Virus record (IMG/VR): IMGVR_UViG_3300007276_005193
Span: 1-28,772 of that record
DNA length: 28,772 nt
Source: a virus
Reading direction: 5' to 3' (one strand)
Made by a program: the position numbers and the translations under genes. Under the pieces are notes generated by a model. It was not told the origin of the DNA and ran no database searches. It saw only the letters and a program-made list of their open reading frames with translations. Of this stretch, positions 1 through 28,772 are shown in pieces (position 1 is the first letter of the stretch; the number at the start of each line of letters is the position of its first letter).

Positions 1-761
1 ACCTTAGCTCCTTTTAAAGCTGCATGGAAATCTCCTTTAGTAATCTTCTCTTGAATAACATTAAAAGTTCTCCATAAGTCATCTCCTTTATCAGCATCAC
101 GTTTTGGCTCTAGAATATCTACTAAGGTTTCTTGATCGTACTCAAAGTCTTTTGCCTTGTCCGAGTCAGGAGTAATTCCAGCTCGTACTAACATAGCATC
201 AAGAGCTAATTTTTCTCTCTGTTCCTTCGTTAATATTTTACTCTTCATCTTATTTAGTACCTCTACCTTATTAGGTAAGTCCAGTACAGCCTGTGATATT
301 ACATTTCTCAACTCTTCGAAGGTATATCCTTTATGTTTGATTTTAAAGTCTGAGAATTCCTCATCAGCTACTACGAGTCCGTTAGAGCAAACTAGCCTGT
401 ATATTCCTACAGAGAATTTAAACGCCTGTAATCCGTCATGACTATTTGATAGAATAATTCTTGGAAATGCATCATCTCCATCTTTACTCTTAATCATGAT
501 GTCTGGGTTCTGAAACGTAACCATATGCTTAGAAAAGATAGTATCCTTACCTCTATTCTTACGCATGGCTGCTGTAACTGGTTTCCAGCCTAGTTTACCT
601 AGATCGTCTATAATTGTTTCTGTATTTACAAATAAGTATTTATTTGTAACGTTTGGATTTGTTGGAGCAGTTTCAAATGCTACAGGACAAATCTCTTTTA
701 CTTGGTCTTTTGTAAGGTAAGAACCTAACCCTTCGTTAAAATTTTGAATTAAATCTGACAT
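1..761 (-). CDS. DUF932-family phage protein, 3' end outside window
   Basis: An open frame runs from ATG at 761 to the left edge, giving at least 253 residues with no stop, so the C-terminus is missing. The translation contains the stretch NSHDGLQAFKFSVGIYRLVC followed by SNGLVVADEEF, and later LWRTFNVIQEKITKGDF. These are typical of the DUF932 (DUF945-like) family carried by many phages and plasmids. The biochemical role of the family is not established. The gene is separated from the next upstream gene by 66 bases holding a strong promoter-like signal, so it probably starts its own transcript with a leader of roughly 30 nt. The family call is recognition by eye and is fairly firm; the function is unknown. 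Confidence 0.8.
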   Translation of the reverse strand, partial: MSDLIQNFNEGLGSYLTKDQVKEICPVAFETAPTNPNVTNKYLFVNTETIIDDLGKLGWKPVTAAMRKNRGKDTIFSKHMVTFQNPDIMIKSKDGDDAFPRIILSNSHDGLQAFKFSVGIYRLVCSNGLVVADEEFSDFKIKHKGYTFEELRNVISQAVLDLPNKVEVLNKMKSKILTKEQREKLALDAMLVRAGITPDSDKAKDFEYDQETLVDILEPKRDADKGDDLWRTFNVIQEKITKGDFHAALKGAK

Positions 762-794
762 AACTTTTATTTTATATTAATTAAACTTCCTATA

Positions 795-827
795 CCTAAA
801 GATAAGAATAAATAAGGTAGTAGGCAA
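795..827 (-). promoter_or_regulatory. Bacteroidetes-type promoter upstream of the DUF932 gene
   Basis: On the minus strand, TTG (827-825) is followed by exactly 20 nt and then TATCTTTAGG (804-795). This matches the Bacteroidetes housekeeping pattern TTG-N19/20-TAnnTTTG. The same pair recurs at 1626-1658, 2750-2782, 10495-10527 and 20659-20690. The -33 element sits directly behind the stop codon of the 63-residue gene. The expected start lies about 30 nt before the ATG at 761. Confidence 0.7.
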
Positions 828-1019
828 CTATTTCTCTATTATTTCTACATCATCTACTGTTCTCACTACTAGATAATGTCCGTCGTGTTTAAGTACGTGG
901 TTGCAGTGTAACCTCTCCATCCACGCCTTTAGTCCCTCCATGTTATTGTTTACTTGAGATACTTTAATCGATCTAACTAACTGGTAGTACTTGTCGTTGA
1001 ATTGTATTAGCTTAACCAT
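828..1019 (-). CDS. Small hypothetical protein, 63 aa
   Basis: The translation is a compact mixed-charge protein with no signal peptide, membrane segment or recognised domain. It begins MVKLIQFNDKYYQLVR and contains two adjacent valine/aspartate-rich strands near the end (VVRTVDDVEIIEK), suggesting a small alpha/beta fold. Its ATG lies 13 nt inside the preceding gene in a different frame, which is the usual coupling in this genome and supports translation. It is the last gene of a three-gene run that starts at the 1626-1658 promoter. I do not recognise a family. Confidence 0.6.
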   Translation of the reverse strand: MVKLIQFNDKYYQLVRSIKVSQVNNNMEGLKAWMERLHCNHVLKHDGHYLVVRTVDDVEIIEK

Positions 1020-1309
1020 TTCCTAACTTCTTTTTGTAGTAAGTAAGTATCTATTGCTTTGTCCGGTTCTTCCTGCTCTCTGTAAAACTCCAAGCAAGTC
1101 TCTAATGCTATCTCCCATTGTGTTGATGGTAGCGTTATATCGTAAGCGATTTCAACATTTTCAAAGGAGACGTTAAATAGCTCTGCCGTCTTCTTCTGGA
1201 ACTTATATGCTTCGTTTATAGCTTCTGCGATAGCATCTGTAATGGTGATATCTTTTGACTTAAACAGTCTTTCGAACTCATCCGTGTTCTGGAAATGTAA
1301 TTTTTTCAT
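1007..1309 (-). CDS. Conserved phage hypothetical protein, about 100 aa
   Basis: The best start is the ATG at 1309, which gives MKKLHFQNTDEFERLF. The frame can be extended to 1348, but only with a TTG start lying inside the upstream gene. The protein is acidic and mostly helical, with DAIAEAINEAYKF in the first half and WEIALETCLEFYREQEE followed by KAIDTYLLQKEV in the second. That layout resembles a small protein often seen in T4-like and marine phages next to the gene encoded just upstream here. No catalytic motif is visible and the function is unknown. It overlaps the following 63-residue gene by 13 nt. Confidence 0.7.
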   Translation of the reverse strand: MKKLHFQNTDEFERLFKSKDITITDAIAEAINEAYKFQKKTAELFNVSFENVEIAYDITLPSTQWEIALETCLEFYREQEEPDKAIDTYLLQKEVRKWLS

Positions 1310-1323
1310 GAGTTTCTTGTTTT

Positions 1324-1623
1324 TTATTTTTTGTTTATCTCTTTCCAATACTCCATTGTAACAAACTTCCCAGAATCAATCTGCGTAACTTCAATATTTG
1401 TATCGTATACATAAGTTGGACCGTAGTACTCATAAGTTCTCATTGGTACATTTACGTTTCCGAGTTCAGTCCTAACCGGCTCTGTAATTCGTCTCTTAGT
1501 ATCGAACGACCTAAACTCTCTAGAACTAGCTCTTCGCCACTCTCCTTTTAAAAGTACTTCTAGTAGACCTGAAGTATTAAAGTCGTATTGTATTTTAACT
1601 GTATTTCCTCTTTTTTCTCCCAT
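1324..1623 (-). CDS. Conserved phage hypothetical protein, 99 aa
   Basis: This soluble protein, probably beta-rich, has the segment GLLEVLLKGEWRRASSREFR followed by SFDTKRRITEP. I recall this arrangement from small uncharacterised proteins in large myovirus-type phages. It has no cysteines, signal peptide or membrane helix. The ATG at 1623 lies only 4 nt beyond the -7 box of a strong promoter-like signal, so its mRNA would be almost or fully leaderless. It heads a short unit with the 100-residue and 63-residue genes. Function unknown. Confidence 0.7.
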   Translation of the reverse strand: MGEKRGNTVKIQYDFNTSGLLEVLLKGEWRRASSREFRSFDTKRRITEPVRTELGNVNVPMRTYEYYGPTYVYDTNIEVTQIDSGKFVTMEYWKEINKK

Positions 1624-1625
1624 AA

Positions 1626-1658
1626 CCTAAAGATAGTAATAATACTTCTATTTTGCAA
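1626..1658 (-). promoter_or_regulatory. Bacteroidetes-type promoter, probably leaderless
   Basis: TTG (1658-1656, within GTTGCAAAA), N20, then TATCTTTAGG (1635-1626) on the minus strand. Only four bases (GGTT) separate the TATCTTTA box from the ATG at 1623. If the element lies at about -11 to -4, transcription starts at or within a base or two of the start codon. Confidence 0.75.
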
Positions 1659-1666
1659 CTTTATTT

Positions 1667-2320
1667 TTATAATTTTTTAAGTAATGATAGCCCGTCTCTC
1701 AGCCATTCAGGATTTCCTTCTGCTTCCCATTTAATTAGATCCTGTTTAACTATTTCAAATCCATAATCTTCTGCTATGTTTTTAAATGTAGCAATGGTCA
1801 TATTTGATCTTCCCGCAATATTCTTAAAGTTATCATCATTACCTTCAGATATATTTGCGTGGTGTATCCAGCAATAACCGCCTGATTTTAAGACTCTTGA
1901 TATTTCTTCTATATAGCAATCTATAACTTCTTCATGCATGTGGACAAAAGAATCAAATGAGAATACAAAATCCTTAGACTCATCCTCAATACTTCTTAGA
2001 TCTCTACCATTTCCTACATGATAACCAGAGATTTGATCTCCGTACCTTTCTTTACACCTAGCAATACATGTATCACTAAGGTCTAAAATTTCTAGATCTA
2101 TACTGCTTTCTAGAAGCTTCCTTGTCATTCGGCCTCGGCCAGGAGCAATCTCTAGTACGTTACCTCTTATGTAAGTAGATACTCGAGGCTGGATAATTTC
2201 TTCCCATAGCTTATCTGTATTTTCAAAATGAGTAGACCATTCTTCGCCATCATTTTCCCAAACAGATACGTTGTTCCAGAGCTCATAGTTCTTATTTATA
2301 TTAAACTTCAACTTACCCAT
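1667..2320 (-). CDS. Class I SAM-dependent methyltransferase
   Basis: This 217-residue protein has a Rossmann-type methyltransferase core. Motif I is VLEIAPGRGR (residues 55-64), which binds S-adenosylmethionine. The acidic end of strand beta-2 is in LEILDLS (Asp80), the motif IV region is FVFSFDSFVHM (about 118-128), and VLKSGGYCWIHH (about 143-154) is the usual post-motif strand. This is the Methyltransf_11/25 type common for small molecules, sugars and lipids rather than for DNA, since no DPPY or PCQ motif is present. It lies near the glycan gene cluster but is not directly joined to it. A sugar or glycan O-methylation role is possible but only inferred. It starts 6 nt after the stop of the 79-residue gene. 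Confidence 0.85.
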   Translation of the reverse strand: MGKLKFNINKNYELWNNVSVWENDGEEWSTHFENTDKLWEEIIQPRVSTYIRGNVLEIAPGRGRMTRKLLESSIDLEILDLSDTCIARCKERYGDQISGYHVGNGRDLRSIEDESKDFVFSFDSFVHMHEEVIDCYIEEISRVLKSGGYCWIHHANISEGNDDNFKNIAGRSNMTIATFKNIAEDYGFEIVKQDLIKWEAEGNPEWLRDGLSLLKKL

Positions 2321-2326
2321 GTCTTT

Positions 2327-2566
2327 TTAAGTTGTTAGTGGTGAAGTATCATGCCATATCCATCCTAATACTAAATGTGTCAGTTTTCTATGAAACCAAT
2401 TTGGTTTTTTAAATGTAGAGAAATACAACCCACTTCCTTTACCAATCTCCCAATTACCAACGTAGTTAGGTAAGGTAGTACCATATGTAAATTTAGGTAA
2501 GGTAGTACCTGTGTCTGGTAATGGTACTTTTTGCCAATCTTTAGTTCTATTCATTTTAACACTCAT
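2327..2566 (-). CDS. Small hypothetical protein with a tandem 9-residue repeat, 79 aa
   Basis: The protein contains two adjacent copies of a nine-residue unit, GTTLPKFTY and GTTLPNYVG. They are encoded by a 17-nt exact DNA repeat (2466-2482 and 2493-2509) spaced 27 nt apart. The second half is rich in aromatic and basic residues (FKKPNWFHRKLTHLVLGWIW). It has no signal peptide, and the one hydrophobic stretch is too short for a clear membrane span. It lies between the 51-residue gene and the methyltransferase with small gaps. I do not recognise it. Confidence 0.6.
   Translation of the reverse strand: MSVKMNRTKDWQKVPLPDTGTTLPKFTYGTTLPNYVGNWEIGKGSGLYFSTFKKPNWFHRKLTHLVLGWIWHDTSPLTT
2466..2509 (-). 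repeat. 17-nt direct repeat inside the 79-aa gene
   Basis: The plus-strand sequence TTAGGTAAGGTAGTACC occurs at 2466-2482 and again at 2493-2509, a spacing of 27 nt or nine codons. It keeps the reading frame and produces a tandem peptide repeat. Confidence 0.85.
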
Positions 2567-2579
2567 ATCTGTATTCTAT

Positions 2580-2735
2580 TTATCTTTTGTATACTCGTAA
2601 TTCTCTAGATTCTAAATGGACTTTAGCAGTATATATATCTGGTGAATATTTCTTTTTTAACTGATTAATCATCCATTTGTTCTGCATATAGTTATGCATT
2701 GACTTTTCACTCCTAAATACTCGTTCTACTATCAT
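2580..2735 (-). CDS. Small basic hypothetical protein, 51 aa
   Basis: An ATG at 2735 opens a 51-codon frame that ends in TAA at 2580 and fills the gap between the 79-residue gene and the promoter at 2750-2782. The translation (MIVERVFRSEKSMHNYMQNK at the start, ending SRELRVYKR) is basic and mostly helical. A strong promoter-like signal ends about 15 nt upstream, and no other frame fits the gap, which supports it as real. Family unknown. Confidence 0.6.
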   Translation of the reverse strand: MIVERVFRSEKSMHNYMQNKWMINQLKKKYSPDIYTAKVHLESRELRVYKR

Positions 2736-2749
2736 CTCTTTTATATTTA

Positions 2750-2782
2750 CCTAAATATACGAATAATTATAGTAGTTTGCAA
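2750..2782 (-). promoter_or_regulatory. Bacteroidetes-type promoter
   Basis: TTG (2782-2780, in GTTGCAAAC), N20, then TATATTTAGG (2759-2750) on the minus strand. It lies just past the stop of the 206-residue membrane protein gene and 15 nt before the ATG of the 51-residue gene, giving a leader of about 10-12 nt. Confidence 0.7.
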
Positions 2783-2789
2783 CTAATAG

Positions 2790-3410
2790 TTAGTTATCTT
2801 TAATATCAAATATCCTGAATTTTATAAGGTATCTATTTGTAGAGGCTCCAGTCATAAAGTTTAGATAGTAGTCTTTAAATATTTTTTTAGTAAAAGAATA
2901 CCTAAAGTATTTAGTACCTTCTACTTCCCAAGTTACGGATTGAGTACCGAGTTTGTATTTGTTTCTCCAAGTTCTACACGAAGAACCACCCGTACTTACC
3001 TTACAATTTTCGTTTTCCCATGGACCTTGTTTAGGTGTCACACTCTGTATATAGTTCCAACATCCGTTTCTAATCACACTCCATCTATAAGCTAGTATAA
3101 ACTTTTGGAGTTCATTCATTTCCCAAAACCTATCATAGTCAGGAACCCACTTACCTTGGTCATCTCTTTTCTTAACTAACTCATATAAACCAAATGTAGC
3201 ATTTAGGTAATGTTCATCATCAGTTCCTTGCCACCCAGTTCCTTCTGTGTCAGCAGCAAACCAATACCATTTAGATCTAAACGAACCAAATCTATTTATC
3301 CAATTATACCTTCTGTTCGGGTATACGAAAAACGGGTATACAAATATTCCGGAGAATATAATTAGTACTAGTATTTTTAATTGTCCTAATATAAATCTAA
3401 TGTACATCAT
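2790..3410 (-). CDS. Membrane-anchored aromatic-rich phage protein (paralogue A)
   Basis: This 206-residue protein has one N-terminal membrane helix (about residues 5-28, with LKILVLIIFSGIFVYPFFVY), then a soluble domain unusually rich in Trp, Tyr and Phe. It shares an ordered set of motifs with the 209-residue product of 18177-18806. Both have WKWLW/SKWYWF just after the helix, a RN-x(2-3)-WN element in the middle (RNGCWNY here, RNTIWNL there), and a C-terminal FRYSF/FRYSY followed by a hydrophobic run to a KF ending. The two are therefore probably distant paralogues. The family looks like small phage inner-membrane proteins of unknown role. A cell-envelope or exclusion function is possible but unproven. 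Confidence 0.65.
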   Translation of the reverse strand: MMYIRFILGQLKILVLIIFSGIFVYPFFVYPNRRYNWINRFGSFRSKWYWFAADTEGTGWQGTDDEHYLNATFGLYELVKKRDDQGKWVPDYDRFWEMNELQKFILAYRWSVIRNGCWNYIQSVTPKQGPWENENCKVSTGGSSCRTWRNKYKLGTQSVTWEVEGTKYFRYSFTKKIFKDYYLNFMTGASTNRYLIKFRIFDIKDN

Positions 3411-3433
3411 AGCTTTGTGTTTTATTCGTATGT

Positions 3434-3583
3434 TTAAAATAAATCCAGGAAAGATGTTCCTATATTCTTTTCTCTAAGTTTTTCGTTTTGTTCTGATTGT
3501 CTGACTAGATCGTCAGCAACTCTCCTCTCAAGAGGTTTCTTTTTTTTAAAGGTAGAGAACTTACCTGCTTTTTTCTTTGACAT
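3434..3583 (-). CDS. Small lysine-rich hypothetical protein, 49 aa
   Basis: A 49-codon frame runs from ATG 3583 to TAA 3434, between the HNH nuclease gene and the membrane protein gene. The first 20 residues are strongly basic (MSKKKAGKFSTFKKKKPLER), and the rest is a charged helix ending in SFLDLF. The basic head suggests nucleic-acid or membrane-surface binding, but nothing more can be said. It starts 12 nt after the HNH stop codon, as expected for an operon member. Confidence 0.6.
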   Translation of the reverse strand: MSKKKAGKFSTFKKKKPLERRVADDLVRQSEQNEKLREKNIGTSFLDLF

Positions 3584-3595
3584 AGCTGTGTGGTG

Positions 3596-4231
3596 TTATT
3601 GACGACTTATGTATTGCGATCCTGGTTTTTCTTCCTCCTGGTACAGCCCTAACTCTTTTAAGTGACTAATGTGATGTTCGTCAAGTTCCCAATCTATTTC
3701 CTCTACGTTTCTATCTAAGTAATCCTCTGCCACCTCTACTTGTTGGTCTGTTATAGGAGATATAGCGTATAAGAAAGAGCAATTATAGCATAAGAAATGT
3801 ATATTATCTAAGTTCCAGTTTTTCTTATTGCCGTCTCTATGGTGGAGCATTAACGGTACTTTCGTATCAAGTACTCTTCTTTCTGTGAATCCGCAATGAG
3901 AGCATTGTTCGTCTATAAGAGCTTCAAATATAATTCTCTGCTTAATTTTCTTAGGGTCGAAATGTTCTGCAGGAGTTCTACCTTCTATAAGGTCCATAAT
4001 AGGCGGTTCTTTTCCGCTATTAGATAAAAATTTAGGAATTCCTTTACCAGCTTGGTTTTTATGGAGTTCGTATAAGGTCTTGCCTGTTTCTTGATCTGTG
4101 TAGTTCTTGGCGTATTTCTTATAGTGGGTAAAAGATACATGAAGATATCTAGCAGCTGCACGGTTTGACCTTGTCATCTTAGTCGCTCTCTCTATATCTT
4201 CCTTCTTTAGTATCTTTACTGGTCTACCCAC
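3596..4231 (-). CDS. HNH endonuclease with N-terminal HTH domain
   Basis: Residues about 11-40 (EDIERATKMTRSNRAAARYL and on) form a helix-turn-helix of the kind that reads DNA. Residues 110-151 form a zinc-stabilised HNH module: Cys110-x2-Cys113, His130-His131-x-Asp133, Asn140, His145, and Cys148-x2-Cys151. The His-His pair and His145 would hold the catalytic metal, and the four cysteines would bind structural zinc. This architecture fits a free-standing homing-type or phage-defence nuclease acting on DNA. The start is GTG at 4231 (MGRPVKILKK); no ATG fits before residue 19. It sits among small genes with no interrupted partner in view, so its target is unknown. Confidence 0.85.
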   Translation of the reverse strand: MGRPVKILKKEDIERATKMTRSNRAAARYLHVSFTHYKKYAKNYTDQETGKTLYELHKNQAGKGIPKFLSNSGKEPPIMDLIEGRTPAEHFDPKKIKQRIIFEALIDEQCSHCGFTERRVLDTKVPLMLHHRDGNKKNWNLDNIHFLCYNCSFLYAISPITDQQVEVAEDYLDRNVEEIDWELDEHHISHLKELGLYQEEEKPGSQYISRQ

Positions 4232-4244
4232 TTTCTATACCTTT

Positions 4245-4634
4245 TTAATAGTCGATACCTTCTACCTCGCCTGTAATTCCTTCTGGGTCTTCATCTTCAT
4301 GCTCGTCTTCATCAGAGACATCATCGTCCTGTAACCTATCGAGTTTCTCTTTCTGTGACTGTACTTCTATTGCTTCGTCTTTATCGAAGTCTAGTACTTC
4401 CAAATTAACTTTCCTACCTGTAAGCTCTCCTGCTTTTTTAGCTATTGCTCTAGCTTGGCTTTGCTTCATTATAATAATGTCGTTGTATGTATGGTCTCCA
4501 GAACCTTCTACAGTAGTGATTCCTACTACAGGTTCTTCAGATGAGCAACTTATACATACATGGTAGCCTAACTCTCTTCTCTTCTCTGGAAATTCATTGC
4601 CGCATTTAGGGCAGATAATCATTTTTAAATTCAT
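4245..4634 (-). CDS. Zinc-ribbon protein with acidic tail, 129 aa
   Basis: A four-cysteine ribbon is formed by CPKCGNEFPEKRRELGYHVC and a following ISC: Cys-x2-Cys, 16 residues, then Cys-x2-Cys. It resembles the zinc finger of DksA/TraR-like proteins (GYHVCISC), but the coiled-coil part of DksA is absent. Residues about 50-85 include a short helical segment (QSQARAIAKKAGELTGRK). The C-terminus is highly acidic (DDDVSDEDEHEDEDPEG), which could mimic nucleic acid. There are two possible starts, ATG 4634 and ATG 4622, and the second leaves only the ribbon start. A role in transcription or protein contact is an inference. Confidence 0.7.
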   Translation of the reverse strand: MNLKMIICPKCGNEFPEKRRELGYHVCISCSSEEPVVGITTVEGSGDHTYNDIIIMKQSQARAIAKKAGELTGRKVNLEVLDFDKDEAIEVQSQKEKLDRLQDDDVSDEDEHEDEDPEGITGEVEGIDY

Positions 4635-4649
4635 CTATAACCTTTTATT

Positions 4650-5051
4650 TTATTTTAATTCTAGGATAACATTCCATACATCCTCAGGAGTTCTGAAGCT
4701 TACTGTTCTTTCTTCTTTATTTTGTTCTACTATAATTGTTCCGTCCCATTCCTTATCAGGAGCTAATTGATATAAGTACATCTGTATTAATTCTAGTTGT
4801 TCCTTATTAAAAGCTAGTTTAAATAGGTTTTCTATTACAGAAAAGAATTGATCTTCATACAGCGTCATATCCATACCTATCTCATCTACCATAAAATCTC
4901 TTCTTTCATCTATCTTCTTTAATTCGCTAAGTATATCTTTAAATATCGCTTTATTCATATCCTCTCTATTAGGTTCAGTAGTACTAATTCTATAACTAAC
5001 ATCTATATTAGATTTTAGAATTTTCCGTATTTTATCTTTTAACAACTTCAT
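4650..5051 (-). CDS. Hypothetical helical protein, 133 aa
   Basis: The protein is soluble, mostly helical and acidic. It opens with the basic helix MKLLKDKIRKILKS and contains FSVIENLFKLAFNKEQLELI in the middle. No cysteine, signal peptide or known motif is seen. Its ATG lies inside the last codons of the 50-residue gene (20-nt overlap), which implies translational coupling. It is followed by the zinc-ribbon gene after 15 nt. Its position suggests it belongs to the unit that starts at 5557. Function unknown. Confidence 0.65.
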   Translation of the reverse strand: MKLLKDKIRKILKSNIDVSYRISTTEPNREDMNKAIFKDILSELKKIDERRDFMVDEIGMDMTLYEDQFFSVIENLFKLAFNKEQLELIQMYLYQLAPDKEWDGTIIVEQNKEERTVSFRTPEDVWNVILELK

Positions 5052-5184
5052 ATAGCTTTGTAAATATTTCTTTTTTTAAGTCTTTAATCTTAGAGAATAT
5101 TTCAATAGCTTCTTCTTTATTTGAAGCAACTATTGTCTTTATAAACTCTTTACCTTCTCTAACCTTAAAACTATATTTGCTCAT
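5032..5184 (-). CDS. Small hypothetical protein, 50 aa
   Basis: ATG 5184 opens a 50-codon frame ending in TAA at 5032. It overlaps the end of the 128-residue gene by 14 nt and the start of the 133-residue gene by 20 nt, so it bridges them. The translation (MSKYSFKVREGKEFIKTIVA, then NKEEAIEIFSKIKD) looks like two strands followed by a helix. The pattern resembles the 58-residue product of 5610-5786 and may be a distant relative. Unknown function. Confidence 0.6.
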   Translation of the reverse strand: MSKYSFKVREGKEFIKTIVASNKEEAIEIFSKIKDLKKEIFTKLYEVVKR

Positions 5185-5557
5185 CTTCTTCTGCTTCTGG
5201 TTGGGTTGGGTTTTGACCTGCTAATGCTTGTCTTACTATTTTATCAAAATACTCTATGTAAACAAAAAATCCTATAATTGTCTTATCTTTTAGGTTTCTA
5301 TCTCTCTCTACTCTCATCCCGTACTCTTCTAACCCTGCTTCTAATCTTGTCTCTAGTTCGATAGCAATATCGTTTTGTTCAGTTTGACTAATTTGACCAA
5401 AAGTTGTTGGTATAAATTGTATCTTCAATCCTTTCTTATTCGGGTCTTCGTTTACATCAACCTTTAACATAAATTGATGTCCAGCAAACTTTACTTTAGC
5501 TGATTCAGCTATAACTTGCTTAATTGTTTCTAGTATTACTTTTTTATTTGTTTTCAT
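5171..5557 (-). CDS. Hypothetical phage protein, 128 aa
   Basis: The protein has a soluble alpha/beta pattern, with an N-terminal helix (KKVILETIKQVIAESAK), several amphipathic strands, and a disordered Pro/Glu tail (NPTQPEAEEDEQI). Segments such as IAIELETRLEAGLEEYGMRV and TIIGFFVYIEYFDKIV recall uncharacterised phage proteins encoded near structural or assembly genes, but I cannot name a family. Its ATG at 5557 follows a TATCTTTA box by only 4 nt, the same spacing as at other promoters here. It is followed by overlapping small genes. Confidence 0.65.
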   Translation of the reverse strand: MKTNKKVILETIKQVIAESAKVKFAGHQFMLKVDVNEDPNKKGLKIQFIPTTFGQISQTEQNDIAIELETRLEAGLEEYGMRVERDRNLKDKTIIGFFVYIEYFDKIVRQALAGQNPTQPEAEEDEQI

Positions 5558-5561
5558 TTAA

Positions 5562-5569
5562 TAAAGATA
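5562..5569 (-). promoter_or_regulatory. Possible promoter -7 box at the 128-aa gene
   Basis: TATCTTTA on the minus strand ends 4 nt before the ATG at 5557, exactly the spacing seen at 1626 and 10497. No TTG lies 19-20 nt upstream (TAG or TTA there), so the -33 half is weak. The call rests on the -7 box and its position. Confidence 0.4.
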
Positions 5570-5609
5570 TGAATAATTTATATGGTATACTAATAAATAG
5601 CTTGTTATT

Positions 5610-5786
5610 TTAGCCAAATAACATTTGTTTCTTGTCGCTGTTCCCCTCCTCTAGTATCTGATGTCCTACTACGCTTTTGTTGTGTGCGTACTCTCTTATT
5701 GCTTTCTGTATATTATCTGTTACGAATTTAAACTCATATTCATATCCGTCTGCCTCTTTAAATAGTACTGTATATTGTTTTTTCAT
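5610..5786 (-). CDS. Small hypothetical protein, 58 aa
   Basis: ATG 5786 overlaps the TGA stop of the upstream glycosyltransferase (ATGA), and the frame ends in TAA at 5610. The protein starts MKKQYTVLFKEADGYEYEFK and continues with a helix around NIQKAIREYAHNK and a final VGHQILEEG. It looks like a small two-layer fold of the kind found as accessory peptides in phages. The ATGA overlap strongly supports translation. It is the last gene of the glycan operon. Confidence 0.65.
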   Translation of the reverse strand: MKKQYTVLFKEADGYEYEFKFVTDNIQKAIREYAHNKSVVGHQILEEGNSDKKQMLFG

Positions 5787-6997
5787 AATGTAATTAAAGT
5801 GTTTTGGTATTCATTCATTTGTATTATATCTATAAATAGATTTCCTAATTGAAAGCTTCCTACTTCTCCGTTGTCTTGAATAATTTCAGAGAGCTGCTGT
5901 ATATATGTAAAGTCTTGTTGGTTAAAAGAAGCTGCGTCTAATCTTATTAGAATTTCATTATTTTTTTCATTATCATAAGGCTTTATTCTTTCGCTCAAAT
6001 CATACAAAGTACTATTTTTTTCTTTTTCAAAGTAATCGATAGTAATAACCTGCATATCATCCTCGATATATATACTACTACACCAAGGTTCTAACAGTTC
6101 TAATAACTTAGAGTTACAATTTTTAACAACCAATCCAATATCGTACTTAGCAGGGACTATAGGCTTCATATATTCGTCGTGCTTGCAGTAGTGTCCCCAT
6201 TTACGAATAAACTCTCTAGTTGACTTCTGATTTTGCTTCAGCCACTCATCTGTCTCTCTGTTCTTCATGAACACTTCGCCATTTGGGTTTCTCTTTGCTC
6301 CGTCTGCAAATCTCGAACCTCTACAAGTCATATGATAAACAAAACCCTTCCATGTTTGAATAAACTTAATACCATTCAAATGAAAACGATTAAATATGTC
6401 TGTATCTTCTTTTGATTGAGGAGCAAATATGGGATCATGTCCTCCTATTTCCTGAAAGTCTTTCTTCCAAAATGCCCAAGGTGCAAATATGCCTTCGGTA
6501 GTAGGTACTCTATCAAATTGCTCTACTCTATCTTTTATATACTGTAGTAGTTCTTTTTCTTTAAACTCTTCTGGTTCAATTCCAAAATCTTGAAGAACTT
6601 TTTCTGGGCCTGGTGGATGTAACGGTGGTTCAATTCTAGTAAGTGATACTATTGTTTTTTCTTTAAGTTCTTTTTCAATAGCATCTAAACTGTCTGGGCA
6701 TAGGTACATGTCTGCATGGTATATCATACATATATCGTTTGTGGCTACTTCATTAACTAATGTATCATATAGTATTGTATGACCTAAACGAGTCGGTCCT
6801 TCATTTCTAATTGCTTTGAAATGAGAGTCTTTTTTCATCATTTCTTGACACCATTTCCATGTACCGTCCTTATCACTAAAGTCATCTGCTACACAGATTT
6901 CTACTTCGTGGTCGCCTTGGTTTTTACGAATTGAATCGTAAGACCATTTAAGGTATTTAAGGTTGTTTCTAGAGGGCTGTATTATAGATATTTTCAT
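5783..6997 (-). CDS. GT2-family glycosyltransferase
   Basis: This is a 404-residue GT-A enzyme. Residues 1-8 (MKISIIQP) and 32-41 (VEICVADDFS) form the nucleotide-sugar binding strands of family 2. HADMY at about 94-98 takes the place of the DxD metal site, and a Trp-rich acceptor region follows (PWAFWKKDF, GGHDPIFAPQSKEDTDIFNR). The last 130 residues are an extra domain with no clear match. It would move a sugar from a nucleotide donor to an acceptor in the cytoplasm. It lies at the end of a cluster with an aminotransferase, an acetyltransferase and other glycosyltransferases, 19 nt after the previous gene. Donor and acceptor cannot be read from sequence. Confidence 0.85.
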   Translation of the reverse strand: MKISIIQPSRNNLKYLKWSYDSIRKNQGDHEVEICVADDFSDKDGTWKWCQEMMKKDSHFKAIRNEGPTRLGHTILYDTLVNEVATNDICMIYHADMYLCPDSLDAIEKELKEKTIVSLTRIEPPLHPPGPEKVLQDFGIEPEEFKEKELLQYIKDRVEQFDRVPTTEGIFAPWAFWKKDFQEIGGHDPIFAPQSKEDTDIFNRFHLNGIKFIQTWKGFVYHMTCRGSRFADGAKRNPNGEVFMKNRETDEWLKQNQKSTREFIRKWGHYCKHDEYMKPIVPAKYDIGLVVKNCNSKLLELLEPWCSSIYIEDDMQVITIDYFEKEKNSTLYDLSERIKPYDNEKNNEILIRLDAASFNQQDFTYIQQLSEIIQDNGEVGSFQLGNLFIDIIQMNEYQNTLITL

Positions 6998-7016
6998 AAG
7001 TTATACTAATTGATTT

Positions 7017-7967
7017 TTAAAATGTTTTAACATTTTTATTTTTAAAAACATACTTTACTCCTCTTACGATGTTCTTACCTACATTATCATAAGGAGTTAG
7101 GGTTATGATTTCTGAACCACCTCCTGAAATGGTATCTGTTACTCCTGCTTGGTATCCAGCATTAAATAGTGCTTTCTGTTTTACGATTAGCTGTTGCCTA
7201 AAGGTTAATTTTAATTTTGAGAGTGATACGAAGTCAGTAAACTTATCTAGCCAATCATTACCTAATTCAAAGGAAGAGTAATAGAAAACAGGGTACTCTT
7301 TAAACTTTTCTATATGAGGGAACAGTAATGAATCGTACTCCCATTGTTTATTTAGTTTAGGGATACTACTAGCTAGTAATAAGCATCCGTACTCTTTACC
7401 GAAATGCTTACTTATAAAATCCTCGTACCATTCTTCTTCTTCTAGTGACAGGTATACCTTAGGACGTGAATCTATGTTAGATATTTCTCCGTCTGATAGA
7501 CCGAATGCTCTAAGCATTTGTTCAATTAAAGGTTCGTTGTCGTCTTCTAATGAAGAAAACAATCTATAATGGTCCGTAAAGCATTCACCTTGGAGTTCGC
7601 TTTTATTAAAACTACCTTCAATATTAGGGTTATTTCTTAAGATAATATCTCCTACCTCCCAGGGTTTTTTAATAAAGGAAGACCACTGGTTGTTTAGGAA
7701 AAATGGGTTAAAAATATCCTGTATTAACTCTGGGGAGGGGATATATACTTTAGCGTTAGGATATACCTTTTTAATACATTCAGGTAATCTACTAATAATT
7801 CCCCAATCTCCGAGAGAGTGAGAGGTAGAGCAGAAGGGAAAGATAAATTCCTGATCTCTAGGTATACTTGAAAAGGAGCTTAATTCATCCGTCTTGAGGT
7901 TTCCGATCCTATTAGTTTCAATTCCTTTATCGTAGAGTTTGTCGTCTTTAATAATCCATTGTCGCAT
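7017..7967 (-). CDS. Probable GT-B glycosyltransferase (GT9-like), uncertain
   Basis: This 316-residue soluble protein has the pattern GDWGIISRLPECIKKVYPNA near residues 53-72. It recalls the opening of ADP-heptose:LPS heptosyltransferases (GD...LP...K..YP.A). The C-terminal half contains alternating strands and helices (CLLLASSIPKLNKQWEYDSL; SGGGSEIITLTPYDN), as expected for a GT-B donor domain. No family signature is complete, so the assignment depends partly on context: it sits between the acetyltransferase (1-nt TAATG overlap) and a GT2 enzyme. It could instead be a sugar-binding or modifying protein of the same pathway. Confidence 0.5.
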   Translation of the reverse strand: MRQWIIKDDKLYDKGIETNRIGNLKTDELSSFSSIPRDQEFIFPFCSTSHSLGDWGIISRLPECIKKVYPNAKVYIPSPELIQDIFNPFFLNNQWSSFIKKPWEVGDIILRNNPNIEGSFNKSELQGECFTDHYRLFSSLEDDNEPLIEQMLRAFGLSDGEISNIDSRPKVYLSLEEEEWYEDFISKHFGKEYGCLLLASSIPKLNKQWEYDSLLFPHIEKFKEYPVFYYSSFELGNDWLDKFTDFVSLSKLKLTFRQQLIVKQKALFNAGYQAGVTDTISGGGSEIITLTPYDNVGKNIVRGVKYVFKNKNVKTF

Positions 7968-8443
7968 TATACATCTTTATACATTAGTACTTGATCTACC
8001 ATTTCAGTTTTGGTTTTTAAGGCATTAGGGATAATTCCTATACTACTGAATCCTAGTTTAGTATATAAATTATAAGCTCTGAAGTTTGAAACTCTGACTT
8101 TTAGATACAATCTGCGTATGTTGTAGGTTAGCTTGAAATGTTCCATAGCTTTTTGATATCCTTGAAAAGCATAACCATACCCCCTAAAGTTTGGGTGGAT
8201 ATCCGCACCTATGTACATAGTACTATTAGCTTCATCGTAGTCGGATACTCTAATATACCCTGCCATTTTATCGTGTACTTCGATAACAAGCCATTTTGGA
8301 GATGTTTTTTTAAACCATTCTGCGGTCTCTTCTAAGGTGTATGATATAGGCGTATCGAGGAAGTCTAGACAGTAGTCTCTAATTTCCTTAAGCATTGGTA
8401 AATCATACTTTTTTAGTTCTCTTAATTTTAATTTTTCAGTCAT
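7967..8443 (-). CDS. GNAT-family N-acetyltransferase
   Basis: This 158-residue protein has the standard GNAT order. A first strand and helix (LKLRELKKYDLPMLKEIRD) is followed by the central strands KWLVIEVHDKMAGYIRV and MYIGADIHPNFR. The pyrophosphate-binding loop is RGYGYA (residues 87-92), and the C-terminal LYLKVRVSNFRAYNLYTKLG holds the NxxAxxLYxKxGF signature. It resembles the RimJ/RimL and PseH types. It would transfer an acetyl group from acetyl-CoA to an amine. The gene follows the DegT aminotransferase by 14 nt and overlaps the next gene by 1 nt, so the amino group of an amino sugar is the most likely substrate (inference). Confidence 0.85.
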   Translation of the reverse strand: MTEKLKLRELKKYDLPMLKEIRDYCLDFLDTPISYTLEETAEWFKKTSPKWLVIEVHDKMAGYIRVSDYDEANSTMYIGADIHPNFRGYGYAFQGYQKAMEHFKLTYNIRRLYLKVRVSNFRAYNLYTKLGFSSIGIIPNALKTKTEMVDQVLMYKDV

Positions 8444-8457
8444 ATGTTTATATATCG

Positions 8458-9639
8458 CTACCAGCCTTTTTTAATACAATCAACAATATATTCTCTATCT
8501 TCCTGTGTTACCCAGTACCCTACAGGAATACTTACCATAGTCTTAACAGCCTTATCTACACCCGGTAGAGTACTTTTATACGGTACTGTACAGGTATGGT
8601 TGTCGTTACGCTCATGTACTCTTGATGTTGCTATTCCTTTTTCGTTCATGTACTTTACAAATTCATCTCTATTTTCGACGTGTAAAGTATACAGCCAGTA
8701 AGCAGATTCTCCTCCTTCTACTTGAGGTATTAACGTTACTCCTGGTGTGTCTCTTAATTGATCATTATAGTAGTTTCCGTTTGCTTTATTTGCTCCGATT
8801 ACTTTATCAAAATCTCTTAGGTTTGCTCTTCCTACTGCAGCTGATACATCGTTCATGTGAAACTTAAATCCTACTTCTGGAATATCGATTTCACATCTAA
8901 AGTCTTCTCTAGGCCCTTCTCTATCTATTCCATACCATCTCAGTAATTTTGCATCTCTAGTAAATGAATTAAATGGAGAGGATATAAAGCCTCCATCTAT
9001 TGACGTAAGGTGTTTAATTGCTTGTAAGCTGAATGTTGATATGTTACCTGTGAATCCTACTGGCGTTCCTTTATACATTGACCCTAAAGCATGAGCGCAG
9101 TCTTCAATTACGAGTATCTTCCTACCGTATTTTTCTTCTGCTCGAGTTACAATACGCTTTAACTTATCTAGATCTATAGGATTACCTCCCCAGTGTACTA
9201 CTGTTATTATTCTAGTGTGTTGGTTTATTGTACTTTCTAGGGCATCCAAGCACATATTCAAATTTAATGGGTCTACATCTACCCACTTTAAGTTAAGTCC
9301 GTTTAGTATAATAGGCCAATTTGTTGCAGTACATGTCAATGCAGTGGTTAATACTTCATCGGTCGGTAGTAACTTACTCCACTCTATTTCCGCATATCCT
9401 GCTGTAAACTCCTCTCTTAGGCTTCTGTCCTTCTTTAAGTAGTGGTATATTAAATGTTCAGCGGAGGTAGCAGAGTTGGTTAATACAACGTTACTACTGT
9501 TAAATCTTGTATTAAGTTCTTTCTCAAACTCTTTTACCTGTGGACCTTCTCCTATAAATCCGCTTCTTAGTACGTCTGCTGCTGCTTCTGGAGCTTCGCT
9601 GTTCATATAAACTTTAAATAGTGGTATGTTCTTATTCAT
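8458..9639 (-). CDS. DegT/DnrJ/EryC1/StrS sugar aminotransferase
   Basis: This 393-residue protein is a full-length PLP-dependent fold type I enzyme. The PLP-binding lysine is Lys209 in FSLQAIKHLTSIDGG. Asp180 in VIEDCAHALG would pair with the pyridine nitrogen, and HWGGNP at about 149-154 is the usual active-site loop. SNVVLTNSATSAEHL near residues 49-63 binds the phosphate. Enzymes of this family convert a nucleotide-linked ketosugar into an amino sugar, using glutamate as donor. The GNAT gene next to it would acylate the product. No sugar 4,6-dehydratase is seen in the window, so the ketosugar must come from the host or from elsewhere in the phage. Confidence 0.92.
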   Translation of the reverse strand: MNKNIPLFKVYMNSEAPEAAADVLRSGFIGEGPQVKEFEKELNTRFNSSNVVLTNSATSAEHLIYHYLKKDRSLREEFTAGYAEIEWSKLLPTDEVLTTALTCTATNWPIILNGLNLKWVDVDPLNLNMCLDALESTINQHTRIITVVHWGGNPIDLDKLKRIVTRAEEKYGRKILVIEDCAHALGSMYKGTPVGFTGNISTFSLQAIKHLTSIDGGFISSPFNSFTRDAKLLRWYGIDREGPREDFRCEIDIPEVGFKFHMNDVSAAVGRANLRDFDKVIGANKANGNYYNDQLRDTPGVTLIPQVEGGESAYWLYTLHVENRDEFVKYMNEKGIATSRVHERNDNHTCTVPYKSTLPGVDKAVKTMVSIPVGYWVTQEDREYIVDCIKKGW

Positions 9640-9653
9640 ATCTTTAATTTAAT

Positions 9654-9872
9654 TTACAACCTTTCTTTAAATATTTCAATACAATCTACATTTTTATCGT
9701 TTACCATAATTAATGTACCGTCTTCTTGGTACAGCTTTGTAAACTGGCCTTGAGATATTTGAGAGGAAATTATATTTGAAAAAGTTCTTTTATTTCCTCC
9801 GCTAAAGTGTATAATTTGAGTTATAGTATCTCCTACCTTATTAACACTGCTTTTTAAATTTACCCTACTCAT
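9654..9872 (-). CDS. Small hypothetical protein, 72 aa
   Basis: The protein is soluble and probably beta-rich, with GDTITQIIHFSGGNKRTFSN in the first half and MVNDKNVDCIEIF at the end. A strand-turn-strand pattern of this kind occurs in small beta-barrel phage proteins of unknown role. Its ATG overlaps the TGA of the upstream glycosyltransferase (ATGA), and the DegT gene follows after 14 nt, so it is embedded in the glycan operon. No catalytic residues are recognised. Confidence 0.6.
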   Translation of the reverse strand: MSRVNLKSSVNKVGDTITQIIHFSGGNKRTFSNIISSQISQGQFTKLYQEDGTLIMVNDKNVDCIEIFKERL

Positions 9873-10492
9873 AATGTATCGTAGTATTTATTCTGCTTCT
9901 CTTGTCTTTTAATCTCTTTTGGATGATATAGTGCTAGTTCCTCCATAGCAGGTAGTGCAGAAAATCTTTGATGACCTTGAAGGACTTCGTGTACTTTATT
10001 CTTCCAAGATATCTCAGGTTTATTCTTCCATATCCTCATCTGGTAGTCAGGCCAGTTTACCCAACCTTTTTCGTTTACATTCCATTTCCATCTATCTATA
10101 TGTTCTTCAGTTAGTCCTTCTACGGTATTCACTCTAGGTACATAGTAGACTTGGTTGTCTGTATTCTCTGTAATAATTTGGTGTATGTTCTCGATAAGGA
10201 TATCGCTAGGGTACTCGTCGGCATCTATCTGAAAGATATAATCTCCAGAGCACATACCAGTTAAGTAGTTTTTCCAGTTAGCAAAGTGATTATCGAATGA
10301 TTTACTTTCTAACTTAATACAGTCTTCTGCCTCCAAGTCTCTTAGGTACCCCCATACGTTTGCAGTTCCATTCTTTTCATCAAAGAGTACCACCACTTCA
10401 TCTTCTTCTCTCATGTTTAGCATAAGAGTAGATATTAGTCTCTGTACCTCTTCGTACTCGTTACAAACCGTTATTGCGTAGCTTATTATCAT
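9869..10492 (-). CDS. GT2-family glycosyltransferase, short form
   Basis: At 207 residues this is a compact GT-A enzyme. MIISYAITVCNEYEEV is the first nucleotide-binding strand, and QIDADEY (residues 88-94) carries the DxD metal ligand pair Asp90/Asp92. NWPDYQMRIW (about 146-155), then VHEVLQG (167-173) and YHPKE near the end match the WaaE/KdtX-like group of family 2, which includes lipopolysaccharide-core glucosyltransferases. It begins 4 nt past the -7 box of a strong promoter, so its message is probably leaderless. It is the first gene of the unit that continues through the aminotransferase and acetyltransferase to 5610. Confidence 0.87.
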   Translation of the reverse strand: MIISYAITVCNEYEEVQRLISTLMLNMREEDEVVVLFDEKNGTANVWGYLRDLEAEDCIKLESKSFDNHFANWKNYLTGMCSGDYIFQIDADEYPSDILIENIHQIITENTDNQVYYVPRVNTVEGLTEEHIDRWKWNVNEKGWVNWPDYQMRIWKNKPEISWKNKVHEVLQGHQRFSALPAMEELALYHPKEIKRQEKQNKYYDTL

Positions 10493-10494
10493 AC

Positions 10495-10527
10495 TCTAAA
10501 TATACGAAATTTATTATTGATTTACAA
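10495..10527 (-). promoter_or_regulatory. Bacteroidetes-type promoter of the glycan operon, probably leaderless
   Basis: TTG (10527-10525, in GTTGTAAAT), N20, then TATATTTA (10504-10497) on the minus strand, with four bases (GAGT) before the ATG at 10492. The -33 element lies inside the last codons of the 150-residue upstream gene. It should drive the six-gene glycan unit. Confidence 0.75.
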
Positions 10528-10966
10528 CTTCAAACATACCTATATATTCTGCTGCTGTCATAAAGTCTTTCTGTTCGAAATGATTTACATTCTTCATATC
10601 CATCTTATAAGTTTGATTATCAGCTACTTTTTTATCACCTTCACCTAAGGGTATTGCTTTTACCGCTGCCCATCTCCAATTATTCTTAGCTGTTCCGTCT
10701 ACAAATACCATACCTTTTTCGGGAAGTGTAATGGTAGATGGTAGCCAGTTATGTTTATCTGTATCTTCGAATATTAAGTCTTTGTAGAGTTCTGGAGATG
10801 TCTCTATTGCTTGCCTGATTATTTCGCTGTCTTTTGTCATTAACGTACTCGTTGTAAATCCACATCCCCAACACAGCCATGTTGTAATATCGGCACTTAC
10901 TTTTTGTTCATAGCAAGCGTTGCCTTGGCATCTTTTACATTCTGTTAGTTTATCTGTATTTTCCAT
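10514..10966 (-). CDS. Zinc-ribbon phage protein, 150 aa
   Basis: The N-terminus carries a treble-clef or ribbon site, CKRCQGNAC followed about 20 residues later by CWGC. The C-terminal half has the segment NNWRWAAVKAIPLGEG, then YKMDMKNVNHFEQKDFMTAA with EYIGMF. I recall this combination from small uncharacterised proteins of T4-like marine phages. The function is not known. It starts directly after the stop of the 432-residue glycosyltransferase (TAAATG, no gap) and is therefore translated with it. The promoter of the next unit is built into its 3' end. Confidence 0.7.
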   Translation of the reverse strand: MENTDKLTECKRCQGNACYEQKVSADITTWLCWGCGFTTSTLMTKDSEIIRQAIETSPELYKDLIFEDTDKHNWLPSTITLPEKGMVFVDGTAKNNWRWAAVKAIPLGEGDKKVADNQTYKMDMKNVNHFEQKDFMTAAEYIGMFEVVNQ

Positions 10967-12265
10967 TTATATCTTTTTTAGTTTAGGTAGTTGTAATTTT
11001 GGTAGTTGTAGTTCTACTTGTTTAGGTACTGTAGGTATTGTGGCTAATATGTTTTTTAATGTCTCTGTCATAGCTTCGTAACTAAAATTAGTCCTACTCT
11101 TATGTCCTTGTTTCTTAGCTTTAACTGCCCATTGTTTATAGTGTTTATATACATCTTTATATGCTTGCCCTACGTCTATAGAGTCGGGGGTAAACCATTG
11201 ACTTTCTTTTAGTATCATATTAGGAACTACTGCAGAGTCGTGTACGTTTCTTAAGTCTCCTTTAACATACCGTACTAAATCTTTATCTAAGAAATCTGTT
11301 TGTCCTGACCAAGATGAAGCTATGATAGGCTTGTTGACTAGACTAAATTCTAAAAAAGGTCTTCCAAATCCTTCTCCTTTAGTTAGAGATATAAATGCTT
11401 TAATTTTCGGGTGATTGTATAGTAAGTTCATTTCAGAGTCAGGAATCTCTCCATGTACTAAGTATATGTTAGGAAGCTTACCCCTAACTGTCTTTCGTAC
11501 TTCATCAATTTTATCTAACATCTTCTCCCTATCCATGATAGAGGTTCCAGTAATGTGAGATTTAACTACTAATGCAGGTGCATCTTTCTTATTTTTAAAT
11601 GTCTCTAAAAAAGATTTTATAGTAAATCCTAGATTTTTTCTATCCTCTCCTATATCCCCTTGCATCCAATGCCCTGTCGTAAAGAAACAGAATGCTTCAG
11701 GTATACTACTTAGTGTCTGTTCTAGGTTCGTTGAGTTACCGGAACCTTTTACAGGAAAGTACTTAGTTATGTCTGCTCCTTCAAATAGCACTTCTATTTT
11801 TGTAGTTAGTTGTATCTTCTCTCTTACATGACCTGTCTTATTATCCTTAACATCAAAATTACTTCTGAGGAATGTCTCCTTACTGTGTTCGGATGATACT
11901 AAGAGTAGGTCAACATTATTTGCTCCTTTCACCCAGCTAGGATCACATAAGGTTGTTTCCATACCTGCAGTAACTCCTATATTGTATTTACCTACTTTTT
12001 TAAATTCGTTAGGTACACTAATTTGTATACATATATCAGGCTGTTGGGATACTTGTGGTACTATTTTACCCATAAGATCTAACATACCGTGCTCCTTTAG
12101 GTATCCCCATCTAGTACTTCCCCAGCGTTGTGCTAGTAATTGTATATCCCAATCTGGTTTTGCATCTATAACTGCTCTAATAAAATCTCTACTTCGTGCT
12201 CCATAACCGGAATAAGTATCAACGGGTGCGCTTATAAGTACTGTTGTCTTGTTTTCCATATTCAT
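10967..12265 (-). CDS. GT4-type glycosyltransferase (GT-B fold)
   Basis: This 432-residue protein has the two-domain GT-B layout. SAPVDTYSGYGARSRDFI (residues 12-29) is the N-terminal glycine-rich loop, and GEDRKNLGFTIKSF (206-219) is the basic donor-phosphate site. The E-x7-E motif lies at Glu298 to Glu306 in TKGEGFGRPFLEF. Retaining GT4 enzymes transfer sugars from nucleotide donors with this glutamate pair. The C-terminus ends in a short QLPKL repeat. The first codons offer two ATGs (12265 and 12259). It follows the 481-residue GT by 2 nt, so the two are made together. Confidence 0.9.
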   Translation of the reverse strand: MNMENKTTVLISAPVDTYSGYGARSRDFIRAVIDAKPDWDIQLLAQRWGSTRWGYLKEHGMLDLMGKIVPQVSQQPDICIQISVPNEFKKVGKYNIGVTAGMETTLCDPSWVKGANNVDLLLVSSEHSKETFLRSNFDVKDNKTGHVREKIQLTTKIEVLFEGADITKYFPVKGSGNSTNLEQTLSSIPEAFCFFTTGHWMQGDIGEDRKNLGFTIKSFLETFKNKKDAPALVVKSHITGTSIMDREKMLDKIDEVRKTVRGKLPNIYLVHGEIPDSEMNLLYNHPKIKAFISLTKGEGFGRPFLEFSLVNKPIIASSWSGQTDFLDKDLVRYVKGDLRNVHDSAVVPNMILKESQWFTPDSIDVGQAYKDVYKHYKQWAVKAKKQGHKSRTNFSYEAMTETLKNILATIPTVPKQVELQLPKLQLPKLKKI

Positions 12266-12267
12266 TT

Positions 12268-13713
12268 TTAATATCCTGTTAATTTATGTGATACATACTC
12301 TACTGGTCTCTCCTCTACTTTATGGAAGTCAAAAGCAGATCTTGGTGTAAATTTCTCAAAACCTTCATCTAAAGTTTCTATAATATTTTGTGACATCTTC
12401 CTTGCTGTCATTCTAGATTCGTCTCCTACTACCCAATTATGTCCTTTCATTCCGTTCTCGTCTCTTTGTTCTGGGGACATGTTGAATACTTTTACTAAAG
12501 CGTTGGCAGCGTCTTCTGGGTTACATCTATCGTCAAATATGTACGGTGTAGGTACAGACCCTACTAGAGAGATACTAGAAGGGAATACTGGTACTGCCCA
12601 GTCTCCACACTCTTTAACTGTACCTCTATGGTTCGAAGGAAACTCAGCATCAAAGTCTATCCATTTGCCATCTTTCTCGAATCTACACTGATCTTGCATA
12701 CCTCCTGTTGTATTAGGTATAATCATAGTACCTGTACTTAGTGATTCAGTTAACGATAGTCCCCAACCTTCATTAGATGATAGTAATATAGATACATCTG
12801 CTATGTTATAAAGTAGGTTCATATGATCTGCTGGTAGCTTATTACTTGAGAAAAGTACTTTGATATACTCAGGATCACATATTGCATCTTTTACTGCCCT
12901 TAGGTTTGTTCCGTTATTATCAACCGGGTCTGTATGAAGTATGAAAGCACATTTCTTTGCCTTCTCTTTACCTATTTTATCGCAGAAGAGTTTGTATGCA
13001 AGAATCGTATCTGGTATGCTTTTTCGTCTAATATTCCTAGAGTTAAAAAATACTACAAATTCAATATCCTCTGATTTAAGCATCTCTTTTTTAAACTTTT
13101 GCAGTTCGTTAAATTGCTTATGATCTTTCTTGATAGGGAAGAACGTATCTTCGTTTATCCCATGAGGTACGTATTTGATCAACTTATCTTTAGCGTCTTC
13201 TCCTAGCACTAGTTCGTTTATATTCTTAGTCTGTTTTGATATTGCCATTAATACATCTACAGAGTTATAATACGGTTTGTTGTATAGAGGTGCAGGATAA
13301 TCGTCCCATATGTTCAGCCAGAAGATAGGCATTTTTGCTCTTACCTCTCTCTCCATTTCAAACAGCCAAGTCCAATATCTAGGGTCGGTGAATATGAAGA
13401 TAGCGTCTGGGTTTTCTAACTGTATTAGTTGTCTAATTTTGTGAGGAGTACCGTAACCGGTAGAGGGTATTAGTTTAACTGATGAATCTGTTAGTCCGGT
13501 TTGTTGGTTAACTTGCTCTGAGAGGTACATTAGCTTTCCTTCGTCAGGATGCTTTAGTGCTGCTCCTAAATTAACCCAGTTAAAATGTTGAGCAGTTCCT
13601 ATAACTATTTCCTTAGCCATAGTCGCTATACCGCTATGCATACGTATGTCATCGCATAGGAGGAGTATTTTTTTTCGATCTTTCTGTTCTACGTAACGAA
13701 ACTTTTCTTTCAT
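12268..13713 (-). CDS. GT4-type glycosyltransferase (GT-B fold)
   Basis: This 481-residue GT-B enzyme begins with KKILLLCDDIRMHSGIATMA (residues 14-33), the acceptor-domain glycine loop. FNSRNIRRKSIPDTILAY (223-240) is the Arg/Lys donor-phosphate region. The E-x7-E pair is Glu315 and Glu323 in NEGWGLSLTES, followed by GTMIIPNTTGG. All the family's key residues are in place. It is preceded by a small ribbon-helix-helix gene and followed 2 nt later by a second GT4 gene, which points to sequential sugar addition. Acceptor unknown. Confidence 0.9.
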   Translation of the reverse strand: MKEKFRYVEQKDRKKILLLCDDIRMHSGIATMAKEIVIGTAQHFNWVNLGAALKHPDEGKLMYLSEQVNQQTGLTDSSVKLIPSTGYGTPHKIRQLIQLENPDAIFIFTDPRYWTWLFEMEREVRAKMPIFWLNIWDDYPAPLYNKPYYNSVDVLMAISKQTKNINELVLGEDAKDKLIKYVPHGINEDTFFPIKKDHKQFNELQKFKKEMLKSEDIEFVVFFNSRNIRRKSIPDTILAYKLFCDKIGKEKAKKCAFILHTDPVDNNGTNLRAVKDAICDPEYIKVLFSSNKLPADHMNLLYNIADVSILLSSNEGWGLSLTESLSTGTMIIPNTTGGMQDQCRFEKDGKWIDFDAEFPSNHRGTVKECGDWAVPVFPSSISLVGSVPTPYIFDDRCNPEDAANALVKVFNMSPEQRDENGMKGHNWVVGDESRMTARKMSQNIIETLDEGFEKFTPRSAFDFHKVEERPVEYVSHKLTGY

Positions 13714-13722
13714 GTAATAACC

Positions 13723-13902
13723 TTATTTTATTAATTGTTTTTGAATCTTACTTTTAAATTCCTTATCGTTAAGATAAAGGAAAATAGCACGAGAAGCAAG
13801 CTTTTGAAAGGAAAACTTATCTCTCAAACATTCCATTTGGAAGTCTTCGTACATTTCTGGGTCTATTCTAACGGATGTTAGCTTTTTATCTGCATTTCTC
13901 AT
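13723..13902 (-). CDS. Ribbon-helix-helix DNA-binding protein, 59 aa
   Basis: ATG 13902 opens a 59-codon frame ending in TAA at 13723, between the nuclease and glycosyltransferase genes. The sequence KLTSVRIDPEMYEDFQ forms the DNA-binding strand and first helix of the Arc/CopG fold, and KFSFQKLASRAIFLYLND forms the second helix. The length and layout fit a dimeric ribbon-helix-helix regulator. It lies directly upstream of the glycosyltransferase genes (9 nt), so it may control them, but no operator is identified. Its codons (CTT, TCT, CGT, CTT) differ from the CTA- and AGA-rich use around it. Confidence 0.75.
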   Translation of the reverse strand: MRNADKKLTSVRIDPEMYEDFQMECLRDKFSFQKLASRAIFLYLNDKEFKSKIQKQLIK

Positions 13903-13958
13903 AACTTTTTACTTTGTTAATAGGTATATATCTATATATTTATAAATAGTCCTTTTTT

Positions 13959-14897
13959 CTAAAATATAGCGTCTGGGCATAACCTTAATTCTTTAATCGG
14001 GCAGAACCTACAAGCGTTTTTAGAAGGGTTAGTTGGGTATTCTTTCTCTAAGTAGTTACCATCCATTCCTACAGCTTGGCTAACGAAGTTTTCCATTAAT
14101 CCTACTGCCTCTTTCATCTTTCGAGGTCCGTCTGTTGGTCTAAACTCTTGCACTCTTTTTTGCATTGCTGCAAATTCAGCATCCTTAGGTATTCGTCTTT
14201 TAACTATAAAGTATTCTACTTTTATTTTATCTAACGGAATATTAAATTGCTTTGAGAAAAACTCTTTGTATAGCAGTAGCTGCGCTTTTTTCTTATCATC
14301 TGCCTTAGCCCATTTATTCCATCCTTTTGTAGATGTTTTAATATCTACGATTGTCCATTCGTCTACTCTCTCATCATAGAATACTAAATCTATAAAGCCT
14401 TTGAACATCACTCCTGGCCGTAACTCCTGGTATAGTAACGTCTCTATGCCTGCTAAATATACTCCCTTAGTAGTAAAGTACGCTCTTCTTTTTTTCTTAA
14501 GGAATTCAAAAATATGTTTTCCATCTAGCCAGAACATTTGTAGCTCTTCTAATGTCGATAAATGCTCACCATCGTTCTGTTTCTTACTAGATTGGTATTC
14601 TTTTATCATATTTTCGTATAATAAGGAATCTACATCCATCTCGTCAGCATCTTTAACCTTACCGTGGTAGAGGACTTCTAACCAGCTTTGCATTGTTTCG
14701 TGGAAGGCGGAGCCAAATACTGTATGTATACTAGGTGTGTAAGGAGCTAATCCTTTTATGTACCTATCTGCCCACTGCTTTTGACAAGTGGCGAAAATCG
14801 ATAGCTGTGAATATGATATGTGTTTATTCTTTGCTCTATCTTCTTGGATGCTACTGTTCCAAACCTCTTTTACTATCTTCGGTGTTTTCTTCGGCAT
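13959..14897 (-). CDS. PD-(D/E)XK exonuclease with Cas4/AddB-like Fe-S cluster
   Basis: In this 312-residue protein, YSQLSIFATCQKQW (residues 29-42) supplies the first cluster cysteine, Cys38. GSAFHETM (62-69) gives His66, GFIDLV (167-172) gives Asp170, and VDIKTST (184-190) gives Asp185-x-Lys187. QLLLYKEFF (206-214) is the QxxxY motif. NACRFCPIKELRLC (294-307) gives Cys296, Cys299 and Cys307. This is the full set for a RecB-family nuclease with a 4Fe-4S cluster, which acts on single-stranded DNA ends. In phages it is linked to replication and recombination. No CRISPR genes are nearby. The start overlaps the DUF3310 gene by 47 nt. Confidence 0.92.
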   Translation of the reverse strand: MPKKTPKIVKEVWNSSIQEDRAKNKHISYSQLSIFATCQKQWADRYIKGLAPYTPSIHTVFGSAFHETMQSWLEVLYHGKVKDADEMDVDSLLYENMIKEYQSSKKQNDGEHLSTLEELQMFWLDGKHIFEFLKKKRRAYFTTKGVYLAGIETLLYQELRPGVMFKGFIDLVFYDERVDEWTIVDIKTSTKGWNKWAKADDKKKAQLLLYKEFFSKQFNIPLDKIKVEYFIVKRRIPKDAEFAAMQKRVQEFRPTDGPRKMKEAVGLMENFVSQAVGMDGNYLEKEYPTNPSKNACRFCPIKELRLCPDAIF

Positions 14898-15201
14898 AAC
14901 TTTTTTGATTTTTTATCTCTCTTTTTAAGTACCATAGAGCTTTTTCTAACTCTTGTACTATACTGTCTTTTTTCCCCGCTCTTGAGATATACTTAACTGT
15001 GTTCCCTAAATTAAAACCTAGTTCCCATGCTTCTATAACTTTTATTGCTTCATATGGATTATCTTTTCCTCCATAATGTGCAGGATGTGTAACATACTCG
15101 TATGGATTATATTTTGGCATATTATCAATAAGGTGTGGAGGATTGCTTGCTTTAGCGCCACAGCACTGTTCGTAAGGTAGTGTACAGTTACATGCTTTCA
15201 T
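14851..15201 (-). CDS. DUF3310 family protein with Cys-rich N-terminus
   Basis: Residues about 42-98 match the DUF3310 (SaV-like) domain of phages: HPAHYGGKDNPYEAIKVIEA, then LGNTVKYISRAGKKD, then ELEKALWYLKREI. The domain has been linked to nucleotide metabolism but its reaction is not established. Ahead of it lies an added N-terminal segment with five cysteines (MKACNCTLPYEQCCG), possibly a metal site. An internal ATG (MPKYNPYEY) could produce the domain without that segment. The gene overlaps the next one, the Fe-S nuclease, by 47 nt. Confidence 0.85.
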   Translation of the reverse strand: MKACNCTLPYEQCCGAKASNPPHLIDNMPKYNPYEYVTHPAHYGGKDNPYEAIKVIEAWELGFNLGNTVKYISRAGKKDSIVQELEKALWYLKREIKNQKSYAEENTEDSKRGLEQ

Positions 15202-15212
15202 AAGTATTTATA

Positions 15213-15467
15213 TTACTGTCCTATTGTTGTTACTCTTTTCATAAACGTATTCAATGCATCTTTCATAGGAACTCCGTAATGCCTATTTTGATCTACTACT
15301 TGTTTTGCTCCTTCTATATTAGATATAAGCTCTCCTATCACATCTAGTTCTTCTTCAGAAACTCCTCTTGCTGATGCTATTGTGTCTAATACTCTTACCG
15401 CCGCATAAAGTTCTTCTTCTCCAAGATCGTAATCTGTAGCTATCCTTTTAATAATTGGTAGTCTCAT
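15213..15467 (-). CDS. Small conserved phage protein (DUF6952-like), 84 aa
   Basis: This helical protein begins MRLPIIKRIATDYDLGEEEL and contains EELDVIGELISNIEGAKQVV and ends with MKDALNTFMKRVTTIGQ. The ELDVIGELISN...ALNTFMKRV pattern is one I associate with DUF6952 of Bacteroidetes phages; I am moderately sure. Function unknown. It begins right after the stop of the 75-residue gene (TAAATG). Confidence 0.65.
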   Translation of the reverse strand: MRLPIIKRIATDYDLGEEELYAAVRVLDTIASARGVSEEELDVIGELISNIEGAKQVVDQNRHYGVPMKDALNTFMKRVTTIGQ

Positions 15468-15695
15468 TTATCCTATAATCAGGTCCTGACCTGTATTTAT
15501 CTTATTAAGTAGTTTAATTCTATCTAGTGCATCTACTAGCATAAGTAATGCAGATTCAGCGTTTTGATAGAAGTCATCTGTTGAATGGTCTCCTATACCG
15601 GCTGGTGATTCTGATAGTAAATTTAATGTAAGTTCTGCTTTTGCTTTATCTGCTACTGCGCTAGTCATTAGCATCTGCCATAAATGTGGTTTCAT
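15468..15695 (-). CDS. Small conserved phage protein, 75 aa
   Basis: A helical protein with the stretch SESPAGIGDHSTDDFYQNAE followed by ALLMLVDALDRIKLL. Similar small proteins are common in Bacteroidetes and other phages next to the DUF6952-like gene, which follows here with no gap. It has no membrane segment or catalytic motif. Its leader contains a TATCTTTA box about 24 nt upstream. Function unknown. Confidence 0.65.
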   Translation of the reverse strand: MKPHLWQMLMTSAVADKAKAELTLNLLSESPAGIGDHSTDDFYQNAESALLMLVDALDRIKLLNKINTGQDLIIG

Positions 15696-15718
15696 ATAAC
15701 TGTTTTAATTTGTTTTTA

Positions 15719-15726
15719 TAAAGATA
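15719..15726 (-). promoter_or_regulatory. Possible promoter -7 box before the 75-aa gene
   Basis: TATCTTTA on the minus strand lies just past the terminator-like hairpin at 15740-15761 and 23 nt before the ATG at 15695. There is no TTG at the expected distance, so only the -7 half is supported. Confidence 0.4.
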
Positions 15727-15739
15727 AGAAAAAGTACTA

Positions 15740-15761
15740 ACCTATCCTACTACATATAGGT
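15740..15761 (-). terminator. Hairpin at the end of the 364-aa gene
   Basis: ACCTAT and ATAGGT (6 bp) enclose a 10-nt loop that contains the tandem stop codons TAGTAG of the 364-residue gene. On the minus strand a T-rich run (CTTTTTC) starts a few bases later. This is a weak terminator, or it may affect release of ribosomes. Confidence 0.45.
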
Positions 15762-16844
15762 TTTTTTTGTACTACTAGTATCTTTCCGCTTGTACCTATC
15801 TGCGTGTGTTAGTGGAGTCGTAACTTCTTTTACTTTCTGGTAATGCTCTCCTGTGTTTCCGTTTTGTCCAATCGCTTTCATCCTCTCCTCGGTACCTTCT
15901 TCATCGTAAACTTCTGCTGCTTTCTTTAATGCTTCGTTTGGAGGAGACGGGTTTTCAGATGCTTTTACAATCGTAGAAATATCTCTAGGAGATAGGTCTA
16001 AAACTTTTTCTCCGTATAAGTTCTCTTCTTTTTTCGGGTATGCTTTCTCGAATGCGAAGTTAGCGGCTACTACTAATGATATAGCTAGAGGGTCGAATAC
16101 AAATATTATAACAAGTAGCAGTATATTAATAATCTTATCCATAGGGGCTCCTGTTAGTCCAGAGATGTACTGCAGTGGTCCTAGTTCGCCTGCTACTTCG
16201 CTATCGTTATCTAAGTCTAGTATCTGTAGTTGGTATTTTTGAAGACTATCTGAAGCTCTTTCTCTTTTTACTTGAATAGCCTTTCTATTCTCTTCTTCAA
16301 CTTCAATACGTTTTTGAGCAATCCGAAGTCCGGAAGTTGATACTGATTGTCTAAAGCCCCCAGCCACCGAGGTGTCTCGTATCTGGATTGATTGAGACCT
16401 AGTATCCGAAAGAGTGCTAATGTTATTAGATATTCTTTCAAGTTCTTTATCATATCGAATAACATCCTTTTCATAGAAACCTTTCTTTTGTGTTAGGAAT
16501 TCAGTCTGGTTGTTTTTTATCTCCAGCCCTCTGTAAGTGTCTTGGTAAGCTGCGGATAGGAATCCGTAAATTCCCATTGATGTAATAACTACTAGCACAA
16601 CTGCTGCTATTACTAAGTAAGCTCTTAGGTATTTGTTAATAGTATCCCAATACCTATAAAGTAATGATGCTATTACTAATTTAGCAACCTCTAAAGAGCC
16701 CGCCATTATCATAACTTCATACGATGCTCCGGCAAATAACTTACTTAATCCGCTTACTGAATAAAATGCAGCTGATACAGATACAGATAGTGCGGAGAGT
16801 GCAATTATAGTTGGAAGTATTCCTTTTTTAATATTTTCTATCAT
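15750..16844 (-). CDS. Four-helix membrane protein with periplasmic-type coiled coil, 364 aa
   Basis: The sequence shows hydrophobic segments at about residues 8-30, 42-63, 74-98 and 237-262. A long charged region at 105-210, between the third and fourth, is predicted by eye to be a coiled coil (heptad-like KRIEVEEENRKAIQVKRERA). After the last helix comes a 100-residue hydrophilic tail. FDPLAISLVVAANFAFE in helix 4 is typical of a phage membrane protein that recurs in large marine phages without assigned function. It follows the spanin-like gene with an ATGA overlap and so probably belongs to the lysis or envelope unit. A structural role in the host membrane is inferred only. Confidence 0.7.
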   Translation of the reverse strand: MIENIKKGILPTIIALSALSVSVSAAFYSVSGLSKLFAGASYEVMIMAGSLEVAKLVIASLLYRYWDTINKYLRAYLVIAAVVLVVITSMGIYGFLSAAYQDTYRGLEIKNNQTEFLTQKKGFYEKDVIRYDKELERISNNISTLSDTRSQSIQIRDTSVAGGFRQSVSTSGLRIAQKRIEVEEENRKAIQVKRERASDSLQKYQLQILDLDNDSEVAGELGPLQYISGLTGAPMDKIINILLLVIIFVFDPLAISLVVAANFAFEKAYPKKEENLYGEKVLDLSPRDISTIVKASENPSPPNEALKKAAEVYDEEGTEERMKAIGQNGNTGEHYQKVKEVTTPLTHADRYKRKDTSSTKKTYM

Positions 16845-17251
16845 CTAAGTAGTAGTATTGCTGTTAGTACTACTCCTACTCCTGTACCTACTTTGTAGAA
16901 GAACGATTTTCTTTTTTCTGCTTTCAATTCTTTGTGTAGTTTTTTAGATAGTTCTGATGCTGTGCCTAGTTGTCCGGCTTGGAAAAGGTCGTTTTTTTCT
17001 AAGTTAACTACCTTCGTAGTTAGTATTTCAATCTCCTTAGTTCTTAACTCTGTCTTATTCTTTTCAAGTTCTAATAAACTATTAACTTGTATTAACTGTT
17101 CTTTTGCACCATCACCGTTAATAAGATCTTTTATCACTAACCTAACGATCGGTACTTTAATCGATACTATCGAGTCTTTTATAGTATCTTGCTGAGAAAA
17201 ACTCTTCAAGCTCAGTAAAAGAGTAAGTGTCAATAGTATTAGCTTTTTCAT
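16841..17251 (-). CDS. Spanin-like protein with signal peptide and C-terminal membrane helix
   Basis: The 136-residue product starts with a signal peptide (MKKLILLTLTLLLSLKSFSQ, cleavage likely after SFS). It then has a coiled-coil region (residues about 55-110, LLELEKNKTELRTKEIEIL) and ends in a membrane helix (VGTGVGVVLTAILLL). Its start lies inside the preceding i-spanin-like gene and the two overlap by 95 nt in different frames, like Rz/Rz1 pairs. It has no lipobox cysteine, so it is not a standard o-spanin or u-spanin. Its topology would leave the C-terminal helix in the inner membrane. A role in the final envelope-disruption step is likely from context but unproven. Confidence 0.55.
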   Translation of the reverse strand: MKKLILLTLTLLLSLKSFSQQDTIKDSIVSIKVPIVRLVIKDLINGDGAKEQLIQVNSLLELEKNKTELRTKEIEILTTKVVNLEKNDLFQAGQLGTASELSKKLHKELKAEKRKSFFYKVGTGVGVVLTAILLLR

Positions 17252-17510
17252 CTGTCTTCCTTTTTATTTGTTTAATATTTCTCTGTACGTTATTTATGTC
17301 TGAATCTATATTCTCTATTTGGGAATGTAGTCCGGTCATTCTTTCGTCGAGTTGTATGTTAAGTTGCTTAACTGAATCTATCTTTACTTGTAGGTTTTCA
17401 ATTTTAGCTTCATATGCTTTTACATCCGTACTAATACCATTGGTATTAAATAAACTGTATCCCATTAGTATGATAAGTACGTATATAAGTATTCTCTGTT
17501 CTATGCTCAT
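17157..17510 (-). CDS. i-spanin-like (Rz-type) protein
   Basis: This 117-residue protein has one N-terminal membrane helix (ILIYVLIILMGYSLF, residues 7-21) followed by a long coiled coil (30-95, LQVKIDSVKQLNIQLDERM) and a short C-terminal segment (FTELEEFFSARY). This is the layout of an inner-membrane spanin subunit, which spans the periplasm and helps fuse the membranes at lysis. It lies between the endolysin candidate and a partly overlapping second spanin-like gene. It has its own promoter-like signal ending 5 nt before the ATG. The family call is structural, not motif-based. Confidence 0.6.
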   Translation of the reverse strand: MSIEQRILIYVLIILMGYSLFNTNGISTDVKAYEAKIENLQVKIDSVKQLNIQLDERMTGLHSQIENIDSDINNVQRNIKQIKRKTDEKANTIDTYSFTELEEFFSARYYKRLDSID

Positions 17511-17515
17511 AGTAT

Positions 17516-17546
17516 ATAATATATAAAATTTACCTTAGACAAGCAA
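17516..17546 (-). promoter_or_regulatory. Bacteroidetes-like promoter of the spanin genes
   Basis: TTG (17546-17544, in GTTGC), N20, then TATATTAT (17523-17516) on the minus strand, five bases before the ATG at 17510. The -7 box deviates from TATATTTA at the last two positions, but spacing and position match the other sites. Confidence 0.5.
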
Positions 17547-17562
17547 CTTTTATTACAAGTAT

Positions 17563-18159
17563 CTAGATATCTCTAGACTCTATCAAGGTATATGTAAAGG
17601 AGTTACCGTATAAAGTTCTAGCTTTTTCTGCTAGTCCCATTAATAAGTTGAAGTCTGATTCTTTTGAAAGAACTTGACAGCCAGCTGACCACTTATCTAT
17701 CTGAGTTGATCCGTTTATGAATGTACCTGCTCTGTGTATGTTAATTCCAAACATCCCTTCTTGGAGAGAGTATTCATCAAGATCATAATTATCGTCTCTA
17801 TTACTATCTCTATATACCTCTACTGGAAGTCTTTGAGTAAGTGCCTCGTATTTACCTTGATGTAGTCCTATTTGATAAGTGCTCCTATACTGGTTAGGTT
17901 TTAATATTGCTACTCCGTCTGGGTTTAGTAAATTTTCTGAGTAGTATATACCTGGGTCTGTTGTAGCATCCCACTCTTCATACTTTAGTTCACCGTTTAT
18001 TGAATATGAAACTGTTAATTTGTCGTCAAACTTATTAGTAATTTCCTGGTTAGTGTTTGAGTTTCTAACTCCAACTATATTTAGGTTATAGTCGCCGTTT
18101 TCAAACCATCTGTAGCCCTTACACAGTACTGCTTCTTCTATTTGCTTTCTTGTATACAT
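17563..18159 (-). CDS. Putative endolysin with YkuD-like L,D-transpeptidase/peptidase active site
   Basis: In this 198-residue soluble protein without a signal peptide, residues 137-145 (FGINIHRAG) and 156-163 (KWSAGCQV) provide His142 and Cys161. These are arranged like the H...[ST]xGC active site of YkuD-fold enzymes. The N-terminal part (CKGYRWFENGDYNLNIVGVR) with TDPG and KPNQYRSTYQIGLHQGKYEA is found in many phage proteins called lysins or peptidases, and I know the pattern but not a tested activity. It would cut peptide cross-links in peptidoglycan. Its place between small membrane proteins and spanin-like genes supports a lysis role. Confidence 0.7.
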   Translation of the reverse strand: MYTRKQIEEAVLCKGYRWFENGDYNLNIVGVRNSNTNQEITNKFDDKLTVSYSINGELKYEEWDATTDPGIYYSENLLNPDGVAILKPNQYRSTYQIGLHQGKYEALTQRLPVEVYRDSNRDDNYDLDEYSLQEGMFGINIHRAGTFINGSTQIDKWSAGCQVLSKESDFNLLMGLAEKARTLYGNSFTYTLIESRDI

Positions 18160-18176
18160 TCTGTCTTACTAATCTT

Positions 18177-18806
18177 TTATTTATTCTTTTGAAATTTCAA
18201 ATGGAATGTTGAATCTGATTTAATACAGCTTACTTTAATAGCAACCCAGTATCCAAACCAAAGTTTGCAATACGAATACCTAAATGAAAGTATCCCATCT
18301 TGTTTAAACCACATTAAGCTTTGCCCTAATATAGAGTACCTAAAATCAATTATATCTCCTGTCCATCCTTGCCATGGGTCCTCCCCTGGTCCTACTCTCC
18401 ATTTTAATCCACAAACCATTGCCCATCTTCCACCATCGGAAACGGCTTTACCGTCTAGTACCATATTATCAATTACATACTCTCTATCTACCATCCCAGA
18501 TCCATCTCCTATCTGCTTTTCTCCCATCCAAACTCTTAAGTTCCAAATTGTATTTCTAAATCCGTGCCATAAGTAGCGAGTTCTAAACGTTTCGCTTTCA
18601 GATCCAGTCTTACGTATGAGGAAGATTCTGTAGTCTTCCTGGAGGGTGCCATTAGGAGATATACGATTAGAATCATCGTAAATCCACAGCCACTTCCATT
18701 TTGTAAAATCATATATCGGATACATGATCGGTGCTGTAATCATTCCAAACAGTCCTAACGGGACAGTAAGTATGAACCATTTTAATACTACTAGTAGTTT
18801 TTTCAT
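18177..18806 (-). CDS. Membrane-anchored aromatic-rich phage protein (paralogue B)
   Basis: This 209-residue protein has an N-terminal membrane region (about 5-31, with LKWFILTVPLGLFGMITAPI) and a Trp/Tyr-rich soluble domain. It shares with the 206-residue product of 2790-3410 a WKWLW-type motif after the helix, RNTIWN in the middle, and LSFRYSYCKLWFGY near the end. The middle also has GRWAMVCGLKWRVGPGEDPW. It overlaps the next gene by one base and lies between holin-like and endolysin genes. Function unknown; the surroundings suggest the envelope. Confidence 0.65.
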   Translation of the reverse strand: MKKLLVVLKWFILTVPLGLFGMITAPIMYPIYDFTKWKWLWIYDDSNRISPNGTLQEDYRIFLIRKTGSESETFRTRYLWHGFRNTIWNLRVWMGEKQIGDGSGMVDREYVIDNMVLDGKAVSDGGRWAMVCGLKWRVGPGEDPWQGWTGDIIDFRYSILGQSLMWFKQDGILSFRYSYCKLWFGYWVAIKVSCIKSDSTFHLKFQKNK

Positions 18807-19069
18807 TAGTTCAACAACTTTACTGCTAATAGTAGTAATGTAGGTAAAAAAGTAAAAGCTACGTCTACTATGTTTGGTGTACTAAATCTCATCTTTGCAT
18901 CTATAATTTCCTTTCCTATTGATACAAATACCATAAAGCCTATAGCTTCCATTGTTGTTCCCCATATTACTAATGGAGTTGCTATTATACTTCCGTAAAA
19001 GAAGTGTAGTAGTTTGTCTTTAGGTACTGAAGCCATAGTGCTCAGTATGCTCTTAATTGTTGCTTTCAT
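18806..19069 (-). CDS. Small three-helix membrane protein, holin-like or DUF2279-like
   Basis: This 87-residue protein is almost wholly hydrophobic, with probable helices at about 24-38, 40-55 and 69-85. The motif KDKLLHFFYGSIIATP, then SIGKEIIDAKM and IVDVAFTFLPTLLLL, is like the DK..H...G...KE..D...DV pattern of YfiM/DUF2279-type and phage membrane proteins. Size, topology and the adjacent endolysin gene make a holin or lysis-accessory role plausible. It lies 21 nt downstream of the 96-residue membrane protein gene and overlaps the next gene by one base. Confidence 0.55.
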   Translation of the reverse strand: MKATIKSILSTMASVPKDKLLHFFYGSIIATPLVIWGTTMEAIGFMVFVSIGKEIIDAKMRFSTPNIVDVAFTFLPTLLLLAVKLLN

Positions 19070-19090
19070 CTTGTTTTAGTTATATTTCAC

Positions 19091-19381
19091 TTATTTAGTC
19101 GCTTGCCTAGGGCCATCAACATCTTTCTTCGTAACTTTATTAAATATTTTACCTACTTCAGCAATCCCAAATGAACCTAAAGTAACTACTACAAATGAAT
19201 TATAAATCATTTCATTAAGTACTAAGTCTTTACCGAAATACCCGGTAACTAAGTCTACGAGAGCGAAGATGGTCATTACAACGAAAGAGGCAAAGCCTAC
19301 AACTGATTTTTCGTTGATGTCGTTTTCGTCTTTAAATATGTCTCTAAAAGCCATCCATTTCTTTTTTATAAAATTATACAT
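19091..19381 (-). CDS. Two-helix membrane protein, candidate holin
   Basis: This 96-residue protein has a charged N-terminal helix (KKKWMAFRDIFKDENDINEK), then two hydrophobic segments (VVGFASFVVMTIFALVDLVT, about 27-46; YNSFVVVTLGSFGIAEVG, about 59-76), and a charged C-terminal tail. The two-helix layout with charged ends is that of class II/III holins. Proteins of this form are frequent in flavobacterial phages near lysis genes. It opens the lysis region after a terminator at 19482-19505. The holin call is by size, topology and position only. Confidence 0.55.
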   Translation of the reverse strand: MYNFIKKKWMAFRDIFKDENDINEKSVVGFASFVVMTIFALVDLVTGYFGKDLVLNEMIYNSFVVVTLGSFGIAEVGKIFNKVTKKDVDGPRQATK

Positions 19382-19481
19382 AGTGTAACTTTTTTAGTAA
19401 AACTTATTATTCTTTTGTTTTTAAATGTAACTTACTGTATATATAAATAGCTTGAAAGCGACTAATCTAGTATATAAGAAA

Positions 19482-19505
19482 AGAGGTCCTACTACTAAGA
19501 CCTCT
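19482..19505 (-). terminator. Rho-independent terminator after the zinc-ribbon gene
   Basis: On the minus strand AGAGGTC, a 10-nt loop TTAGTAGTAG, and GACCTCT form a perfect 7-bp stem, followed by TTTCTT. It ends the transcript from 19800. Confidence 0.75.
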
Positions 19506-19510
19506 CTACC

Positions 19511-19566
19511 TATAGGCAGAAGATATACAACATTAAACACCTCACTACTACTAGGGTGTGCCTATA
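19511..19566 (-). ncRNA. Structured 3' RNA element upstream of the terminator
   Basis: On the minus strand, TATAGGC (19566-19560) pairs with GCCTATA (19517-19511) over 7 bp. Stacked directly on it is ACACC/GGTGT (5 bp) around the loop CTAGTAGTAGTGA. A 19-nt single-stranded stretch remains on one side. The terminator hairpin follows after a few bases, and its loop also contains TAGTAGTAG. The fold lies in the non-coding stretch between 19382 and 19578. It could be a 3'-UTR protection element, a small RNA or a switch. Confidence 0.5.
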
Positions 19567-19578
19567 TTCTTAAATATG

Positions 19579-19800
19579 TTACAGCTCTCCTAACTCCTTA
19601 GGTAGGAATTCTGCGTTTACATGTCCGCACTCTGTACAAGCGAATACTGGAATAGGTATGTAAGTTGGTTTACCAGTTCCGGTTAGGAATCCTGATGCTT
19701 TCCGTATATGGAGTACTTGTTCAAAATATGTATGATTACATTTCTCACAGACTACTCCTTGTGTTTGTTTTATATCTATATTCGGGGTTTGTTCTAACAT
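19579..19800 (-). CDS. Conserved phage zinc-ribbon protein, 73 aa
   Basis: Two Cys-x2-Cys pairs (CEKCNHTYFEQ and CTECGHVN) flank the segment RKASGFLTGTGKPTYIPIPV. This layout is common in small proteins of T4-like and marine phages, where the function remains unknown. It would form a rubredoxin-like zinc ribbon. It is the last gene before the structured element and terminator. Confidence 0.75.
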   Translation of the reverse strand: MLEQTPNIDIKQTQGVVCEKCNHTYFEQVLHIRKASGFLTGTGKPTYIPIPVFACTECGHVNAEFLPKELGEL

Positions 19801-19810
19801 TATTTTTTTA

Positions 19811-20179
19811 TTACTTATTTCTTAATTTAAACCAATTTTTGATAGACAGTACTGTTACTGTCAATCCTATAATTCCGGTAACATATACAACACCTATCCA
19901 ATCTTTTAGTATTACTTGACTATCAAAAACTATTCCTGTGTATGCACCTATGCCAATGAACCATAACATAGCCCAGATACCTGGGGGTATCTTATCTACG
20001 ATAGGTTTAACTTTTTTAACTCTATCGTCATGTACTACTCTACTTAATGCATGTTGGAGGTCTTTTCCATAAGCCGGAATCTTCTCAACCTCTCCTTTTT
20101 CATTTTGAATAGTCACTTCGTATGTTAACCATTCTGCAGATGCTTTAGAAAGTTCTGCATGTATTACTCTTTTTTTCAT
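19811..20179 (-). CDS. Two-helix membrane protein, 122 aa
   Basis: The N-terminal 70 residues are soluble (KGEVEKIPAYGKDLQHALSR), followed by two membrane helices (about 69-85, GIWAMLWFIGIGAYTGI, and 95-112, IGVVYVTGIIGLTVTVL) and a basic tail. It probably sits in the inner membrane with the soluble part in the cytoplasm. It starts 1 nt after the stop of the 158-residue gene. No family recognised. Confidence 0.65.
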   Translation of the reverse strand: MKKRVIHAELSKASAEWLTYEVTIQNEKGEVEKIPAYGKDLQHALSRVVHDDRVKKVKPIVDKIPPGIWAMLWFIGIGAYTGIVFDSQVILKDWIGVVYVTGIIGLTVTVLSIKNWFKLRNK

Positions 20180-20180
20180 A

Positions 20181-20657
20181 CTACTTTTTATATTTCTCTA
20201 CTATGTAATAGTAGAATTCAATTAACGTATCATTATAGTCTGTTAATTCCTCCCAGACTTTATCTTCTGCTATGTGTATTATATCCCTGAAGCTTTTTAC
20301 TAGTTCCTCTAATTTTCTAGTTTCGTCTTTGTAAAAATCCTCTAACAATCTTTTCCGCCTAGCTCTATCTAAAGAACTTTCCTCTACATACCTCCCTTGA
20401 TCGTTATATAATTCGACATACTTATCATTTATAGTATGCTCTACTAGTTCAGCTTCGAATCCGTAAGACCCTATATCAAAATCACCATTCAATATTCTAT
20501 CTGCTAAAGGTACTCTAGTAGATAGCGGTTTTGTTTTTGATGTATACTTCCTCCACCACTTAAACCTGTCGTAAGGCTTCTTATAATAATTCTTAGCGAA
20601 AAAGTTTTCAAGCCATTCTACTGAATGTATCGGAGTGTATGGTGTGGTTATTATCAT
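20181..20657 (-). CDS. Hypothetical phage protein, 158 aa
   Basis: The N-terminus is basic and aromatic (KNYYKKPYDRFKWWRKYTSK), and the C-terminal half is a charged helical region (SLDRARRKRLLEDFYKDETR, then KLEELVKSF). The latter segment recurs in uncharacterised proteins of large phages. The start ATG lies 3 nt after the -7 box of a promoter-like signal, so the mRNA is probably leaderless. It leads a unit with the 122- and 73-residue genes. Function unknown. Confidence 0.65.
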   Translation of the reverse strand: MIITTPYTPIHSVEWLENFFAKNYYKKPYDRFKWWRKYTSKTKPLSTRVPLADRILNGDFDIGSYGFEAELVEHTINDKYVELYNDQGRYVEESSLDRARRKRLLEDFYKDETRKLEELVKSFRDIIHIAEDKVWEELTDYNDTLIEFYYYIVEKYKK

Positions 20658-20658
20658 A

Positions 20659-20690
20659 CCTAAATATACGAAAAATAACCTTAGTCACAA
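20659..20690 (-). promoter_or_regulatory. Bacteroidetes-type promoter, probably leaderless
   Basis: TTTG (TTG at 20690-20688), N19, then TATATTTAGG (20668-20659) on the minus strand, with only three bases between the TATATTTA box and the ATG at 20657. The -33 element overlaps the last codons of the 66-residue gene. Confidence 0.75.
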
Positions 20691-20881
20691 ACTTCTCTTA
20701 CAGCTAATTCATCCTTTGCCAAAGCATATAATATCTCAGCCGGCATATCATCTCTAGCATGTCGCGCAATGTTTGCGACAGTCTCTACAAGTTCTAATTC
20801 AGTATACCCCTTCTTTATCCTGTTTGGGGTAAGTTTACCTTCTTCCACAAGTTCGTTATATTTTTTTATAGAATCACTCAT
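20681..20881 (-). CDS. Small hypothetical protein, 66 aa
   Basis: A helical acidic protein (MSDSIKKYNELVEEGKLTPN, then YTELELVETVANIARHARDD). It has no membrane helix or metal site. It starts in a TAATG overlap with the 119-residue gene and its 3' end carries the -33 element of the next promoter. Unknown function. Confidence 0.6.
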   Translation of the reverse strand: MSDSIKKYNELVEEGKLTPNRIKKGYTELELVETVANIARHARDDMPAEILYALAKDELAVREVCD

Positions 20882-21240
20882 TATAGCCCTTTGGGTTTAA
20901 TTTGTCCATTCTCGTCAAAATACTTATCATGTGTTTTACTACCCTGTGCTTCTATTTTTAGTTTTACTGTAGTTAACTCTTCTGTTACTTCTGTATATCC
21001 GTGGTCTTGCAATTCTTTAATTATAGAGTCAAAACGTATTTGAGTAGATTGTAGTTCCTCTTGTACTGCTGTTTTAAGCACTATTGTAGCTCCTGCTAGA
21101 GCTATTCGTGGGGAAATTTTTCCTCCTATTCCTGCATCTATAGGTAGTTCAAGTTTTGGATCATTATTTATTGGTAAAGATGACATTTCTGCTGCATCTA
21201 TTAGCGCTGTTGCTTGTGCTAAATTTAATGTAATTCTCAT
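20881..21240 (-). CDS. Hypothetical protein, 119 aa
   Basis: This protein begins MRITLNLAQATALIDAAEMS and has an alanine- and isoleucine-rich helical middle (ISPRIALAGATIVLKTAVQE), with a charged C-terminus (KYFDENGQIKPKGL). It is soluble, with no catalytic motif. It lies directly downstream of the structured non-coding region and terminator at 21261-21280, so its expression may depend on read-through or on a promoter hidden in that region. Function unknown. Confidence 0.6.
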   Translation of the reverse strand: MRITLNLAQATALIDAAEMSSLPINNDPKLELPIDAGIGGKISPRIALAGATIVLKTAVQEELQSTQIRFDSIIKELQDHGYTEVTEELTTVKLKIEAQGSKTHDKYFDENGQIKPKGL

Positions 21241-21260
21241 TGTATTTGTTTTTTATAAAA

Positions 21261-21280
21261 CCCCTCCGGTACCGAAAGGG
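21261..21280 (-). terminator. Rho-independent terminator of the chaperone unit
   Basis: On the minus strand CCCTTTCGG and CCGGAGGGG form an 8-9-bp stem with G-U pairs and a tiny loop, followed by TTTTATAAAAAAC. It lies after the histone-like gene and the structured RNA. Confidence 0.6.
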
Positions 21281-21292
21281 TCTTGGTAAATG

Positions 21293-21347
21293 ACCTACCC
21301 TGGTACGCTCGACTAGGTAACGCCTGATCTGTTATAGCGTGGTAGGT
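21293..21347 (-). ncRNA. Candidate structured RNA, 55 nt, in a 168-nt non-coding region
   Basis: On the minus strand ACCTACC pairs with GGTAGGT (7 bp), and directly inside it ACGCT pairs with AGCGT (5 bp, 5-nt bulge on the 3' side). An inner GATCAGG/CCTAGTC stem (6 of 7 pairs, one C-A mismatch) closes a five-base loop, CGTTA. The host region 21241-21408 is clearly richer in G and C than the rest of the window. Its 5' half holds two more short hairpins: TGGC-TTT-GCCA, and GAGG...CCTC. A terminator follows at 21261-21280. I recognise no known RNA family. Confidence 0.6.
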
Positions 21348-21408
21348 ACTTTTAAATATTCGCGCGTGGCAAAGCCAAGAGAGAGGAACGCCCCCTCCCT
21401 TTGCTCGC

Positions 21409-21710
21409 TTACTTGCTCTCTGCTACCGATTCTTTTCGGTAATCCGTAACTAACTTCTTTAGTTCCCCTATTGCTTTTCTAGCGTTAGCTTGAGATTTCT
21501 TAGTAGTTCCGTTGTGCTGTTCTTGAAAGTCTGTAAATAATCCTTCAATCTGTTCGAATAACTCTTGTTTTTTACTCATTGGTTTTGTTTTTTTATTAAT
21601 TTTAGTTTTCGGGTATGACATTTCTGTTTTAATTAACCTACTACCCCTATAGGTCCATGTATTGTAAAGACCGTATTGGTTCTTATATTTTCTAATTACT
21701 AGTTCTTCCA

Positions 21711-21711
<1 letters not shown>
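21409..21711 (-). CDS. Histone H1-like (Hc1-type) protein with N-terminal extension, 100 aa
   Basis: Residues about 45-100 (MSKKQELFEQIEGLFTDFQE, then NGTTKKSQANARKAIGELKK, then LVTDYRKES) match the lysine-rich Hc1-like proteins common in Bacteroidetes and their phages, which bind DNA without sequence preference. The first 44 residues (KYKNQYGLYNTWTYRGSRLI) are an added segment I cannot assign. An internal ATG at 21579 would give the histone-like part alone. The full start overlaps the GroEL stop as TAATG, so it is translationally coupled to GroEL. Confidence 0.65.
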
Positions 21712-23364
<1,653 letters not shown>

Positions 23365-23372
<8 letters not shown>

Positions 23373-23676
23373 CTTCTTTTGTTTCTTTAATTGTTGCTAA
23401 TATTTCTTTATCTTGTACTATGTAATATTCTTCTCCTTCAAAGTCGATACGTAAAGTACCGATTCTAGGTATTAGTACTATGTCTCCTACTTTAGCCTGT
23501 ACAGTGACGTACTTTCCGAACTCAGACATACGTCCTGGTCCGATAGCTAGGACTTCTCCCATTTCGGGTTTTTCTTTACCCAGATCGGGGATTACTATGT
23601 TGCCGTACATTTGTTCACCTTCGTCTACTGGCTTGATAAGTACGCGGTCGTTTTGTGGAATAAGTTTTTTACTCAT
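23365..23676 (-). CDS. groES: GroES-type co-chaperonin (Hsp10)
   Basis: This 103-residue protein has the co-chaperonin layout. DRVLIKPVDEGEQ starts the barrel, MYGNIVIPDLGKEKPEMG (about 23-40) is the mobile loop that binds GroEL, and EVLAIGPGR is the next strand. GDIVLIPR and EGEEYYIVQDKEILATI complete it. Length matches GroES (about 97) and phage T4 Gp31 (about 111). It ends 8 nt inside the GroEL gene and so is coupled to it, with a promoter-like signal upstream at 23701-23730. Confidence 0.95.
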
Positions 23677-23700
23677 TTGTAACTGTTTTTATTGTTTTAA

Positions 23701-23730
23701 TTAATATATGAACTTTATTTTAAAAGACAA
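23701..23730 (-). promoter_or_regulatory. Bacteroidetes-like promoter of groES-groEL
   Basis: TTTG (TTG at 23730-23728), N19, then TATATTAA (23708-23701) on the minus strand. The ATG of groES lies 24 nt downstream. A perfect palindrome GGTTATAACC (23741-23750) lies just upstream of the -33 element and could be an operator. Confidence 0.5.
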
Positions 23731-23749
23731 ACCTTAGAGCGGTTATAAC

Positions 23750-24169
23750 CTATTTAATTTTAATAGTTTTTGCTTTTTTAGATTCCGCAATGGGAATAAA
23801 TATGTGGAGCAAGCCGTCTTTCATCTCTGCTGTTAAGCTTTCAAGTTCAAACTTAGCTGCTACTTTATATCCTAGGTTGAAAGATCTGGAGGCTAATCCC
23901 TTATAGATGTAGCCGCTATAATCAAATTCTTCGTCATTAGGTTTTTCATAGATGATTTTTAAAAGATCTCCATCAATTTCAAGTTGAATATCTTTTTTAG
24001 TTAGACCAGTACAGGCAACTTCAAAATGAAGTCCTTCATCGTCGTAGTAAATATCTAGCGGGTGTGGTTGTTTGTTTTCAAACGTTGTTGGTTGGAAAAC
24101 TCCGTCTGCCTTGAATAGGTTACGGAATAGTAGGTCGAACGGTGTACGTTCGTTGAATAATGTACTCAT
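23750..24169 (-). CDS. Small heat-shock protein (Hsp20/alpha-crystallin)
   Basis: This 139-residue protein has an N-terminal segment with TPFDLLFRNLF, then an alpha-crystallin domain at about 36-134: HPLDIYYDDEGLHFEVACTG, GLTKKDIQLEIDGDLLKI, and the SRSFNLGYKV strand. DGLLHIFIP (117-125) carries the GxLxIxxP signature. It would bind unfolded proteins and pass them on to ATP-dependent chaperones. Similar genes are found in T4-like phages. It begins a three-gene chaperone module with groES and groEL. A possible hairpin lies in its leader at 24185-24201. Confidence 0.93.
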   Translation of the reverse strand: MSTLFNERTPFDLLFRNLFKADGVFQPTTFENKQPHPLDIYYDDEGLHFEVACTGLTKKDIQLEIDGDLLKIIYEKPNDEEFDYSGYIYKGLASRSFNLGYKVAAKFELESLTAEMKDGLLHIFIPIAESKKAKTIKIK

Positions 24170-24184
24170 ATCATTTAGTTTTGT

Positions 24185-24201
24185 GAGTGCCTAGGCTACT
24201 C
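24185..24201 (-). promoter_or_regulatory. Small hairpin in the hsp20 leader
   Basis: On the minus strand GAGT-A-GCC-TA-GGC-ACTC pairs outer and inner arms across a tight centre, 16 nt before the ATG. It lies in a 101-nt gap with no clear TTG/TAnnTTTG promoter. It could act as an RNA thermometer or mark the end of the polymerase transcript. Confidence 0.35.
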
Positions 24202-24270
24202 GGGTTAGTTTAAAATAAAAATTGCTCTAAGGTCTATCTCTATTTTATATACATATATACGTTTTTAATT

Positions 24271-26604
24271 TTAATGCCCCTCTTTCCAGTTGTTTGCTAT
24301 TTCAGGAGGTGCTTTTAGGGTTACTCCGGGCAGTACTAAGTTGGTTTCCATTATATGCTGTACTATCGGTGCAAACTCCTCTGCTTGATCTTCTCTAATG
24401 TTAATTACTAATTGATCATGAACTTGTGCTTGTACTATAGCGTCAATTCCCATCTCTTTAGCTTTTCTATTTATCTTCAAGGCTGCTCGGTTTACTACTG
24501 ATGCTGCTAAGCTTTGTAGTTGGTAGTTAAGACAGTTGTTAAGTCCGTTCTTATAATCCCTGTATACCTGAAGTACAGCATCTTTTCCGTACTGTGCATT
24601 TAATGAGTTTCTAAACTTCCAGTCTAGTATCTTATCTCCGAACTTCTCGTAAATTCGTTTTACTTTAGGTAAGTGCCTAACTCTACCTACATGGTTTACA
24701 ATATACCCATGAGCTTTTACTTGCTCTCTTGAACTCTCCATCCAATCTTTTAATTGTGGGAATCCATCTAGGTAACCGTTTATCAATCGCTCTGCTTCTT
24801 TCTGTGGTACGTCTAATGTCTTACCTAGTGCGAAAGCTCCCATTCCGTAGGGTACTCCTAGTGCATATCCTTTTGCAGTATTTCTCTTTACTGGGTCTAG
24901 CTTCTTAAGGAATACAGGTGAACTTCTATCTGGGCTTACTCCGTCAGGGTACTTCCTTGTATCCTGCTCTAACTTCTCAGTTTTAATAGCGACCGTAGAG
25001 TAAAAGTCCCATCCGTTATTAAAGATGTCTTGTAGGTTTTTATCTTTTGTTACTGATGCAAAGCAGTGTGGTTCTAATGATTCGTAATCCGAGTCAATTA
25101 CTTTTCTACCTTCTCCAGCTGTAAGAAATGCTCTTACTATGTTAGTATACTTTACGATGATAGGTGCATCTTCTCCTTCCTCTTTAGGTTTAGGTAGCTG
25201 TTGAGCGTCAGAGCCGTACCTACCTGATACAGTTCCGTGTTGCTTGAAGTAGAAGTAGTATCTTCCGTTTTCGCTTCTATCTATAAATCTATCTACATAC
25301 GTTGATTTAATCTTTAATAGCTTATTATATATACGGAGGTTCTCTGCCCAGGCATGAGTTTTAGATAGCGTTTCTAACATATCCATATCGAATTGCGCTT
25401 GACCTTTTTTAGTCTTACTCTTAGCTTTTATGCCCATATAGTCAAATACTATCTCTCCTAAGTGCTTCTTAGACTGTATGTTAATGTATTCACCGTCGTT
25501 CTTCTCTCTCCATAGAGACATTGATATACGTGCTACTTCCAGTTCCTCTAGTATGTCTTTGTTGCCTGTAAGTAAGTATTCCTTAGCAGGGCTATCTTCT
25601 AATTCCTCTATATTTTTCTGTGTTAGCGAATACTTTTTAGTCTTTTCTGACTTCGGTAATGATAGTGAATACCTTTGTGCTAATTTCTGTGCCCAACTAC
25701 CTTTGTTGTTAGGTGGAAAATTACTAAATGCAGTATCCATTACCCATTGTTTAGCTTCTGAGGTTGCTAGTAGGCTTTTCATTACTACGCTTTTATTCTC
25801 TTCCAAATCTTTTATTATATTCGTATGTGTTTCTTGTAGTAAGTCCATATCTAAATCTACTCCGTACTCTTCCATAGGAATCGTAACTTCTTTATAGATC
25901 GGCATTACTTCATCTTCGAAGAAAAACTGCTCTAAGTTCTCCTCTTTTAGTCTTTTAAGAAAATGGTTACATAGTCTTAAAGTTAAATCAGTATCGGCAG
26001 ATGCATACTTAGATAGTATGTCTAAATCTGCTTTGTATATCTCGAAATTAGTTTTTGTAGCTTCTCCCCCATTCTTTTTTATAGAGCCTTTTAGTTCTAT
26101 TTGTTCTTCGTTTGCTGCTTTCTCTACATCTAGTCCTATCTCTTCCTGTACTGATATAGCTAGTGCTTTTAGTCCGAATACTCCCATACCAGCTCCTTCC
26201 TCCTGTACTGTATGTACTAGTAAGAGTGTTTCTACCCATAGGTCTTCAAGTAAGTCTACTCCGTAGTAGTTTTTAATATAACGGCAGTCAAACGAGGCAT
26301 TGTGCATTACAAGCTTCTTACCTTTTAGCATCTTAAGAAGATTCTTAGAGATAACTTCGGTACTTTGCCCATTTATTTCTTGAGTTACTAACTCTTCTTT
26401 TCCGTAATCCCACACTAGGGTAGGTATGTAAAACCCAACTCCTTCTGCTCCGGAAATAGACCATCCTACAATTTTACCGCTTCTCATATTAAGAGAGGTA
26501 GTTTCTGTATCTACAGCAATCACTTCTGATTCCTGTATGTGTTGGTACATTAGTTTTAATGTCTCAGTATCTTGGACGGTGTAGTACTTCTTTTCTATAT
26601 TCAT
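24271..26604 (-). CDS. polA: Family A DNA polymerase with 3'-5' exonuclease
   Basis: This 777-residue protein lacks the 5' nuclease of bacterial Pol I. The proofreading domain has Asp32/Glu34 (DTETTSLN), Asp106 (HNASFD) and Asp204 (YASADTD). The polymerase domain has motif A at Asp506 (DSDYESLEPH). Motif B is R574-x3-K578-x3-L582-G-x2-Y586-G, and motif C is VHDQ (Asp730). Leu582 takes the place of E. coli Phe762, and Gln731 that of Glu883. All catalytic aspartates are kept. It is the replicative polymerase of the phage. It follows the GIY-YIG gene by 13 nt in the same unit. Confidence 0.96.
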   Translation of the reverse strand: MNIEKKYYTVQDTETLKLMYQHIQESEVIAVDTETTSLNMRSGKIVGWSISGAEGVGFYIPTLVWDYGKEELVTQEINGQSTEVISKNLLKMLKGKKLVMHNASFDCRYIKNYYGVDLLEDLWVETLLLVHTVQEEGAGMGVFGLKALAISVQEEIGLDVEKAANEEQIELKGSIKKNGGEATKTNFEIYKADLDILSKYASADTDLTLRLCNHFLKRLKEENLEQFFFEDEVMPIYKEVTIPMEEYGVDLDMDLLQETHTNIIKDLEENKSVVMKSLLATSEAKQWVMDTAFSNFPPNNKGSWAQKLAQRYSLSLPKSEKTKKYSLTQKNIEELEDSPAKEYLLTGNKDILEELEVARISMSLWREKNDGEYINIQSKKHLGEIVFDYMGIKAKSKTKKGQAQFDMDMLETLSKTHAWAENLRIYNKLLKIKSTYVDRFIDRSENGRYYFYFKQHGTVSGRYGSDAQQLPKPKEEGEDAPIIVKYTNIVRAFLTAGEGRKVIDSDYESLEPHCFASVTKDKNLQDIFNNGWDFYSTVAIKTEKLEQDTRKYPDGVSPDRSSPVFLKKLDPVKRNTAKGYALGVPYGMGAFALGKTLDVPQKEAERLINGYLDGFPQLKDWMESSREQVKAHGYIVNHVGRVRHLPKVKRIYEKFGDKILDWKFRNSLNAQYGKDAVLQVYRDYKNGLNNCLNYQLQSLAASVVNRAALKINRKAKEMGIDAIVQAQVHDQLVINIREDQAEEFAPIVQHIMETNLVLPGVTLKAPPEIANNWKEGH

Positions 26605-26617
26605 ATATAACCTTTGT

Positions 26618-27052
26618 TTAGTTTCGTTGCATGTTAAGAGGAGGTATATCTCCTACCTTATTATAGTAGTCATGAAGCATAGCTTCTTCTAATCCTTTCT
26701 GGTAATTAATATAGAAAGAATATTGCAGTAAAGAAACTTTTTCTTTTGGAGTCTTTATAGCGTATATACTAACTGTATTGTAATTTTCTTTAATTTCCTT
26801 CCTAATTCTATTGTTTCCTAAATTACTTATACATTTATATTGTGTGTCTACTCTGTGTAGTATGTTTGCTGATTGTCCTATTTTAAGTACATTACCTTCG
26901 TCAGAGCACATCAAGTAGACTCCTGGTTGATTCTTCCAATCTGCTTTTATTACCTCAAAAGTAACATCTACTCCTTGCTTTAACCTATCGCTTGTAAATA
27001 TAGTTGCGATTTTGTTAAACCCTTTTTCTTTCCAATACTCTATTGCTTGCAT
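26618..27052 (-). CDS. GIY-YIG nuclease domain protein
   Basis: In this 144-residue protein, residues about 43-70 hold the GIY-YIG core in the form PGVYLMCSDEGNVLKIGQSA followed by NILHRV. Here GVY replaces GIY and KIG replaces YIG, and the Arg follows (HRV). The distal glutamate is likely in GLEEAMLHDYY. The end, PPLN, is the usual terminal Asn region. It would cut DNA with one active site, as in homing and repair nucleases. It is the first gene after the terminator and lies just ahead of polA, so it may be a free-standing homing nuclease linked to that gene (inference). Confidence 0.75.
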   Translation of the reverse strand: MQAIEYWKEKGFNKIATIFTSDRLKQGVDVTFEVIKADWKNQPGVYLMCSDEGNVLKIGQSANILHRVDTQYKCISNLGNNRIRKEIKENYNTVSIYAIKTPKEKVSLLQYSFYINYQKGLEEAMLHDYYNKVGDIPPLNMQRN

Positions 27053-27069
27053 ATAACCTATTTTATTTA

Positions 27070-27079
27070 CCTAAATATA
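27070..27079 (-). promoter_or_regulatory. -7 box of the GIY-YIG/polA unit
   Basis: TATATTTAGG on the minus strand, 17 nt before the ATG at 27052. The expected -33 position holds TGG and lies inside the terminator hairpin, so the promoter and terminator overlap. Confidence 0.5.
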
Positions 27080-27080
27080 A

Positions 27081-27104
27081 GAAAAAAGTGGCTAAAAAGC
27101 CACT
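27081..27104 (-). terminator. Rho-independent terminator
   Basis: On the minus strand AGTGGCT-TTTT-AGCCACT forms a perfect 7-bp stem, followed at once by a run of T. It ends the unit containing the nuclease, QueF and the 85-residue protein. Confidence 0.85.
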
Positions 27105-27110
27105 CTTATC

Positions 27111-27368
27111 CTAATTTTCTCCGTAGATATCCCAGATTTCTTCTTCTGGTTCTTCTAGTATTTCTACCTCTTCTACTAGAGCGTATAACTTACCGTTTAG
27201 TGGCTCTAATCTATAGTGCCCTTTAAATTTAGTTTTTCGCATATACTGTGTTAGTGCTTGAACTAACCCTTCAATAACATTATCTCGATCTATTACTAGT
27301 TCCCAATTATCTCCAGGCGGTATTCTTTCTGCTATGAGTTCCTTAACTTCATGAATTTTGGTATCCAT
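27111..27368 (-). CDS. Hypothetical acidic protein, 85 aa
   Basis: The protein has an N-terminal helix (EVKELIAERIPPGDNWELVI), a middle KTKFKGHYRLEPLNGKLYAL, and a strongly acidic tail (EEVEILEEPEEEIWDIYGEN). It overlaps the QueF stop by 1 nt (TAATG), so the two are coupled. No family is recognised, and any link to deazapurine metabolism is only positional. Confidence 0.6.
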   Translation of the reverse strand: MDTKIHEVKELIAERIPPGDNWELVIDRDNVIEGLVQALTQYMRKTKFKGHYRLEPLNGKLYALVEEVEILEEPEEEIWDIYGEN

Positions 27369-28279
27369 TACTGTCTAAGCGTTTTAGCGATTCTGTAATC
27401 TGGGTTAATGAAGAAGTCCGGTATTAGGCTAGCATGAGAAGCTCTGATTGGGTTAATGTCTAATCCACCTCTTCTAGTATATAGACAAGCTACCATTAGC
27501 TCTTCTGGTTCGTATGCATCCATTAAGTGCTTATATACCATTTCACAAATCTCTTCATGAAAATGACTTACAGTTCTATGACTTACGATATACTTTGCAA
27601 GCGAGTCTGCTGATGGTAGTTTTTTACTTTTCATCTTAATAAAAACATCTCCCCAGTCTGGTTGATTAGTTACTCTACAGTTAGATCGTAGTAGGTTAGA
27701 TTTTAGTTTAATTACTCTAGCTTCGTTATCAGTATCTTCTATCGCTAATTGTGTAGAGTCTGATTGGAATGCAGTAAAGTCTATCTGGTCTAAGTCTACT
27801 ATATCTCCTAGATCATGGTAAGCTTTAAAAGTTAGCTCTTCTCTATCTTCATTCGATGTATAGAAACTTACGGTAGTTACTGTCTCTAATAACTCATCTA
27901 AATCTCTTTTTACTCTTGCTTCTATTCCTGAGATGCATTCCATTGCAGTCTCTCCTATTCTAGTCATGTTGTACGAATTTAGATACAGCTTAATTGACTT
28001 AGATTCTACATGGTATTCGCTGTCGGAAGGGCATACGATTTTTAACATTCCTGCTACAGGTTGTCCTTTAGTTGTTATAGCTGATACTTCATAACAATTC
28101 CAGGTATCTACTCCTACAAACGAGTCTGATGTTAGTCCGTAACCTTCTCTATTTAGGTATCGAGGTACTTTCACTAATAGTTTAGGATTGTACTGATCAC
28201 TGTATCCGTCTCCTCCTACTTTACCTAAGTGTTTACCTGCAATTTTTACTACTTCGTCGTAGTTCTTTACTTTTGACAT
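27368..28279 (-). CDS. queF: NADPH-dependent 7-cyano-7-deazaguanine reductase (QueF)
   Basis: At 303 residues this is the long, two-module type also found in E. coli. ESKSIKLYLNSYN (92-104) is the NADPH-side QueF motif in the first half. Cys201 in RSNCRVTNQPDWGD is the covalent nucleophile and Asp208 the acid. SHFHEEICE (238-246) provides His241 and Glu242 for substrate binding. RRGGLDINPIRA closes the site. The enzyme reduces preQ0 to preQ1 with two NADPH. In phages, deazaguanines can replace G in DNA or feed tRNA queuosine. No other gene of either pathway lies in the window. Confidence 0.96.
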   Translation of the reverse strand: MSKVKNYDEVVKIAGKHLGKVGGDGYSDQYNPKLLVKVPRYLNREGYGLTSDSFVGVDTWNCYEVSAITTKGQPVAGMLKIVCPSDSEYHVESKSIKLYLNSYNMTRIGETAMECISGIEARVKRDLDELLETVTTVSFYTSNEDREELTFKAYHDLGDIVDLDQIDFTAFQSDSTQLAIEDTDNEARVIKLKSNLLRSNCRVTNQPDWGDVFIKMKSKKLPSADSLAKYIVSHRTVSHFHEEICEMVYKHLMDAYEPEELMVACLYTRRGGLDINPIRASHASLIPDFFINPDYRIAKTLRQ

Positions 28280-28289
28280 AATTTAATTT

Positions 28290-28643
28290 TTAATTTGTTG
28301 ATCCGCCTTCATAGTACGTGGCATGACCGTTTTCGATTAGTAGTTTATTTAAAGAGGTTTCTTCTCCATCTATGAATATTTCAGCAAGCACTCTTCCAAA
28401 CTTTCCTTTACCGTAAGATTGTATAATAAACTCACCATTATTTTTACTTAACATCTGTTCTGTATATTCAGATGCTAATATACCTTTCTTCTTTTCTTCT
28501 AAGTCTTTGGTTCTTTTCTCCCAAGTATCTATGTCTTTAAATCTTAATCTAGATTTAATCCAAGTATCAAATCCTAAGTCGATCATTACATCTGCTGTAT
28601 CTCCGTCGACTACTCTTATTAATTTTGCTTTGTATCTATACAT
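28290..28643 (-). CDS. Thermonuclease (SNase)-family nuclease
   Basis: This 117-residue protein forms one SNase-like OB-fold domain. Catalytic and metal residues correspond to staphylococcal nuclease: Asp15 in VDGDT (Asp21), Arg34 in RLRFKDIDTWE (Arg35), Asp39/Thr40 (Asp40/Thr41), Glu42 (Glu43) and Arg84 in KFGRVLAEI (Arg87). No signal peptide is present, so it acts in the cytoplasm, unlike the secreted enzyme. It starts inside the last codons of the upstream gene and ends 10 nt before queF. Degradation of host DNA or repair are possible roles. Confidence 0.9.
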   Translation of the reverse strand: MYRYKAKLIRVVDGDTADVMIDLGFDTWIKSRLRFKDIDTWEKRTKDLEEKKKGILASEYTEQMLSKNNGEFIIQSYGKGKFGRVLAEIFIDGEETSLNKLLIENGHATYYEGGSTN

Positions 28644-28772
28644 TACTAAAGTATTCTTGTAAGAATTTTTCAGGGTACATCATAACCTGTCCTTCGTAGT
28701 TTTTAGTTTTAACTTCCTTTGACACTATCGGTATGTTAGCTTTCTTTGCTGTAGTATATACTTTTCCGCCTA
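28636..28772 (-). CDS. C-terminal 44 residues of an unidentified gene (partial)
   Basis: An open frame enters from the right edge and ends in TAG at 28636-28638, overlapping the SNase start by 8 nt. The visible end reads KVYTTAKKANIPIVSKEVKT, then NYEGQVMMYPEKFLQEYF. The AKKANIPIVS segment is like the end of a BRCT domain, as in NAD-dependent DNA ligases, but 44 residues are too few to be sure. The coupling and reading frame support it as a real gene. Confidence 0.55.
   Translation of the reverse strand, partial: GGKVYTTAKKANIPIVSKEVKTKNYEGQVMMYPEKFLQEYFSNV

Follow-up and report, generated by a model that had tools for sequence, protein, structure and literature searches.

The window, the whole stretch of DNA analysed here, is a virus record of 28,772 bases. 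The virus is a relative of the Flavobacterium phage immuto group, with groES, groEL and a family A DNA polymerase, and its hosts are marine Flavobacterium-type bacteria. The window also contains genes for a small heat-shock protein (HSP20; 23750-24169) and a QueF-like 7-cyano-7-deazaguanine reductase (27368-28279). We focused on the gap at positions 21241-21408. This gap is 168 nt long and exactly separates two open reading frames (ORFs), 21409-21711 and 20881-21240. On the minus strand, the order is groEL, an ORF of 100 amino acids, the gap and an ORF of 119 amino acids. The features are as follows.

Positions 21711-23372, minus strand: groEL (phrog_5725, E 2.5e-164).
Positions 21409-21711, minus strand: ORF of 100 amino acids after groEL, with a weak Hc1-like match and element A 3′ of its stop codon.
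Positions 21355-21400, minus strand: element A, a separate structured RNA (GGGAGGGGGCGUU..CUCUCUC..GCCACGCGCGAAU), scoring 48.7 bits (E 1.1e-16) against R1, the element A model, which includes the near-identical homologue L082 and homologue L002.
Positions 21286-21353, minus strand: element B, an orphan abiF/AbiD-type antitoxin-like RNA, matched by models R2 and R3, with relatives upstream of Abi_2 genes.
Positions 21249-21284, minus strand: intrinsic-terminator-like hairpin of 12 bp with an interrupted U tract (UUUUAUAAAAAA; z -3.58).
Positions 20881-21240, minus strand: ORF of 119 amino acids downstream of the terminator, of no clear family.

Two RNA elements and a terminator in one gap

The initial annotation described a GC-rich non-coding region, and this was borne out. 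The G+C content of the gap is 0.50, against about 0.30-0.42 in the surroundings. The minus-strand fold of the whole gap was better than that of shuffled sequences (z -3.18), and 1 of 200 shuffles did as well. The plus strand folded no better than shuffles (z 0.24). Three nested minus-strand helices of 7, 5 and 6 of 7 bp had been proposed; they are found exactly as claimed, at 21293-21347, and form element B. The terminator placed at the end of the region corresponds to the 12-bp hairpin 3′ of element B. Two further hairpins in the 5′ part were also reported. These belong to element A, which is separate and conserved, and the second hairpin is degenerate in the window copy.

The gap comprises two separate RNA elements and a terminator, not a single RNA. 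Its structure is more than chance, because elements A and B are kept separately in other phages with compensating changes. The nesting had been judged unlikely to be accidental, and this conservation agrees. Homologues of both elements keep the pairing. Searches of the region with ARAGORN and Rfam gave no tRNA or tmRNA, and Rfam scans at gathering and loose thresholds gave no match for element A or B in the window. At Rfam thresholds, the view that the region is neither a tRNA nor a known RNA family is thus correct. The suggestion of a phage small RNA is of the correct class as far as the three helices of element B are concerned.

Element A, a multi-copy RNA of immuto-like phages

Element A combines a G-rich/pyrimidine-rich stem with a small hairpin, C(GAA)G, and the nearly invariant sequence CCACGCGC(G/A)AAUU. 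At 27 of 80 groEL loci (L002-L029 except L008), it lies 3′ of the small ORF linked to groEL. The element recurs at other sites in the same immuto-like genomes, with up to three copies. In many cases the copy stops 6-13 nt short of a start codon; other copies precede terminators. Among 66 distinct copies, 70 cells were changed on both sides of the pairing, compared with 26.7 upon shuffling. Element A was present in 28 of 30 phage contigs, but this figure is biased, as most of the contigs were chosen for carrying it. Rfam comparisons of element A relatives gave chance-level matches only.

An initial pattern scan, with too loose a pattern, gave mainly GC-rich matches attributable to chance. Pattern scanning of bacteria yielded no convincing copy, with one AT-rich match (L257, 20.6 bits). 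A model scan of 395 genomes produced a single 24-bit match, which resembles coding sequence (L413). A pseudoknot between loop GCG and a 3′ CGCGC is unsupported, because there is little variation on the 3′ side and the loop GCG is missing from several copies. RNAalifold, run on a MAFFT alignment, favoured another pairing, almost without covariation. We conclude that immuto-like phages carry in element A a new RNA element that is conserved, covaries, is present in multiple copies and is unrelated to element B. A transposon, ribozyme, riboswitch or integron-like site was considered. Candidate roles are a common operon-boundary element, an element for RNA processing or a further decoy.

Further copies of element A were seen at many loci (for instance L001 4212-4261 and L318 1800-1849). 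Some lie inside small ORFs of about 60-90 amino acids, in different frames (L305 3371-3418, L319 1944-1992, L317 2029-2082, L310 2069-2118 and others). These ORFs have conserved GWGFD and YSGLPS-type ends, and L281 seemingly encodes the same protein without the insert. In L305, L307, L308, L314 and L322, element A repeatedly flanks a phage protein of roughly 170-200 amino acids (GAFGGSYFG ... RRHPDDDRQIRRW ... HWGY). This protein belongs to no Pfam or PHROG family and has distant relatives in Vibrio phages.

Kinship of element B with Abi_2 antitoxin RNAs

The predicted fold of element B is a nested hairpin, as drawn by a fold tool that does not predict pseudoknots. Its parts, listed 5′ to 3′, are these.

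Positions 21341-21347, minus strand: 5′ strand of stem P1, ACCUACC, forming 7 bp with GGUAGGU.
Positions 21336-21340, minus strand: 5′ strand of stem P2, ACGCU, forming 5 bp with AGCGU.
Positions 21311-21329, minus strand: apical hairpin P3, GAUCAGG-CGUUA-CCUAGUC, 6 of 7 bp, variable and shorter in some relatives.
Positions 21305-21309, minus strand: 3′ strand of P2, AGCGU, pairing with ACGCU.
Positions 21300-21304, minus strand: 3′ bulge ACCAG, identical in the AbiD-linked RNAs L407 and L409.
Positions 21293-21299, minus strand: 3′ strand of P1, GGUAGGU; 5 of the 7 pairs are changed on both sides across relatives.

Element B occurs in about 35 virus records, with compensating changes. With a pattern confined to the P2 arms and flanking letters, about 25 true members were identified among virus contigs; a second pattern, for the core and fitting the crAss-like copies as well, identified 32 stretches. 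The core is invariant across phage copies (ACCACGC...GCGUACCA). The outer stem varies on both sides: ACCUACC/GGUAGGU, AUCUACC/GGUAGAU, ACUUACC/GGUAAGU and UUCUACC/GGUAGGA. Each genome has a single copy, and tandem repeats of the type III ToxI kind were not found. Outside the window group, nearly all copies are in tRNA gene clusters, some of them 5-8 nt 3′ of a tRNA. In two crAss-like genomes (NC_055895, NC_055899), the element is upstream of a fibre gene. Among the immuto-like genomes with element A that were searched, only the window and the L002 record have element B. The immuto isolate, the nearest cultured relative, is without it, as are nearly all groEL-bearing relatives searched.

We built a covariance model, R2, from phage copies of element B only, and a general abiF model, R3, without the window. 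The window copy scores 72.8 bits (E 2.8e-17) against R2, of which it is a part, and 27.4 bits (E 1.3e-6) against R3; like all those from our home-made covariance models, these E-values are rough. R2 matched 6 of 395 Bacteroidia genomes (E<=1e-3). Four of the six matches are upstream of Abi_2 (AbiD/AbiF) toxin genes, at distances of 16, 16, 66 and 92 nt. Three of the downstream genes are intact (Pfam Abi_2 PF07751, E 1.8e-54 to 9.9e-59; PADLOC AbiD). The fourth gene, in L407, is also of Abi_2 and contains a stop. From Abi_2 density, we estimate the chance of such a placement to be of the order of 1e-6 per match. In the reverse search, 17 Abi_2 loci were taken from 198 Bacteroidia genomes. Ten had an R2 or RF03085 match directly upstream, and others looked similar by eye.

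Element B matches the AbiD-type antitoxin RNAs found upstream of Abi_2 in Bacteroidia in both sequence and structure. Phage and AbiD-linked copies have in common a lead ACAGU, the 7-bp P1, ACGC/GCGU, an ACCAG or CCCAG bulge and a CUUUU(GC) tail. P1 was compared between the copies of phages and those of bacteria: 99.5% of cells were paired, against at most 45% in slid controls. Both sides of P1 were changed in 14 cells, versus 2.8 in shuffles. The AbiD-linked RNAs L407-L409 resemble element B in lead, stems, bulge (ACCAG in L407 and L409, CCCAG in L408) and CUUUUGC tail. Element B differs in its outer stem, which is kept paired by compensating changes, in its apical hairpin, which is mostly longer, and in standing without an Abi_2 gene. 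The literature consulted gave no separate description of these AbiD-linked RNAs.

Canonical abiF RNAs (RF03085, AbiFr, RCd22) can be aligned with element B column by column; in P2, an A-U pair is replaced by C-G, a double change. The window copy has the abiF architecture: an outer stem of 6-7 bp, an unpaired A, a 3-bp inner stem, an apical loop, and a 6-nt internal loop on the 3′ side. A U-rich tail and relatives directly upstream of Abi_2 are also shared with abiF RNA. The sequences differ. The abiF internal loop CAAAUC is absent from the window copy, which has UACCAG instead, and CGC/GCG replaces AGC/GCU. In addition, no toxin gene lies alongside, and the Rfam model does not detect element B. 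The window copy gave no match to RF03085 at its gathering cut-off of 37 bits, and we therefore regard it as a divergent type. An RNA before an Abi_2 gene (L412) itself scores only 25.6 bits against RF03085. Since the R2 matches before Abi_2 have the same stems, bulge and U tail, we conclude from sequence comparison that element B is related to abiF RNA but divergent; it is of the AbiD kind and lies outside RF03085 as drawn by Rfam.

Two AbiD-type RNAs in Bacteroidia genomes (L410 1501-1555 and L411 1501-1555) have no Abi_2 gene nearby. One of this pair is near a Cas2-like ORF and the other is between HTH and HsdR-like genes. Hence, the solitary state is not unique to phages.

Solitary copies in phages and a candidate counter-defence role

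A PF07751 search found no Abi_2 gene in 36 phage records with element B (the window and 35 others). Element B is called an orphan, and a relative rather than a complete system, because no Abi_2 toxin gene is adjacent. Canonical abiF RNAs with a good stem were present in 23 virus records and AbiD-type copies in 7; 28 of these 30 records were without Abi_2, an absence that weighs less in the many virus records that are fragments than in complete genomes. The other two do carry the toxin. Solitary RNAs of the Abi_2 antitoxin kind were seen in Bacteroidota phages, crAss-like phages, a T4-like Acinetobacter phage, mycobacteriophages and roseophages. Five cultured phages have intergenic, unannotated matches to RF03085 and no Abi_2 gene.

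Acj61 (W04), positions 77198-77234: abiF RNA, RF03085 score above cut-off.
Thibault (W07), positions 90374-90410: abiF RNA, RF03085 score above cut-off.
LittleE (W08), positions 93890-93925: abiF RNA, RF03085 score above cut-off.
Lolly9 (W10), positions 65935-65972: abiF RNA, RF03085 score above cut-off.
CRP-143 (W05), positions 21015-21052: abiF RNA, RF03085 score above cut-off.

Whirlwind and VH-5 score just below the cut-off. The weak match in DSS3_MAL1 (15.9 bits) was left out of the counts. In the part of the literature that we searched, abiF RNAs standing alone in phages were not reported; priority is not certain. To go by the title of a paper cited in PMC12737573, a DNA region of lactococcal phage sk1 protects against AbiF. 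Neither R3 nor a structural descriptor found an abiF-type RNA in the sk1 genome.

The C. difficile abiF-motif RNA RCd22 binds AbiF and neutralises its toxicity in cis and in trans (PMC12373285). Changes that break the stem abolish neutralisation and changes that keep it do not (PMC12373285). According to a review of the PbAbiF structure, the RNase is blocked by nucleotides that the RNA presents in a single-stranded bulge (PMC12737573). The invariant bulge of element B may correspond to this inhibitory bulge. Cas13a is held to descend from AbiF (PMC12737573). Element B is probably a solitary antitoxin RNA of Abi_2 (AbiD/AbiF) toxins and a candidate decoy against host abortive infection. We infer such a role for phage Abi_2 antitoxin RNAs in general; a trans-acting antitoxin RNA that selection has retained in phages lacking the toxin is most readily understood as a decoy for counter-defence. 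Element B would be transcribed during infection, in the window at the end of the groES-groEL transcript and elsewhere from tRNA arrays. As infection stopped host transcription, the host's own supply of antitoxin would fail. The phage-made RNA would then keep the host HEPN RNase toxin bound and inactive.

Pseudo-ToxI of phage phiTE is a phage-borne, solitary mimic of the ToxIN type III RNA antitoxin. It is mentioned in PMC12926258. In the reading proposed here, element B would likewise be a solitary phage-borne RNA antitoxin mimic. The two differ in that ToxI is a pseudoknot repeat binding ToxN, whereas element B is predicted to be an abiF-type hairpin and its toxin would be a HEPN protein of the Abi_2 family. 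RNA anti-CRISPRs (Racrs) are solitary CRISPR repeat units encoded as small phage non-coding RNAs (PMC10651486). Racrs and element B are both small phage RNAs that resemble a host defence RNA; Racrs copy CRISPR repeats, not an RNA antitoxin.

Alternatively, element B may derive from an Abi_2 antitoxin RNA and have taken on a new role, such as stabilising transcript 3′ ends, or be the relic of a lost prophage-borne toxin-antitoxin pair. The U-rich tail and the position of copies beside terminators or between genes are consistent with this, complete AbiF systems are possible in temperate phages (PMC12373285) and two viral records here do have the toxin. However, a relic would not be expected to retain, across many distant phages, a bulge without variation and stems with compensating changes, and a mere stem would not need the invariant letters of P2 and the bulge. 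We consider this explanation unlikely. Still less probable is a processing device of phage tRNA arrays, either a self-cleaving ribozyme or an RNase site. Most copies are within or beside tRNA clusters, some 5-8 nt from the tRNA, and theta ribozymes are also small phage RNAs beside tRNA genes (PMC10879173). Theta ribozymes are self-cleaving, HDV-like double pseudoknots, unlike element B, whose predicted fold is a simple nested hairpin with one bulge and which has no Rfam match; on these grounds a theta ribozyme was rejected. Moreover, copies are found far from tRNAs, in the window and in crAss-like phages, and before bacterial Abi_2 genes. The earlier proposals of a groEL 3′-UTR regulator or an attenuator of the 119-amino-acid gene fit a region that follows the groEL operon, precedes the next gene and ends in a terminator-like hairpin. 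They are hardly credible, as element B is missing from nearly all the groEL-bearing relatives searched and sits in tRNA arrays or by a fibre gene in other phages, its bacterial relatives sit before Abi_2 genes, and no conserved alternative antiterminator pairing was found.

If element B and its kin are indeed solitary antitoxins, free-standing copies of the RNA antitoxin are a means by which phages counter the Abi_2/AbiF family, and such counter-defence RNAs can be recognised from sequence alone. The non-coding RNAs found in the tRNA arrays of phages would then acquire a function. The finding would also extend the principle of Racrs and pseudo-ToxI to a large toxin family. We lean slightly towards a wider view, in which solitary Abi_2 antitoxin RNAs form a counter-defence class common among phages and element A is perhaps a second RNA decoy, or an operon element, directed at another system. 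The cultured phages Acj61, Thibault, LittleE, Lolly9 and CRP-143 would make the proposal testable at once. Tandem pairs of abiF-type motifs, like RCd22 of C. difficile, were also seen (G195 C23 124473-124594; G471 C1 4653-4727; G476 C1 2013-2091).
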